A program made the position numbers and the translations under genes. A stretch of DNA of 64,000 bases from an uncultured Micrococcaceae bacterium (GTDB lineage Bacteria > Actinomycetota > Actinomycetes > Actinomycetales > Micrococcaceae), in assembly GCA_947502645.1 (NCBI GenBank), contig CANNAD010000002.1, positions 310,001-374,000 on the forward strand, given 5' to 3'. Under the pieces are notes generated by a model that saw only the letters and a program-made list of their open reading frames with translations, did no database searches and was not told the origin of the DNA. Of this stretch, positions 1-64,000 are shown in pieces (positions within the stretch are counted from its first letter, which is position 1; every line of letters starts with the position of its first letter).

Positions 1-46
1 TGCGGACCTTCCCTCAATGGTACGTCCAGTCTGCTGTGCCATCCAG

Positions 47-1456
47 CTACTGAAGCCCCTCTGAGTCCAGACGAGCGAGCAGCAGCGCCTGAGCGAGGAC
101 TGCCTTCTCGAATTCCGCAAGATGGAGCGACTCGTTGGCGCTGTGCGCTCTCGAATCGGGGTCCTCCACACCGGTGATGAGGATGTCCGCCTCAGGATAG
201 AGCTCGGTGAGGTCGGAAATGAACGGAATTGAACCTCCCATGCCTGCCTCGACTGGTTCTACGCCCCAGGCCTCGCCCAGGGACCAAAGGCTAAGCTGCG
301 CTGCTGGCGCCGAGGTATCGGTGTGGAACGGCTTCCCCATTTCTCCGGGGGTAAAGGTCACCCTCGCGCCAAAAGGTGCGTGCTCTTCAACGTGTCGCTG
401 CACTGCTTCCATTGCCTGCTGCGGGTCCTGGCCGGGGGCGAGACGCAAACTGAACTTCGCCCGGGCCATCGGCAGCAGGGTGTTTGAGGACAGCGCGACG
501 GAAGGGGCATCGATTCCGATGATCGACAGTGCCGGTTTGGTCCAGAGCCTGGACGCAATACTTCCGGTGCCCGCGAGGCGCACGCCATCCGCAACGGATG
601 CATCGGCACGGTAGTCCGCTTCCGGGTATTCCACGGCTGCGTCGTCGCTTGCCTGGAGGCCCGCGATGGCGACGTCCCCCGCGTCGTCGTGGAAGGTGCT
701 GATCAGCCTCGCCAGAAGGGTTGGGGCATCCAGCACGGGCCCCCCGAACATTCCGGAGTGCACGGCATGCTCCAGCACGCGGACTTCGACAGTTCCATCA
801 ACCAGTCCACGCAAGCTTGTTGTCAGGGCGGGTACGCCGACCTTCCAGTTGCTGGAGTCGGCAACGACGATGACGTCAGAACGGAGCAGTTCCTTGTGGG
901 TTTCGAGGAATTTGCGGAAAGTCGGCGAACCGGCTTCCTCTTCGCCTTCGATGAAGAGAGTCACGCCGAGCCCGAAATCATCTCCCAGGACACTGCGGAC
1001 GGCGCGATAGGACGCAATATGAGCCATGATGCCAGCTTTGTCATCCGCAGCCCCGCGACCATACAGCCGGCCGTCGCGTTCCTCCGCTTCAAACGGCTTG
1101 CTCTCCCAAAGATCCTCATCGCCGGGAGGCTGAACATCATGATGAGCGTAAAGCAGAATGGTGGGCTTGCCAGGTGCGGCCGCTTTGGACGCCACGACAG
1201 CCGGTCCCCCAGGCTTCCCCTGATTATCAACGCGCAAAATCTGGACGTCATCCAGGCCCAGGTCCTTAATCAGCGATGAGACGGCTTCCGCACTTCGGTC
1301 GAGTTGATCGGCGTCGAACGCCTCCCACGCGATTCCTGGAATGGCTACCAGGTCCTTGAGTTCCTCTACGGTCTGGGAAAACGATTCGGCAACGGCATTG
1401 CGTAAGGCATCTACATTGACGCCGTGCGCCTGATTTTGGATACGTTCATCAGTCAT
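47..1456 (-). CDS. M20 family dipeptidase / metallopeptidase
   Basis: A 469-residue cytosolic peptidase of the M20 zinc family, expected to cleave dipeptides or short peptides. The metal-binding motif HHD is at residues 105-107, the GRGAADDKAG block with the bridging Asp at about 133-142, and the catalytic Glu pair (EGEEEAG) at about 170-176. There is no signal peptide. The ATG at 1456 has a GGTGGG-type ribosome site just upstream. It is divergent from the DUF3043 gene across a 54-bp gap that contains a 7-bp inverted repeat. The exact substrate (beta-Ala-His-like, Xaa-His or other) cannot be read from the sequence. Family assignment is secure. Confidence 0.93.
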   Translation of the reverse strand: MTDERIQNQAHGVNVDALRNAVAESFSQTVEELKDLVAIPGIAWEAFDADQLDRSAEAVSSLIKDLGLDDVQILRVDNQGKPGGPAVVASKAAAPGKPTILLYAHHDVQPPGDEDLWESKPFEAEERDGRLYGRGAADDKAGIMAHIASYRAVRSVLGDDFGLGVTLFIEGEEEAGSPTFRKFLETHKELLRSDVIVVADSSNWKVGVPALTTSLRGLVDGTVEVRVLEHAVHSGMFGGPVLDAPTLLARLISTFHDDAGDVAIAGLQASDDAAVEYPEADYRADASVADGVRLAGTGSIASRLWTKPALSIIGIDAPSVALSSNTLLPMARAKFSLRLAPGQDPQQAMEAVQRHVEEHAPFGARVTFTPGEMGKPFHTDTSAPAAQLSLWSLGEAWGVEPVEAGMGGSIPFISDLTELYPEADILITGVEDPDSRAHSANESLHLAEFEKAVLAQALLLARLDSEGLQ

Positions 1457-1491
1457 GATCCCACCATACCGTTGCCACAGAGACAGACTGA

Positions 1492-1508
1492 TGCAAGGTA
1501 TCCTTGCA
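1492..1508. promoter_or_regulatory. Short perfect inverted repeat in divergent promoter gap
   Basis: TGCAAGG and CCTTGCA, separated by TAT, form 7-bp arms in the 54-bp gap between the M20 peptidase and the DUF3043 gene. The right arm ends 2 bp before the proposed GTG start at 1511, and the left arm holds the only SD-like AAGG. It could be an operator or an RNA hairpin occluding that start. Function is not known. Confidence 0.35.
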
Positions 1509-1510
1509 GG

Positions 1511-2086
1511 GTGTTTGGACGTAAGAACGAGGCGCCTACAGCCCAGGAACAGTACCCGCAGGAAGCTCCAGTCGTAACCGGCAAGGGAGCACCGACACCA
1601 AAGCGCAGGACCCAGGAAGCTGCGCGGAAACGCCCCTTGGTCCCGGATGACCGGAAAGCAGCGAAGAAGGCGAATCGGGAAGCGATGGCCATTGAGCGGT
1701 CCCGGATGCGTCAGGCGCTGGAAACTGGTGAGGAACGCTATCTCCCACTCAGGGACAAGGGACTGAACCGTCGGTTTGTTCGAGACTTTGTCGACGCTCG
1801 CTGGAATGTGGGCGAGTTCCTGCTCGCGTTCGCACTGGCGTTCGTTGTCCTCAGTCTCGTGCCGAGCCCCGCCCTGCAGGAAATCATACTGATCGCGTTC
1901 TTCGTCATCATGGCGGGAGTGGTTGTGGATTCCATTCTTCTGTCCCGCACCCTGCGCAAGCGCCTGACCTCAAATCTCGACGGCCCAGATCAGGGCGACA
2001 TCTGGTACGGCGTTACGCGCGCACTCCAGATCCGGCCCATGAGGCTTCCAAAACCGCGTGTTCGCCGCGGTCAGTACCCCTCATAA
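1511..2086 (+). CDS. DUF3043 domain-containing membrane protein
   Basis: About 191 residues. I place the start at the GTG at 1511, giving MFGRK, because family members typically begin this way; the frame stays open upstream to 1424, but that part is not family-like. The N-terminal third is rich in Lys, Arg and Glu and probably cytosolic. Two hydrophobic segments follow at about 102-117 and 123-143, then a basic C-terminal tail. DUF3043 proteins are small actinobacterial membrane proteins of unknown function. It lies between a peptidase and pyrD, as I recall for other actinobacteria. The start is less certain than the family. Confidence 0.85.
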   Translation: MFGRKNEAPTAQEQYPQEAPVVTGKGAPTPKRRTQEAARKRPLVPDDRKAAKKANREAMAIERSRMRQALETGEERYLPLRDKGLNRRFVRDFVDARWNVGEFLLAFALAFVVLSLVPSPALQEIILIAFFVIMAGVVVDSILLSRTLRKRLTSNLDGPDQGDIWYGVTRALQIRPMRLPKPRVRRGQYPS

Positions 2087-2100
2087 GAGACGCTGGCCGT

Positions 2101-3168
2101 TCAGTTCCTTGAAGCGGCCAGTGCCCTGTTGATGCTTCGCGCCCAGAATGGGCCCTCGTAAAGGAACGCTGTATATCCCTGGACCAGGGTTGCACCGGCG
2201 TCCAGCCTGGCTTGAACATCGGCTGGGGTCTCGACGCCGCCCACCGAAATCAGGGCCATATCGTGTCCCACCATCTGTCGAAGCTGCTTCAGCACCTCAA
2301 CGGACCGGTGTGCCAAGGGGGCGCCGCTCAGGCCACCCACTCCGGCCTTCAGCACTTCGCCGGAATCGGTCTTCAGATTGTTCCTGGTAATAGTGGTGTT
2401 CGTGGCGATGATTCCGTCAAGCTCTAGTTCGACCGCGAGCCGGGCTACGTCGCTGACGTCGTCGTCTGAGAGATCCGGCGCAATCTTGACCAGCAGTGGA
2501 ACTGCACGATTCGCAGCCGTGTTCGCTGTGTTCCGCACCTGCTCCAACAAGGGTTTCAACGAAGCGATGTCCTGCAGCTTCCGAAGGCCCGGGGTATTTG
2601 GCGAGCTTACATTTACCACCAGATAATCGGCGTGGGGCGCCAGCGTACGAGCGCTGAGGAGGTAGTCCGACACGGCGTCCGCCAGATCTACCGTCTTGGT
2701 TTTACCGATGTTGATCCCCACCACTGGCCTTTGCACACCGTAGCGCGACTTGAGCTTTCCAAGCGCAGACTCGATTCGCGGCGCAACTGACTGGGCGCCG
2801 TCGTTGTTGAAGCCCATGCGATTTATGACAGCCCTGTCCTCGACGAGTCGAAACAGCCGCGGTTTGGAATTGCCGGGCTGTGCCTTGCCAGTCACGGTGC
2901 CGACTTCGATGTGCCCAAAACCGAGATCTGTCAGGGCAAGAATACCGTTGCCTTCCTTGTCAAAGCCTGCTGCGAGTCCGAACGGGGAAGGGAACACCAT
3001 GCCCAGAGCCTCCGTCCGCAGGGACAGGTGGGGGCGCGTGAGTGCACGCAGGATATGCCCGGCACCGCACGCGGAAGCAGCACGAATCAGTGTGAAGCCG
3101 ATGGTATGGGCGCGTTCTGCATCCATACGGGAGAAGACAAGTCGAAAAACGGCAGGGTAAAGTCGCAT
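2101..3168 (-). CDS. pyrD: Quinone-dependent dihydroorotate dehydrogenase (class 2)
   Basis: A 355-residue flavoenzyme that oxidises dihydroorotate to orotate in pyrimidine synthesis and passes electrons to quinone. An N-terminal helical extension (1-50) typical of membrane-associated class 2 enzymes precedes the barrel. The FMN-site block GFGHIEVGTVT is at about 83-93, NRMGFNNDG at 116-124 and the catalytic Ser motif NVSSPNTPG at 186-194. It lies about 43 kb from the other pyr genes in this window and so is a separate unit. The ATG at 3168 has no nearby SD; a strong GGAGGAG lies 27 nt upstream and serves a different reading frame (see 3087-3191). Confidence 0.97.
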   Translation of the reverse strand: MRLYPAVFRLVFSRMDAERAHTIGFTLIRAASACGAGHILRALTRPHLSLRTEALGMVFPSPFGLAAGFDKEGNGILALTDLGFGHIEVGTVTGKAQPGNSKPRLFRLVEDRAVINRMGFNNDGAQSVAPRIESALGKLKSRYGVQRPVVGINIGKTKTVDLADAVSDYLLSARTLAPHADYLVVNVSSPNTPGLRKLQDIASLKPLLEQVRNTANTAANRAVPLLVKIAPDLSDDDVSDVARLAVELELDGIIATNTTITRNNLKTDSGEVLKAGVGGLSGAPLAHRSVEVLKQLRQMVGHDMALISVGGVETPADVQARLDAGATLVQGYTAFLYEGPFWARSINRALAASRN

Positions 3169-3191
3169 TGCTTAAAAATGCCACGAAGCAC
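3087..3191 (-). CDS. Possible small upstream ORF overlapping the pyrD start
   Basis: A 34-codon frame starts at GTG 3191 with GGAGGAG (3196-3202) four bases upstream, and ends at TGA 3087, inside pyrD. It is in a different frame from pyrD, whose ATG lies 23 nt further on and lacks an SD. The peptide resembles nothing I recognise. It may be a regulatory or coupling ORF, or the SD may simply belong to an untranslated leader. Evidence is limited to SD placement. Confidence 0.25.
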   Translation of the reverse strand: MLRGIFKQCDFTLPFFDLSSPVWMQNAPIPSASH

Positions 3192-3242
3192 GGCGCTCCT
3201 CCAACTTGGGCAGCTCGCGGAGCCAGTGCACAAATCACCAAG

Positions 3243-3248
3243 TAGTCT
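3243..3248 (+). promoter_or_regulatory. Candidate -10 element of a leaderless gene
   Basis: TAGTCT fits TAnnnT and sits six bases before the ATG at 3255, so the transcript would begin at or next to the start codon. No SD precedes that ATG. No clear -35 element is visible. Confidence 0.4.
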
Positions 3249-3254
3249 CGGTTC

Positions 3255-4247
3255 ATGGAGTATCTCTGGACCGCGGATGTGCTGGGGGACGATTATCGGA
3301 GCCTCACTCTTTCACTTCCCGACGACGACGAGGGGCAAGTCTTCGCGACGCTCGTCAGGTCGGCGCACATGCACTTGCACCCGAGCGCGCCTGTCGTGCT
3401 GTATCTGCATGGTTGGAGCGATTATTTCCACCAGCGAGAGCTCGCCCAGTTCTGGATGGACGAAGGTTTCGCCTTTTATGCGTTGGATCTCCGAAAATAC
3501 GGCCGTAGCCTGAGGCCATGGCAGACGAAGGGCTATGTGAATGCCCTGGAGGAGTACGACGACGACATAGCGGCGGCTCTGGACGCCATCCAGGAGGATC
3601 TGCAACGCCACGGTGCGAGCGAGAACCCGTTACGGATCACTCTCATGGGTCACTCCACCGGTGGATTGGTGGCTTCGCTCTGGACAGAGAGGAACCCGGA
3701 ATCGGTCGATGCTCTGGTGCTGAACAGCCCGTGGCTCGATTTTACGGGCAGTTCGTTGGTTCGCTCGGCGACCGTTGGATTGTTCGATTCCATTGCCAGA
3801 ATCCGCCCGAAGACCCGGATTAAACTTCCGGAGTTCGGATTCTATTGGCGCAGCATCAGCCGGAGCTGCGACGGCGAATGGGACCTGAATGATCAATGGA
3901 GACCAGAATTCGGCTTTCCTGTGACAGCGGGATGGCTGTCGGCCGTGTTGAAAGGGCATAACCGTGTCAGCCAGAATCTGAAGCTGGCGGTTCCCATCCT
4001 GGTCATGACCTCAGCAACGTCGACCATCAGCCCGGTCTGGAAGGACACCATGATGTCCTCGGACAGTGTCCTTGACACCGAACTGATGAGGATCAAGTCT
4101 CTCAAACTCGGCTCGCACGTCACGGTCGTTCAACTCGACGGCGCACTTCACGATGTCGTCCTGTCCGCGTCGGAGACACGGAAGCAGGCGTTCTCAGTCC
4201 TGAAACGGTGGAGGACTGCGTATCTGCCGTCTAGCCCGCAGGACTAG
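3255..4247 (+). CDS. Alpha/beta hydrolase (serine hydrolase, S33-like)
   Basis: A 330-residue protein with an alpha/beta-hydrolase core. The oxyanion-hole HG is at 52-53 and the nucleophile elbow GHSTGG has Ser134; a late His in LHDVVLS fits the triad. There is no signal peptide, so it is cytosolic. It resembles monoacylglycerol-lipase-like or hydrolase_4 proteins; the substrate is unknown. The start is probably leaderless. Its TAG stop shares a CTAG with the convergent uppS stop, so the two genes abut with no terminator space. Confidence 0.88.
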
Positions 4248-5056
4248 ACGGCGCCGTCGGAGGCAGTCTGGGCGGCGTCGACTGCCCCGCCGTAGCGCCG
4301 GTCCCGTGAGGCATAGATTTCCACTGCCTGCCAGAGGGTACGCCTGTCAACATCGGGCCAGAGAGTGTCCATGAACACGAGCTCTGCATACGCTGCCTGC
4401 CAGAGCATGAAATTCGAGAGGCGCTGCTCCCCCGATGTCCTGAGGAACAGGTCAACATCAGGAAGATCTGGCTCATCGAGAAATTTCTGCACCGTTTTCT
4501 CGCTGATCGAGGACGGCTTTATGGACCCCGACTGTACCTGCTCAGCAATAGCCGAGATGGCGTCTACAATTTCAGCGCGGCTTCCATAATTGACACACAT
4601 TGTCAGCGTGCAAGTGGTGTTGTTTCGGGTGAGGTCTTCGGCGACCTCCAATTCACGGATGACCGAACGCCACAAGCGCGGCCGACGTCCCGACCACCGG
4701 ATCCGCACTCCCCAGGAATCAAGCAGATCCCGCTGCCGTCTCAGAACATCACGACTGAACCCCATGAGGAACCTGACTTCTTCAGGTGAGCGCTTCCAGT
4801 TCTCTGTTGAGAAGGCGTAGACCGTGACGTGCCGGATTCCCATTTGAATAGCCCCGGCCATCACGTCGAGAAGCGACGCCTCCCCGGCTTTGTGTCCTTC
4901 GATGCGCGGCAGCCCCCGCTGATTCGCCCATCGGCCATTGCCATCCATGACGACGGCTACATGCTGCGGGATCAGCGCCGCGGGCAGGCTCGGCGGCAGC
5001 GCGCCCGACGGATGATTTTCGGGTACAGCCCGCGCAGGGAAATTACGTCGACTCAC
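4244..5056 (-). CDS. uppS: Isoprenyl transferase (undecaprenyl diphosphate synthase family)
   Basis: A 270-residue cis-prenyltransferase that condenses isopentenyl diphosphate onto an allylic primer to make the polyprenyl carrier for cell-wall synthesis. The substrate-binding motif has Asp38 followed by GNGRW (39-43), with Arg51 and His55 downstream; the C-terminal [14 protein letters not shown] block is the second signature. Chain length cannot be told from sequence, since actinobacteria often make decaprenyl and shorter products with separate paralogues. It starts with GTG and overlaps recO by GTGA, indicating translational coupling. Confidence 0.94.
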
Positions 5057-5805
5057 ATACGCTCCACATGTTTAAGGGATTTCAGGACACGTTCCAGGTG
5101 CCACTGGAGAAAGCTTGCCACAAGTCCTGCGGCCTCACGACGGTGCGACGGTTCGGAGGCCTCTGCGGCAGGCCAGTCCCCCGCCAGCAGGGAGGCAAGC
5201 AGCAGCATGGTGCCGGCCGACGGCGACGGCGAGCCTGGCGGCCGACAATCGGCACACACGGCACCACCCAAAGGAGCAGAAAAGGCAGTGTGCGGTCCAG
5301 GAGCGCCGCACCGGGCGCAGTTGTCGAAGTCCGGCGTCCAACCAGCTGTAGATAACGCACGCAGCAGGTACGAGTCCAGGATCAGCCCGGGCGGGTGGGC
5401 GTTCCGGCTCAATGCTGCCAGAGCGCCCACCACCAGCGAATAGTGCGAAGCACCGGCTTCGCTGTCCACATCGGTCAGTCGTTCCGCTGTTTCCACGATT
5501 GCTGTCGCAGCGGTATATCGGCCATAGTCAGCCGCGATGCCGTAGCCGTACGAACCCTTTGACTGTGCTTGCGTGACTACGTCCAGTGTCCGGCCTGAAA
5601 CAAGCTGCAGGTTAGAGACCATGAAGGGCTCCAGCCGAGAGCCAAATTTGCTACTCGTACGTCGGACACCCTTGGCCACTGCCCTGACCTGCCCACGACC
5701 GCGCGTGAGGAGAATGATGATTCGATCCGCCTCACCCAACTTGTAGGTTCGGAGAACTACACCTTCTTCACGGTAGGACCGCGATCCGAATGAATTACTG
5801 CGCAC
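5053..5805 (-). CDS. recO: DNA repair protein RecO
   Basis: About 250 residues. RecO loads RecA onto SSB-coated DNA in the RecFOR pathway. The N-terminal OB fold starts [21 protein letters not shown] four-Cys zinc site, CARCG and CADC, lies in the C-terminal half. I choose the GTG at 5805 because a GGGAGAA ribosome site precedes it; the frame stays open to 5985, but that extension would run into leuA. It is the first gene of a recO-uppS pair and lies 50 bp after leuA. Confidence 0.94.
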
Positions 5806-5855
5806 ACTGACATTCTCCCACTCGAGAACGCAACTACACGGCTTCCAAGGTGGTG

Positions 5856-7625
<1,770 letters not shown>

Positions 7626-7662
7626 CTATGTGGTTCAAGAATTACGGCCGGCAACACAAACT

Positions 7663-7714
7663 CCGCAGCGGGGGTTCGGCCTGTCAGATAAGTGTCAACG
7701 TGGCCCCGCCGCGG
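7663..7714 (-). promoter_or_regulatory. Candidate leucine attenuator stem upstream of leuA
   Basis: In the leuA transcript, 7714-7704 (CCGCGGCGGGG) pairs with 7673-7663 (CCCCGCUGCGG) over 11 bp with one G-U pair. The 5' arm is made of leader-peptide codons 10-14, directly after the Leu-Leu-Leu run. The 3' arm is followed by a moderately U-rich tail. A ribosome stalled on the Leu codons would cover the 5' arm and stop the stem forming. The pairing is seen; the terminator function is inferred. Confidence 0.5.
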
Positions 7715-7743
7715 CAGATAAGAAGGAGGATCTCTGCGCGCAC
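7684..7743 (-). CDS. leuL: Leucine-rich leader peptide of leuA (leuL-like), leaderless
   Basis: A 19-residue ORF, VRAEILLLICRGGATLTLI, contains five Leu and three Ile and ends with TGA 77 nt before leuA. Its GTG lies six T residues after TAGGGT, a TAnnnT -10 box preceded by TGC (extended -10), so the mRNA probably starts at the GTG itself. Leu-rich leaders with ribosome-mediated attenuation are known for actinobacterial leuA. The RNA stem at 7663-7714 supports that role here. No SD is present. Confidence 0.6.
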   Translation of the reverse strand: MRAEILLLICRGGATLTLI

Positions 7744-7749
7744 AAAAAA

Positions 7750-7755
7750 ACCCTA
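7750..7755 (-). promoter_or_regulatory. Candidate extended -10 promoter of the leuA leader
   Basis: TAGGGT with an upstream TGC reads as an extended -10 on the minus strand, six bases ahead of the leader GTG. No convincing -35 lies 17 bp upstream. Confidence 0.5.
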
Positions 7756-7773
7756 GCACGCGAACTACGCAGG

Positions 7774-7840
7774 GGCGCTTCCAAGACCCCGGGTTCCGAC
7801 ATATGAGACATACACGCCCGGCTCGGGCGCTGGAAGCGCC
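7774..7840. repeat. Inverted repeats between the LCP gene and the leuA promoter
   Basis: GGCGCTTCCA at 7774-7783 is the perfect reverse complement of 7831-7840. In addition 7826-7840 forms a local hairpin with 6-bp arms (GGCGCT and AGCGCC) around a 3-base loop. The local hairpin could end the LCP transcript, but no U run follows it on the minus strand. Confidence 0.35.
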
Positions 7841-7858
7841 AGGCTGTCAGCCCTCGAT

Positions 7859-9376
7859 TCAGGACTGACAGGTGACCTGGTCTGCCGTCTGGCCGCTGAA
7901 GTCACTGTCAAGATCCCCCTGAGGGCCGAGCTTGTCCCCCGAGGTGAAGTTCTGGCCGATCTCCACGCTGACACCGATCACCGCAGCAGACGGAAGCACC
8001 TGCACGCCAGCTACGCCAAGCTCACTGGCGACGGCATCTGCCACTGCCTTATAGCCGGATCCATAGAAAATCTGCGTTGTTGGGCTTTCCTCCACAGCTG
8101 CTCCCGGCTGTGCCTGAACGTATCCAAGATCGATCAAGACGTCGCTAATATCCTCGTCGCGGCCAGGCGTACCAGAAGCATTGGTGACAGTCAGCGGAAT
8201 CGCTCCAGGATCAAATTGCAGAGAAGGGTCAACCGGTTCGGTGGTCTCCGTTGTAGTAGGGGATCCAGAAGGTTCTGCTGATGGGGTTGGTCCCTTTTCA
8301 CCGATCGGCCGGTCCTCAGCCAGAGCTTCGAAGAGTGGTTGGGCCTTTTCCTCATCAAGCACAAGGCGATTCGGATCCAGCTCGTACGGTTTGATGGGCG
8401 CCGTGATGAACTTGACCTTGCTGAGATCCACGTCTTTCAGCCGGTCGGCGATTTTCAGGAGAGAAGGTATGTCGGCAAGCTCTTCATCCACCGTCAGATT
8501 CTTCGTGATCGTTTCGGCGATCTTGTACACCTTTGGGAGGTTACCCAAGGTTCCTTCTTCTCGGATCTTACGCGCCATGGACGCCAGGAAACTCTGCTGG
8601 GCCCTGATCCTTCCTGCATCGCCCCCATCGCCAAAACCATGCCGAGTACGTAGGAACGCCAAAGCCTGTTCGCCCTCGATATTGCTGACTCCCGCGGGTA
8701 GCTGAAGGCCCGAATAGGGATCATCAACGGGCTCATTTACGCAAACATCAACGCCGCCCAACGTATCGGACAGCTCCTTGACGGCGTCGAAATCGGCCAT
8801 CATGAAATGGTCGATCTGCAGGCCTGTGATGTCGTTGATGGTCGCCACTGTGCAGCCTGGGCCACCAGAGCCGAGCGCACCGTTGACCTGTCCCAGTTCC
8901 TGCGCCGGATGCACAGTTTCAGTTTTTGGGTCATAACACTCGGGAATCGGCACCAGCAGATCCCGGGGGAAGCTGATGACCGAAACCCGCTCGCGGTCTG
9001 CTGAGAGATGGACGAGCATCATGACGTCCGAATTACCAGATCCTGCGGAGAGGTCCTCTCCTCCGTATTGGGCGTCCTGCCCAGTTCGTGTGTCAGTTCC
9101 GAGCACCAGAATCTGCAAGGGGTCGCTGGAAAGATCTACAGGAAGCGCGTCAGCCTGATCCGTGTTGAGATTCAACGGTTCGGTGACTATGTTCCCCTGG
9201 AGTCTCATGAGCTGAACCGCCGTGAAAGCAAGCCCAGCGAGGATAACGATAGACAGGGTGATTGCCGTATAGAGGAGCGCAGCGTTCCTCCGCTTGGCGC
9301 CGAGGTGCCGACCGGCCGGAGCCGTTGGACGCCCGACTACGAAACCGCCCCCCGCGGTTACACTGCGTCTACTCAA
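7859..9376 (-). CDS. LCP-family (LytR-CpsA-Psr) cell wall polymer ligase with LytR_C domain
   Basis: A 505-residue type II membrane protein. One TM helix at about 34-55 follows a basic N-terminus; the LCP catalytic domain (about 85-290) has GTDTR at 93-97, Asp117 and the SFPRDLLVPI block with Arg138 and Asp139. A Pro/Thr-rich linker leads to a C-terminal LytR_C domain (about 395-490). LCP proteins transfer polyprenyl-linked polymers to peptidoglycan at the outer face of the membrane. The start is TTG with AGGGA upstream; a TAAAAT -10 candidate is at 9413-9418. The polymer transferred is unknown. Confidence 0.93.
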   Translation of the reverse strand: MSRRSVTAGGGFVVGRPTAPAGRHLGAKRRNAALLYTAITLSIVILAGLAFTAVQLMRLQGNIVTEPLNLNTDQADALPVDLSSDPLQILVLGTDTRTGQDAQYGGEDLSAGSGNSDVMMLVHLSADRERVSVISFPRDLLVPIPECYDPKTETVHPAQELGQVNGALGSGGPGCTVATINDITGLQIDHFMMADFDAVKELSDTLGGVDVCVNEPVDDPYSGLQLPAGVSNIEGEQALAFLRTRHGFGDGGDAGRIRAQQSFLASMARKIREEGTLGNLPKVYKIAETITKNLTVDEELADIPSLLKIADRLKDVDLSKVKFITAPIKPYELDPNRLVLDEEKAQPLFEALAEDRPIGEKGPTPSAEPSGSPTTTETTEPVDPSLQFDPGAIPLTVTNASGTPGRDEDISDVLIDLGYVQAQPGAAVEESPTTQIFYGSGYKAVADAVASELGVAGVQVLPSAAVIGVSVEIGQNFTSGDKLGPQGDLDSDFSGQTADQVTCQS

Positions 9377-9515
9377 AATCCAATCCCTATCCGTGGCTGG
9401 CGCATTCGATCAATTTTACCGAAGCCTGACTGTCCGGTGCGCACGGCCTGACTCGCCGTGGCTGACCGAACTTCTCATGCTCAACGGACAGGGCCCGCCA
9501 AAAGTGCCTGTGCTA

Positions 9516-10445
9516 TCAGAATCCCAACCGAACGAGCTGTTTCGGATCCCGCTGCCAATCTTTGGCAATTTTTACATGCAGATCCAGATATATTCTGGTT
9601 CCGAGAAGAGCCTCGATGCTGTGCCGCGCAGCAGTACCGACGGCCTTCAGGCGTTCACCGCCCCGGCCAATAATAATTGCTTTTTGGGATGATCGCTCAA
9701 CGTAGAGATTGACGCGCACGTCCAGTAGCGGCCGATCCTCTGAGCGCCCCTCACGTTCAACGATCTCATCCACAACTACCGCCAGCGAGTGCGGGAGTTC
9801 GTTGCGTACCCCTTCCAGAGCGGCCTCCCTGATGAGCTCTGCGACCATGACCGCCACCGGTTCGTCGGTGAGCTCACCATCAGGGTAAAGCGGAGGTGAT
9901 AGCGGCATGTGCTTCAGAAGCACGCTCGTGACAGTGTCCGTCTGCCGGTCCAGTACAGCGGAGACGGGAACGACGTCGGCCCAGCCCGCCTCCCCCAGGA
10001 CTTCATGCCCGAGGGCTGTCACAGCAAGCAACTGTTCAGCAACGGCTTGACGGTCCACCAGGTCCGTCTTGGTCACTAGTGCGACGACGGGTTTGCCATG
10101 GAGCGCTGCCAGTTGTTTCGCAATAAAACGGTCTCCTGGCCCAACCTTCTCGTTGGCGGGAATGCAGAATCCGATGGCATCGACTTCCGCTAGGGTGTCT
10201 GCCACGAGTTCGTTGAGCCTCTTGCCCAACAAGGTCCGTGGCCGGTGCAGCCCGGGAGTGTCGACCAGTATGAGTTGTCCTGCGTCGGAGTGAACGATGC
10301 CCCTGATGGTGTGTCTGGTCGTCTGCGGTTTCGCGGAAGTAATGGCGACCTTCTGGCCCACGAGTGCATTGGTCAGTGTGGATTTACCGGCATTCGGCCG
10401 ACCAACCAATGACACGAAACCCGCTCGATAGTCAGGATTCGTCAT
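9516..10445 (-). CDS. era: GTPase Era
   Basis: A 309-residue GTPase that binds 16S rRNA and helps 30S assembly. G1 GRPNAGKS is at 15-22, G3 DTPG at 62-65 and G4 TKTD at 125-128. The C-terminal KH domain carries IIGRGGERLK at about 258-267. It overlaps the preceding CNNM gene by 14 bp and is the last member of the phoH-ybeY-CNNM-era run, a classic bacterial rRNA-maturation cluster. All GTPase motifs look intact. Confidence 0.97.
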   Translation of the reverse strand: MTNPDYRAGFVSLVGRPNAGKSTLTNALVGQKVAITSAKPQTTRHTIRGIVHSDAGQLILVDTPGLHRPRTLLGKRLNELVADTLAEVDAIGFCIPANEKVGPGDRFIAKQLAALHGKPVVALVTKTDLVDRQAVAEQLLAVTALGHEVLGEAGWADVVPVSAVLDRQTDTVTSVLLKHMPLSPPLYPDGELTDEPVAVMVAELIREAALEGVRNELPHSLAVVVDEIVEREGRSEDRPLLDVRVNLYVERSSQKAIIIGRGGERLKAVGTAARHSIEALLGTRIYLDLHVKIAKDWQRDPKQLVRLGF

Positions 10446-11796
10446 GATCCGTCATCCCTTCCTTGTGCGGCATGTCATTGTCCGCGGTTGTTCCCTTCGT
10501 GGCGGAGGCGCCGCTCGGGTTTCCAATTATCGCACTACCGTCGTCTTCTGGCTGCCGCCACGCGATCAGGTGGGAGACGCGGTTCCGACGGCCCTCGAGC
10601 CTCTCCGCAGTCAGGTGTATGCCGCTATCCAGCACAACCTCGCTTCCGACAATAGGCACCCGCCCCAGGGTCTTGGCCATCAACCCACCGACGGTATCCA
10701 CTTCGTCGTCGTCAAGATCCAGGCCGAAAAGCTCCCCGAAGTCGTCTATATCCATCCCCGAGCTGACCCTATAGCGTCCGTTGCCCAGACCCTGGGCCTC
10801 CGGTGCCTCGGTGTCGTACTCATCGACGATCTCTCCAACGATCTCTTCGATGAGGTCCTCAAGCGTCACGAGACCGGCAGTACCGCCATATTCATCGACA
10901 ACGATGGCAACGTGGGTTGACTCGTGCTGAAGTTCCTGAAGTAGGTCACCGACATTCTTGAGTTCGGGAACGTACCGCACGTCTCTTGCTATGGAATCAA
11001 CCGATTCATCTGCAGAGCCGGGACCATGCATCCGCGCTGCTACGTCCTTCAGATAAACCATCCCGAGTACCTGGTCTGAGCTCTCGCCGATCACTGGCAC
11101 CCGTGAATACCCGGATCGCAGAAAGAGCGACATAGCTTGTCGGAGTGTAGAACCTGAATCAATGGACACCATGTCGGTCCGCGGAACCATGACCGAACGG
11201 ACGCGTGTGTCACCAAGCTCGAATACTGAGTGAATGAGTTCCGCTTCACTGTCTTCGATCATCTCGGCGTCGGATGCGCGCGATACGAGGTCCCGGAACT
11301 CCTCTTGCGAAAAGAATGCCGCGTCTGCGTGATCGGCTCCCGGAGTCACCGCGCTTCCCACACGTATAAGCCACCGCGGAATCGGTCCGAGGATCAGGCG
11401 AAGCACGCGAACCAAAGGCGACGTTACCCAAACAACTCTCGATGAGTATGCGCGGCCCAATTGCCGGGGCGACACTCCCACAAGAACAAATCCGATGGCC
11501 GCCATCGCAATCGTGGCGTAAAGCCCTGCCAACCAGACGTTGTTGCTCAGTTCGTTGAACAACAGTGCGACAGCCACCGCGGCGGCCATTTCGAACCACA
11601 CGCGCCAGAAGCGAAGTGCATGGAGATGATCGATGGGAGTCAGCAGGATGCCCTGCAGGGATCGACCATTCTGCTTGCGCAGCAGGATTTCAGCTTCCTG
11701 GCGCGGCAAGTAGGTGAAGGCTGCTTCAGCGGCGGTAAGGACAGCGGCGATCAGGGCGAAAAGTACGCTGACGCCGCCGAGAGACCACTCGATCAA
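10432..11796 (-). CDS. CNNM/CorC-type hemolysin-family membrane protein with CBS pair
   Basis: A 454-residue protein. An N-terminal DUF21/CNNM transmembrane domain occupies about 1-150, a CBS pair about 205-330 (including [10 protein letters not shown] and [29 protein letters not shown] in sense, spread over that region) and a CorC_HlyC domain about 350-430. Related proteins handle Mg or Co ions; older databases call them hemolysins. It starts with TTG and overlaps ybeY by TTGA, so the two are translationally coupled. The ion and direction of transport are not shown by the sequence. Confidence 0.9.
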
Positions 11797-12266
11797 TGGG
11801 TGGTCTCCTGCGGGGCGGAATGACCAAGAAACTCGGCCAGGAGCTTCCGCTGAAGACCGAACATTTCAGCTTCCTCTTCCGGCTCCGCGTGATCGTAGCC
11901 AAGTAGGTGAAGAACGCCGTGGACGGTAAGAAGAAGTAACTCCTCCTCCAACGGATGCCCCGCCGCTTGCGCCTGTTGGGCCGCGACCTCAGGACAGAGA
12001 ACAATATCGCCGAGGACCCCGGCTGAAGAAGGTGCAGAAGCCGTGCCTGGACGCAGTTCGTCCATCGGAAAGGACATCACATCCGTCGGGCCCGCCAGGT
12101 CCATCCATTCGATGTGCAGCTTCTCCATCGCTTCAGGGTCGATAAGCATGATGGCGAGCTCGGCTTCAGCACTGACGTGCAGTGCGTTGAGGACAAAGCG
12201 CCCGACGGCGACGAGCCGTTCTTCATTCGCTGGAAACGTCGTTTCGTTGTTTACTTCGATCGACAT
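11793..12266 (-). CDS. ybeY: Endoribonuclease YbeY (rRNA maturation)
   Basis: A 157-residue metal-dependent RNase involved in 16S rRNA 3'-end maturation and ribosome quality control. The zinc motif [11 protein letters not shown] has His116, His120 and His126. It sits between phoH and the CNNM gene with 1-bp and 4-bp overlaps, the conserved order for this operon. Length matches the family. Confidence 0.96.
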
Positions 12267-13309
12267 CAGTTACGGCTCCCAACGCCTTGACGAGAGCGAG
12301 ATGCCTCGGCTGTTGCCTGAACAGTTTCGTCCCATTCCGCATAAGCGGAAACGATGTTGCTGACAAGCCGGTGTCGCACGACGTCGGCCGCGCTCAAATC
12401 CATGAACTTGATGTCCTCGACGTCGTCAAGAATCTTTCGCACGACAGACAGCCCAGAGCTTGTCCCTCCGGGGAGGTCGACCTGCGTGACGTCGCCGGTA
12501 ACAACCATTTTGGAACCGAAGCCGAGACGGGTCAGAAACATCTTCATCTGTTCCGGAGTCGTATTCTGCGCTTCGTCCAGAATGATGAACGCGTCGTTGA
12601 GCGTGCGTCCCCTCATGTATGCCAGCGGTGCGACCTCGATCGTGCCGGCGGCCATCAGCCGTGGAATGGTTTCCGGGTCAATCATGTCGTGAAGGGCGTC
12701 GTAGAGCGGACGCAGGTAAGGGTCAATTTTGTCGCTGAGGGTTCCCGGAAGGAATCCGAGCCGCTCCCCTGCTTCAACGGCAGGACGAGTCAGGATGATG
12801 CGGCTGACTTCCTTCTGCTGAAGCGCCTGCACAGCCTTCGCCATGGCCAGGTACGTCTTGCCGGTACCTGCCGGGCCAATGCCGAACACCACCGTATTGT
12901 TGTCAATCGATTTCACGTATGACTTCTGGTTGAGCGTCTTGGGCCGAATCGTCCGTCCGCGTGAGGACAGAATATTGACCGTCAGCACGTCCGAAGGGTT
13001 CTCTGCTGTCTGGTCCTTCAGCATGCTGATCAGCTGGACGAGAACGTGTTCGGTAACACGCGTATTGTTCGTGGCGAGGTTACGCATCTCGGCAACGAGC
13101 CTGGATGTGCGCCTGACGCTCTTCCGTTCACCCGTAATGGAGAGTTCATTGCCTCGAACGGACACCCTGACGCCAGGGAAAGCGTTCTCAATGAGCCTCA
13201 ACGCCTGGTCGTTGGTCCCAAGCGATTCCACCATCTGATCTGTTGAGTCGAACAGTACGGTTGATGTCTCCTGTGCACCGTTTCCGGTTCTTTCTGAAGA
13301 ATCCGTCAT
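12266..13309 (-). CDS. phoH: PhoH-like ATPase
   Basis: A 347-residue cytosolic P-loop ATPase. An N-terminal KH-like segment (about 38-62) precedes the ATPase domain; Walker A GPAGTGKT is at 145-152 and the Walker B region [10 protein letters not shown] at about 243-252. It is first in the phoH-ybeY-CNNM-era operon. PhoH-like proteins of this operon are linked to RNA metabolism; the biochemical role is not settled. The 13310-13590 gap holds its promoter, but I cannot pin down a convincing box. Confidence 0.93.
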
Positions 13310-13659
13310 AACAGCGGCCGGATGGCCTTTCTTCGCCCCCTAAGGCTTTGTAGATGTGGCTAGCAGCCCTGACCGTTAGCACGCCCCATTCTACGTGAGG
13401 CAGGACGCCGATACCCGGCTGTAAAAGTCTCGGACCGGTTTCCGGACGATTTCGATTTCGTTGCAGTCTCCGGCCCACGTACATTTTTTGGCCCCAGGGC
13501 AGGTCTCTTGTGTCAAGCTGAAGTGCCAAATCAAAGCATGGGACGTCCAGTCGTTTCCTTGCCGGTCACCAGGAAAAGAGGGAGAGCGTCATCCCATCAG
13601 GCATACACCGTGCGTCTCCTCGACGGGCCGGACTACGGCTCGTTGGTCTGGCGTGCGCT
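13310..13659. other. Intergenic region between phoH and the GerMN lipoprotein
   Basis: A divergent gap of about 350 bp. It must hold promoters for both genes. On the plus strand TACATT near 13489 is a possible -10. A strong purine-rich GAGGGAG occurs at 13578-13584. The frame of the lipoprotein is open from 13522 and encodes a lipoprotein signal peptide from about 13618 without a usual start codon. Nothing else is recognisable. Confidence 0.6.
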
Positions 13660-14571
13660 TTGGTCATGACGCTGACGTCGTGCTCTTCAGATGGTGATCA
13701 GATCCCTACATCAATGCCGAGTGCAGTGGACCGCCAACTTGATGCCGGACCAAACCTTGCCGCCGTTGCACCTCTTGCAGCGACCACGGTTTCAACAGAG
13801 TCAGTCCCAGTCTATTGGCTTGGGGTGAACGGCAACGACATTCAGTTGTACCGGGAGTTTCGCTCCGCCACGTCTACAGGCGAACCCATTTCGACAGCCA
13901 TCAGGGCCATGACAAGCGCCGATCCTGATGACCCGGACTATTTTTCGCCATGGCGGCCCGCCAGGTCGGTCAGCGCGACGGTATCCAGCAACAACACCAT
14001 TACCGTTGATCTACCTTCCGAAGCATTCGCGGCTCCTCTGGACGAGGGAGTTGCGCAGCGTGCTGTTCAGCAGCTTGTCTACACCGCAACCGCCGCCGCT
14101 GAGAACGCGGGTGTTCTCAACAACGGGCAGGCCGGAACGGTAGTGATCTTGGTGGACGGAAGGACGGGGTACACCGCGTTCGACCACGTATTGCTGGGTG
14201 AGCCGATGCGGCGAGACTCCCGCTTCCTGGCCCCGGCCTGGATCACCGATCCGCAGGAGGGCCAGGTTCACACCGGTAGCGAGGTCACCATCTCGGGATC
14301 AGGTGTTTCCGCTGATTCATTGCTCGAGTGGCAGATCACCCCCGTCGAGTCGCACGGCCCCGACCCCCTCGATAGCAGGCCGAGTATCAGCGGAGACGCA
14401 GTACTGGGGTCGCCAGCTGGCGCTGCCGGCCCGTACTCTATAAGTGCGGAGCTCCCACCAGGTAAATACCGGATCTCTGTTGCTGACCGTTCAGGTGAGG
14501 GCAAGCGCATCAATGTAGACACGAAAGAATTTACGGTAAAGGCTGCCGCAGATTCTGACGGTAGCCGGTAA
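13660..14571 (+). CDS. GerMN-domain lipoprotein with C-terminal Gmad2-like domain
   Basis: At least 303 residues. A GerMN domain spans about 50-175 and an Ig-like Gmad2 domain about 190-300. The first usual start, TTG 13660, leaves only seven residues before the lipobox Cys in MTLTSC. The same frame upstream encodes RRAGLRLVGLACALVMTLTSC-like signal sequence from 13621, so the true N-terminus is upstream. ATC at 13591 lies six bases after GAGGGAG. Either a non-AUG start or a 1-base frameshift near 13612-13620 (with GTG 13610 as start) is needed. GerMN lipoproteins act outside the membrane; function here is unknown. Confidence 0.8.
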   Translation: MVMTLTSCSSDGDQIPTSMPSAVDRQLDAGPNLAAVAPLAATTVSTESVPVYWLGVNGNDIQLYREFRSATSTGEPISTAIRAMTSADPDDPDYFSPWRPARSVSATVSSNNTITVDLPSEAFAAPLDEGVAQRAVQQLVYTATAAAENAGVLNNGQAGTVVILVDGRTGYTAFDHVLLGEPMRRDSRFLAPAWITDPQEGQVHTGSEVTISGSGVSADSLLEWQITPVESHGPDPLDSRPSISGDAVLGSPAGAAGPYSISAELPPGKYRISVADRSGEGKRINVDTKEFTVKAAADSDGSR

Positions 14572-14589
14572 CTCTCCGCTTTACCGGGA

Positions 14590-15348
14590 TCAGTTCCCGT
14601 CCCAGCGTCCAAGCCCGTGCATCACCAGACTCAATGCTGCCGGGCCAGCCGTCGAAGACCGAAGTACGTTGGCCCCGAGCTGAGCGGTTACCGCTCCGGA
14701 CTTCCTGAAGCGATCGAGTTCCTGATCGGAAATGCCGCCCTCGGGTCCTACCACCAAAGCAATCTGAGAGACCTTCAACGATTGCTGAGTGAGAATATGG
14801 CTGAGGGATACATCGGCCGTCTCATGGAGAACGACGACGAGGTCAACCTTCTGCATCCAGGTTGCCAGTTTCCCGCTGTCCATTGGGGGAAACACCTCGG
14901 GAACTCTCGAGCGGCGGGACTGCTTCGACGCGGCCAGGACAACCGACTCCCACTTACGCACTCCCTTGGTTGCCCTGTCAGCCTTCCAGCGGACAATCGA
15001 TCGATCGGCCTGCCAGGGAATGACAGCGTCAACGCCCAGCTCGGTGGACGCTTCAACAGCAAGCTCATCGCGATCGCCCTTGGCCAGAGCCTGGACCAGA
15101 ATGACCGACGGATCGGGTACAGGATCATAATCAACAGCAGTGACGCGAAGTGCTACCGTGCCTGCACCCATCTGCGTCACCACGCAGACGGCGCGATGAC
15201 CCTGGCCGTCCACTACATCGACCACTTCATCGATTTCCAACCGCTTGACGGCGGCGTGCCGCGCCTCGGCGCCAGTCAGGTGCAGCACGTCACCAGGCGC
15301 CGAGCTGGCTACCTCGGAAGAATCACCGAAAAAGCACTGGTTGCTCAC
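14590..15348 (-). CDS. rsmE: 16S rRNA (uracil(1498)-N(3))-methyltransferase
   Basis: A 252-residue SPOUT methyltransferase that methylates U1498 in the decoding region of 16S rRNA using SAM. The SAM-binding knot is marked by VVGPEGGISDQEL and by LGANVLRSSTAGPAAL near the C-terminus; the N-terminal part resembles a PUA domain. It lies 2 bp after dnaJ on the same strand, as in other actinobacteria where hrcA-dnaJ-rsmE form an operon. Confidence 0.95.
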   Translation of the reverse strand: MSNQCFFGDSSEVASSAPGDVLHLTGAEARHAAVKRLEIDEVVDVVDGQGHRAVCVVTQMGAGTVALRVTAVDYDPVPDPSVILVQALAKGDRDELAVEASTELGVDAVIPWQADRSIVRWKADRATKGVRKWESVVLAASKQSRRSRVPEVFPPMDSGKLATWMQKVDLVVVLHETADVSLSHILTQQSLKVSQIALVVGPEGGISDQELDRFRKSGAVTAQLGANVLRSSTAGPAALSLVMHGLGRWDGN

Positions 15349-15350
15349 GG

Positions 15351-16481
15351 TTATCGATTGCCAAGCCGGTCACGTAGACGGGAAAATACGCCGCTTCCGC
15401 TGGCCGCGAGCTTGCCATGAGCGAATTGTTCTCCGCGCAGCGCGGCCAGTTGCCTGAGTAGATCCTCCTGCTCAGCGTCAAGCCTGGAAGGTGTCTCTAC
15501 GTTGATGTGGACCTTCAGGTCACCGCGGCCATAGCCACGCAGATGGGTGACGCCGAGCCCGCGCAAGGTGATGATCTCCCCCGACTGTGTGCCCGCCTTG
15601 ATATCGAGTTCGCGATCGCCGTCGAATGTCACCAGCTGAAGCGTCGTTCCCAGCGCTGCAGCAGTCATCGGTACGGACATCGTGACGTGGAGATCGTCCC
15701 CTTCCCGAATGAAGTTCGGGTCCTGAGCAACACGAATCTCAACGTACAGGTCCCCTTGCGGACCGCCACCCGGACCAACTTCGCCCTGGCCTCCAAGTTG
15801 AATTCGGGTACCCGTGGCCACACCGGCAGGAACCTTGATGGTCAATGTACGGCGGCTGCGCACGCGGCCCTCCCCTGCACACTGGTGACACGGATCGGGA
15901 ATCACAGTTCCCATTCCCTGACACGTTCCACAAGGGGCCGTGGTCATAACCTGTCCGAGTATGGAACGAACAGGGCGTTGAATCTGACCGCTGCCGTGGC
16001 AGATGTCGCAGGTCTTCGGGCTCGATCCCGGTTGGCTGCACGTGCCATCACAGTCCGGGCAGACCACGGCAGTCTCTACATCAATCTTCTTGTTCACACC
16101 GAATACGGCGTCCTTGAGATCGATTTGCACGCTGATCAATGCATCCTGACCGCGCCGCGTCCTGGAGGGCGGCGCCCCGGCGCCAGCCCCACCACCGAAG
16201 AAGGTCTCAAAAATGTCCTGGAAGGCGAAGCCCGAACCGGAGAATCCTCCGCCGAAACCATTGTCCGTGCCGTTTTCGTTGCCCGTGGTGTCGTAGACGC
16301 GTCTCTTCTGAGGATCGGACAGAACCTCATAGGCGCGGGTGACAAGCTTGAACTGCTCCGATGCGTCTGGTCCCGGATTCACGTCCGGGTGGAGCTTCCG
16401 TGCCAACTTCCGGTACGCCTTCTTGATTTCCTCACCGGTGGCATCGCGACCAAGCCCGAGGACTTCGTAGTGGTTACTCAC
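15351..16481 (-). CDS. dnaJ: Chaperone DnaJ (hrcA-linked, DnaJ2-type)
   Basis: A 376-residue DnaK co-chaperone. The J domain has HPD at 31-33; a Gly/Phe-rich segment follows at about 75-115; the zinc domain has four Cys pairs, CPDC, CDIC, CGTC and CHQC. The first repeat reads CPDCDGTC, ending in Cys where Gly is usual; the other three match CxxCxGxG. The C-terminal substrate domain is complete. It starts with GTG after AGGAAGTGA and lies 63 bp after hrcA, so it should share the CIRCE control. Confidence 0.96.
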
Positions 16482-16544
16482 GTACTTTTCACTTCCTGTA
16501 GTTCGTCTCCCGAGGAAGACATGCAGACATTGAGGCTCCGGCGA

Positions 16545-17558
16545 TCACTCGCCAAGGATCCTCGACAAATATCGGGCAACGGCGCGAACCGCTGCCATAG
16601 TGGTGGGATAGTCCATGCGCATGGGACCAAGGATGCCGAGCCTGGCCGAGTAATCAGGGCCGTACCCAGTGGCGATCACCGAGGCTTCGGACAATCCCCC
16701 GTGCGGATTCTCGCGGCCAATCCGAACAGACATACCCCGCTTATCCTGTTCCATTTCAGTCAACAACCTAAGCATGACGACTTGTTCCTCGAGTGCTTCA
16801 AGAACCGGACCGATGGTTAAGGGAAAATCGACAGTCGAACGTGCGAGGTTCGCCGTGCCGGCGAGAACGATCTTGTCTTCCCTGCCCATACTGGCCAGGG
16901 CTCCAAGGGCGTTGCCCAGCGCCTCAGCGGTCGAACGCATCTCCGGAGGCGTCCGCTGCAGAATGTTCGGCAATCCGTTACCGACCGTGCTCATTGGTTG
17001 ACCAGCCAGTTCCGTGAGGAACCTTTGCCGGTGATCCAGCAGTATTTCTTCGGAGAGCCCGGACTGTAGCGTCAGGATTTTTTGCTGCACGGCACCCGTA
17101 TCGGCGATGAGAACAATAAGCACCTGGGTGGGTGCCAGAAGCACAAACTCGATGTGCCGCACAGCGGTTCTGCTCAGATGCGGGTACTGGACCACAGCTA
17201 CCTGATTGGTGAGCTGGGCAAGGAGCCGGACGGTGCGGTCCATGACGTCGTCGAGGTCGTCGGAGCCATCCAACAGCGCCTGAATAGCACGCTTCTCCGG
17301 GGCCGACAACGGCTTGACCTCGGCGATACGGTCAACGAAGCGGCGGTAGCCCTTGTCCGTGGGAATGCGACCGGCACTCGTGTGAGGTGCGGCGATGAGC
17401 CCTTCCTCTTCCAGGATCGCCATATCGTTGCGAATGGTGGCGGAGGACACTCCCAAATGGTGCCTCTCCACGAGAGCTTTGGACCCTACCGGCTCACGGG
17501 AGTAGACATAGTCCTCTACGATGGCGCTCAAAACGTCCATTCGGCGTGGTTCACTCAC
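16545..17558 (-). CDS. hrcA: Heat-inducible transcriptional repressor HrcA
   Basis: About 337 residues. HrcA binds CIRCE operators and represses chaperone genes at normal temperature. The N-terminal winged-helix DNA-binding region contains SKALVERHHLGVSSATIRND in pieces and the rest is the GAF-like dimer domain. I choose GTG 17558 because a perfect AGGAGGTGA lies eight bases upstream; an in-frame GTG at 17567 overlaps that SD and is a poor start. A CIRCE lies 46 bp upstream, so the gene is probably autoregulated. Confidence 0.95.
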   Translation of the reverse strand: MSEPRRMDVLSAIVEDYVYSREPVGSKALVERHHLGVSSATIRNDMAILEEEGLIAAPHTSAGRIPTDKGYRRFVDRIAEVKPLSAPEKRAIQALLDGSDDLDDVMDRTVRLLAQLTNQVAVVQYPHLSRTAVRHIEFVLLAPTQVLIVLIADTGAVQQKILTLQSGLSEEILLDHRQRFLTELAGQPMSTVGNGLPNILQRTPPEMRSTAEALGNALGALASMGREDKIVLAGTANLARSTVDFPLTIGPVLEALEEQVVMLRLLTEMEQDKRGMSVRIGRENPHGGLSEASVIATGYGPDYSARLGILGPMRMDYPTTMAAVRAVARYLSRILGE

Positions 17559-17612
17559 CGAAGTCACCTCCTGTGCTCTCCCATGGTTTGGTCATTGTCC
17601 GGTTGATCGAAG

Positions 17613-17639
17613 TTAGCACTCGACATGCCCAAGTGCTAA
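17613..17639. promoter_or_regulatory. CIRCE operator
   Basis: TTAGCACTC, a 9-base spacer, then AAGTGCTAA. This is the HrcA-binding CIRCE consensus with one mismatch (A for G at the first base of the right arm). It lies between hrcA and the divergent DUF3097 gene, 46-54 bp from each start. Confidence 0.93.
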
Positions 17640-17673
17640 GTCTAATACCTCCGGCACGGATGGTGGGACTTGC

Positions 17674-17679
17674 TAGCAT
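17674..17679 (+). promoter_or_regulatory. Candidate extended -10 for the DUF3097 gene
   Basis: TAGCAT preceded by TGC sits seven bases before the ATG at 17687, the spacing of a leaderless transcript. No SD precedes that ATG. Confidence 0.45.
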
Positions 17680-17686
17680 CGAGACC

Positions 17687-18538
17687 ATGACGACTTACGG
17701 ATGGGGCCCACAGGACCTGACAGCCCCTGGGCGCGTAGAACTTGCCGAAGTTGAAGCGTCCCGTGGCGTGGTGCTGGAGGACAGCCAAACGGGTTGGGTC
17801 GGCGCCGTCGTCCGGGTTGAGAAATCCGGCGGTCTACACGTCATGGCGCTTGAGGACAGAAACGGCAAAACCCGGACCTTCCGACTCGGCTACGGATTTC
17901 TTCTGGACGGCGATCCCGTGAAAGTAGTGCCTCCCCAGCTGACAGGTGCTGCTCCGAAGGCTCAGCGCACGGCATCGGGATCAGTGAAAGTGGCGAATGC
18001 ACGCGCCCGGGTAGCACGCGCGAGCAGAATCTGGGTTGAGGGCAAACACGACGCCGAACTGGTCGAGAAAGTGTGGGGAGAAGATCTGCGCCATGAAGGA
18101 ATTGTGGTGGAGCCATTGCACGGTATCGACGATCTACGAGGCGCAATACGTGAGTTCGAACCGGGCCCCGGACGCCGACTCGGGATTCTTGTAGACCATC
18201 TGGTGCCCGGATCCAAAGAATCTCGCATCGCGGAAGAGGCCATGTCCTTGCCGGGGGCCCGATCAAACGTTCTGATCGTTGGCCACCCCTACATCGACGT
18301 ATGGCAGGCGATTCAACCGCGCGTCCTCGGCCTCTCCTCGTGGCCCGCGGTCCCGCACGGGGAAGACTTCAAGACCGGTATTCTCACGCGTATTGGCTGG
18401 CCGCACAAGGATAAGGCCGACGTCGCGCAGGGCTGGCGTCGCATGCTCGGCGCTGTTTCCACTTACGCTGATCTGGAACCATCTCTCCTGGGCAGGGTAG
18501 AAGAGGTCATTGATTTCCTGACGGCTTCAGTAAGATAG
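17687..18538 (+). CDS. DUF3097 domain-containing protein
   Basis: A 283-residue actinobacterial protein of unknown function. The start at ATG 17687 gives MTTYGWGPQDL, the usual family N-terminus; an open frame further upstream would cross the CIRCE. A central segment, WVEGKHDAELVEKVWGEDL, resembles a TOPRIM-like nucleotide or nucleic-acid binding region, followed by GRRLGILVDHLVPGSKE. It has no signal peptide or TM segment. It shares its promoter gap with hrcA, so HrcA bound at CIRCE might affect it. Function remains open. Confidence 0.88.
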   Translation: MTTYGWGPQDLTAPGRVELAEVEASRGVVLEDSQTGWVGAVVRVEKSGGLHVMALEDRNGKTRTFRLGYGFLLDGDPVKVVPPQLTGAAPKAQRTASGSVKVANARARVARASRIWVEGKHDAELVEKVWGEDLRHEGIVVEPLHGIDDLRGAIREFEPGPGRRLGILVDHLVPGSKESRIAEEAMSLPGARSNVLIVGHPYIDVWQAIQPRVLGLSSWPAVPHGEDFKTGILTRIGWPHKDKADVAQGWRRMLGAVSTYADLEPSLLGRVEEVIDFLTASVR

Positions 18539-18592
18539 AGACAGCAGTCCACTTAGCATCCGTCCACGTAGGCACAGGAAAAGGAAGTATCA

Positions 18593-19018
18593 GTGTCCAA
18601 CCCCGCTCGTCAGGATAGGCCAGGCGATGACGGCAGATCCCGCGTCAATCCGCAGTATCAGGGATCCACTGCCACAGCATTGCCGCTCACTGCATCTGAG
18701 GACCGGCAGTGGGCTACGCTGGCACACTTTGGCGGAATTCTGTTCTTCATACCGTCGCTCGTGATCTATCTGGTCTTCCGAGACCGCGGTCCCTTCACCG
18801 CGCAAGAGTCCAAGGAAGCGCTGAACTTCACGTTGCCGCCATCGGCAGTTGCTCTGGTTGCCTTCCTCTTGTCACTGCTGCCAGGCGTCGGAGGAATATT
18901 TGCAGTCATCAACGCACTGGTCTGGGTTGGTGTCACGGTCTACTCGGTCAAGGCCGGAATACAGGTCAACCGCGGCAGGCCTTACCGGTACGACTACAAT
19001 TTGCGCCTGTTGCACTAA
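18593..19018 (+). CDS. DUF4870 domain-containing small membrane protein
   Basis: 141 residues, starting with GTG after GGAAG. After a polar N-terminus of about 40 residues, three hydrophobic segments follow: FGGILFFIPSLVIYLVF, AVALVAFLLSLLPGV and IFAVINALVWVGVTVYSV. The motif QESKEALNF between the first two is the DUF4870 signature. Function is unknown. Its TAA stop overlaps the TAG of the convergent hemW. Confidence 0.88.
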   Translation: MSNPARQDRPGDDGRSRVNPQYQGSTATALPLTASEDRQWATLAHFGGILFFIPSLVIYLVFRDRGPFTAQESKEALNFTLPPSAVALVAFLLSLLPGVGGIFAVINALVWVGVTVYSVKAGIQVNRGRPYRYDYNLRLLH

Positions 19019-20247
19019 TCCTCGGGTAGCAGCTTCCGCACAACCGCGTCAGCCAGGAGCCTTCCCCGCAAGGTGAGAACAAGGGTGCCGCGAATAGCAG
19101 AACCCCCATCCACAAGTTCGTCTGCAATCAGTTGAGGGATCACTTTGCGCGCGCTGGGGCTCAGACGATTGACCGCGATCCCCTCCACGAGCCGTGTGCG
19201 AAGCATGACGTCTTCAACCGTGCGAGTGTTCTCATCAAGAGTCTCCCGGCCGGCTGCTGGTGACAGACCAGCAGCAAGTCGTGAAGCATAGGCGCTCGGA
19301 TGCTTCACATTCCACCACCGGACACCACCAACGTGGGAATGCGCACCAGGCCCAACGCCCCACCAGTCGTCACCGCGCCAGTAGGCGAGATTGTGCCGGC
19401 ATCTCTGGGTGGTCGAGGTAGCCCAGTTGCTGACCTCGTACCACTGCATTCCGGCTGCCTGGAGCTTCTCCTCCGCCAGCAGGTACTTTTCCGCATGATC
19501 ATCGTCGTCTACTTCTGGCACCTCGCCCCGGCGGATCTGAGCCGCGAGTTTGGTGCCGTCCTCGATGATCAGCGCGTAGGCCGAAACGTGGTCCGGCGCG
19601 TATCCCAAGGCCGCGTCCAGACTGGACTCCCAATCACCCAGGGACTCCCCGGGCGTACCGTAAATGAGGTCCAGGCTGACGGCCAGGCCCGCATCCCTGG
19701 CCCACTGAACCGCTTGTGGAACTCGTTCGGGCGAGTGCGTTCGATCCAGAACCTTGAGAACGTGAGGCTGAACCGACTGCATGCCGAAAGATACGCGAGT
19801 AAAACCGGCCGCGGCCAGCGCCATAAGAGACTCCGGCGTCACCGAGTCAGGATTCGCTTCAGTTGTAACCTCAGCACCGGGTGTCAGCCCCCACGTGTCA
19901 ATAGCAGCGGCAAGAACCGACGTCAGATCGTCTGTGTCCAGAAGGGTAGGTGTCCCGCCGCCGAAGAACACCGTGTCCAGGGTCCGGGGCTGAACCCCAG
20001 ACCTTGCCAATACCGTCTGAGCCAACGCGATCTCCCCGCGCGCGGTCGATGCGTACTGGTCCTGTGACGCTCCCCCGCCGAGCTCAGTCGCGGTGTAGGT
20101 GTTGAAATCGCAGTAGCCGCACCTGACAGCGCAGAATGGAATATGCACGTACAGACCGAAGCGTCGTTCGCTACTGCCGATCGCTGCCTGCGGTGGTAAC
20201 AGCCCATCCGTAGGTGCGGGGTCTCCCAAGGGCAATGCACCGGGCAT
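19015..20247 (-). CDS. hemW: Radical SAM family heme chaperone HemW
   Basis: A 410-residue radical SAM protein. The CxxxCxxC cluster is Cys39, Cys43 and Cys46 within IPFCAVRCGYCDF, and GGGTPT follows; a HemN_C-like domain forms the C-terminal part. HemW proteins bind and transfer heme and are often misnamed coproporphyrinogen III oxidase; the cluster-following CDF rather than the oxidase-type motif supports HemW. It lies 31 bp after lepA, the conserved actinobacterial order. Confidence 0.92.
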   Translation of the reverse strand: MPGALPLGDPAPTDGLLPPQAAIGSSERRFGLYVHIPFCAVRCGYCDFNTYTATELGGGASQDQYASTARGEIALAQTVLARSGVQPRTLDTVFFGGGTPTLLDTDDLTSVLAAAIDTWGLTPGAEVTTEANPDSVTPESLMALAAAGFTRVSFGMQSVQPHVLKVLDRTHSPERVPQAVQWARDAGLAVSLDLIYGTPGESLGDWESSLDAALGYAPDHVSAYALIIEDGTKLAAQIRRGEVPEVDDDDHAEKYLLAEEKLQAAGMQWYEVSNWATSTTQRCRHNLAYWRGDDWWGVGPGAHSHVGGVRWWNVKHPSAYASRLAAGLSPAAGRETLDENTRTVEDVMLRTRLVEGIAVNRLSPSARKVIPQLIADELVDGGSAIRGTLVLTLRGRLLADAVVRKLLPED

Positions 20248-20278
20248 CAGAGGTGACCGTACTTGTCCACGAACCCCA

Positions 20279-22132
20279 TTACTTCTTCGCTTTGGCTTTC
20301 GAGTCGTCTGAGGACAAGGCTGCGACGAATGCTTCCTGCGGTACTTCCACCCGCCCGACCATTTTCATGCGCTTCTTGCCTTCCTTCTGCTTTTCCAGAA
20401 GTTTGCGCTTACGGGTGATGTCGCCGCCATAGCACTTGGCGAGAACGTCCTTGCGGATCGCCCGGATATTCTCACGAGCGATGATGCGCGATCCGATAGC
20501 AGCCTGAATAGGAACTTCGAATTGCTGACGAGGTATCAGCTCCCGAAGTTTTCCGGTCATCATGACGCCGTAGTTGTACGCCTTGTCCCTGTGCGTGATG
20601 GCACTGAACGCATCCACCTGCTCCCCCTGCAGAAGGATGTCCACTTTGACGAGGTCAGCTGCCTGCTCACCGTCAGCCTTCCAATCGAGGGACGCGTATC
20701 CGCGGGTCTTCGATTTCAACAAATCGAAGAAGTCGAACACGATCTCGGCGAGCGGAAGTCGGTAGCGTAGCTCTACCCGTTCCTCCGACAAGTAGTCCAT
20801 GCCGCCGAGCTGACCGCGGCGCGTCTGGCAGAGCTCCATGATTGCGCCTACAAATTCGCTGGGCGCCAGGACTGTCGCGGAGACCATGGGTTCGCGTACT
20901 TCAGAGACTTTCCCGGTGGGATATTCGCTGGGGTTCGTGACAGTGATAACCGTTCCGTCTTCGAGGGTTACGTCATAAACAACGTTGGGTGCCGTCGAGA
21001 TCAGGTCAAGATTGAATTCACGCTCGAGACGCTCACGAATGATTTCAAGGTGAAGCAGGCCCAGGAAGCCCACCCGGAACCCAAAGCCGAGAGCCGCAGA
21101 GGTTTCAGGCTCGTAGGTGAGCGCCGCGTCATTGAGCTTGAGCTTGTCAAGCGCGTCCCGAAGCACAGGGTAGTCCGTGCCATCGATGGGATAGAGCCCA
21201 GAGAACACCATAGGCTTCGGGTCGGCATATCCACTGAGGGAGGCAGCCGCCGGTTTGGCGAGATTGGTAACGGTATCTCCAACCTTGGAGAGCCGAACGT
21301 CCTTCACGCCTGTGATGAGGTAGCCGACCTCCCCAACGCCAAGACCCTTGGTGATGGTGGGTTCAGGAGAGCTGACGCCGATTTCCAGCAGTTCGTGACT
21401 GGCTTTCGTGGACATCATCTGGATCCGCTCCCGCGGGTTCAGGCTGCCGTCGACCACCCGAACGTACGTGACGACTCCGCGGTAGGTGTCATACACGGAG
21501 TCAAAGATCATTGCACGGGCTGGCGCGTTGGCATCGCCAACAGGAGGGGGGAGGTCTGCCACGATCTTGTCCAGCAGCGCTTCGACGCCGACGCCCGTCT
21601 TTCCTGAGACCAGCAGAACATCCTCGGGTGATCCGCCGATGAGGTTCGCAAGTTCTTCCGCGTACTTTTCAGGTTGCGCCCCCGGCAGATCAATTTTGTT
21701 CAGCACGGGAATGATCGTCAGGTCGTTTTCCATCGCCAGGTAAAGATTGGCCAGGGTCTGAGCTTCAATCCCCTGCGCGGCATCCACCAGGAGCACGGCA
21801 CCCTCACATGCTGCAAGAGACCGCGACACCTCATACGTGAAGTCGACGTGCCCCGGTGTGTCGATCATATTCAGCGCGTAGGCAGTGCCATCGAGTTCCC
21901 ACGGCATACGAACAGCCTGGGACTTGATCGTGATACCGCGCTCACGCTCGATATCCATCCGGTCCAGATACTGCGCTTTCATATCCCGGTTCTCTACTAC
22001 GCCGGTAAACTGCAGCATCCGGTCCGCCAGGGTTGATTTCCCATGGTCGATATGGGCGATGATGCAGAAGTTCCTGATGATCGCCGGATCCGTTGCGGCT
22101 GGCACCGGTGCGGTGCGGGCCATGGGAGACAC
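20279..22132 (-). CDS. lepA: Translation elongation factor 4 (LepA)
   Basis: 617 residues, exactly the usual length when started at GTG 22132, which has GAGG eight bases upstream; the frame remains open to 22390 without family-like sequence. EF4 is a ribosome-associated GTPase linked to back-translocation or biogenesis. G1 AHIDHGKST is at 26-34, DTPGH at 91-95 and NKID at 145-148. Domains III to V and the LepA C-terminal domain (ending [17 protein letters not shown], then a Lys-rich tail) are intact. Probably cotranscribed with hemW. Confidence 0.97.
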
Positions 22133-22491
22133 TGGCATTTCCTCACTGTTCGCGGGTAGGGGCATCGGGGTAGCATTCGCACGCCAACCGCCGAACCTAC
22201 ATTCTCCCATGATCCTACTGATTCTCCGGACAGTCGATGAAGGTGACTGCGTGCCGTTTTGCGGGTTCGCTACCCTGTGGCTGGCAGCCGTCCGGTTTGT
22301 CTTGACGCGCCTGAGAGGCCCGTTTATCTGCGTGTACGTGCAATTTCTGCTAATGTTTACTGCTGTGTGTCCGAGCAGGTCGACGGGCACTTCAGTCCAG
22401 CCGCCATTACGGTATCCCCACGCCGCTCAGTCAATGGTTGGAAAGAATTACCCTCACCGACCAGTCCGCAATACAAAGAGAGTTTCCATAC
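22133..22491. other. Intergenic region between lepA and rpsT
   Basis: A 359-bp divergent gap. It holds a good sigma-A-type promoter for rpsT (22302-22330). TAGGTT and TAGGAT boxes on the minus strand near 22190-22220 could serve lepA, but they lack clear -35 partners. No RNA gene or additional ORF is supported. Confidence 0.6.
22302..22330 (+). promoter_or_regulatory. Candidate promoter of rpsT
   Basis: TTGACG (22302-22307), a 17-bp spacer and TATCTG (22325-22330). Transcription from here would leave a 5' UTR of about 155 nt before rpsT. Confidence 0.5.
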
Positions 22492-22752
22492 GTGGCAAAT
22501 ATCAAGTCCCAGAAGAAGCGCATCCTGACCAACGAGAAGGCTCGCCAGCGTAACAACGCTTTCAAGTCTGAGCTCAAGTCAGTGATCCGCACCGTCAACA
22601 CTGCAGTAGCATCCTCAGACAAGGACGCAGCAGTCACCGCGCTCGCCACGGCAAGCCGCAAGCTGGACAAAGCAGTTTCCAAGGGTGTAATTCACAAGAA
22701 CAACGCAGCGAACCGCAAGTCGGCGATCTCCAAAAAGGTCAACGCGCTGTAA
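22492..22752 (+). CDS. rpsT: 30S ribosomal protein S20
   Basis: An 86-residue basic protein binding 16S rRNA at the bottom of the 30S body. It begins [20 protein letters not shown] after a GTG start at 22492; the helical, Lys/Arg-rich sequence and length match S20. The frame is open further upstream, but the family N-terminus fixes the start. It is monocistronic, with its own promoter and a strong terminator just downstream. Confidence 0.98.
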
Positions 22753-22764
22753 GTAGGTTTTTTG

Positions 22765-22806
22765 AATATGGTCGGTTCCTTGCAAGGAACCGACCATATT
22801 TTTTTG
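22765..22806 (+). terminator. Intrinsic terminator of rpsT
   Basis: Positions 22765-22800 form a perfect 36-base palindrome with 18-bp arms (AATATGGTCGG outward to CCGACCATATT). A run of T follows from 22799 on the plus strand. The minus-strand transcript of holA ends at 22808 and meets the same hairpin, though without a U run. Confidence 0.93.
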
Positions 22807-22807
22807 T

Positions 22808-23821
22808 CTACGTCCGGTTAGCCAGAGAGATGACCGTTATGGCACGTTCCACAGCATAGACGGGGTCCTTACCGCCGCCCTTGACCTGTGCGTCAGCTTC
22901 GGCAAGTACCTGTATGGAGCGCACGACCCCTTCCGGGGTCCAGGACCTACCGTCACGGCGTGCCTGCTCGATCTGCCAGGGAGCCATGCCGAGGTCTTTG
23001 GCGAGTTGCACCGTACTTCCATTGGCCTGAATCACTTTCCCGACCGTTCTGACCTTCATGGCGAGTGCGGCTACCAGTGGAACCGGATCAACCCCCGTTG
23101 CCAGCGCGTGTCTGGCCATCGACAGGGCCTGACCTCCCCTACCTGCCAAGGCGGCGTCCGCCACTTTGAAGGCTGTCGCTTCGACTCGACCGCCATAGTA
23201 TTTTTCAACGGCCTCCGCAGTGATGGTTCCTTCCACATCCGAGGACAACTGCTGACACGCGGCTGCAAGGTCCGCCAATTGGGAGCCGACGGCGGAGACC
23301 AGCGCCCGGATTGCTTCTGGGTCTGCCCGGCGTCGTGCTTGTCGAAACTCGGCTGCAACGAAGGCGGACTTGTCGGCGTCTTTTTTGAGCGGTTGACAGT
23401 CGATGATCGGGGCGCCCGACTTGCGGATCGCGTCCAGGAGTTTCTTGCCTCTGTTGCCCCCGCCGTGGCGCAGGACGACCACGACGTCGGATGCTGGCTC
23501 ATCGACGTATCGCAGTGCGTCAGTCAGGAAGTCGTCGTTCATTTGGTCCAGTTGCGCCACTTCAATGAGTTTTGCGTCTCCAAACAGTGACGGTGACGCG
23601 TGCATTTCAAGTTGGCCGGCAGAATATGCGGACGCATTCAAATGAATGGTATCAGTGTCAGGTTGACGCTCGCGCACCTTGCGTCGAATCAGGTCAATAG
23701 CACGTGCGCCCAGGTAGTTTTCAGGACCGGAGACAAGGACGATTGAAGCTGGAAAAGCCTCCGTCCACGCAACGGAGTTCTGGGAGTGTCCCGTTTTCTG
23801 TTTGGCCGGGGTAGGGCTCAT
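22808..23821 (-). CDS. holA: DNA polymerase III subunit delta
   Basis: A 337-residue clamp-loader subunit that opens the beta clamp. The sequence shows the AAA+-like but ATPase-inactive delta fold: VLVSGPENYLGARAIDLI early, then LIEVAQLDQMNDD and the helical collar domain at the C-terminus with TGVDPVPLVAALAMKVRTV. The ATG at 23821 follows AGGTAG. It lies 81 bp after comEC on the same strand, an order common in actinobacteria; TAGAAT near 23855 may provide an internal promoter. Confidence 0.93.
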   Translation of the reverse strand: MSPTPAKQKTGHSQNSVAWTEAFPASIVLVSGPENYLGARAIDLIRRKVRERQPDTDTIHLNASAYSAGQLEMHASPSLFGDAKLIEVAQLDQMNDDFLTDALRYVDEPASDVVVVLRHGGGNRGKKLLDAIRKSGAPIIDCQPLKKDADKSAFVAAEFRQARRRADPEAIRALVSAVGSQLADLAAACQQLSSDVEGTITAEAVEKYYGGRVEATAFKVADAALAGRGGQALSMARHALATGVDPVPLVAALAMKVRTVGKVIQANGSTVQLAKDLGMAPWQIEQARRDGRSWTPEGVVRSIQVLAEADAQVKGGGKDPVYAVERAITVISLANRT

Positions 23822-23902
23822 GAGCTACCTGTCGAGAAGGAGAACGGATGGATGATTCTAGATTGCCATGCCTGTGCCCGTCGGCCAACTGAAGGGGCTC
23901 GT

Positions 23903-26416
23903 TCAGAATGATCTGGCAATCAACTGATTCCCTACGAGGTCCAGAACAAACGATCCCGTGGTATCGGTCCGCAGTACGGTGGTTCCCTTTGATTCAAGGG
24001 CTGCGACGATCGATGGGGCCGGATGTCCATAGCTATTTTCTGCTCCGACTGAGATCATCGCGACACGTGGCTGAACCTCTTCAATGATCCGGGATCCGCC
24101 ATTGCGGGCGCCGTGGTGGGCAACTTTCAACACGTCTACAGTGCCCGACGCAATTTCCGGTGTGGCGGCGAGAACCCGGGCTGCTGCCTCTTCTTCCAGA
24201 TCACCGGTGAACAGAATCGTCATCTCATGCCCTTGCTCCTCGATACTGATGAGCAGAACGCAGCTTTCGTTGTTCTCGTTGCCGCCGCTCATCGGATCAG
24301 CAGGCCAAAGGACCCGCCAGCTCACATTTGCCTGCTGTCCCGAGTCTCCGGATGTGAGCGATACGTGGGGAACGTCCTCAATCGAACTGCGTGCGGTTGC
24401 CGGCAGGCTACCCGCCGAAGCTGAATGTGCCACTTTCCCGACGCGACGTCCACGCACGGCTCCCTCGATTCCACCGTAATGATCCGCATGGGTATGGGTC
24501 AGCACCAAAAGATCGATAGCGCTGACGCCCAGCTGGGTCAGGCATCGATCCATCAGATCTGGATCGGGACCAGCGTCAACAACGATCGCTGAAGCCCGCC
24601 CGGTACGGATGGCAAACCCATCTCCCTGCGCCACGTCACAAGCTGCGACATTCCATTGCCTCTGATGCTGCCACGGCAGAACCGGCGCAGCCGCGGCCAG
24701 CAGGACAAACCACGTGGTCAGTCCTATGCATATCGCGGCTATCTTCCACTTGTGCGTTCTCAGGCCCATTCGGCCAGCGCTGCGTGGGTGCTTGATCCGC
24801 TTGCTCAGGATGCCGACGCCGCCGATCAGCAGCATCGTGCACAGTGTGGCCAGAATAATTCCTGGTGGGCCCTCCATCCACGGAGTGGAAGCTGCTGGGA
24901 GCCCCGAGAAGAAATACGCGCTAACCACAACCCATTTGGCGCCGATAGCAGCGAGATACAGTGGTGCCGCAGCCAGCGCTGAATGGATTGATCCACAAAC
25001 GACGGCGACCATACCGACGATGGTGATGAAGGGTACGGCCGGTGAGACTGCAATATTCGCCGGAACCGAGTACGTCGGAAGATCGGGCTGAAGAGTAAGA
25101 ATGACTGGCGTGCACAGTAACTGTGCCGCTATCGGAATACTCAGGATGACTGCTAGGACACGAGGAAGAATAGTGGACAACACAGTCACCAATGGCGGCC
25201 CGACGAGTATGAGCCCAACAGTTGCCAATACCGACAGAATGAACCCGTATTCGGCATGTATCCACGGATCAGCGATGATCAGAATGATGACCGCCAGCTG
25301 CAGGAGCCCAAGAGACAGCTTGCCCCGTCCGGACAGGATTGCGACTACTCCCAACGCGCCCATGACGGCGGCTCGCAGCACCGACGGATCCGGACGCACC
25401 AGAAGAACGAATCCCGCCAGTGCCACGACTGCGACAAGAACCGCAGGACCTCGCTGTAGCCTACAAAGGCGTGCGCACAGGAAGGCAAAGGCCAGGATGA
25501 ACGCGCAGTTGGAACCACTGACAGCTGTCAGGTGTGTGAGTCCAGTACCTTTCATGGCTGTTTCAAGTTTGTCAGTGAGCATGCTCCTGTCGCCGAGGAC
25601 CATACCGGGAAGCAGCCCCTGAACATCAGGGTCATGGTCCGAAGTCGCTTCACGAAACGAAGCTCGCATGTGGGCGGTAGCGGACAGCCAATCGTCTTCA
25701 GCTGGTTGCACGGACGGTGCCGTAGAGGCATAGAGGGTGGCCGTCAGATCAGATCCAGACGGTGGGCTAGCCAGCTTTCCCGCCGCGCGGATCCTATCGC
25801 CCATTTGCACCCCCGCCCATGCCTCACCTCCGACGACGAGCAGCCGGGCATTTGATCCGTAGCGCCGTCCTTCACCCACGACTTCCCTGACATCAGCTTC
25901 TACCCGATAACGCGGCGAACCCCATTGGCTAGTCAGTTCGTTGGCATCCGATGCTGCCGCGAGCTGGACGAGGACATCGGACCCGCCCGCGATGTCGGCT
26001 GTGATCTGACCGGCAACTCGAGAGTCCAGCTGAATAGCGGCGGAGAAGACGACGGCGGCGGCAACGGCCAGGGGCACCACCAGCAGGACCGCGAGGGAGT
26101 TCCGTTTAAACGTCAGGCACAGCATCAGCAGAACGATGGCCGCCGCTGCGGACAGCAAAGCCACGATCGCGCCCTGGTCAGGGTCGGTGTGTGTCGCCAG
26201 TACTGCCGCACCCACGCTCGCTGCGGAGGTGGGCAATAGCCGAAGGTCCCTATATGGTCGGGGCGAGTCCTCCGCTGAATTGACGGAATTCTGGCGTGAA
26301 AGGATCTCGCGCACCCGGTCTTTGACCCAGTGTTTTTTGGGCCTGGAATCGGTGTCATAGCGCGTGCCGGCGGAGACCGACCTGACGAACTTGGTCCGTG
26401 GACTCTGCACGCCCAC
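23903..26416 (-). CDS. comEC: ComEC/Rec2 family DNA-uptake channel protein
   Basis: An 837-residue polytopic membrane protein. Several TM helices occupy about 55-125 and 290-590 (the Competence domain), flanking an OB-like DUF4131 segment. A metallo-beta-lactamase domain follows with THTHADH at 640-646, GDLE near 738 and AHHGARNG near 766-773, all intact. In transformable bacteria ComEC carries single-stranded DNA across the membrane. It directly follows comEA with no gap. The first GTG at 26416 may not be the exact start. Natural transformation cannot be concluded from these genes alone. Confidence 0.92.
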   Translation of the reverse strand: MGVQSPRTKFVRSVSAGTRYDTDSRPKKHWVKDRVREILSRQNSVNSAEDSPRPYRDLRLLPTSAASVGAAVLATHTDPDQGAIVALLSAAAAIVLLMLCLTFKRNSLAVLLVVPLAVAAAVVFSAAIQLDSRVAGQITADIAGGSDVLVQLAAASDANELTSQWGSPRYRVEADVREVVGEGRRYGSNARLLVVGGEAWAGVQMGDRIRAAGKLASPPSGSDLTATLYASTAPSVQPAEDDWLSATAHMRASFREATSDHDPDVQGLLPGMVLGDRSMLTDKLETAMKGTGLTHLTAVSGSNCAFILAFAFLCARLCRLQRGPAVLVAVVALAGFVLLVRPDPSVLRAAVMGALGVVAILSGRGKLSLGLLQLAVIILIIADPWIHAEYGFILSVLATVGLILVGPPLVTVLSTILPRVLAVILSIPIAAQLLCTPVILTLQPDLPTYSVPANIAVSPAVPFITIVGMVAVVCGSIHSALAAAPLYLAAIGAKWVVVSAYFFSGLPAASTPWMEGPPGIILATLCTMLLIGGVGILSKRIKHPRSAGRMGLRTHKWKIAAICIGLTTWFVLLAAAAPVLPWQHQRQWNVAACDVAQGDGFAIRTGRASAIVVDAGPDPDLMDRCLTQLGVSAIDLLVLTHTHADHYGGIEGAVRGRRVGKVAHSASAGSLPATARSSIEDVPHVSLTSGDSGQQANVSWRVLWPADPMSGGNENNESCVLLISIEEQGHEMTILFTGDLEEEAAARVLAATPEIASGTVDVLKVAHHGARNGGSRIIEEVQPRVAMISVGAENSYGHPAPSIVAALESKGTTVLRTDTTGSFVLDLVGNQLIARSF

Positions 26417-27151
26417 CTAGACGGTCACGAGATCAGCAAGCGAAGCCATCATCGCCTCACCCACGCCTGACACAGCGTCGAGATCCTCGATGCTCGAGTA
26501 CCCGCCGTGTTCTTCGCGCCAGCTGATGATTCGCTCAGCCAAGACGGGTCCTACACCGGGTAGCTCCTCAAGCTCGTTTGCGGACGCAGTGTTGAGGTTG
26601 ACGGGCCCCTCGGTGTCTTGAGTTGCACCCGGTCCAGCTGTGGCCGGTACTCGTTCGCCGACCGTTGGTACATATAGCTGCATTCCGTCGTCCATTGGTG
26701 CGGCGAGATTGATCGCGTCCAGGGCTGCGTGGGGCAGGTTGCCGCCGGCCTTTTCGATGGCCTCGTACGTTCGGCTTCCGGCCGGAAGCGACACGATGCC
26801 TGGGTTTTTGACTGCCCCGGCCACATGGACGATTATTTTCGACTCGGTGGTTTCTTTGGACGGCGATTCCGCGGATGTTTGCCCGGGTTCTTTTTCCTCA
26901 TCAGGGGCAGGCGTCCGCACTCTGGGCGCCGGAGACGAGACGGCGTCAATGTCATCAATCCGGACAGCAGCGAGCGGCTCGCTGGGCCTTTGGAGGAAGA
27001 GTACGAGGCATACTGACGCGAGGAGGACGAGGCACACTCCGGCCACGCCGATGGCAATCTGGATCCGGGGTTTGTCTGGTGTCAGTTCAGATGAGTCTTC
27101 GCCTTCGGCGGCATGGCTTGAGGCTTGTGTCGCCCATCTGTGACGGCTCAT
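26417..27151 (-). CDS. comEA: ComEA-type helix-hairpin-helix DNA-binding protein
   Basis: 244 residues. A single TM helix at about 32-53 anchors it; a polar Pro/Thr/Glu-rich stretch leads to an SLBB domain (about 106-160, HVAGAVKNPG) and a C-terminal double helix-hairpin-helix (about 180-244) with NTASANELEELPGVGPVLAERI. ComEA binds incoming DNA outside the membrane and passes it to ComEC. The SLBB-HhH layout is typical of Gram-positive ComEA. It is first in the comEA-comEC-holA run. Confidence 0.93.
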   Translation of the reverse strand: MSRHRWATQASSHAAEGEDSSELTPDKPRIQIAIGVAGVCLVLLASVCLVLFLQRPSEPLAAVRIDDIDAVSSPAPRVRTPAPDEEKEPGQTSAESPSKETTESKIIVHVAGAVKNPGIVSLPAGSRTYEAIEKAGGNLPHAALDAINLAAPMDDGMQLYVPTVGERVPATAGPGATQDTEGPVNLNTASANELEELPGVGPVLAERIISWREEHGGYSSIEDLDAVSGVGEAMMASLADLVTV

Positions 27152-27220
27152 GAGATGACCTTAGAAGCCATGGTGCCGACGGTGGGATCGGGTTCAGTCG
27201 AGTGTGGACAGATCTATGTC

Positions 27221-28201
27221 CTAGTCCTCCTGTGGAGGAGGAGTGAGATCATCCTGTGTCGTGGTTGCACTCGAAGAGGCGACGGCGATAGCCACCGTTC
27301 CCAGGCCGCCGTGGGCTGCCAGTACGGCTGGCAGGCGGGACTGCACGATGTCGACCTCGGGCAGGTGGGCGAGCAATTCATCCACGACGGTCCCGGCCTG
27401 GTCCTCATTACCGAAGTGATGAACCGCGACAAGCGGCGTTCCAGCCTTGAGTTTGGCGTCGGCGGCAGCAATCGCAACGAGGCGTGCAACAGCACGTTGG
27501 GAGGTCCGCGCCCTCTCGAGGAGGACAATGTTGCCGTCGGCGACCTGCAAAATGGGTTTGACGGACAGCAGCGTTCCCATCCAGCCTGCAGCGGGGCTGA
27601 TGCGACCGCCTCTTCGTAGCTGATCCAGGGCTGCAACGTAGAAGTATAGGTTGGCTTCGGCTGTTACGGCTCGCGCCCGACGGGCTACAACCTCCAGACT
27701 GGATCCTCGCCGTGCTTCCTCGGCGGCGGCTATCACGCCGTACCCCATAGCCATGGCGACGGTTCGACTATCGATGATCTCTACGGGAAAGTCCACGCGC
27801 CGAGACGCGAGTCGTGCTGCATCAACAGTCCCCGAAAGCGCCCCGGATATGTGAATTGATACCGCACCTGTGAATCCGGCTTCCTTCAGCTCCCGGTACC
27901 TGGTTTCAAACTGGCCTGGCGATGGCCGCGAGGTGACTACGCGCCGGCCTTCCGCCAACGCAATAGCCAACGTAGATGAAAGGTTCGATTCATCCTCGCT
28001 GAATATCCGTTCGTTGATCATGACCGGCATCTGCACCGTGCTCAGGGTGCCGGGCAGCACCGGAGCGGGCCCCTGCCGGTGCGCCGCGTCCGGTAGTGCT
28101 GCCGCAGAATCAGTGACGACGGCTATGCGTGCATCATTTCCGGGTACGTCTGCGGACGGCGATCTCCGGATGCGCTTCGAGGCACGGTCCAACCAGCTCA
28201 T
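27221..28201 (-). CDS. DegV family fatty-acid-binding protein
   Basis: A 326-residue cytosolic protein. The DegV signature TDSAAALPD is at 30-38, then HISGALSGTVDAARLA and DSRTVAMAMGYGV, which line the lipid pocket in this family. DegV/FakB proteins bind fatty acids, and FakB delivers them to a FakA kinase; no FakA partner is in the window. It lies between leuS and comEA, 9 bp after the end of leuS, so it may be cotranscribed with leuS. Confidence 0.9.
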   Translation of the reverse strand: MSWLDRASKRIRRSPSADVPGNDARIAVVTDSAAALPDAAHRQGPAPVLPGTLSTVQMPVMINERIFSEDESNLSSTLAIALAEGRRVVTSRPSPGQFETRYRELKEAGFTGAVSIHISGALSGTVDAARLASRRVDFPVEIIDSRTVAMAMGYGVIAAAEEARRGSSLEVVARRARAVTAEANLYFYVAALDQLRRGGRISPAAGWMGTLLSVKPILQVADGNIVLLERARTSQRAVARLVAIAAADAKLKAGTPLVAVHHFGNEDQAGTVVDELLAHLPEVDIVQSRLPAVLAAHGGLGTVAIAVASSSATTTQDDLTPPPQED

Positions 28202-28210
28202 GGGATGAAC

Positions 28211-30709
28211 TTACACGGGAACGATGTTGACCAGCTTCGGTGCACGGACAATGACCGTACGAATTTCCTGACCGTCAAGCGCACGGAGCGCAGCTTCAGA
28301 GCGTAGTGCCAGTTCTCTGAGCTCGTCCTCTGTGATGTCAGGTGACACTTCGAGCCGGTCACGGACCTTGCCCTTGACCTGCACCACGGCGGTCAGGGTC
28401 TCCCGTGTGAGCAGGGATTCGTCGACGGCGGGCCACCCTGCTGCAGCTACGGACGGCTCGTGTCCAAGATTCGCCCACATGTCCTCCGCCGTGTAGGGCG
28501 CAAAAAGACTGAGGACGACGGCGACTGCCTCAGTGGCCTCGCGCACGGCGGGGTCAGCGGGTCCGGCGCCGGAATCGATTTCCTTGCGGGTGGCGTTCAC
28601 CAGTTCCATGACTTTGGCAACAACGACATTGAACTTGTGCTGGTCCAGCAATACGGCGGCGTCGGCGATGGTCCGATGCGTGACGGAGCGCAGGCTTCTG
28701 CTTCCTGTAGACGGGTCCGTTCCCGGGGCGGTTGCTACGTCGCGGGCGAGCCGCCAGGCGCGGGCCAGGAACTTTGCGGAGCCCGACGGAGATACGTCAG
28801 CCCAGTCGACGTCGTCTTCCGGTGGGGAGGCGAAGATCATGGTCAGGCGCACTGCGTCCACACCGTAGGTGCCCATCTGTTCACCGAGATCGACACCGTT
28901 GCCCAGCGACTTGCTCATGGCTTTGCCGCCATTGAGTACCTGCCCCTGGTTCAGGAGGGCATTGAATGGTTCGTCGAAGTCGATGAGTCCCAGGTCGTGG
29001 ATGACCTTTGTGAAAAACCGGGCGTATAGGAGGTGGAGGATAGCGTGTTCGACTCCGCCGACGTATTGCTGGACTGGCAGCCAGTTGTTGGCGGCCTCGC
29101 TGTCGAAGGGTCCGTCCGTGTAGCCAGGCGAAGTGAAACGCAAGAAATACCACGAGGAATCGACGAAGGTGTCCATGGTGTCGGTGTCTCGGGTAGCGGG
29201 TGCGCCGCACCGGGGACAGTCAACACTCGCCCACTCGCGGGCCGCTGCCAGCGGAGATGTTCCCTGCGGTGCGAGTTCCTCTCCGCGCAGGTTCTCCGGC
29301 AGCGTCACCGGCAGCTGGTCATCCGGGACAGGTACCTCACCACAGGTGGCGCAGTGAATGATGGGAATGGGGGTCCCCCAGAAGCGCTGCCGGGACAACA
29401 GCCAGTCACGGAGCCGGAAGTTGACCGTCTCCTCCCCGGCGTCGTCGGCAGCGAGAATTCGAACGGCTTCAGCAATGGCCTCGTCCTTGGGCAGCCCGCT
29501 AAGCGGCCCGGAATTGACGAGCGTGCCGTCGCCAGTGGTTGCTCGACCTGATTCGGCTGGATCTTCCTCGCCAGTATCCACGACAACGCGGACTGGTAGG
29601 TCGAAAGCCAGGGCGAAGTCGAGGTCGCGCTGGTCATGGGCGGGCACGGCCATGATGGAACCCGTTCCGTAATCGGCAAGAACGTAGTCAGCGGCCCACA
29701 CTGGGATACGTTCCCCACTGAGCGGGTTGAGTGCATAACGCCCGGTGAAAACGCCTGTCTTCTCGCGTTCGGTCGATTGGCGTTCAATCTCCGACAGGGA
29801 CCGGACCTTCTCACGGTAGGCCTCGAGCTCCGAGCGCTGCTCTTCGCTCACCAGTTCCATAGCCAGAGGCGAATCCGCGGCGACCACGTAGAACGTGGCA
29901 CCGTACAGGGTGTCCGCGCGGGTTGTGAATACGGTGACGTCGTGAGCGTCCTGCGTGGCGGTGGCTTCGATGCGGAAACGGACATGTGCTCCTGCGGAAC
30001 GTCCAATCCAGTTCCGTTGCATGGACAGCACGCGGTCCGGCCATCGTCCTTCCAGCTTCGCCATGTCGTCCAGAAGCCTGTCCGCATAGTCTGTGACACG
30101 GAAGTACCACTGGTTGAGGGACTTTTTGGTGACGGCGGTCCCGCAGCGTTCACAGGCACCGTTGACCACCTGTTCGTTGGCCAGCACCGTCTGGTCCTTG
30201 GGGCACCAGTTCACCGGGGAATCCTTGCGGTACGCCAGCCCCTTCTCGTAGAAGCGCAGGAACAGCCACTGGGTCCAGCGGTAGTACTCGGAATCAGAGG
30301 TGTGAAGTCTCCGTGACCAGTCAGCGCTGATGGCATAGCGTTTGAAAGAAGCTGCCTGGGTCTCGATATTGGTGTAGGTCCACTCGCTCGGGTGGGCGTT
30401 CCTCTTGATAGCCGCGTTCTCTGCAGGCAGGCCGAATGAGTCCCAACCGATCGGATGCAGTACGTCATAGCCCAGCTGACGCCAGTAACGGGCGACGACG
30501 TCGCCCATGGCGAACGCCTCGGCGTGCCCCATGTGGAGGTCGCCCGAAGGATACGGAAACATGTCCAGGACGTAGCGCCGTTCCCGGCTTCCGTCGTCGA
30601 GTGGCGTGAAGACCCCGAGCTCGTCCCACACTTCAGGCCACTTCCGCTCCATCGCGGTGAAGCTGTAGACGGCTTCCGACGACTGGGAATCAGTTGGCTC
30701 GTTACTCAC
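28211..30709 (-). CDS. leuS: Leucine--tRNA ligase
   Basis: An 832-residue class I aminoacyl-tRNA synthetase that charges tRNA-Leu. The HIGH motif is HMGH at 59-62 within [17 protein letters not shown] is KAMSKS at 596-601. The CP1 editing domain includes a T-rich [12 protein letters not shown] block, and the C-terminal domain is complete. The start is GTG 30709. A leader peptide with three consecutive Leu codons and a terminator lie 55-127 bp upstream, suggesting leucine-dependent attenuation. Confidence 0.97.
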
Positions 30710-30763
30710 TGGCTATGCCCTGTTCTCTTCTGTTTCTTCAACGAACTCCTACCCTGAACACAG

Positions 30764-30788
30764 AAAAACCCCTCGCGGCAACAAGGGG
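30764..30788 (-). terminator. Candidate attenuator terminator upstream of leuS
   Basis: On the minus strand CCCCT (30788-30784) pairs with AGGGG (30773-30769) across a 10-base loop, and five T residues follow (30768-30764). It lies 55 bp ahead of leuS and after a leader ORF, so it should end transcripts before leuS unless prevented. Confidence 0.6.
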
Positions 30789-30791
30789 CTG

Positions 30792-30810
30792 GCCACACGC
30801 TGGGTGTGGC
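30792..30810 (-). promoter_or_regulatory. Hairpin between the leuS leader ORF and the terminator
   Basis: GCCACAC (30810-30804) pairs with GTGTGGC (30798-30792) around a 5-base loop. The 5' arm begins with the last base of the leader stop codon, so a ribosome on the Leu codons or the stop would block it. Its relation to the terminator (pause, anti-antiterminator or other) is inferred. Confidence 0.5.
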
Positions 30811-30836
30811 TATCCAAGGAGAAGAATGTGATCCAT
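30810..30836 (-). CDS. Leucine leader peptide of leuS
   Basis: An eight-residue ORF, MDHILLLG, ends at TAG 101 bp before leuS. AAGGTGG (30841-30847) is a good SD four bases before the ATG. The codons CTT CTC CTT are consecutive, and two RNA hairpins follow, the second with a U tail. This matches ribosome-mediated attenuation by charged tRNA-Leu. I do not know of an established name for it. Confidence 0.6.
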   Translation of the reverse strand: MDHILLLG

Positions 30837-30893
30837 GAATCCACCTTAGCGCAGTTTGTATGCACCCTTGCCAGTCCAGGGTTACGATATTCA

Positions 30894-30913
30894 TGGTATG
30901 TGTGTGAATACCA
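30894..30913. promoter_or_regulatory. Candidate operator upstream of putA
   Basis: TGGTAT and ATACCA, 6-bp arms separated by 8 bases, lie 118 bp before the putA start. The arms resemble half-sites bound by GntR-type regulators. PutA here has no DNA-binding domain, so a separate regulator is expected. No regulator gene is adjacent. Confidence 0.35.
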
Positions 30914-31031
30914 CAAGCCGGGGCGGAGTGCGCCCGCGGCGGGGATCGGCTGACTCGCGCCAGGCGGGGCCAAGGGGACACCCTGGTCGGCGAAACGGCA
31001 GCCCGGCACATCGTTAGGTAATCAAATAATC

Positions 31032-34000
31032 ATGGGTAATAGCTTTACTCCAATGGACCCTGGTCCAGAGGAACTGGCTGACGATGTCGTAGCGCTCGTT
31101 GAGCGCTGGTTGCACCTCTCAGACAATTTCCATCCAACATCCACAGCGACACCGCTGAAATCCAATGTGGGCACAAAATCGGCGGCTTTGCTCGCTGAAG
31201 TACTCAAGGACACCTCGGGGCTCAACTTCACGATCGGGTTCGTGGACCGCGTTATCCGTCCGGAAGATACGAAAGTAGCTGCGAAGAATCTTTCCCAGCT
31301 GGCGGATCAGACGCCAACGTTCCTTCCGTGGTACATGCGTGCCGCCGTCCGGCTTGGTGGACGTCTCGCCCCTGCCCTTCCGTGGATCGTCGTTCCGGTG
31401 GCCCGACGGGTGCTTCGCGAGATGGTGGCTCATCTCATTGTGGACGCACGGCCGAATCATCTCACCAAGGCCATCTCCGAGCTGAAGGGTGATTCCTCAG
31501 TCCGTCTGAATATCAATCTTCTGGGTGAGGCAGTTCTTGGCGATGCCGAGGCAGATGCCCGCCTGGAGGGTACGCGCGAACTATTGGCGCGCGACGACGT
31601 CGACTACGTCTCCATCAAGGTTTCCTCTGTGGTCAGCTCGCTGAACATGTGGGCCTTTGATGAAATGGTGGAGCGGGTCTCGGAACGGCTGCTGCCGCTC
31701 TATAAGTTCGCTGCGTCCTCCCCCATGCCGAAGTTCATCAATCTGGACATGGAGGAATACCACGATCTGGATCTCACCGTTGCGGTATTCAAGCGCATTC
31801 TCGGGAATCCGGAGCTCAAGTACCTCGAAGGCGGTATCGTCCTCCAGGCTTACTTGCCTGATGCGCTAGGTGCGCTGCAGGATCTGACTGTCTGGACGAA
31901 GGAGCGCAAGGCCGACGGCGGCGCAGGCATCAAGGTTCGTCTGGTCAAGGGTGCCAACCTGCCGCTGGAAGTTGTTGACGCGACTCTTCACGGCTGGGAA
32001 GTGGCAACCTGCGACAGCAAGCAGGCAACGGACACCAATTACAAGCGTGTCCTTGACTGGGCGCTGCGGCCCGAGAACGCTGCAGCCGTCAGGATGGGTG
32101 TTGCCGGACACAACCTCTTCGATGTCGCCTTCGCGCGCATCCTGTCGGAGAAGCGTGGAGTCGCTGACCGTGTCGAATTCGAGATGCTCCTCGGAATGGC
32201 TGAGGAACAGGCCGCCGAGATCAAGAAGGACGTTGGTTCGCTCCTTCTCTACACGCCGGTGGTTCATCCCGACCAGTTCGACGTCGCCATCAGCTACCTG
32301 ATCCGGAGGCTGGAGGAAAACGCCAGCCAGGAAAACTTCATGTCGGCAGTTTTCGAGCTGACGTCCAACCCCACCCTGTTCATGCGGGAAAAGCAGCGTT
32401 TCCTCGATTCGTTGAGCGACGTGGATCTCGAAGTTCCTGAGCCGCAGCGGTCCCAGGAGACGGGCCGGTTTGTTGAGGCCAATGACGGAGACTTCGTCAA
32501 CCAGCCTGATTCCGACCCGTCGCTGAAGAACATTCGGCAGTGGGGCACGGGAATCATCAACCGCATGGAATCCTCGGATCTGGGCAAGGCCCTTGTTGAC
32601 GAGTCGTTCCTCGCCACCAATGAGGACGTCGACGCCGTCGTGTCGCGGGCTCTGGCAGCACAGCCCGATTGGGCAGCGCTGGGCGGTTCAGGGCGTAGCA
32701 AGGTGCTCCGGGAAGCAGCTGCGGTGCTCGCAGAACGTCGTGGCGATCTCATTGAGGTTGCTGGCAGTGAGACGGGCAAGACCGTCGCGGAGGCTGACCC
32801 GGAAATTTCCGAGGCGATCGACTTTGCTACCTACTATGCGTACCTGGCTGATGAACTCGATCAGGTTCCCGGTGCGAAGTTCGTCCCGTCGAAGCTCACG
32901 GTGGCTACTCCCCCATGGAACTTCCCCATCGCCATTCCGGCTGGTTCGATTCTGGCTCCGTTGGCGGCTGGAAGCGCAGTGATCATGAAGCCCGCACCTC
33001 AGGCGCGTCGCTGTGCAGCAGTCATCGTGCAGGCGTTGTGGGATGCAGGCATCCCGAAGGACGTCCTGATCTTCGCGGATGTGGAAGAGGGCGACGTCGG
33101 GCAGCACCTGATTGCCAATGAGTCCGTTGACCGTGTCATCCTGACCGGTGCCTACGACACCGCGAAGCTGTTCCGTTCGTGGCGCAGCGACCTGCCGTTG
33201 TTGGCGGAGACCAGTGGCAAGAACGCCCTGGTCATCACGCCGAGTGCGGATCTCGATCTTGCCGCAGCGGATTTGGTGAAGTCGGCCTTTGGGCACGCCG
33301 GGCAGAAGTGCTCTGCTGCGTCGCTGGGCATTCTCGTCGGTTCCGCCGCGCATTCGGAGCGGCTCCTGAACCAGATTGTCGACGCCGCGTCGTCACTGAA
33401 GGTGGGATACCCGCAGGATCCAGAGACCGAGATGGGTCCGATTATCGAACCCGCTGAGGGCAAGTTGAAGACGGCGCTGACCACACTCGACGACGGCGAA
33501 TCGTGGTTGGTTGAGCCCCGGCAGCTCGATGACACGGGCAGGCTCTGGTCCCCTGGAGTGCGCACTGGGGTGAAGCCCGGCAGCTACTTCCACCTCACCG
33601 AGTTCTTCGGTCCGGTACTGGGTCTGATCCACGTGGACACCATCGAGGAGGCCATCGAGGTTCAGAATGCCCCCGAATATGGGTTGACGGCAGGTCTTCA
33701 CAGCATGGACAGCCAGGAACTGGCGCAGTGGCTGGACGAGGTCCAGGGCGGCAACCTATACGTCAACCGAGGCATCACCGGCGCCATCGTGAGGCGGCAG
33801 CCCTTCGGTGGCTGGAAGCGCTCAGCAGTTGGACCGGGCGCGAAGGCGGGAGGCCCCAACTACCTCATCCACCTCGGCTCATGGGAACCGACTCCCCTGT
33901 TCCAGGGCGATGTTCACGTTGCTTTGAGTACTCCGGTCAGGCAGCTGCTGAAGTCAGCTGATCTGTCTCGTGAAGAAACAGCATTCCTGGGCCGCGCGCT

Positions 34001-34505
34001 TGCCGACGACCAGCGGCAATATGCAACGCTGTTCGGCACGGTGAGTGACGTTTCCGGCCTTGGGGTGGAACGCAACGAATTCAGGTACGTTCCCACTCAG
34101 GTGACCATCCGGCAGAATGAGGGAGGTTCCGTCGCAGAGACCATCCGCGTGGTGGCCGCAGGCCTACGTGCCGGAGCGACTCTCGCCCTGAGCACGTCGA
34201 GCCGGCTCTCTCCGAAACTGGAGAAGATGTTGTCGGTGGACGGCATCGAGCACATCGTCGAAGACGACGCCGCATGGCTGAGTCGGGCACCAAAGGCTGA
34301 ACTGGGCCGGGTCCGTCTGATCGGAGGCGGCTACAGCGCGTTGTGCGAGGCGACGGACGGTTCTCCCGACGTCGCAATCTACGACGGCGCTGTGACGGAG
34401 GCCGGGCGCATCGAGATGCTGCCGTTCTTCCTGGAGCAGGCCATCAGTATCACGGCACATCGTTTCGGTAATCCGGACAGCGTTTCACAGACTGTCCTGA
34501 ACTGA
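31032..34505 (+). CDS. putA: Bifunctional proline dehydrogenase / L-glutamate gamma-semialdehyde dehydrogenase
   Basis: A 1157-residue enzyme that oxidises proline to glutamate in two steps. The FAD-dependent proline dehydrogenase barrel spans about 80-440, with RLVKGANLP and the later YLIRRLEENAS block. The aldehyde dehydrogenase domain covers about 510-960, with catalytic Glu726 (LLAETSGKN) and Cys760 (GQKCSAAS). A C-terminal extension of about 190 residues follows, as in actinobacterial and some other PutA proteins. There is no N-terminal ribbon-helix-helix, so it is not an autorepressor. It is monocistronic, with a terminator downstream. Confidence 0.95.
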   Translation: MGNSFTPMDPGPEELADDVVALVERWLHLSDNFHPTSTATPLKSNVGTKSAALLAEVLKDTSGLNFTIGFVDRVIRPEDTKVAAKNLSQLADQTPTFLPWYMRAAVRLGGRLAPALPWIVVPVARRVLREMVAHLIVDARPNHLTKAISELKGDSSVRLNINLLGEAVLGDAEADARLEGTRELLARDDVDYVSIKVSSVVSSLNMWAFDEMVERVSERLLPLYKFAASSPMPKFINLDMEEYHDLDLTVAVFKRILGNPELKYLEGGIVLQAYLPDALGALQDLTVWTKERKADGGAGIKVRLVKGANLPLEVVDATLHGWEVATCDSKQATDTNYKRVLDWALRPENAAAVRMGVAGHNLFDVAFARILSEKRGVADRVEFEMLLGMAEEQAAEIKKDVGSLLLYTPVVHPDQFDVAISYLIRRLEENASQENFMSAVFELTSNPTLFMREKQRFLDSLSDVDLEVPEPQRSQETGRFVEANDGDFVNQPDSDPSLKNIRQWGTGIINRMESSDLGKALVDESFLATNEDVDAVVSRALAAQPDWAALGGSGRSKVLREAAAVLAERRGDLIEVAGSETGKTVAEADPEISEAIDFATYYAYLADELDQVPGAKFVPSKLTVATPPWNFPIAIPAGSILAPLAAGSAVIMKPAPQARRCAAVIVQALWDAGIPKDVLIFADVEEGDVGQHLIANESVDRVILTGAYDTAKLFRSWRSDLPLLAETSGKNALVITPSADLDLAAADLVKSAFGHAGQKCSAASLGILVGSAAHSERLLNQIVDAASSLKVGYPQDPETEMGPIIEPAEGKLKTALTTLDDGESWLVEPRQLDDTGRLWSPGVRTGVKPGSYFHLTEFFGPVLGLIHVDTIEEAIEVQNAPEYGLTAGLHSMDSQELAQWLDEVQGGNLYVNRGITGAIVRRQPFGGWKRSAVGPGAKAGGPNYLIHLGSWEPTPLFQGDVHVALSTPVRQLLKSADLSREETAFLGRALADDQRQYATLFGTVSDVSGLGVERNEFRYVPTQVTIRQNEGGSVAETIRVVAAGLRAGATLALSTSSRLSPKLEKMLSVDGIEHIVEDDAAWLSRAPKAELGRVRLIGGGYSALCEATDGSPDVAIYDGAVTEAGRIEMLPFFLEQAISITAHRFGNPDSVSQTVLN

Positions 34506-34521
34506 TCGGTTACTGATCCGC

Positions 34522-34558
34522 AAGAGGATGGCCCCACCGTATGGGGGGCCATCCTCTT
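34522..34558. terminator. Bidirectional terminator between putA and glpK
   Basis: AAGAGGATGGCCCC and GGGGCCATCCTCTT pair over 14 bp around a 9-base loop. It lies between the convergent stops at 34505 and 34581. The T tail on either side is short. Confidence 0.85.
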
Positions 34559-34580
34559 TCGTTAATGCGGTCTGCCGGAA

Positions 34581-36095
34581 CTACCGGACGTCTTCGTCCA
34601 CCCAGTCGAAGGACTTGGTGACTGCCTTCTTCCAGAGCCGCAGCTGGCGCTCTCGCTCAGCCGTGTCCATTTCAGGTACCCACCGCTTGTCTTCCGCCCA
34701 GTTCTGCGACAGTTCGTCCGTGTCTTTCCAGAACTCGACGGCGAGGCCCGCAGCGTATGCCGCACCGAGGGCCGTCGTTTCTATCACCTTGGGCCGGATG
34801 ACTGGGATACCGAGGATGTCCGCCTGGAACTGCATCAATGCGTCGTTCGCGACCATGCCGCCGTCGACCCGGAGGTCTTCCATATCCACACCTGAATCGG
34901 CGTTGGCGGCGTCGAGGACTTCACGGGTCTGGAAGGCTGTCGCCTCCAGAGCAGCCCTGGCAATATGCCCCTTGTTGACGTAGCGGGTCATTCCCACGAT
35001 CACACCGCGGGCGTCACCACGCCAGTACGGGGCAAACAAACCGGAGAATGCCGGAACAATGTAAACGCCGCCGTTGTCGTCAACGGACTTGGCCAGCTGC
35101 TCCACCTCCGGTGCGGACTGGATGATGCCCAGATTGTCCCGGAGCCACTGGATGAGTGAACCGGTAACGGCGATGGAACCTTCCAAAGCGTAGACCGGTT
35201 TGCTGTCGCCAAGCTTGTAGCAGACGGTCGTCAGCAAGCCGTTCTTCGAATGGACGATTTCCTCACCGGTGTTGACGATCATGAAGTTACCGGTTCCATA
35301 GGTATTCTTGGCCCCACCCTTTTCAAAAGCGGCCTGACCAAACGTCGCAGCCTGCTGGTCGCCAAGGATTCCGGCGACAGGGACTTCGCGGAGAAGCTGG
35401 GAAGTGTGGACGGTCCCATAGACCTCGGACGATGACTTGATCTCGGGCATCATGGACGCCGGGACCCCGAACGTTGCGAGGATTTCCTCATCCCACTCCA
35501 GCTTCGCCAGGTCCATGAAGAGGGTTCGTGAAGCATTGGTGACATCCGTGATGTGAACTCCACCGTCAGTTCCACCTGTGAGGTTCCACGTCACCCAACT
35601 GTCCGTGTTTCCGAAGAGCAGGTCACCAGCCTCGGCTTTCTCACGGGCACCTTCGACGTTGTCGAGAATCCACTTGATCTTGGTTCCGGAGAAATAGGTC
35701 GCCAACGGCAAACCGACCTTCTCCTTGAAACGGTCAACGCCGCCGTCCTTCGCCAGTTCGTCCACGATGTTCTGTGTCCGTGTGTCCTGCCAGACAATGG
35801 CGTTGTACACCGGCTTGCCCGTGTTGCGATCCCATACGACGGCGGTCTCACGCTGATTGGTGATACCTACTGCCGCGATGTCATGTCTGGTCAGATTCGC
35901 CTTGGACAGCGCCCGGCCAATGACTTCGCGGGTGTTGTCCCAGATCTCCGTGGCATCGTGCTCCACCCAACCTGCTTTGGGGAAAATCTGTTCATGTTCC
36001 TTCTGGCCGCTCGAGACAATATTGCCGTCGTGATCGAACACAATGGCACGGCTGCTGGTCGTTCCCTGGTCAATGGCAATGACGTACTTGGACAT
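34581..36095 (-). CDS. glpK: Glycerol kinase
   Basis: A 504-residue FGGY-family kinase that phosphorylates glycerol to glycerol 3-phosphate, trapping it in the cell. The N-terminal phosphate motif is DQGTTSSRA at 9-17, and [14 protein letters not shown] and [15 protein letters not shown] are glycerol-kinase signatures. The ATG at 36095 has GAAGGAG upstream. It lies 69 bp after glpF, making a glpF-glpK uptake operon. No glpD is in the window. Confidence 0.97.
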
Positions 36096-36164
36096 GTGGT
36101 GCTCCTTCGCTTTCTGTGCTTGCTGGCAGCCAGCCGCTCACCGGCTGCGCTGCCTCGGGACTGA

Positions 36165-36914
36165 TCACGCTGCGACTGGAACATTCATCCATGTAGCAGC
36201 AAGGCCTGCGATGAGACCGCCCACAATGGGCCCCGCGATCGGTACCCAGGAATATGCCCAGTCGCTTGAGCCCTTTCCACGGATGGGAAGGATTGCGTGT
36301 GCGATGCGCGGACCAAGGTCACGTGCTGGGTTGATGGCGTATCCCGTAGGGCCACCGAGAGAGGCGCCGATTCCGACGACGAGCAATGCGACCGCAAGAG
36401 GGCCGAGCTTGTCCGGTGTGCCGCCAAATACCAGAATGACGAAGACCAGAACGAAAGTCGCGATGACTTCTGTCAGGAAGTTCCAACCATAGGCACGGAT
36501 TGCCGGACCGGTGGAGAACACTCCCAGTTTGTTCGCGGCGTCTGGCTCATCATCAAAGTGCTGTTTGTAGGCAAGCCATGTCACCACGGCACCAAGGATG
36601 GCGCCCAATAGTTGTCCGCACAGATAGACGATCGTAGAACCGAAAGTCACCGGGACTCCGGCTGCATATTCTTCCGCCCCATTTGCCAGGATTCCGAAGG
36701 TAACCGCCGGGTTGATGTGCGCACCGGACTGAACTGCGACGTAGACGCCGGCAAAAACGGCGAGACCCCACCCCCAGTTGACCATGAGGAATCCGCCGCT
36801 GTTGCCCTTTGTTTTTCCCAGTGCAACGTTGGCGACCACGCCGCAACCGAGCAGGATAAGTATGGCAGTGCCAGCAAACTCCGAGATAAAGACGGTGCCA
36901 AGAGATACTTCCAT
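36165..36914 (-). CDS. glpF: Glycerol uptake facilitator (MIP/aquaglyceroporin)
   Basis: A 249-residue six-TM channel. The two NPA boxes are NPA at 68-70 and NPAR at 195-197/198, with Asp199 after the second, a feature of glycerol facilitators rather than water-only aquaporins. It starts at ATG after GGAGGAG. It is the first gene of the glpF-glpK operon; TATGAT at 37058-37063 is a possible -10, overlapped by the 12-bp palindrome TACCCACGGGTA (37062-37073), which could be an operator. Confidence 0.95.
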   Translation of the reverse strand: MEVSLGTVFISEFAGTAILILLGCGVVANVALGKTKGNSGGFLMVNWGWGLAVFAGVYVAVQSGAHINPAVTFGILANGAEEYAAGVPVTFGSTIVYLCGQLLGAILGAVVTWLAYKQHFDDEPDAANKLGVFSTGPAIRAYGWNFLTEVIATFVLVFVILVFGGTPDKLGPLAVALLVVGIGASLGGPTGYAINPARDLGPRIAHAILPIRGKGSSDWAYSWVPIAGPIVGGLIAGLAATWMNVPVAA

Positions 36915-37057
36915 TGATGACTCCTCCGTGCCTCAAAACCGATCACGACCGGACGGTGCGACCTTTCGTTCAGCAGGAGAACCCCTCGACAGCCGAGGAC
37001 GTTCCCCTTCAGCGTCGTTCCGCATATCGACCCCAACTGTGGAGTAACGCTGATCGC

Positions 37058-37073
37058 ATCATACCCACGGGTA
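37058..37073 (-). promoter_or_regulatory. Candidate -10 and overlapping palindrome upstream of glpF
   Basis: On the minus strand TATGAT matches the -10 consensus at five of six bases. TACCCACGGGTA (37062-37073) overlaps it and is symmetrical. No good -35 is visible; the site also lies 39 bp upstream of the divergent aldo/keto reductase start. Confidence 0.3.
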
Positions 37074-37098
37074 GCAATCCTGTGGAGAGCTATTTGGG

Positions 37099-37104
37099 TA
37101 GAGT
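37099..37104 (+). promoter_or_regulatory. Candidate -10 of a leaderless operon
   Basis: TAGAGT fits TAnnnT and lies seven bases before the ATG at 37112. No SD precedes that start. Confidence 0.4.
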
Positions 37105-37111
37105 TTCATTT

Positions 37112-37963
37112 ATGTCACCTGTATCCTCGGGCGCAGAGCCGCAGCTCGCACTGAACAACGGAGTCGTGGTCAATCAACTGGGCTTCGGCGTGTATAAAGT
37201 GCCTCCCTCCGACACCGCGGAACTGTGTGGTGAAGCCATACGCTGCGGGTACCGCCACATCGACACGGCGACGCTTTACGACAACGAGGCCGGGGTCGGT
37301 CAGGCAGTGCGTGAGTCCATGTCCGAGGGTAGATTCCAACGGCGAGATCTGTTCGTCACCACGAAGGTCTGGAATGAGAGCCACGGGTTTGAACGCACAC
37401 TTCGTGCATTCGAGGAATCGCAGAAGAGGCTGGGGCTCGAGGTGGTGGACCTGTACCTGATCCACTGGCCATGCCCACAGAAGAAACTGTTCGTCGAAAC
37501 GTACAAGGCGCTGGAACGCCTTTACGCCGACGGGCTGGTCCGCGCCATCGGTGTTTCAAATTTCAATCAGGTGCACCTGGAAAAATTGCTTCAAGAAACG
37601 TCAATCGTTCCCACCGTGAATCAGATCGAGCTGCATCCGTGGCTGCAGCAGACCGACCTACAGGAATACCACAACCAGGTCGGTATCAGGACTGAAGCGT
37701 GGAGTCCCCTGGGACGGGGGTCTGTATTGAGGGATCCGGAAATCCAGCGGCTCGCCGTCGAACTGGAGAAAACGCCAGCCCAGATCATCCTGCGCTGGCA
37801 TATCCAGCGAGGCGTCATCGCCATTCCGAAATCCAGCAGCCCGCAGCGCATGGCCAACAACATGGATATCTTTGACTTTACGCTCGACGCCAAGCACATG
37901 GCACAAATTGCCGCCCTCGATCGGGGACAGCGGTCTGGCTCCAACCCGGAAGAGGTCAACTGA
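37112..37963 (+). CDS. Aldo/keto reductase
   Basis: A 283-residue NADPH-dependent oxidoreductase of the AKR family (AKR5-like, 2,5-diketo-gluconate reductase type). The catalytic tetrad is Asp51, Tyr56, Lys85 and His118, within DTATLYDNE, VTTKVWN and LIHWPCP. IPKSSSPQRMANN near the C-terminus binds the 2'-phosphate of NADPH. The start at ATG 37112 gives the usual length; the upstream frame is not family-like. It opens a tight three-gene operon with a hydrolase and a glycosyltransferase. The substrate is unknown. Confidence 0.93.
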   Translation: MSPVSSGAEPQLALNNGVVVNQLGFGVYKVPPSDTAELCGEAIRCGYRHIDTATLYDNEAGVGQAVRESMSEGRFQRRDLFVTTKVWNESHGFERTLRAFEESQKRLGLEVVDLYLIHWPCPQKKLFVETYKALERLYADGLVRAIGVSNFNQVHLEKLLQETSIVPTVNQIELHPWLQQTDLQEYHNQVGIRTEAWSPLGRGSVLRDPEIQRLAVELEKTPAQIILRWHIQRGVIAIPKSSSPQRMANNMDIFDFTLDAKHMAQIAALDRGQRSGSNPEEVN

Positions 37964-38848
37964 ATGGCACATCCGGCCAATGAACCTCCCCGAGCCCACC
38001 AGGTTTCCACTCACGTCATCAACGGCCGCCGCGCGCTATTCTGGATCTTCCCTTCTGCCGTCTCTCCAACTGCGCCGACAATTTTCATGGTTCACGGGTT
38101 TCGTGGCGATCATCACGGCCTGCTACGGCTGGTCGAAGAACTTCCGGGATACCGCATCATCGTGCCCGATCTACCCGGATTCGGGCAGTCAGAGGCCCCG
38201 GACCGGAACGACATACAGGCCTACACGGCGTTCGTTCGTGAATCTTTCAAGGCCCTGGAGCTCGGTGCGGACACCGTGCTGCTCGGCCACTCGTTCGGCT
38301 CCATAGTGTGTGCACACTTTGCGGTGCTGCACCCACAGATGTTCAGCGAGCTAATTCTGGTCAATCCTATTTGTGAGCCAGCGCTTCAGGGCTCGAGCCG
38401 CATCGCGTCAAAAGCGGCGGAGGCCTACTACGCCATGGGCGCCGTGCTGCCCGAGCGAGGAGGTTCAGCACTATTGCGGAGTGCCTTCGTAGTGCGCGGG
38501 ATGAGCCGAATGATGGCAAAAACCAACAGCAAGGAAACCAGGCGCTACATCCATGGTCAGCATCTGGCCTACTTCGGTAAGTTCGCCAACCGGACGGCCC
38601 TACTGGAAACGTACCGGACATCGATCTCCAACGACGTCATGCAGTACGCCCCACAGATATCCAACCCCGTACTGCTGATCGCCGCGGAGAAGGACGACTT
38701 GGGCTCGGTGGGGGGCCAACACAGACTGGCAGAGGCGGTCCCGGATTCCACGTTGAGGATCATCGACAACGTAGGCCACCTGGTGCACTACGAAACCCCA
38801 GAGACCGCAGCGAACTTCATCAAGGACTTCCTGACCGAAAGGCACTAA
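37964..38848 (+). CDS. Alpha/beta hydrolase
   Basis: A 294-residue hydrolase. The oxyanion HG is at 44-45, the nucleophile elbow GHSFGS has Ser110, and the late EKDD and NVGHLVHYE supply the Asp and His of the triad. It has no signal peptide. Its ATG follows the aldo/keto reductase stop directly and its TAATG end overlaps the glycosyltransferase start, so all three are translated together. The substrate is not apparent. Confidence 0.9.
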   Translation: MAHPANEPPRAHQVSTHVINGRRALFWIFPSAVSPTAPTIFMVHGFRGDHHGLLRLVEELPGYRIIVPDLPGFGQSEAPDRNDIQAYTAFVRESFKALELGADTVLLGHSFGSIVCAHFAVLHPQMFSELILVNPICEPALQGSSRIASKAAEAYYAMGAVLPERGGSALLRSAFVVRGMSRMMAKTNSKETRRYIHGQHLAYFGKFANRTALLETYRTSISNDVMQYAPQISNPVLLIAAEKDDLGSVGGQHRLAEAVPDSTLRIIDNVGHLVHYETPETAANFIKDFLTERH

Positions 38849-39957
38849 TGCACATCGTCATAGACGCCCGCTTTACCCGCCTTGACCGGCACGACGGGAT
38901 CAGCCGTTACGGCGCATCGCTGATTTCTGCCCTTGCGGAGCTGGCCAGCAGCGAATCGACGGGGGACTCCCTGACCATGCTGATCAGCGACCGGCGCCAG
39001 CTCTCACTCTTGCCTGACGTGCCATACGAGCTCATCAACTCGCCACTGTCTCCAACCGAGCTGTTCGTTGCCCGCCGCGTCAACAAGCTCAAGCCCGACG
39101 TCGTCTTCTGCCCCATGCAGACCATGGGAACCTTCGGCCGTAGATATCCTCTGATTCTGACCCTGCATGACCTCATCTACTACGACAATCCCACTCCCCC
39201 AGGGTTTCTTCCCGCTCCCGTCCGTATTCTGTGGCGCCTGTTCCATCTTTCCTACTGGCCGCAGCGGCTACTCCTGAACAGGGCCGACGTCGTCGCCACC
39301 ATCAGTGAGACGACGCGGAAGCTCATCCTGGCGGGGGGACTGACACGGAAGCCCGTGACCATCGTGGGAAATGCTCCGCAGCAGGGAACAGTGCCCCGCG
39401 ACCCCGACACGACACCACAAAAGTCGCTCATCTACATGGGCTCCTTCATGCCGTACAAGAACGTCGAACCATTGATCCGCGCCATGGAGTTTCTCCCCGG
39501 GTACACCCTGCACCTTTTGAGCCGCATCACCGATGATCGTCGCCGGGAACTGGAAGACCTCCTGCCGCCAACATCATCAGCCGGTGCGTCCATCCGCTTC
39601 CACAACGGTGTCAGCGACGAGGAGTATGACCGCCTGCTCCGCGATTCCACAGCACTCGTGACGCTCTCGCGTGCCGAGGGTTACGGCCTGCCGGTGATCG
39701 AAGCCATGGCAACCGGGACGCCAGTCATCGCCACCGATATGCCGATCTTCCGTGAAGTAGGTGGAACAGCTGCGCTGTATGTCGATCCTGATTCGCCAGA
39801 AGCTGTAGCCGAGGCCGTCAACGTTCTGGAATCGCCCGGGGAATGGGCGCGATCGTCACGGAAGGGGATCGCTCAAGCTGCCACGTACTCGTGGGAGCAG
39901 TCTGCCCGCTCCTTTATCGACACAGCACGAACGCTGAAGGCCAGAAGCAGCCGGTAA
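38848..39957 (+). CDS. Glycosyltransferase family 4 (GT-B)
   Basis: A 369-residue GT-B transferase. The N-terminal acceptor domain includes LTLHDLIYYDNPTP and the C-terminal donor domain has SRAEGYGLPVIEAMATGTPV, with the ExxxxxxxE pattern of retaining GT4 enzymes. It has no TM helix, so it probably acts on the cytosolic face of the membrane on a nucleotide-sugar donor. It is the last gene of the three-gene operon. Donor and acceptor cannot be read; a wall or capsular glycan is plausible. Confidence 0.9.
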   Translation: MHIVIDARFTRLDRHDGISRYGASLISALAELASSESTGDSLTMLISDRRQLSLLPDVPYELINSPLSPTELFVARRVNKLKPDVVFCPMQTMGTFGRRYPLILTLHDLIYYDNPTPPGFLPAPVRILWRLFHLSYWPQRLLLNRADVVATISETTRKLILAGGLTRKPVTIVGNAPQQGTVPRDPDTTPQKSLIYMGSFMPYKNVEPLIRAMEFLPGYTLHLLSRITDDRRRELEDLLPPTSSAGASIRFHNGVSDEEYDRLLRDSTALVTLSRAEGYGLPVIEAMATGTPVIATDMPIFREVGGTAALYVDPDSPEAVAEAVNVLESPGEWARSSRKGIAQAATYSWEQSARSFIDTARTLKARSSR

Positions 39958-39964
39958 CGCTGAC

Positions 39965-42046
39965 TCAGAGGCCATCCATGGCGTCGACCCGGACATGGAC
40001 CGGCTCCCCGACCCGCTTGGCCGACTGCGCCGATTTTCGCTCTTTCAATTGGCGAACAACGTCCGCCGCATCGTGGAAGCTGAAGAACAACAACAGCCTT
40101 GAGGCGTTCGGCATTCGGTGATCCTCAAGCGGAACAGGCCCGGCGACACGAACTGACTCGGGCAGGTTCAGGCCGTCCATGAAGACCGAGAGACTCTCCG
40201 CAGACCCTGTCAGTATCGCCGTTCGGACAGCTGGCGGAAGGCCTGCTTCTCTTCGCTCTGCGAGCTCCCGGGAGGCAGCACCAGCCGGATCCCAGCGCAC
40301 CAGAGAGGCAACCGACATCGACTCCCGGGCTGTCACTGCCACCACTCCCCCGTCCGTAGCCGAGCGTACCAGCACCGCAGCGTTGAACCATCGCCGCCGC
40401 GTCTCTTCCGAAGCACGAAGCGACTCCCGGGAGAGCATCATGTCCCCATCAAGCAGCAAGGCAGCAGCGTAGCCGCCTTCGCACACTGGTTCCGCGCCGG
40501 GAGTTGCCACCACAATCGCTGGCCTATCCCCAACACGGTCAACGATGTGATCACCCGAGGACGAAACAACCGGAACGGAAGGAAAGGCTCTGCCAAGGTC
40601 CTCAGCAGTCCGGCCAGCACCGATTGTCACCGCCCTGACATTGGTGTCCCCACAATGCGGACAGCGGAATCGCCGCTCTACGTGGCCGCACCACCGACAC
40701 GTCGGCACTGCGCCGCGCGCCGAAAGCGCGAGAGGACCAGGACACTGACTGCACCGTGCGGCCTCTCGACACGATGCGCAGGCCAGCCCGGGCGCGAACC
40801 CGGCTCTGGCCACCTGGATGAGGACCGGACCTGATTCCAGCCCCGCCCTGGCAACGTTCCAGGCTGAGTGAGGGATCCTTGCTTTGTAGGCCAGAGGATC
40901 AATGGTGCTCTGAAATGAATCAGCCGTATGCAATACGCGCGGCGACCGGCTGCGCAGCACGCTACGCTCAGCGTGAAGAGAGTGTGCCCATCCCGTATCC
41001 ACCAGACGCTGGGTCTCGGCACTTCGGCTGAACGCGCTCAGCAGGACAGCCGTTCGCTCATGTTCCGCCCTCAACAGCAGAACTTCCCTTGCATGCTGGT
41101 AGGGAGCACGCGGCTCGGCCAGCATCGAGTCGCCGTCGTCCCACAGACACACAAGTCCTAGATCACGGACCGGGGCGTAGGCTGCCGATCGTGTGCCAAT
41201 GGCCACCCGCGCATCCCCATGAAGGAGCGAAAGAAAATTTCGATACCGCGGTGTCGGTCCGTCTTCGGCGGTCAGACGGACGAAACGTTCAGCTCCAATT
41301 CGCTTCTCCAGCGCGGCAGCGAGAATAGCGAGAGTCCTCGCATCCGGAACTACCGCGATGGCACCTTTACCAAAATTAAGCGCCGCCTCGATGGCCTGCG
41401 CAATTTCCGCGGCCCAGGTCTCGCGACCAAACCCTCCCAGTGAACTCAATACCCCGCGCGGAGCGTCACCGGATGCGAGATGCTGCACGAACTTCTCACC
41501 GCCGGCATACCGGGCCAGCAAATGCGGCTGGTCCACGCTCATAGCCTCGCCCCCGACCGCCGAGTTCGACGGCGGTCCCTCAGCAAGTGGTGATGCAGGG
41601 CGGGCTGCAAATTCCTTGTCCACGCGAGCTACCCTCGGTGGCACAGCAGTCCGCAGCACATCCGACAACGTGCCGGCGTATCGATCAGCCACCAATCGAG
41701 CCAGATGCAGGACAGGCGCAGCTACAGGTTCATCTGAAATCACCCGCGATAGGGCCTGAAGGGATCCGCGAACGCTCGTCTGGGACCGGCGTTCAACTAC
41801 GTAGCCGTACAGACTCCGGCCCCCGAAACCCACGCGAACCCGAACACCGGGCTGAGCTGCATCTGACATCTCAGAGGGGACCAGATAATCGAACTCCCGA
41901 TCCAGATGAGGGACCGGCGAATCGAGAACCACACTGGCGTACGGTGCGTCGCCCTCAGGTACCGGGGTCCCCGCCGGCTTTCGCCCAGCTGGAAATCCGA
42001 GCAGTAGGGACAGCTGATGCGGTTCTTCGGATTCGTGCTGGTTCAC
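39965..42046 (-). CDS. priA: Primosomal protein N' (PriA), helicase motifs degenerate
   Basis: A 693-residue PriA homologue. The N-terminal 3'-binding domain is present, and eight Cys in four pairs (CASC, CSQC, CRWC, CPHC) keep the zinc module. The Walker A position reads SLGGFGRETW and the DEEH box reads WDDGD, so ATP hydrolysis is unlikely. Actinobacterial PriA proteins are known to lack detectable helicase motifs, so it is probably a replication-restart scaffold. It starts with GTG and follows metK by 4 bp, closing the pyrR-to-priA run. Confidence 0.92.
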   Translation of the reverse strand: MNQHESEEPHQLSLLLGFPAGRKPAGTPVPEGDAPYASVVLDSPVPHLDREFDYLVPSEMSDAAQPGVRVRVGFGGRSLYGYVVERRSQTSVRGSLQALSRVISDEPVAAPVLHLARLVADRYAGTLSDVLRTAVPPRVARVDKEFAARPASPLAEGPPSNSAVGGEAMSVDQPHLLARYAGGEKFVQHLASGDAPRGVLSSLGGFGRETWAAEIAQAIEAALNFGKGAIAVVPDARTLAILAAALEKRIGAERFVRLTAEDGPTPRYRNFLSLLHGDARVAIGTRSAAYAPVRDLGLVCLWDDGDSMLAEPRAPYQHAREVLLLRAEHERTAVLLSAFSRSAETQRLVDTGWAHSLHAERSVLRSRSPRVLHTADSFQSTIDPLAYKARIPHSAWNVARAGLESGPVLIQVARAGFAPGLACASCREAARCSQCPGPLALSARGAVPTCRWCGHVERRFRCPHCGDTNVRAVTIGAGRTAEDLGRAFPSVPVVSSSGDHIVDRVGDRPAIVVATPGAEPVCEGGYAAALLLDGDMMLSRESLRASEETRRRWFNAAVLVRSATDGGVVAVTARESMSVASLVRWDPAGAASRELAERREAGLPPAVRTAILTGSAESLSVFMDGLNLPESVRVAGPVPLEDHRMPNASRLLLFFSFHDAADVVRQLKERKSAQSAKRVGEPVHVRVDAMDGL

Positions 42047-42050
42047 GGAG

Positions 42051-43256
42051 TCACGCGTTGAAGTAGCGCCGCAGCTCGTCCGTCCGATCCGTCATTTCCC
42101 ATGTGAAGTCCGGATCCTCACGACCAAAGTGGCCGTGCGCCGCCGTCTTGCGGTAGATGGGCCGTAGGAGGTTCAGGTCATTGATGATCGCCAGCGGCCG
42201 AAGGTCGAACACCTCGGCAATGGCGCGTTCGATGGCTACCGGATCCACCGTCGCCGTACCGAAAGTCTCCACGTAAACGCCAACAGGACGAGCCATGCCA
42301 ATAGCGTACGCAATCTGAATCTCGGCCTGACGGGCGAGACCGGCGGCCACAACGTTCTTGGCAACCCAGCGCATGGCGTAGGCACCAGAACGGTCAACCT
42401 TCGAGGGATCCTTCCCGCTGAAAGCACCGCCCCCATGCCGGGCGAAACCACCATAGGTATCGACGATGATCTTCCGTCCAGTCAAGCCGGCGTCGCCCAC
42501 CGGACCGCCGATGATGAACTCTCCGCCGGGATTGAGGATGTACTCGACGTTGCCCACGTCAAGGTTTGACGATGCCAGTACCGGCGTAATGACTTCGCTG
42601 ACAAGCTCAGCACGAAGCCGGTTCAGTGATACCGCATCAGAGTGCTGCGATGAGATGACAACGGACTCGACAGAAACCGGTGTGTTCCCGTCATACCCGA
42701 TGGTGACCTGTGTCTTGCCGTCCGGCCGCAAGTAGTCCAGTGCACCGGATTTACGCACAGAGGTCAGTCTCTCGGACAACCTGTGGGCAAGCCAGATCGG
42801 TGTCGGCATGAGAACGGATGTCTCATCACTGGCGTAGCCGAACATGATGCCCTGATCCCCCGCGCCCTGGAGATCATATGGATCCGTTCCTGTTCCCTCG
42901 CGGGTCTCCCTCGAAGTGAACACCCCGGAAGCGATTTCCTGTGACTGTTGGCCAATGGAAACGTTCACTCCGCACCGCGCGCCGTCAAAGCCCTGCACGG
43001 AGGAATCGTAGCCAATCCCCAGAATCGTCTCGCGGACAATCTGCGGGATCTCGACGTAGCCGGACGTGGTCACCTCTCCGGCGACCTGGACCAGCCCGGT
43101 GGTGACGAGCGTCTCAACGGCAACACGGGAGTCCGGGTCCGCGGTCAGCAGGGCATCCAGGATCGCGTCGCTGATCTGATCGCAAATTTTGTCAGGATGT
43201 CCCTCAGTCACCGATTCTGAGGTAAACAGGCGCAGGGAATTAGTCTGTGAAGTCAC
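42051..43256 (-). CDS. metK: S-adenosylmethionine synthetase
   Basis: A 401-residue enzyme making SAM from methionine and ATP. The ATP motif GHPDK is at 19-23, GAGDQG follows, and [16 protein letters not shown] is the second signature. It starts at GTG 43256. It lies 17 bp after coaBC, leaving no room for a riboswitch. Together with coaBC and priA it continues the actinobacterial run from gmk-rpoZ. Confidence 0.98.
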
Positions 43257-43273
43257 GGATTCACTCTACTTGG

Positions 43274-44485
43274 TTACGCCATGAGTGCGGCAATGCGTGT
43301 CATGACGGCTCTGCCAACCTCATCTTTGGTACCCCGGGCAGATGACGTTTCAGATACACCCGCGCTCAGGATGGTCACAGCATTGGAATCCTCACCAAAA
43401 ACGCTCCCGCCACCGACGTCATTGAGAACGAGAATGTCACATCCCTTGCGCGCAAGTTTCTCTCGGGCATATGACAGTGGGTCGCCACCGGCATCACCGG
43501 TTTCCGCAGCGAAGCCGGCGATAAGAACGTCGAGTCCAGCCGAGTCACGTTCCTCAACCAGTCCGCGAAGAATATCCGGTGTGCGCACCAACTCGATGAC
43601 CGGGTCCGTCTGGCCCTCACGCTTTTTGATCTTGCTGTCGGAGACTTCCGCGGGACGAAAGTCCGCCACGGCCGCGGCCATAACGACTACGTCCGCTGTG
43701 GGGAGCTGCTCCATGACTGCGCGCTGCATCTGCTCAGCGGTTTCGACCCGCAGGGCCGTGGCCCCATCTGCTATGGGCACATCAATGTTGGCGGCAATCA
43801 CGTGCACAGAAGCACCTGCCTCGATGGCTGCCCTGGCAACCGCCATACCCTGCCGGCCGGAGGACCGGTTACCCAGGAAACGGACAGGATCCAGCGGTTC
43901 ACGAGTGCCGCCTGCTGTGACGACCACTCTCTTCCCCGCCAGCTGTCCGTGGCCACTCGTACCGTCCAGAAAGGATGCCAGGGCTTCAAATATGGCTGAT
44001 GGTTCGGGCAGACGTCCGGGACCCGAATCCGGGCCAGTCAAACGCCCGGAGTCCGGTTCAAGTACGGTGTTGCCGCGTTCGCGAAGAATTTCGACATTGC
44101 GGGCAGTTGCCGGATGCTGCCACATTTCCGTGTGCATTGCGGGCACAAAAAAGGCCTTTGGTCCGGCCATCAACAACGTGGTGGTCAGCAGGTCACCAGC
44201 AAAGCCACCTGCGGCTTTGGCCAGGAGGTCCGCAGTCGCGGGGGCGACGACGACAAGGTCCGCTTCCTGACCGAGGCGGACATGATTTACCTGAGGCACA
44301 CCGTCAAAAACGTTGTTCGTGACCGCTTTGCCTGACAGTGCCTCCCAGGTAGCCGTTCCGACGAAACGCGTGGCCGATTCGGTGGGTACCACCGTGACGT
44401 CGTGCCCCGACTCCGTTAGCAGACGGAGCAACGACACCGCTTTGAAAGCAGCGATACCGCCGCCGACACCCAGAACAATCCGCAT
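43274..44485 (-). CDS. coaBC: Bifunctional phosphopantothenoylcysteine decarboxylase / phosphopantothenate-cysteine ligase
   Basis: About 403 residues. The N-terminal flavin-dependent CoaC domain (1 to about 175) has the active His in QVNHVRLG (His68) and PAMHTEMW at 115-122. The CoaB ligase domain (about 185-403) includes GGTREPLDPVRFLGNRSSG and the KIKKR lysine cluster. Together they make 4'-phosphopantetheine for CoA. The start at ATG 44485 gives MRIVLGVGGGIAAFK; the longer frame to 44593 would overlap rpoZ. Confidence 0.96.
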   Translation of the reverse strand: MRIVLGVGGGIAAFKAVSLLRLLTESGHDVTVVPTESATRFVGTATWEALSGKAVTNNVFDGVPQVNHVRLGQEADLVVVAPATADLLAKAAGGFAGDLLTTTLLMAGPKAFFVPAMHTEMWQHPATARNVEILRERGNTVLEPDSGRLTGPDSGPGRLPEPSAIFEALASFLDGTSGHGQLAGKRVVVTAGGTREPLDPVRFLGNRSSGRQGMAVARAAIEAGASVHVIAANIDVPIADGATALRVETAEQMQRAVMEQLPTADVVVMAAAVADFRPAEVSDSKIKKREGQTDPVIELVRTPDILRGLVEERDSAGLDVLIAGFAAETGDAGGDPLSYAREKLARKGCDILVLNDVGGGSVFGEDSNAVTILSAGVSETSSARGTKDEVGRAVMTRIAALMA

Positions 44486-44507
44486 AGCGCTTCGTCCCCT
44501 GCCTGTG

Positions 44508-44774
44508 TTACTCGGCGGCTTCGACGTCCATGGGCCGGGAGACCAGCATGCCCTCGTTGATCTCGCGCAGGGCGATGGACAAAGACTTCTCATTCAGCCG
44601 GGTGTCGACCAGAGGGCCCACGTACTCAAAAAGGCCCTCATGGAGCTGCGAGTAATAGGCGTTGATCTGCCGGGCCCGCTTGGCTCCGTAGATCACCAGA
44701 GCATACTTGGAGTCAGTAGCTTCCAGGAGCTCGTCGATCGGCGGATTGATGATGCCCTCGGGATGTGTAGACAC
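44508..44774 (-). CDS. rpoZ: DNA-directed RNA polymerase subunit omega
   Basis: 88 residues. Omega helps assemble the beta-prime subunit into RNA polymerase. The family block [20 protein letters not shown] and [12 protein letters not shown] is intact. GTG 44774 follows GGAG; the frame extends further upstream but overlaps gmk and is not omega-like. It lies between gmk and coaBC. Confidence 0.96.
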
Positions 44775-44808
44775 AGTTTCTCCAAATTCCTTGTGTGGGC
44801 CGCGCAGA

Positions 44809-45378
44809 CTAGCTATCCCGCGGATGAATGCCCATAAGTGATACAAGCTCAGCTGCAGCCCGGCGAACATCATCATTGACGACGGTATGATCGAACTCGG
44901 ACTCGGCAGCAAGTTCCAGTTTAGCGGTTTCCAGACGACGCTGCTGCTCCTCGGTGCTTTCTGTGCCGCGTCCCACCAACCGCCGGACCATTTCGTCCCA
45001 GGATGGCGGAGTAAGAAAGACGAAGTTGGCGTCCGGCATGGACTCCTTCACCTGACGTGCGCCCTGAAGATCGATTTCAAGCAGCACTGACTTTCCAGCC
45101 GCCATCGCCTCTTCCACTGTTCGGCGAAGAGTGCCATAGCGGTTCCTGCCATGAACGACGGCCCACTCCAGCAGCTGTCCGTCGGCCACCAGTGACTCGA
45201 ACTCGGATGTGCTGACGAAATAGTAATGGACGCCGTCTTCCTCGCCCGTTCTGGGTGGCCGCGTGGTTGCCGATACAGACAGCCAGACCTCAGGATAGTT
45301 GTCCCTGATGTATGTGGAGACAGTCCCTTTGCCAACGGCCGTAGGCCCTGCAAGTACCGTCAGCCGGGGGTGCGACAC
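44809..45378 (-). CDS. gmk: Guanylate kinase
   Basis: A 189-residue kinase converting GMP to GDP. The P-loop GPTAVGKG is at 11-18, and the GMP-binding region includes [19 protein letters not shown]. The start is GTG 45378 after AGGAAGG. It is 11 bp after mihF and upstream of rpoZ, the common gmk-rpoZ pair. Confidence 0.97.
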
Positions 45379-45389
45379 GTGGTTCCTTC

Positions 45390-45722
45390 CTAGTGTGGAT
45401 CTCTTGCCTGAGCGGACAAGTGCTCCACCAACGCGTTTTTCTGATGAATTCCGAGTCCCCGCACGCGGCGCGTGAGGGCAATTCCTACTTCGTCCATAAT
45501 GGCCTTGGCCCGCACCTCGCCAATTCCGGGAAGCGCGCGAAGGAGGTCAACGACCCGCAGCCGTCCCACGGCGTCCTCTGAGGCACGTCCATGGATGACT
45601 TCTCCCACAGAGATGTTACCGCTCTTGAGCCCTGCCTTGACCTCAGCGCGGACAGCACGGGCCGCCGTGGCCTTCTGCCGGGCCTGGCTTCGTTCTGACT
45701 CCGTAAGAGGCAACAGATTCAC
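45390..45722 (-). CDS. mihF: Integration host factor, actinobacterial type
   Basis: A 110-residue nucleoid protein specific to actinobacteria, unrelated in fold to HU/IHF. The C-terminal helix-two-turn-helix DNA-binding part has [18 protein letters not shown] followed by RRVRGLG; the N-terminal helix is Arg/Glu-rich. mIHF bends and compacts DNA and is essential in mycobacteria. The GTG at 45722 follows GGGGAGA. A possible separate promoter lies at 45787-45814 at the end of pyrF. Confidence 0.95.
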
Positions 45723-45767
45723 AGGGGTCTCCCCGGACGTTTAGCAACCGGATCTGATGGTGCTGAT

Positions 45768-45814
45768 GGACTGGACGTGCTCTGAACCTATAGGCAATCC
45801 AGTCCCGAAATCAA
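45768..45814 (-). promoter_or_regulatory. Candidate mihF promoter inside an inverted repeat
   Basis: On the minus strand TTGATT (45814-45809), a 16-bp spacer and TATAGG (45792-45787) resemble a sigma-A promoter. An 8-bp inverted repeat, GGACTGGA (45768-45775) and TCCAGTCC (45798-45805), brackets the -10. The -35 overlaps the end of pyrF. It could be an autoregulatory site or a hairpin. Confidence 0.4.
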
Positions 45815-46659
45815 TCCGTCAGTCCGATCCGGAGCTCCGTTGCAGTCAACTCCGCCCTCTCACGCATGGACTTTGCATCCGGTCCGGCTCGAAGGACGTC
45901 ACGGCTTGAACTGGCCAGCACATTCGACTTCGCCGCACCGAATACCCGCTCAAGATCCGCAGGCCCGGCGCCCTGCGCACCAATTCCCGGCGCCAGAATG
46001 GCACCTCCCATGGCCCCGATATCAATACCGAGGTCACCCAGCGCGGGGCCAACGGTAGCCCCAATCACGAGCCCCACGCTGCCCAGATCTGCTGCGCCCT
46101 GGTTCTCACGGGCGGCGTCATCGACGATGGACCGGGCGACGGAGTCCTGCCCTCCGCGATGCTGCAGCGAGGCACCATCAGGGTTGGATGTCAGGGCAAG
46201 AACGAACACTCCCCTACCCGTAACGCGCGCCAGATCCAGGGCAGGCCGCAGGGAACCGAAGCCCAGATACGGGCTGATGGTGACCGCGTCCGCTGCCAGA
46301 GGCGAGGAGTCACTCAACCAGGCGTCTGCGTACGCAGACATGGTGGAGCCAATGTCTCCCCGCTTGGCATCAGCAATCGTGAGTACGTTCCGCTGCCGGC
46401 ATTCCTCCAACACCTTCTCCAGAACTGCGATGCCTCGCGAACCGTGGCGCTCAAAGAACGCCACCTGCGGTTTGAGAACGGCAATGTGACCAGCCAACGC
46501 ATCGACGACGGAAAGCGAGAAGCTCTCCAACCCCGCGACGTCGTCGTTCAGTCCCCAGTCCGCCAGCAGTCCTGGGTGAGGATCAATGCCGACGCACAGG
46601 GGACCGAATGAGTCCATCGCGCTCCGGAGCCTGACGCCAAAACTCTCCCGCTCAGTCAT
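45811..46659 (-). CDS. pyrF: Orotidine 5'-phosphate decarboxylase (type 2)
   Basis: About 282 residues, the longer type 2 form usual in actinobacteria. It decarboxylates OMP to UMP, the last step of the pathway. The active motif [10 protein letters not shown] is at 97-106 with Lys99. ATG 46659 overlaps carB by 8 bp, indicating coupling; a longer frame reaches 46716 within carB and is unlikely. Confidence 0.95.
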
Positions 46660-49600
46660 CGGCGGTGATCCGCATCTTCTCCGCATGCTCCTGCAGGGAA
46701 GTGACATCCCACTCAAAGGTCCTCATGGCCTCGATGGCCTGTACCGCCGCGCCAACTTCGGCAACTGTGGTGATCACCGGAATACCGTAGGACGTTGCTG
46801 CCGCCCGAATTTCGTAGCCGTCGCCGCGAGCCGCCCCGCCGGAGGGAGTGTTGACGACCATGCCAATTTCTCCGGCGTTGATGAGATCGACAATGGTTCC
46901 CTCACCGTTCGGCCCCACGCCTTCTCCGACCTTGCGGATGGTTTGCGCACGAATACCGTTGCGCTGCAGCACCTCAGCTGTACCACCGGTGGAAAGAATC
47001 TCGAACCCGAGATCGGAAAGCTTCTTGATGGGCATGATGATGCCCCGCTTCTCACGATTTGAGACGGAAACGAAGATTTTCCCCGTTGTCGGCAGTGCGT
47101 TGTTGGCTGCAGACTGACTCTTCGCGAAGGCGGTATCAAAGAACCTGTCAATACCCATGACCTCGCCGGTGGACCGCATTTCAGGGCCCAGCAGCGAATC
47201 GACAACCCGGCCCTCAGCGGTACGGAACCTGTTGAACGGCAGGACAGCTTCCTTGACGGACACTGGTGCGTCAGAGGCCAACCGCGAGCCGTCACCGGAC
47301 TCCGGCAGCAGGTGGTACGCGCTGCGCAGCTGGTGAATCGTCACACCTGTGCCGATGAGAGCGGCAGCTTTGGCCAGCTGGACTCCGGTGGCCTTGGAGA
47401 CGAATGGGACGGTCCGTGAAGCGCGCGGGTTGGCCTCCAGCACGTACAGGACGTCGGATGCCAGGGCGAACTGAATGTTGATCAGGCCCCGAACGCCAAC
47501 TCCCTCCGCAATAGCGCGGGTAGCCTGCCTGACCCGGTCCAGCACGTCCCGGCCCAAGGTGATCGGCGGAAGGACACAGGCAGAGTCGCCGGAATGGATG
47601 CCGGCTTCCTCGATATGCTCCATGATCCCGCCGAGGTACAGGTCTTTACCGTCAAAGAGGGCATCAACATCAATCTCTACAGCGTCTTCCAGGAACCGAT
47701 CGATCAATACGGGATGGTCTTCGGTGATCTCCGTGGCGTTCGCAATGTAGCGCGAGAGGTTGGCCTCGTCATAAACAATCTCCATGCCGCGTCCGCCGAG
47801 GACGTAGGACGGGCGGACGAGCACCGGGTAACCAATTTCATCCGCAATCTTCCGGGCATCAAGGAAAGACACCGCTGTCCCGTTCTTCGGCGCGATGAGT
47901 CCGGCCTCATCAAGCACCCGGCTGAACGCACCGCGGTGCTCAGCGAGATCGATGGCCGCCGGCGACGTGCCCAGAATCGGGACACCGGCGTCGGCCAGCG
48001 CCTTCGAGAGCTTGAGGGGCGTCTGCCCACCGAGCTGCACAAAGACGCCCATGACGCCGCCCGTGCGCTCTTCGGCACCAATGACCTCGAGAACATCTTC
48101 CAGAGTCAGCGGCTCGAAGTACAGGCGGGTCGAGACATCGTAGTCAGTGGAGACGGTCTCAGGGTTGCAGTTGATCATGACGGTCTCGTACCCGGCTTTA
48201 CGCAACGCCATCGTGGCGTGGACGCAGGAGTAGTCGAACTCGATACCCTGGCCGATCCTGTTAGGACCGGAACCAAGAATGATGATCGAGGGCTTTGCAT
48301 GCAGTTCCACTTCGTCCTCCTCGTCATACGAGGAGTAGTGGTACGGGGTGAAGGCTGCGAACTCAGCTGCGCAGGTGTCCACTGTCTTGAAAACCGGCCG
48401 TACACCGAGGGCATGCCTCACTCCACGGACAACGTCCTCCTGCATGTGGGACAGGGACCCGATCTGCGCGTCCGAGAAGCCGTGACGCTTGGCACGCCGC
48501 AGAATGGCCTCGGTGAGCGAGTTGGCAGTCCGGACTTCTGCGGCAACCTCGTTGAGGAGCACCAGCTGGTCGAGGAACCATGGATCGATACCGGTGGCCT
48601 CGTACAGCTGCTCGACGGTAGCCCCGCCGAGCAGCGCCTGCTGCACCTGCGACAGCCGCGCCGTCGTCGGGATTTTCGCTGACTCAATCAGCGCTGGAAC
48701 ATCCAGCTCATCTACGGGCTGGAATTCGAGCTCGGAACCCTTCTGTTCCAGCGACCGGAGCGCCTTCTGCAGGGCCTCGCTGAAGTTCCGGCCGATAGCC
48801 ATGGCCTCGCCAACCGATTTCATGGTGGTGGTCAGCGTCGTATCAGCGGCCGGGAACTTCTCAAAAGCGAACCGCGGAACCTTCACGACCACGTAATCGA
48901 GGGTCGGTTCAAAGGAGGCCGGGGTCTTCTGGGTGATGTCGTTGGGGATCTCGTCCAACGTGTAACCCAGCGAGAGTTTCGTGGCGATCTTGGCGATGGC
49001 AAACCCGGTGGCTTTCGACGCCAGAGCAGACGAACGCGATACCCGCGGGTTCATTTCAATCACGACGACGCGGCCGGTGTCCGGTTCGATCGCGAACTGG
49101 ATGTTACATCCACCGGTGTCCACGCCTACCTCACGGATGACGGCGATGGAAATGTCCCGGAGCTTCTGATACTCACGGTCCGTCAACGTCATCGCCGGAG
49201 CGACCGTGATGGAATCTCCCGTGTGAACGCCAACCGGGTCAACGTTTTCGATGCTGCAGACGACGACGACGTTGTCGTTGCGGTCCCGCATCATTTCCAG
49301 CTCGTATTCCTTCCAGCCGAGGATGCTCTCTTCGAGCAGAACCTCGCTGCTGGGGCTGTACTGGATACCGGCGCCGGCGATGCGGCGTAGATCTTCCTCG
49401 TTGTAGGCGAGCCCGGATCCGAGCCCGCCCATGGTGAAGGAGGGCCGCACAACCATGGGATAACCAAGTTCATCAGCAGCGGCAAAGGCCTCATCCAACG
49501 AATGGACGATGACGGAACGCGCTGACTCGGCGCCACACCGCTCCACCACGCCCTTGAACTTCTCCCGGTTTTCTCCGAGCTCGATGGCAGCGATATTGGC

Positions 49601-49951
49601 GCCGATCAGCTCTACGTTGTACTTTTCGAGAACACCGTTCTTGTCCAGGGCGATTGCCGTGTTCAGAGCCGTCTGACCACCGAGTGTCGGCAGAATGGCG
49701 TCCGGTCGTTCCTTGGCGATGATCTTCTCCACAACCTCGGGGGTTATGGGCTCCACATAGGTTGCATCGGCGAATTCAGGGTCTGTCATGATGGTCGCCG
49801 GGTTCGAGTTCACGAGGATGACGCGCAGTCCCTCGTCCCGAAGTACCCGCAGCGCCTGGGTGCCTGAGTAGTCGAATTCGGCAGCCTGACCGATAACGAT
49901 GGGGCCCGATCCGATGACCAGAACGCTCTTGAGGTCTGTACGCAGTGGCAT
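46652..49951 (-). CDS. carB: Carbamoyl-phosphate synthase large subunit
   Basis: A 1099-residue subunit with two ATP-grasp halves (about 1-400 and 550-940), each with a preATP-grasp and an ATP-grasp domain, an oligomerisation part between them and a C-terminal MGS allosteric domain (from about 950). Signature runs [17 protein letters not shown] and [14 protein letters not shown] mark the two halves. With CarA it makes carbamoyl phosphate from glutamine, bicarbonate and ATP, used for both pyrimidines and arginine. Start abuts carA stop. Confidence 0.98.
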
Positions 49952-51130
49952 TTACTTCACTTCCTGGCTTGAGGCGGCCGACATGAGGTCGATGAACCTG
50001 TCGAAGAGGTAGGCGGAATCGTGCGGTCCGGCCGCCGCTTCAGGGTGGTATTGGACGGAGAACGCGGGGATGTCCAGGCAGGACAGCCCTTCGACGACGT
50101 CGTCGTTGAGGCTCACATGGCTGACTTCAACCCTGCCGAAACGTTCCTCGGGCGCTTGCACGGGGCCGTCCAGCGGTGCATCCACTGCGAAGCCGTGGTT
50201 TTGTGAGGTGATTTCCACTTTCCCGGTTCTGCGGTCCAGTACGGGCTGGTTGATGCCGCGGTGCCCGAACCTGAGCTTGTACGTGCCGAATCCGAGGGCA
50301 CGGCCAAGGATCTGGTTGCCGAAGCAGATGCCGAAGAAGGGGATTTTGTGTTCCAGAATCTGCCGTAGGACGGCAACCTGCGGGTCCGCTGTGGCGGGGT
50401 CACCGGGACCGTTGGACATGAACACACCATCGGCGTTGATGTCGCGAATCTCTTCATACGTGGACGCTGCCGGCATGATGTGGACACGGACTCCACGTTC
50501 AGCCAGACGACGCGGCGTCATCGACTTGATACCTAGGTCGAGTGCAGCCACCGTGAATTTGGGCTCGCCCTCCCAGCCGTGATCCGAGGGTTCTACGGTG
50601 TGGACTTCATCCACACTGACTTCCTCGGCCAGTCTGGCACCTTCCATCGACGGCTGTTCACGAACGGTTTTCAGCAGGACGTCGGCTGCCGCTGAGGCGT
50701 CTGGTCCTGAGAAGATCCCCGCTTTCATGGCGCCGCGTTCGCGCAGGTGGCGGGTGATGGCCCGCGTATCCACGCCCTGGATTCCAACGACGCCCTGCTC
50801 GGCCAACTGGTCCTGGAGGCTCTGCTCGCTGCGCCAGTTCGATGGACGTCGTGCGGCATCGCGGACAATGTAGCCCGCTACCCAAATCCGGCGGGACTCG
50901 GCGTCGTCCGCGTTGACGCCCGTATTGCCGATGTGCGGCGCAGTCTGGACCACGAGCTGCCGCGCGTAGGACGGGTCGGTGATCGTTTCCTGGTAACCGG
51001 TCATGCCGGTGGCGAATACTGCTTCGCCCAGTGCCGTCCCGAGCGCGCCGTAACTGGTTCCCTTGAACGTCCTGCCATCATCCAGTACCAATACTGCCGG
51101 TACTTCTTGTTTTGCTTCGTGCTCAGTCAC
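49952..51130 (-). CDS. carA: Carbamoyl-phosphate synthase small subunit
   Basis: A 392-residue glutaminase subunit. The N-terminal CPSase domain is followed by a class I glutamine amidotransferase with Cys269 (FGICFGNQ) and the His362/Glu364 pair in VQYHPEA, so it is catalytically complete. It starts with GTG and overlaps the upstream membrane-protein gene by GTGA. Confidence 0.97.
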
Positions 51131-51630
51131 AGTTGTCCTTCTTCTTGGCGGAGTGAATGGATAGCATCCCGCAGTGTGTTTCGTTCGGCAGCGCGTCGTG
51201 TCCGGAATCCGGTGTCCACCAGCTTTGTTCCAAGCAGCCAGCGAATGACGACGAGTCCGTCCTTTTCAACAAATTTTCCGGCCATTCCGCTGGCAAAGTG
51301 AACATCGTCAAGTGCGTCGATGGGAATGAAAAGATCGGGCGCGCCGGTCCGCGCAACATGGACACCGGTGGGATGGACGGACGCCGTGGCATTGGACTTC
51401 ACGCCCAGGCCATGGACAGCAATACGGTCCAGCCAGTCACCAGATGACGTCGTCACAACGTACTGGCCTTCGATGGCGCATATCTGCGGTCCGGGGTCCG
51501 CCGGAAGCTCCGGGAGCGGGCCGACGGCGGACTGCCGTGTAGTGCGCCCTCTCCAGCCCAGCCAGATCAGGAGGAAAATGACGGCAATCAGGCTCAATGA
51601 CAGTGCTACAGGCACCAACCAGTCCATCAC
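51127..51630 (-). CDS. Conserved membrane-anchored protein in the pyr operon
   Basis: 167 residues. One TM helix at about 5-25 is followed by a basic stretch and a soluble domain of about 130 residues ([31 protein letters not shown]) that resembles a bacterial PH-like fold. The same small protein sits between pyrC and carA in mycobacteria and other actinobacteria and is annotated as a possible membrane or export protein. Both ends overlap their neighbours by GTGA. The role is unknown; it may link pyrimidine enzymes to the membrane, which is a guess. Confidence 0.85.
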
Positions 51631-52955
51631 TTCGCCGCCTGCGCTGTCGGGCGGCGGGTAGCCAGTTCGCCGTTCAGGACAGTCGGATGACCTCCGAAGA
51701 ACACAGCCTGAACTTTTCCTGGCAGTTCCATTCCCTTGAACGGGCTGTTTCTGCCCTTTGTTGCCATTCGTGCGGGAACGACAGACCAGCGGCCGTCCGG
51801 ATCCACGAGGGTGATGTTGGCCGGTTCACCGACGGTCAACGGGCGGCCCTGCGTCTCGACCCTGCCGATCGCTGCAGGGGTTGTGGAAGTAACCCGCGCA
51901 AAGTCCTTCCAGCCCATCATCCCGGTTTCGATCATGGTGTGCTGAACCACCGACAGCGCGGTCTCGAGGCCAGTCATGCCCATTGCGGCCTGGGCCCACT
52001 CGCACTCTTTGTGCTCACTGGGATGCGGGGCATGATCGGTGCCGACGACGTCTATTGTCCCGTCCGCGAGAGCTTCGCGCAGCGCGGTAACGTCCTCGCT
52101 CGTGCGAAGGGGCGGATTGACCTTGTAGACGGGGTCATAACTGCGGACCAGTTCCTCGGTCAGCAGGAGGTGGTGCGGGGTGACTTCAGCAGTGACCTTT
52201 ACGCCGCGTGCTTTGGCCCACCGGATGATCTCCACCGAGCCAGCCGTGGACACGTGACAGACATGCAGACGAGAATCCACGTGCTTGGCCAGCAGGACGT
52301 CCCGGGCAATGATGCTCTCTTCGGCAACAGCGGGCCAGCCGCCCAGGCCAAGAACCGCCGAAACGTCGCCCTCGTTCATCTGTGATCCCACTGTGAGGCG
52401 TGGATCCTGGGCGTGTTGGGCGATGACCCCGTCGAAGGACTTTACATACTCGAGGGCCCGGCGCATCAGTACCGGGTCGTGTACGCAGATCCCGTCGTCG
52501 GAGAAGACCCGGACTCGGGCGCGGGAAGAGGCCATGGCACCAAGCTCGGCGAGCCGCTCCCCCGCAAGCCCTACCGTCACCGCCCCAACTGGGCGGACAT
52601 CCACCCAGCCGGCCTCAAGACCCAGACTGTGGACCTGTTCCACAACCCCGGCTGTATCCGCTACCGGAGTGCTGTTGGCCATTGCATGGACGGCCGTAAA
52701 ACCACCCAGCGCTGCCGAACGGCTCCCGGTTTCGACTGTCTCGGCGTCTTCCCTACCCGGTTCACGTAAGTGCGTATGAAGGTCAACGAGGCCTGGAAGG
52801 GCTATGAGTCCTTCTGCATCGATGACTTGGGCGGACGCGTTGCTGATGCCGGTACCGGCATCAGCAATAATGCCGTCCTTCACCAGAAGATCCGTGGTGC
52901 TCGTGTCCGGCAGAGTGGCGCCGCGGATGATGTAAACGTTCTCTTCGCGGGTCAC
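51627..52955 (-). CDS. pyrC: Dihydroorotase
   Basis: A 442-residue amidohydrolase (class I type) that cyclises carbamoyl aspartate to dihydroorotate. The metal motif HTHLREPG has His60, His62 and substrate Arg64. [14 protein letters not shown] supplies the later Asp. It starts with GTG and overlaps both neighbours by GTGA. Confidence 0.96.
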
Positions 52956-53950
52956 TGCCCAACCTCCTGCTGTTCAACGGGATTGCTGCTGCGGTCGCCC
53001 GAAAGCAGATGGTAAAGGACGGCCATTCGGACCGCCACGCCGTTCTGGACCTGAGCCAGCACGGTAGAACGAGGGGAATCCGCCGCCGCAGATGATATTT
53101 CCAGTCCCCTGTTCATCGGACCTGGATGCATGATGATGGCGTCGCTTCCGACGGCGGCGTCCAGCCTGGCGAGGCGGGCATCGGTAAAGCCCCATCGACG
53201 CGAGTACTCGTTGGCGCTCGGGAAGAATGCTGCTTCCATCCTTTCCCGCTGGACCCTGAGCATCATGACGGCGTCGGGTTCCGAGGCCAGAACGGCGTCG
53301 AGGTCATAGCTGATCTCACAGGGCCACTGGCTCACACCGACGGGCAGAAGAGTAGGCGGAGCCACCAGCGTCACGGTGGCGCCCAGCGCCGTCAGCAGCC
53401 ACAGGTTCGAACGAACCACGCGTGAGTGGAGCACATCCCCTACGATGACCACCCGCATGCCGGCGAGATCAGAACCGATTGATTCACGGCCTGCAACCCG
53501 GGACCAGTGGCGTCGCATGGTGAAAGCGTCAAGGAGTGCCTGGGTGGGATGTTCGTGAGTGCCGTCGCCCGCATTGATAACCGGTGCGTCGATCCAGCCG
53601 GAAGATGCCAGCCGGTCCGGTGCTCCAGAGGCCCAGTGACGCAGGACGACGGCGTCGGCTCCCATGGCCTCGAGGGTTTGGGCAGTGTCTTTCAGAGACT
53701 CACCCTTGGAAACGGATGAGCCCTTCGCCGCAAAGTTGATGACGTCTGCGGAAAGCCGCTTCGCGGCAGCTTCAAAAGATATGCGGGTGCGGGTCGAATC
53801 TTCGAAGAACAGGTTCACCACGGTCCGTCCCCTCAACACGGGGAGCTTCTTGACCTCACGGGTGGAAACGGCAGCCATTTCCTCCGCGGTGTCCAGGAGC
53901 TGAACGGCCTCCTGCGGGGAGAGGTCCCTCGTCGACAGCAGGTGCCTCAC
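52952..53950 (-). CDS. pyrB: Aspartate carbamoyltransferase catalytic subunit
   Basis: A 332-residue transferase joining carbamoyl phosphate and aspartate. The carbamoyl-phosphate motif STRTR is at 52-56 and [10 protein letters not shown] follows at about 137-146. No regulatory subunit (pyrI) is nearby, as expected for actinobacteria. It overlaps pyrR and pyrC by GTGA at each end. Confidence 0.97.
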
Positions 53951-54522
53951 GAGTCCGCCTCGATAACCACTTCGTCCACGCCGTCAATCTCCATCAGATG
54001 GACGCGAACCTTCTCTCGGGAGGATGTGGGCAGATTTTTACCGACATGGTCTGCACGAATCGGGAGTTCACGGTGCCCACGGTCTACCAGGACGGCGAGA
54101 CGTACAGCTGACGGACGTCCAAGATCCACGATTGCGTCGAGCGCGGCACGGATAGTACGGCCTGAGTAGAGGACGTCGTCAACCAGAACAACGACTTTGC
54201 CGTCAATCCCGCCGGCCGGCTCCACTGTGTGAAGGGGCGCCCGAGTTGGTTTGTGCTTCAGATCGTCCCTGAACATGGTGACATCCAGTTGCCCGACGAT
54301 GTGCTGTGGCTGAACAGATGAATCGGCCGAGGCGATTTTCAGCGCCAGCCGCTGAGCCAGCGGGAACCCGCGTCGAGGAATGCCCAGAAGCACGAGATCA
54401 GCGCTTCCCTTGTTGGCCTCAAGGATTTCGTGGGCTATGCGGGTCAGGGCCCGGTCTATATCTGCGTCGGCAAGAACTGTACGGCTGCTGACCGGGTTTT
54501 CCGGTGATGCGGGCACGGACAT
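53947..54522 (-). CDS. pyrR: Bifunctional pyr operon regulator / uracil phosphoribosyltransferase PyrR
   Basis: 191 residues. PyrR binds an RNA loop in the pyr mRNA in response to UMP/UTP and has some uracil phosphoribosyltransferase activity. The PRPP motif [13 protein letters not shown] is at 111-123. ATG 54522 has GGAAGGAGGA eight bases upstream. A PyrR-type loop adjoins that SD (54541-54556). It is the first gene of the operon and couples to pyrB by GTGA. Confidence 0.97.
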
Positions 54523-54530
54523 ACTCTGCG

Positions 54531-54556
54531 TCCTCCTTCCCCGCCTCACAGGACGG
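54531..54556 (-). promoter_or_regulatory. PyrR-binding RNA loop adjoining the pyrR Shine-Dalgarno
   Basis: On the minus strand CCGUC, hexaloop CUGUGA and GGCGG (54556-54541) form a 5-bp stem. The loop matches the CNGNGA PyrR hexaloop and the flanks match UCCNGNGAGG. The SD GGAAGGAGGA (54540-54531) follows without a gap. This fits the translational repression by PyrR known in mycobacteria rather than the three-hairpin attenuator of Bacillus. Confidence 0.75.
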
Positions 54557-54640
54557 AATTTAAAGGTTGGCTGCTCGATCAAAATTACCACAGCACCAGC
54601 GCTTGATCGTGAACTGTGACGGCCAGCATAAGCTGGAGGC

Positions 54641-55804
54641 ATGAATCAACCAGCGCCCGCGTGGCACGGCCGTGAACCGGTTCGGCCAGTTTGGCAAAAC
54701 GTCCCCAGAACACGCCATCGGGCACTGAACGTCATCCTCGTTGCCGTTGCAGCGCTGGCTCTGGTCCTGGTCTGTCTTTATCTGACAGCCGTCCTGGGGT
54801 CAGCTGCGTTCGTGATCTGCGGAGTTCTCGCCCTCGTTCCACTGGGAATATGTCTACTCGGCTTGAGCTGGGTAGATCGATGGGAGCCAGAACCCAAAGG
54901 AGCGAAATGGTTCGCTTTTCTCTGGGGTGCAGGTATTTCGATTGCTCTGACGCTCCTGCTTGGTCCTGGCGTCAACGCCCTCCTCGTGGCCGCGCTGTCC
55001 ACGTCCCCAGACGTCGTCGGGCCCGTCATCCAGGCGCCGCTCGTGGAGGAATTCGCGAAAGGACTGGCGGTACTCATCCTGGTATTTTCGCGCCGAAGCC
55101 ATTTTGACGGCCCGGTGGACGGCATTGTGTACGCCGGCCTTGTTGGTGCCGGGTTCGCCTTCAGCGAGAACATCCTGTACTTCGGCTCCGCCGTGATGGA
55201 AGGCGGGGTTGGCCCCGGGCTCGTGTGGATCTTTGTCATGCGCGGGCTCCTGTCGCCCTTCGCACACGTGATGTTCACAGCAGCGACAGGATTCGTGCTC
55301 GGCTGGACCGTGCGGCGCTTCGGCCGATCCTGGGCGGTGCCCGGGTTCATCGTTGGTCTACTGCCTGCCATCGCCGGCCACATGCTCTGGAACGGAGGGC
55401 TGGTGCTGGTGTTCGATAACTTCTTCGGTTTCTACATCCTGCTGCAAATGCCGCTATTCGCCGTCGCCCTGACCATCGTGGTCCTCCTACGCAAGGCAGA
55501 ACGAACGTTGACACAACAACGGTTGCAGGACTACGCCCTCGCCGGATGGCTCACGGACGCTGAGGTCAAACTACTGGCAACCCATGAAGGACGAAACCGA
55601 GCCATAGCGTGGGCCACTCGATACGGTGCGCGCACGACGATGAAAGCGTTTGTAAACACCGCCACGCGGCTCGCCTTTATCCGGCAGCGGATAATCCTTG
55701 GACACCATCTGGCGGAAAACACCGCGACTGAAAGGCAGCTGCTGGAGGAAATGACAGCAACACGCAGCCAGCTCTTTCAGCAGGCCGGAGCTGCCGCGCG
55801 GTAA
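54641..55804 (+). CDS. PrsW family intramembrane metalloprotease
   Basis: A 387-residue polytopic membrane protein. The PrsW motifs are present in order: EEFAKG (136-141), FAFSENILY with Glu176, FAHVMFTA with His209 and GHMLWNGG with His247. PrsW in Bacillus cleaves the anti-sigma factor RsiW; no such partner is adjacent here. A cytosolic C-terminal tail of about 100 residues follows the last helix. The ATG follows CTGGAGG. It is divergent from pyrR and convergent with nusB. Confidence 0.9.
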
Positions 55805-55829
55805 CACCAGTGCACCGCGCAGCAGCAGA

Positions 55830-56252
55830 TCACGCCAGTAGCGTGGGCTTCAGTTTCTGAAGCCGGCCAAGAAGTCCATTGACGAATGACGGCGACTCAT
55901 CAGTGGAAAGCGTTTTGGCAAGGGCCACCGCTTCGCTGACCGCCACACCGTCAGGGACGTCATCATTGAACAACAGCTCCCAGGCACCGAGCCGGAGAAT
56001 AATGCGGTCCACGGAGGGCATTCTCTCCAGGGTCCAACCCTGAGCGTACGTGGCCAGAAATTCGTCAATCTGGGACTGCTGGGAAACAACGCCGTTAACG
56101 AGTTCAACCGTATACGGGTTGATGATCTGATCGGTGTTATCCCGACGATCCCGCAACGCATCGCTGGCCGGCACGGAGCGTTGTTCGGCCTCGAACAAAA
56201 TGTCGAGGGCCCGCCGTCGCGCCTTTCCCCGGGCGGAGGTAGAAGCACTCAC
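55830..56252 (-). CDS. nusB: Transcription antitermination factor NusB
   Basis: A 140-residue all-helical protein that binds boxA RNA with S10 during rRNA transcription. [15 protein letters not shown] near the N-terminus is the family signature, and LGAWELLF and [14 protein letters not shown] follow. It starts with GTG overlapping efp by GTGA, the conserved efp-nusB pair. Confidence 0.96.
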
Positions 56253-56812
56253 TCGTTGACGCGCCCCAGGTAGTCACCGGTACGGGTATCAACCTTTACG
56301 CGGGTGCCCTGCTCGACAAACAACGGCACCTGGATCTCGTAGCCGGTTTCCAGCGTTGCGGGCTTATTTCCACCAGTCGAGCGGTCACCCTGCAGGCCGG
56401 GCTCCGTGTAGGTGATCTCCAGAACCACCGACGGAGGAAGCTCGACGTACAGCGCTGAGCCCTCATACATGGCGATGTTGACAGACTGGTTCTCGAGCAT
56501 GAAATGCGCGTTGTCTCCAACGGTCTCGCCCGGAACCGTCAACTGGTCATAGTCAGCGTTGTCCATGAACACGTAGTCCGCGCCGTCCTGGTAAAGATAC
56601 TGGTAGTCACGGCGGTCTACCGTGGCAGTCTCAATTTTCAGTCCGGCATTGAAGGTTTTGTCGACAAGCTTTCCCGACCTGACGTTGCGAAGCTTCGTAC
56701 GAACAAACGCTCCGCCTTTGCCCGGCTTCACATGCTGAAACTCGATGACCGACCAGAGGTTGCCCTCAAGCTTCAGAACGGTACCGTTCTTGATGTCGTT
56801 GGTTGTCGCCAC
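56249..56812 (-). CDS. efp: Elongation factor P
   Basis: A 187-residue factor that relieves ribosome stalling at polyproline. [15 protein letters not shown] places the tip Lys at 32; no epmA or epmB is present, and actinobacterial EF-P is thought to work unmodified. Three beta-barrel domains fit the length. GTG 56812 gives the standard N-terminus [12 protein letters not shown]. Just upstream lies a terminator-like hairpin. Confidence 0.96.
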
Positions 56813-56847
56813 AATGTCACTTTCGTTGGTTATTGTTCCAAGCAAAC

Positions 56848-56870
56848 TGCCCCGGCGGTCGCCTGGGGCA
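56848..56870 (-). terminator. Terminator-like hairpin between aroB and efp
   Basis: TGCCCC and GGGGCA, extended inward by GGCG and CGCC with one bulged base, form about 10 bp on the minus strand. The tail GTTTGCTT is only moderately T-rich. It separates the aro block from efp-nusB. Confidence 0.5.
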
Positions 56871-56923
56871 ATTGTTCACCTGCCATTCTAGCCCGATGCC
56901 GAACCTGCAGCGCAGGCTCAAGG

Positions 56924-58576
<1,653 letters not shown>

Positions 58577-58587
<11 letters not shown>

Positions 58588-59776
58588 CGGAACCGCTCTG
58601 CGCATTGACGCCCACCATGTATGCCTCGAGATTACGTTGGATTTCCGGCACCGAATCGCCACCGAATTTCTCCACCACCGCGTCCGCGATGACCAACGCC
58701 ACCATGGCTTCTGCAACGACTCCCGCAGCAGGGACCGCGCACACGTCCGAGCGTTGATGGTGTGCTTTTGCTTCCTCACCAGTGCGGACATCAATCGTCC
58801 TCAACGCGCGGGGCACCGTGGCAATCGGCTTCATCGAAGCCCGCACACGGAGGAGCTCCCCGATGCTCATTCCACCTTCAATGCCGCCGGCCCGGTTCGA
58901 CGTGCGAACAATCCTGCCCTGGTCATCACGAACCATCTCATCGTGCGCTTCGGATCCTCGCCTGGTCGCAGTGAGAAATCCGTCACCAACCTCGACCCCC
59001 TTGATGGCCTGGATACCCATTAGGGCAGCGGCCAGTCTTGCATCGAGCTTGCGATCCCAATGAACGTAGCTGCCCAGTCCTGGAGGCAACCCGTAGACGA
59101 GGACCTCTACAACACCGCCGAGAGTCTCTCCGTCCCGGTGTGCCGCATCAACCTCCGCTACCATCGACGCCGATGTCGCCGGATCAAAACAGCGAAGCGG
59201 ATCCTCGTCAAGCGCTGCGACATCTTTCGGCAGCGGCAAGGGGGTACCCTCCGGCACTGCCGCTGCCGCAACTGCCACTGTATGGCTGACCACCTGGATT
59301 CCCAGTTCAGCCAAAAAACGGGACGCCACAGTACCAAGTGCAACACGCGTTGCGGTTTCGCGTGCACTTGCCCTTTCCAGAACCGGACGAGCTTCATCAA
59401 AGCCGTACTTCTGCATTCCCGTGAGGTCGGCGTGACCCGGACGTGGCCGGGTGAGCGGTGCGTTTCGTGCCTGTGCATCCAGAACCGACTGGTCCACGGG
59501 GTCCGCCGACATGACCGTTTCCCACTTGGGCCATTCGGTGTTGGCGATCTCGATCGCTACCGGCCCTCCCTGCGTGAGGCCGTGGCGCACACCACCGATG
59601 AACGTAACCCGATCCTGCTCGAACTTCATGCGGGCTCCGCGACCATATCCCAGACGTCGACGCGCCAGGGACTCCTGCACATCAGTACTGGTCAGGGAAA
59701 CACCAGCAGGCACACCTTCAATAATGCCCACCAACGCGGGACCATGCGATTCTCCGGCAGTCAACCATCTCAACAT
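58577..59776 (-). CDS. aroC: Chorismate synthase
   Basis: A 399-residue FMN-dependent enzyme making chorismate from EPSP. The signatures [18 protein letters not shown] near the N-terminus, [15 protein letters not shown] and [15 protein letters not shown] are all present. It follows aroE by 32 bp. Confidence 0.97.
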
Positions 59777-59808
59777 GCTGTCAATACTGCCACGGACATC
59801 GGGCAGTG

Positions 59809-60693
59809 CTAACGCTGGGGCAAGCCAGCGGCTCCATACATTGCATTTATGACGCCGGGAAGCTGCGACCGGGAAGACCCGGTGAACAGGAGCACCTGCT
59901 CAGCCGCCTGAAAAATCAGCATATCCAGCCCCGAGACAGCGAGGCCGCCGAGAGACTCCCACGTTGCTGCCAGGGCACTGGGCCACGGGTCATAAGCTAC
60001 ATCCAGCAGGATCTTGCCGGAGAGGCTCTGACCCGATTCCTGCAGCTGTTGCGCCGTTGTGTCTGCTACGTGCGGAGGTAGGGCTGAAATGACGGCCGTA
60101 GAGGTACCGATGGTTCCCAGGATGCCCTCGAATGTTTTGACCGAAAGCCCGACTTTCAGGGACTCTGCAACGTTCGCCAGAGAAGCAGCCTTGTCCGGGT
60201 TACGGACCACCGTAGTGACCTCGTTGACCTCCAGCGCGGCCAGGGCAGCAACCGCGGCCGCGGCGGTGCCACCTCCACCGAGCACAGCCGCGTGACCAGA
60301 ACCACCATAACCGGCGGACTGCATCGCTGAAATGATGCCCTGAACATCCGTGTTGTAGCCCAGCAGCTTGACCGGCTGTTCAGGTGTCCTGACGGCAAGG
60401 ACAGTGTTGACAGCACCCAGGATGGCGGCATGACCGTGAGTCTCGTCAACAAACTCGAGGACCGCCCGCTTGTGCGGCATGGTGACGGATAGACCACGCC
60501 ACGCCGGGTCCTGCCGAAACGTGCCCAGGAAACGCTCCAGGTCCTGTGGCTGGACATCCACCGCCGCATACTCGCCGGTCACCCCAAGGAACTCGTACGC
60601 CGCCAGGTGCAGACCAGGTGAACGCGAGTGAGAGATGGGGCAACCGACGACGGCGGCTCTGAACGAGCTGTCGCGAACCGGCACTAGTGGCAC
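59809..60693 (-). CDS. aroE: Shikimate dehydrogenase
   Basis: About 294 residues. It reduces dehydroshikimate with NADPH. The N-terminal [17 protein letters not shown] motif binds shikimate, VTMPHKRAV supplies the catalytic Lys, and [18 protein letters not shown] is the nucleotide fold. GTG 60693 has GGAAG seven bases upstream and overlaps mltG by 10 bp; GTG 60684 is possible. Confidence 0.93.
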
Positions 60694-61925
60694 CGGCCTG
60701 CTTCCTGCCCGCTGCACCACTGCTGGTACTCCTGCACATACCTGTTGTGCTCTGCGAGCGTTTCCGAGAACTTGGTCTCCCCGGTATCCAGATTGACAGT
60801 GACCCAGTAGTAGTAAGGAACGTCCGCCGGGTTGATGGCGGCATCGATGGCCTCTTCGCTGGGAGCCCCAATCGGCCCGACTGGCAATCCCCTGTTTGCG
60901 TAGGTGTTGTACGGGTTGGATTTGTCCTTCTTCTCGTCCGGAGTCAGCTCATAGCTCTTCCGTCCCAGCCCGTAGGTCACGGTCGCATCAGATTGGACTC
61001 GACCCGCAGTTTCAGTGTTGTCCGGGGAAAGCCGGTTTTCAATGGCCCCAGCGACGGCCGCATAATCGGCCTCGCCCGCTTCAGCCTGAACGATGCTCGC
61101 GATCGTCAGAACTCGATACTGCTTCCCGGGATCTGTGACTCCCGCTGCTTCAAGGCGCTCAAACGTCTTGTCCACCATCTCCTGGATCATCTGTTCCGGC
61201 GGGACGCCAATCTCGAACCGGTACTCGCCTGGCGCAAGGTACCCTTCAAGTTTTGGTGCCTGCTCGGGGAGACCGAATGCCTGGGGGTTTTCTGCCAGTT
61301 TCTCGAACTCCGCGAGAGGAACACCGGTGGACTCGGACAAGGTCTGCAAGACCTCGCCCTGGCGGAATCCGCTGGCGATCGCAGCGTAATGAACGCCGGG
61401 CTCTTCCTCCAGAAGCACCTCCGCAGCACCAGCAGAGGACATCTGCTTTTTCATAATGTATTCGCCGGGTTGGATTGGCCTTCCCTCGGCTTTTTCCTGG
61501 AAGGTGTCCAGGAAGGTGCCACCGTCCGCGACAATATCCTGATCCTCCAGGTTTTGGCTGATAAGGATGGCTGCCGCACCCGGTTCCACCACGAACGTCA
61601 CTTCTTCGGTACCCGGACCGGCGTAATCCTTGATTTCATTCATGCCCAGTAGATCCCGAAGGAACAGTGTCAGACCAAAAACAACTCCGGCGAAAATAGC
61701 CAGGACGAGAACCAATACCACCGTCCGACGACGACGACGCCGGCGCTTGGCCTTCGACGGTCGGCGACGCCTGCGTAGGGGAAGTTCTTCGTGGAAAAAC
61801 TGGTCCACGGGCGGCTCGGCGGCCGGATCTGCGTAGTGACCGTAATCCTCCGCGTATTCACTCTCGTTATCCCAGGGATCGTTGTCCCAAGGATCCCGTG
61901 CGTCGGTATGAGTATGCCGACTCAT
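60684..61925 (-). CDS. mltG: Endolytic murein transglycosylase MltG
   Basis: A 413-residue protein that cleaves nascent glycan strands. A long acidic then Arg-rich cytosolic N-terminus (to 68) precedes one TM helix at about 69-89. The YceG domain has LEGYLAPGEYRF and the catalytic Glu282 in IASIVQAEAGEADYAAVAG. The Arg/Lys cluster before the TM is marked. ATG overlaps ruvX by ATGA. Confidence 0.95.
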   Translation of the reverse strand: MSRHTHTDARDPWDNDPWDNESEYAEDYGHYADPAAEPPVDQFFHEELPLRRRRRPSKAKRRRRRRRTVVLVLVLAIFAGVVFGLTLFLRDLLGMNEIKDYAGPGTEEVTFVVEPGAAAILISQNLEDQDIVADGGTFLDTFQEKAEGRPIQPGEYIMKKQMSSAGAAEVLLEEEPGVHYAAIASGFRQGEVLQTLSESTGVPLAEFEKLAENPQAFGLPEQAPKLEGYLAPGEYRFEIGVPPEQMIQEMVDKTFERLEAAGVTDPGKQYRVLTIASIVQAEAGEADYAAVAGAIENRLSPDNTETAGRVQSDATVTYGLGRKSYELTPDEKKDKSNPYNTYANRGLPVGPIGAPSEEAIDAAINPADVPYYYWVTVNLDTGETKFSETLAEHNRYVQEYQQWCSGQEAGRCH

Positions 61926-62500
61926 CGGCTTTCTCTCTCGCCGGCGTTTCGCTGCGAAATGTTCGGCTCCTTGTTAGGTGCCCCGCCGTCGTCATGAAGA
62001 CGACTGGCAGCGCGGATTCGTACAGGCTCCCCCACGTCCCGCTGCAGCGATCGCTGCGTGTCCATGGCATGCTGCAAAATCGACACAGCCGCCACCTGAT
62101 CCACCACTTTACGGTGATCTTTGGTCTTCCTTCCAGCCTCGGAGAGCGCACGATGCGCAGAGACTGTCGTAAGTCGCTCGTCAAAGAGTACAACAGGGAG
62201 CTCCAGGCCGCTCGCCAGAAGGGCAGCGACAACAGCGTGAGCATAATCCCGGGCCATGGTGGTAGACGCAGTATCCGTTCCCTTCAGACTGCGCGGCAGG
62301 CCGACAATGATCTGGACCGCGGAACGCTCCTGTGCCTCTCGGACCAGAATCTGTACATCTGAATTCTTCTTCGCGTCCCGACGAAGCGTCCGTACTGGGG
62401 TGGCCAGAAGCCCGGAGGGATCGCTTGCCGCCAATCCCACGCGGGCGAGCCCGACATCAACGCCGAGCCACACCCCGCGTGGTTCCACATGCCCGGACAC
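61922..62500 (-). CDS. ruvX: RuvX / YqgF family putative pre-16S rRNA nuclease
   Basis: 192 residues with an RNase H-like fold. The metal Asp is in GVDVGLARVGLA (about 14), and FDERLTTV and DQVAAVSIL supply the other conserved acids. Orthologues are annotated both as a Holliday-junction resolvase and as the nuclease that matures the 16S 5' end. A C-terminal extension of about 40 residues is charged. GTG 62500 lies 7 bp after alaS. Confidence 0.93.
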   Translation of the reverse strand: MSGHVEPRGVWLGVDVGLARVGLAASDPSGLLATPVRTLRRDAKKNSDVQILVREAQERSAVQIIVGLPRSLKGTDTASTTMARDYAHAVVAALLASGLELPVVLFDERLTTVSAHRALSEAGRKTKDHRKVVDQVAAVSILQHAMDTQRSLQRDVGEPVRIRAASRLHDDGGAPNKEPNISQRNAGERESR

Positions 62501-62507
62501 TTACGGC

Positions 62508-64000
62508 CTAACCACGGTTGGTAACGGCCTGCGCGATCGCTGCCAGAGCATCGGGCACCTTGTCCGCCTGTGAACCGCCGCCCTGTGCGACGTCGTCCTT
62601 CCCGCCGCCTCCGCCGCCGAGAATACCCGCCGCGACTCGGACCAGCGCGCCAGCCTTCACAGCACTTGCCCGTGCCTCCTCGTTGGTTGCTACCAGGATG
62701 AGAGGACGGTCATTGGAGGTACCAGCGACCGCCACAGCGGCCGGACCGGCACCGAGCCTGCTCCTCAGATCCAGGGCGAGCATACGCAGGTCGTCTGCAC
62801 CCGAAACCTCACCAGCGTCGTGAAGAATAAGTTTCACGCCGCCGGCGTCCACAGCCGTTGAAGCGATGGCGGCAGCAGCGTGGGAGAGCTGCTCACGACG
62901 CATCTTCTCAAGCTGCTTTTCCGCCGTCTTCAACTTGTTGAGGGTGGCCGCCAGCCGATCCGGCAGCTGATTGGAAGGAACCTTGAGCATGTCCGAAAGT
63001 TCAGTGACCAAGGCCCGCTCCGCGGCCAGATGGCGGAAAGCATCCATGCCAACAAAAGCCTCCACCCTGCGGTTGCCGGAGCCAACAGACTGCTCGCCAA
63101 GAAGGGTCAGGCTCCCGATATTGGATGTGGACTCCACATGGGTACCACCGCACAGTTCACGGGACCATGAGCCATCGATCTCAACGACCCGCACCTTCTC
63201 GCCGTAGGCCTCGCCAAAGAGCGCCATTGCACCGAGGTCCTTCGCCTCCTGCAGCCCCATAATCCGGGTTTCAACTCTGAAGTTGCTACGGATAGCGAGG
63301 TTCGCCACTTCTTCAACTTCAGACTTGGCCTGAGCACTGATGGCTTCACCCCAGGAGAAGTCGAATCTCAGGTACCCGGCCTTGTTGTAGGAACCCCGCT
63401 GAAGGGCCTCCGGGCCCAGAATCTGGTGGAGTGCCGCATGAACGATATGCGTACCGGAGTGGGCTTGCTCTCCCGAGTGCCGACGCTGGGCATCAACAGC
63501 AGCCTCAACCTGAGCTCCTGTTGCGATCTCGCCCTCCCGGACAATCGCCTTGTGCACATTGAGTCCGCGGATAGGCCGCTGCACGTCGAGAACTTCGACC
63601 ACGAAGCCGTCGCCCGTGATGAAACCCGTATCTGCGGCCTGTCCGCCAGCTTCGGCGTAGAACGGAGTCTCGTTCAGGACCAGCTCGATCTCGGTTCCCT
63701 CACCGGCAGATGAAAGAGCAGCGCCGCTACTCACCAGACCCCGCACTGTAGAACCGGTTGTCAGTTCGTTGTATCCGGTGAAAACTGTCTCTCCCTGAGC
63801 CAGGAGATCCTCGAAGACCCGCAGGTCCTCGTGTCCGCCCTTCTTGCCCTTCGCATCCGCACGAGCACGCAGGCGCTGTTCCTGCATGAGCGAACGGAAA
63901 CCCTTTTCGTCGACAGCCACACCTGCTTCCTCCGCCATTTCAAGGGTGAGGTCGATCGGAAAACCGTAGGTGTCATGCAGGGCAAAAGCGTCGGCGCCAG
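62508..64000 (-). CDS. alaS: Alanine--tRNA ligase, C-terminal part (gene continues beyond the window)
   Basis: About 497 residues are present; the N-terminal aminoacylation core lies outside the right edge, and the frame is open to base 64000. The first visible residues, DAFALHDTYGFPIDLTLE, are the family motif. The editing domain keeps HSGTHIVHAALH and CGGTHV, and the DHHA1-type C-terminal domain ends with a Gly-rich GGGGGGKDDVAQGGG run. It heads the alaS-ruvX-mltG-aro run. Confidence 0.97.
   Translation of the reverse strand, partial: GADAFALHDTYGFPIDLTLEMAEEAGVAVDEKGFRSLMQEQRLRARADAKGKKGGHEDLRVFEDLLAQGETVFTGYNELTTGSTVRGLVSSGAALSSAGEGTEIELVLNETPFYAEAGGQAADTGFITGDGFVVEVLDVQRPIRGLNVHKAIVREGEIATGAQVEAAVDAQRRHSGEQAHSGTHIVHAALHQILGPEALQRGSYNKAGYLRFDFSWGEAISAQAKSEVEEVANLAIRSNFRVETRIMGLQEAKDLGAMALFGEAYGEKVRVVEIDGSWSRELCGGTHVESTSNIGSLTLLGEQSVGSGNRRVEAFVGMDAFRHLAAERALVTELSDMLKVPSNQLPDRLAATLNKLKTAEKQLEKMRREQLSHAAAAIASTAVDAGGVKLILHDAGEVSGADDLRMLALDLRSRLGAGPAAVAVAGTSNDRPLILVATNEEARASAVKAGALVRVAAGILGGGGGGKDDVAQGGGSQADKVPDALAAIAQAVTNRG

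Follow-up and report, generated by a model that had tools for sequence, protein, structure and literature searches.

The 64,000-nucleotide stretch of DNA analyzed here (the window) carries, upstream of leuS, a short leader that is real and under selection. Comparison with relatives establishes a conserved leader ORF, rare Leu codons within it, a covarying hairpin, a terminator and fixed distances. With moderate confidence, we take this leader to be a ribosome-mediated attenuator of leuS transcription, one that would sense charged leucine tRNA, and its most fitting place is in the Streptomyces leuS attenuator group, as a member from another family. A preliminary description of the same DNA had already proposed a Leu-codon attenuator of leuS. 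That proposal stands as the best reading by comparison of the codons, hairpin, terminator and an Ile swap, while its Shine-Dalgarno sequence is doubtful, and the exact textbook layout and the unusual status that it expected are not borne out.

Layout of the leader and the start of its ORF

Inspection of the window reveals a compact arrangement of leader elements (Table 1) ahead of leuS, the product of which scores 942.7 bits against TIGR00396 leuS_bact (cut-off 548.4). The first base of the 7-bp hairpin 1 is the last base (G) of the leader stop codon, the predicted intrinsic terminator begins one base past hairpin 1, and 54 nt lie between the end of the T-run and the leuS start. A terminator scan found one terminator, compared with 0.5 expected in shuffles, and also counted the first two bases of the T-run into the stem. 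The coordinates, peptide, hairpin at the leader stop, terminator with T-run and downstream leuS given in the preliminary description are all confirmed in the sequence. Two details are corrected, namely the Shine-Dalgarno sequence, discussed below, and a "5-bp GC stem" for the terminator, which undercounts a stem of 10 pairs with G-U included, 5 of them G-C.

Table 1. Features of the leuS leader region in the window
Feature	Position	Strand	Basis
-10 promoter box TAAGGT (putative)	30843..30848	-	sequence; kept TANNNT in relatives
leader ORF MDHILLLG*, probably leaderless (30836 to 30810: ATG GAT CAC ATT CTT CTC CTT GGA TAG)	30810..30836	-	sequence; like mini-ORFs in relatives
control codons CTT CTC CTT (Leu 5-7)	30816..30824	-	Leu position and codon counts
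hairpin 1, GCCACAC-ccagc-GTGTGGC	30792..30810	-	covariation
intrinsic terminator hairpin (predicted), AGCCCCTTGT-tgcc-GCGAGGGGTT	30767..30790	-	terminator scan, alignment, pair counts
terminator T-run (U-tract)	30764..30768	-	sequence
leuS, leucine--tRNA ligase, GTG start at 30709	28211..30709	-	ORF and TIGR00396

The Shine-Dalgarno sequence had been assigned to AAGGTGG (30847-30841), which lies 4 nt before the ATG. This word overlaps TAAGGT, 6 nt ahead of the leader ATG, and more probably belongs to the -10 box from which a leaderless ORF is transcribed. A distance of 6-7 nt from TANNNT is the usual one from a -10 box to a transcription start, so that transcription would begin on the A of the ATG or a base adjacent to it and the ORF is, judging from this spacing, probably translated as a leaderless message. 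In the nearest relative, which belongs to the same genus, TAAAGT stands in place of TAAGGT and the AAGG word is lost. All 41 leuS-type hits read for an RNA model of the leuS leader (R1), the window's own included, have TANNNT 6-7 nt ahead of the start; R1 begins at the ATG, so that the -10 region falls outside the RNA model. The box-to-start spacing across 84 unique ORFs is 6 nt in 66, 7 nt in 17 and 5 nt in 1; the first locus set required TANNNT, which makes the box present by construction, and left the spacing free from 5 to 8. Shine-Dalgarno-like words of at least 4 nt occur upstream of 14 of 91 unique leaders, a set in which TANNNT was required for entry, and 13 of them fall within a TANNNT word. 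Although AAGGTGG does occur at a plain 4 nt before the ATG, its use as a Shine-Dalgarno sequence on a longer transcript is very improbable in the light of the kept TANNNT, the few Shine-Dalgarno-like words and the reported leaderless state of S. lividans leuL2 (accessible text of PMC8079986).

The window also contains an inverted repeat, TGGTAT-N8-ATACCA (30894-30913, forward strand), between the leuS leader and a divergent ORF at 31032. The repeat is retained in the nearest relative and is perhaps an operator. The divergent ORF presumably resembles a proline dehydrogenase/aldehyde dehydrogenase.

Control codons, conservation and hairpin geometry

The short leader ORF is rich in codons for leucine, the amino acid of the regulated gene. 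For the 66 loci with enough leuS sequence, CTG makes up 69.6% of the Leu codons in leuS bodies and CTT 4.2%, compared with 18.5% and 45.5% in the leaders, where CTT encodes the last Leu at 56 of 66 loci. The window's own genes (34) use CTT for 15.6% of Leu codons. Position counts had earlier been anchored on the last Leu, which is partly circular, and were repeated with the stop codon as anchor on 70 unique short-type leaders selected on their promoter box, its spacing and the stop codon, Leu not being required. Counting towards the final codon, the three codons that precede it are Leu in 63, 59 and 69 of these leaders, respectively. That is to say, the second-last codon is Leu in 69 of 70, and 59 of those 69 are CTT. 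CTT likewise closes the run in 37 of 40 model-found leaders, a count that is not independent given that CTT is built into the model.

A leuS match occurs in 157 genomes of the family (Micrococcaceae), and the leuS 5' regions of 132 loci among them were read for a TANNNT box 6-7 nt before an ATG or GTG mini-ORF with at least two Leu codons. This mini-ORF test is passed by 80 of the 132 loci (LLL in 58), compared with 0/132 on the reverse strand and 0.57% of dinucleotide shuffles. The 52 failing loci include some that share the leuS start with Kocuria and Yaniella records. Leaders of relatives include MRAILLLS in Arthrobacter, MRRTLLLT in Nocardioides, MPARLLLVRPR in Actinomadura and MRSATLLLSGPRRP in Nonomuraea. 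The nearest relative encodes MDLILCLG, with three Leu and a broken run, and some leaders have promoter, ORF and terminator intact with one Leu only (MYSQRDLA, MNSQHNLA). These results indicate an element that is common in the family but not universal, apparently being absent or decayed in several genera. Loss of the Leu codons in close relatives, which the preliminary description had set against its own reading, is therefore seen in part, with the run broken in the nearest relative and 52 loci failing, while 80 keep the mini-ORF.

In the one-Leu leuS leaders of five loci (L015; L042, Glutamicibacter; L177-L179), the terminator has changed to CCCCCGAGTGG...TTTGGGGG. Decay or re-use of the attenuator is possible at these loci.

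Across the class, R1 has a match in 94 of 246 genomes at E<=0.01 and matches the window's own genome once only. Fifty R1 loci were read, comprising the 30 best and 20 chosen, 7 of the chosen being the second match in a genome, and the downstream gene is leuS in 40 of them. For five divergent leuS fragments TIGR00396 is the best family, with scores that do not reach its whole-protein cut-off.

An alignment of 45 distinct leaders reveals that 5 of the 7 pairs of hairpin 1 have changed on both sides. Both helices together hold 54 doubly changed cells, where shuffles give 14.6 and slid versions no more than 12, and the terminator arms CCCCU/AGGGG are nearly invariant across the 45 sequences. In the nearest relative hairpin 1 reads GCCGCAC/GTGCGGT, where one pair has changed on both sides (A-U to G-C) and one has become G-U. 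Sequence and covariation together place a predicted intrinsic terminator between the leader ORF and the gene.

Distances between these elements were taken from 102 loci, that is, 105 with an ORF and a terminator minus three with the wrong ORF (L180, L182, L187). Of these, 76 are family loci and the remainder lie outside the family; the set excludes 24 loci that have a candidate ORF and lack a terminator of loop <=10, several of which show a longer-loop one by eye. With narrow search boxes, the 5' arm of hairpin 1 begins 5 nt past the last Leu codon in 77/102 loci, and its 3' arm ends 0-1 nt from the terminator in 84/102 and -2 to 2 nt from it in 100/102. The loop of hairpin 1 ranges from 3 to 53 nt. 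An unrestricted search, in which the stem could fall anywhere from the last Leu codon to the terminator in 95 unique segments, gives a start at 5 nt in 0.695 (shuffles 0.058) and an end at 0-1 nt in 0.758 (shuffles 0.106); 59 of the 95 stems beat 95% of their own shuffles and 36 do not. The distance from Leu run to arm is about equal for leaders with the stop codon at the arm, as in the window, and for those with the stop beyond it (LLLSEPR* type). Hairpin 1 and the terminator have no bases in common in 93/102 loci.

Folding with a ribosome and the proposed mechanism

Folding with a ribosome placed along the leader indicates that hairpin 1 is an RNA structure dependent on ribosome position. 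Its mean pair probability over the 102 loci is 0.96 when the ribosome occupies the first Leu codon, 0.80 and 0.26 at the next two and 0.005 at the stop codon, ribosome-covered bases counting as unpaired by construction. Between a ribosome waiting at the first Leu and one that has reached the stop, it is hairpin 1 that changes, which would make it the ON-state structure if leucine shortage induces leuS. In the attenuator that we propose, RNA polymerase would start at or next to the ATG and the 8-codon ORF would be translated as a leaderless message. When leucyl-tRNA is plentiful, the ribosome would reach the stop codon and cover the 5' arm of hairpin 1, and transcription would halt at the terminator. 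When leucyl-tRNA is scarce, the ribosome would stall at the first Leu codon, hairpin 1 would fold just ahead of it, and transcription would continue past the terminator into leuS. Since the two hairpins share no bases, hairpin 1 would hinder the terminator by abutting it and not by pairing with its arm. From this layout we infer the response to leucine, its direction, the ON-state role of hairpin 1 and hindrance by contact or stacking.

Two observations fit stalling at the first Leu less well. The last Leu codon, not the first, is the best kept (69/70, compared with 63 for the first and 59 for the second) and the most often CTT (59/69), and a ribosome at the last Leu covers much of hairpin 1, which drops from 0.96 to 0.26. 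Both would suit an arrangement with the same Leu sensor in which hairpin 1 aids termination, either stacked on the terminator or as a polymerase pause hairpin, and comes apart at its base when a ribosome waits at the last Leu. Hairpin 1 directly abuts the terminator, a position suited to coaxial stacking, and a Y-G step follows 10-12 nt past hairpin 1 in 81/102 loci, a raw count taken without background. However, a stop-codon ribosome opens hairpin 1 still further (0.005), so that replete and starved cells would look alike unless the ribosome leaves quickly, and the model for M. tuberculosis ilvB1 assigns the opposite role (accessible text of PMC13236596). We regard a termination-aiding hairpin as unlikely, although it is the strongest of the alternatives to an ON-state hairpin 1.

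An antiterminator was sought by cutting each leader just before the 3' arm of the terminator and folding it with the ribosome at successive codons. In the E. coli controls the 5' arm of the terminator is sequestered with a ribosome at the control codons (trpL 0.71, thrL 1.0, leuL 0.85), thrL dropping to 0.75 at its last Thr codon, and is left free by a ribosome at the stop (0.01). Mean 5'-arm sequestration for 101 leuS leaders is 0.185 at the first Leu, then 0.20 and 0.33, and 0.39 at the stop, which is more at the stop than at the first Leu and thus opposite to the trend in E. coli trpL, thrL and leuL. By this cut-transcript folding, an overlapping antiterminator (sequestration of at least 0.5) is present at the first Leu in 2 of the 101 leuS leaders and in none of the other 99; the same level is reached at the last Leu in 16/101 and at the stop in 23/101. 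The window leader gives 0.39, 0.40 and 0.53 at its three Leu codons and 0.46 at the stop. Among 40 model-found leaders the values are 0.13, 0.11, 0.29 and 0.36, with none of the 40, including four with the S. lividans peptide, reaching 0.5 at the first Leu, and for 39 Ile-type leaders they are 0.15, 0.19, 0.30 and 0.35. Base by base, pairing of the terminator arm at the first Leu is 0.40 and 0.39 for the first two bases, 0.20 for the third and <=0.10 for later ones. The classical overlapping antiterminator of the E. coli trp type was thus not found. The preliminary description had called the layout "exactly" the known arrangement for attenuation, which fits the leader ORF, control codons and terminator and does not extend to an overlapping antiterminator, none being seen by cut-transcript folding.

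A classical overlapping antiterminator might be present and missed by secondary-structure folding, whether as a pseudoknot, a tertiary contact or through a protein. The terminator arms CCCCU/AGGGG, near-invariant in the 45 sequences, are conserved perhaps beyond what termination needs, and the Streptomyces leuS attenuator as drawn by Seliverstov et al. includes an antiterminator (accessible part of PMC1262725). Its appearance at the first Leu in 2/101 loci and 0/40 model-found leaders, in an assay that does detect those of E. coli trpL, thrL and leuL, makes a hidden antiterminator improbable.

Three further lines were rejected. Equilibrium folding with ribosome masks, where the terminator forms in nearly every state for leuS leaders and E. 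coli alike, was dropped as proof of no antiterminator and replaced by folding of cut transcripts, since it is also blind to those of E. coli trpL, thrL and leuL. A pairing noticed by eye between the Leu run and the terminator 3' arm GAGGGG is due to the pyrimidine-rich Leu codons and would give the wrong direction. A long-range stem between the Leu codons and the stretch past the terminator, found in the minimum-energy fold of 106 nt, was set aside because the terminator is made first.

Codon-swapped leaders and known attenuators

The R1 loci read that do not lie before leuS comprise eight before citramalate synthase, one before ilvB and one at a contig end. Identity was assessed on one protein for each gene with NCBIfam. 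The citramalate synthase scores 559 bits against TIGR00977 (cut-off 450), and the ilvB product is a fragment with a score below cut-offs. Leaders before cimA carry Ile codons (MQRTAIIIP, MHRTAIIIN, MQHRLIIIS and similar). A second model (R2) built from the eight cimA leaders has a match in 212 of 394 class genomes, and inspection of the next gene for 50 of those hits (the 30 best and 20 chosen) gives 45 cimA, 3 ilvB, 1 leuS (by tblastn) and 1 that is none of the three. From these 50, 5 without an ORF under a [TC]ANNNT rule and 1 duplicate were removed, leaving 44 distinct leaders that include one leuS (L317), three ilvB and one mis-picked ORF (L315). The codon-to-arm distance is 5 nt in 29 of the 44 and the gap to the terminator 0-1 nt in 38, R1 and R2 hits being biased towards the models' own geometry, and the last control codon is ATT in 33. 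The terminator sequence of cimA leaders is unlike that of leuS leaders. CANNNT before the start is commoner there than TANNNT, so that a leaderless start of cimA leaders rests on a looser rule. The cimA leader loci (L252-L256, L266-L268 and 45 of L275-L324) are distributed across the class, and the ilvB version has the same layout with Leu/Val codons.

The window's own genome has no cimA above cut-off. Upstream of its ilvB (L325, near 625.7 kb), a mini-ORF MQLVSVVLIIRRVA with Val/Leu/Ile codons and a T-run after a G+C-rich stretch was read by eye, not being flagged by the -10 scan. This mini-ORF is likely the leader of a branched-chain attenuator in the same genome.

The failure of 52/132 family loci in the mini-ORF test and the existence of one-Leu leaders such as MYSQRDLA weigh against attenuation. 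A constitutive partial terminator behind a by-product ORF that senses nothing would account for MYSQRDLA and MNSQHNLA, which have lost most Leu codons and retain ORF and terminator, but it is highly improbable given the rare Leu codons, the Ile swap at cimA and the constant codon-to-hairpin distance. Returning to the attenuator reading, it is possible, though we would not count on it, that Actinomycetes use modular leaderless attenuators at leuS (Leu), cimA (Ile) and ilvB (Leu/Val), in which an ON-state hairpin, set 5 nt past the last control codon and flush with the terminator while sharing no base pairs with it, acts by contact or stacking and only the two end distances matter, leaving the loop free.

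Control of this kind has precedents. An attenuator of Streptomyces leuS was predicted in 2005 (accessible part of PMC1262725), and S. lividans leuL2, MRAVRLLLSEPR, was reported as leaderless and annotated with RNA-seq in 2021 (accessible part of PMC8079986). Attenuation of a synthetase gene, which the preliminary description had thought unusual, is on this evidence not new to Actinobacteria. R1 finds the peptide MRAVRLLLSEPR, identical to that of leuL2, in four loci read (L247, L250, L251, L260). As in the window, leuL2 combines an LLL peptide reported as leaderless with a hairpin and U-run before leuS (PMC8079986, in part), and the window has TANNNT 6-7 nt before the leader start (TAAGGT + 6), as in the leuL2 type. 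In contrast, the leuL2 leader, as given in the accessible text, runs through the first hairpin arm (LLLSEPR*), whereas the stop codon in the window lies at the arm. An antiterminator is also published for Streptomyces leuS (accessible text of PMC1262725), whereas folding of model-found leaders here shows none.

Branched-chain attenuators before ilvB offer a second comparison. Like the window, they pair a branched-chain uORF with a hairpin beside the terminator, as far as the accessible parts of PMC13236596, PMC11857589 and, for Corynebacterium ilvB-II, PMC10272879 describe them, and the C. glutamicum ilvBNC leader starts one nucleotide from its start codon (PMC11857589). In M. tuberculosis ilvB1, changing LVVI to AAAA abolished induction, and the proposed model has the antiterminator masked by a ribosome that sits at the stop (PMC13236596, in part). 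An ON-state role for hairpin 1 would be the assignment proposed there, and would come close to C. glutamicum ilvBNC, where a boundary trinucleotide is common to antiterminator and terminator (PMC11857589, in part). The structures of the ilvB attenuators are described as mutually exclusive, with overlap stated in the accessible text of both Corynebacterium papers, whereas the hairpins of the leuS leaders share no bases in 93/102 loci. For S. coelicolor, the accessible part of PMC1262725 records codon changes without effect at ilvB and, at leuA, a codon-change effect at odds with classical attenuation.

The E. coli trp, thr and leu attenuators resemble the window in their control-codon leader ORF and intrinsic terminator. 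Their antiterminator pairs with the terminator 5' arm, in contrast to the leuS leaders, where the assay finds none. The E. coli leaders are also not known to be leaderless. T-box leaders sense tRNA charging before aminoacyl-tRNA synthetase genes. No T-box is among the three Rfam rows returned by cmscan at E<=10 for 30500-31100, all of which fall far below gathering scores, and 11 leader loci read have no Rfam match at the gathering threshold; a T-box or other Rfam element as the leuS leader was ruled out by these scans of the window and the 11 loci. T-boxes of ileS are described in PMC1262725 (accessible part).

The LEU element before leuA in Actinobacteria has a Leu-run leader, as does the leuS element of the window, and the accessible part of PMC1262725 describes it as a pseudoknot with a leader peptide for which classical attenuation was judged unlikely. 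The window contains a GTG mini-ORF, VRAEILLLICRGGATLTLI (7684-7743, reverse strand), six nt after TAGGGT and before leuA (first start at 7607). This mini-ORF fits the description of a LEU element leader and is a candidate for one.

The literature searched, to which most subscription papers did not belong, holds no description of the cimA leader version, the spread in the family or the two fixed distances. As far as searched, the spread in the family, the cimA version and the fixed-distance geometry are therefore new. Fixed distances without antiterminator pairing raise the question of how a hairpin can defeat an adjoining terminator, which can be tested with one short template. If the attenuator reading is true, the cimA and ilvB leaders would serve as natural codon-swap controls, and charging-dependent control of leuS would be common in actinobacteria, given R1 matches in 94/246 class genomes and a position before leuS for 40 of the 50 loci read.
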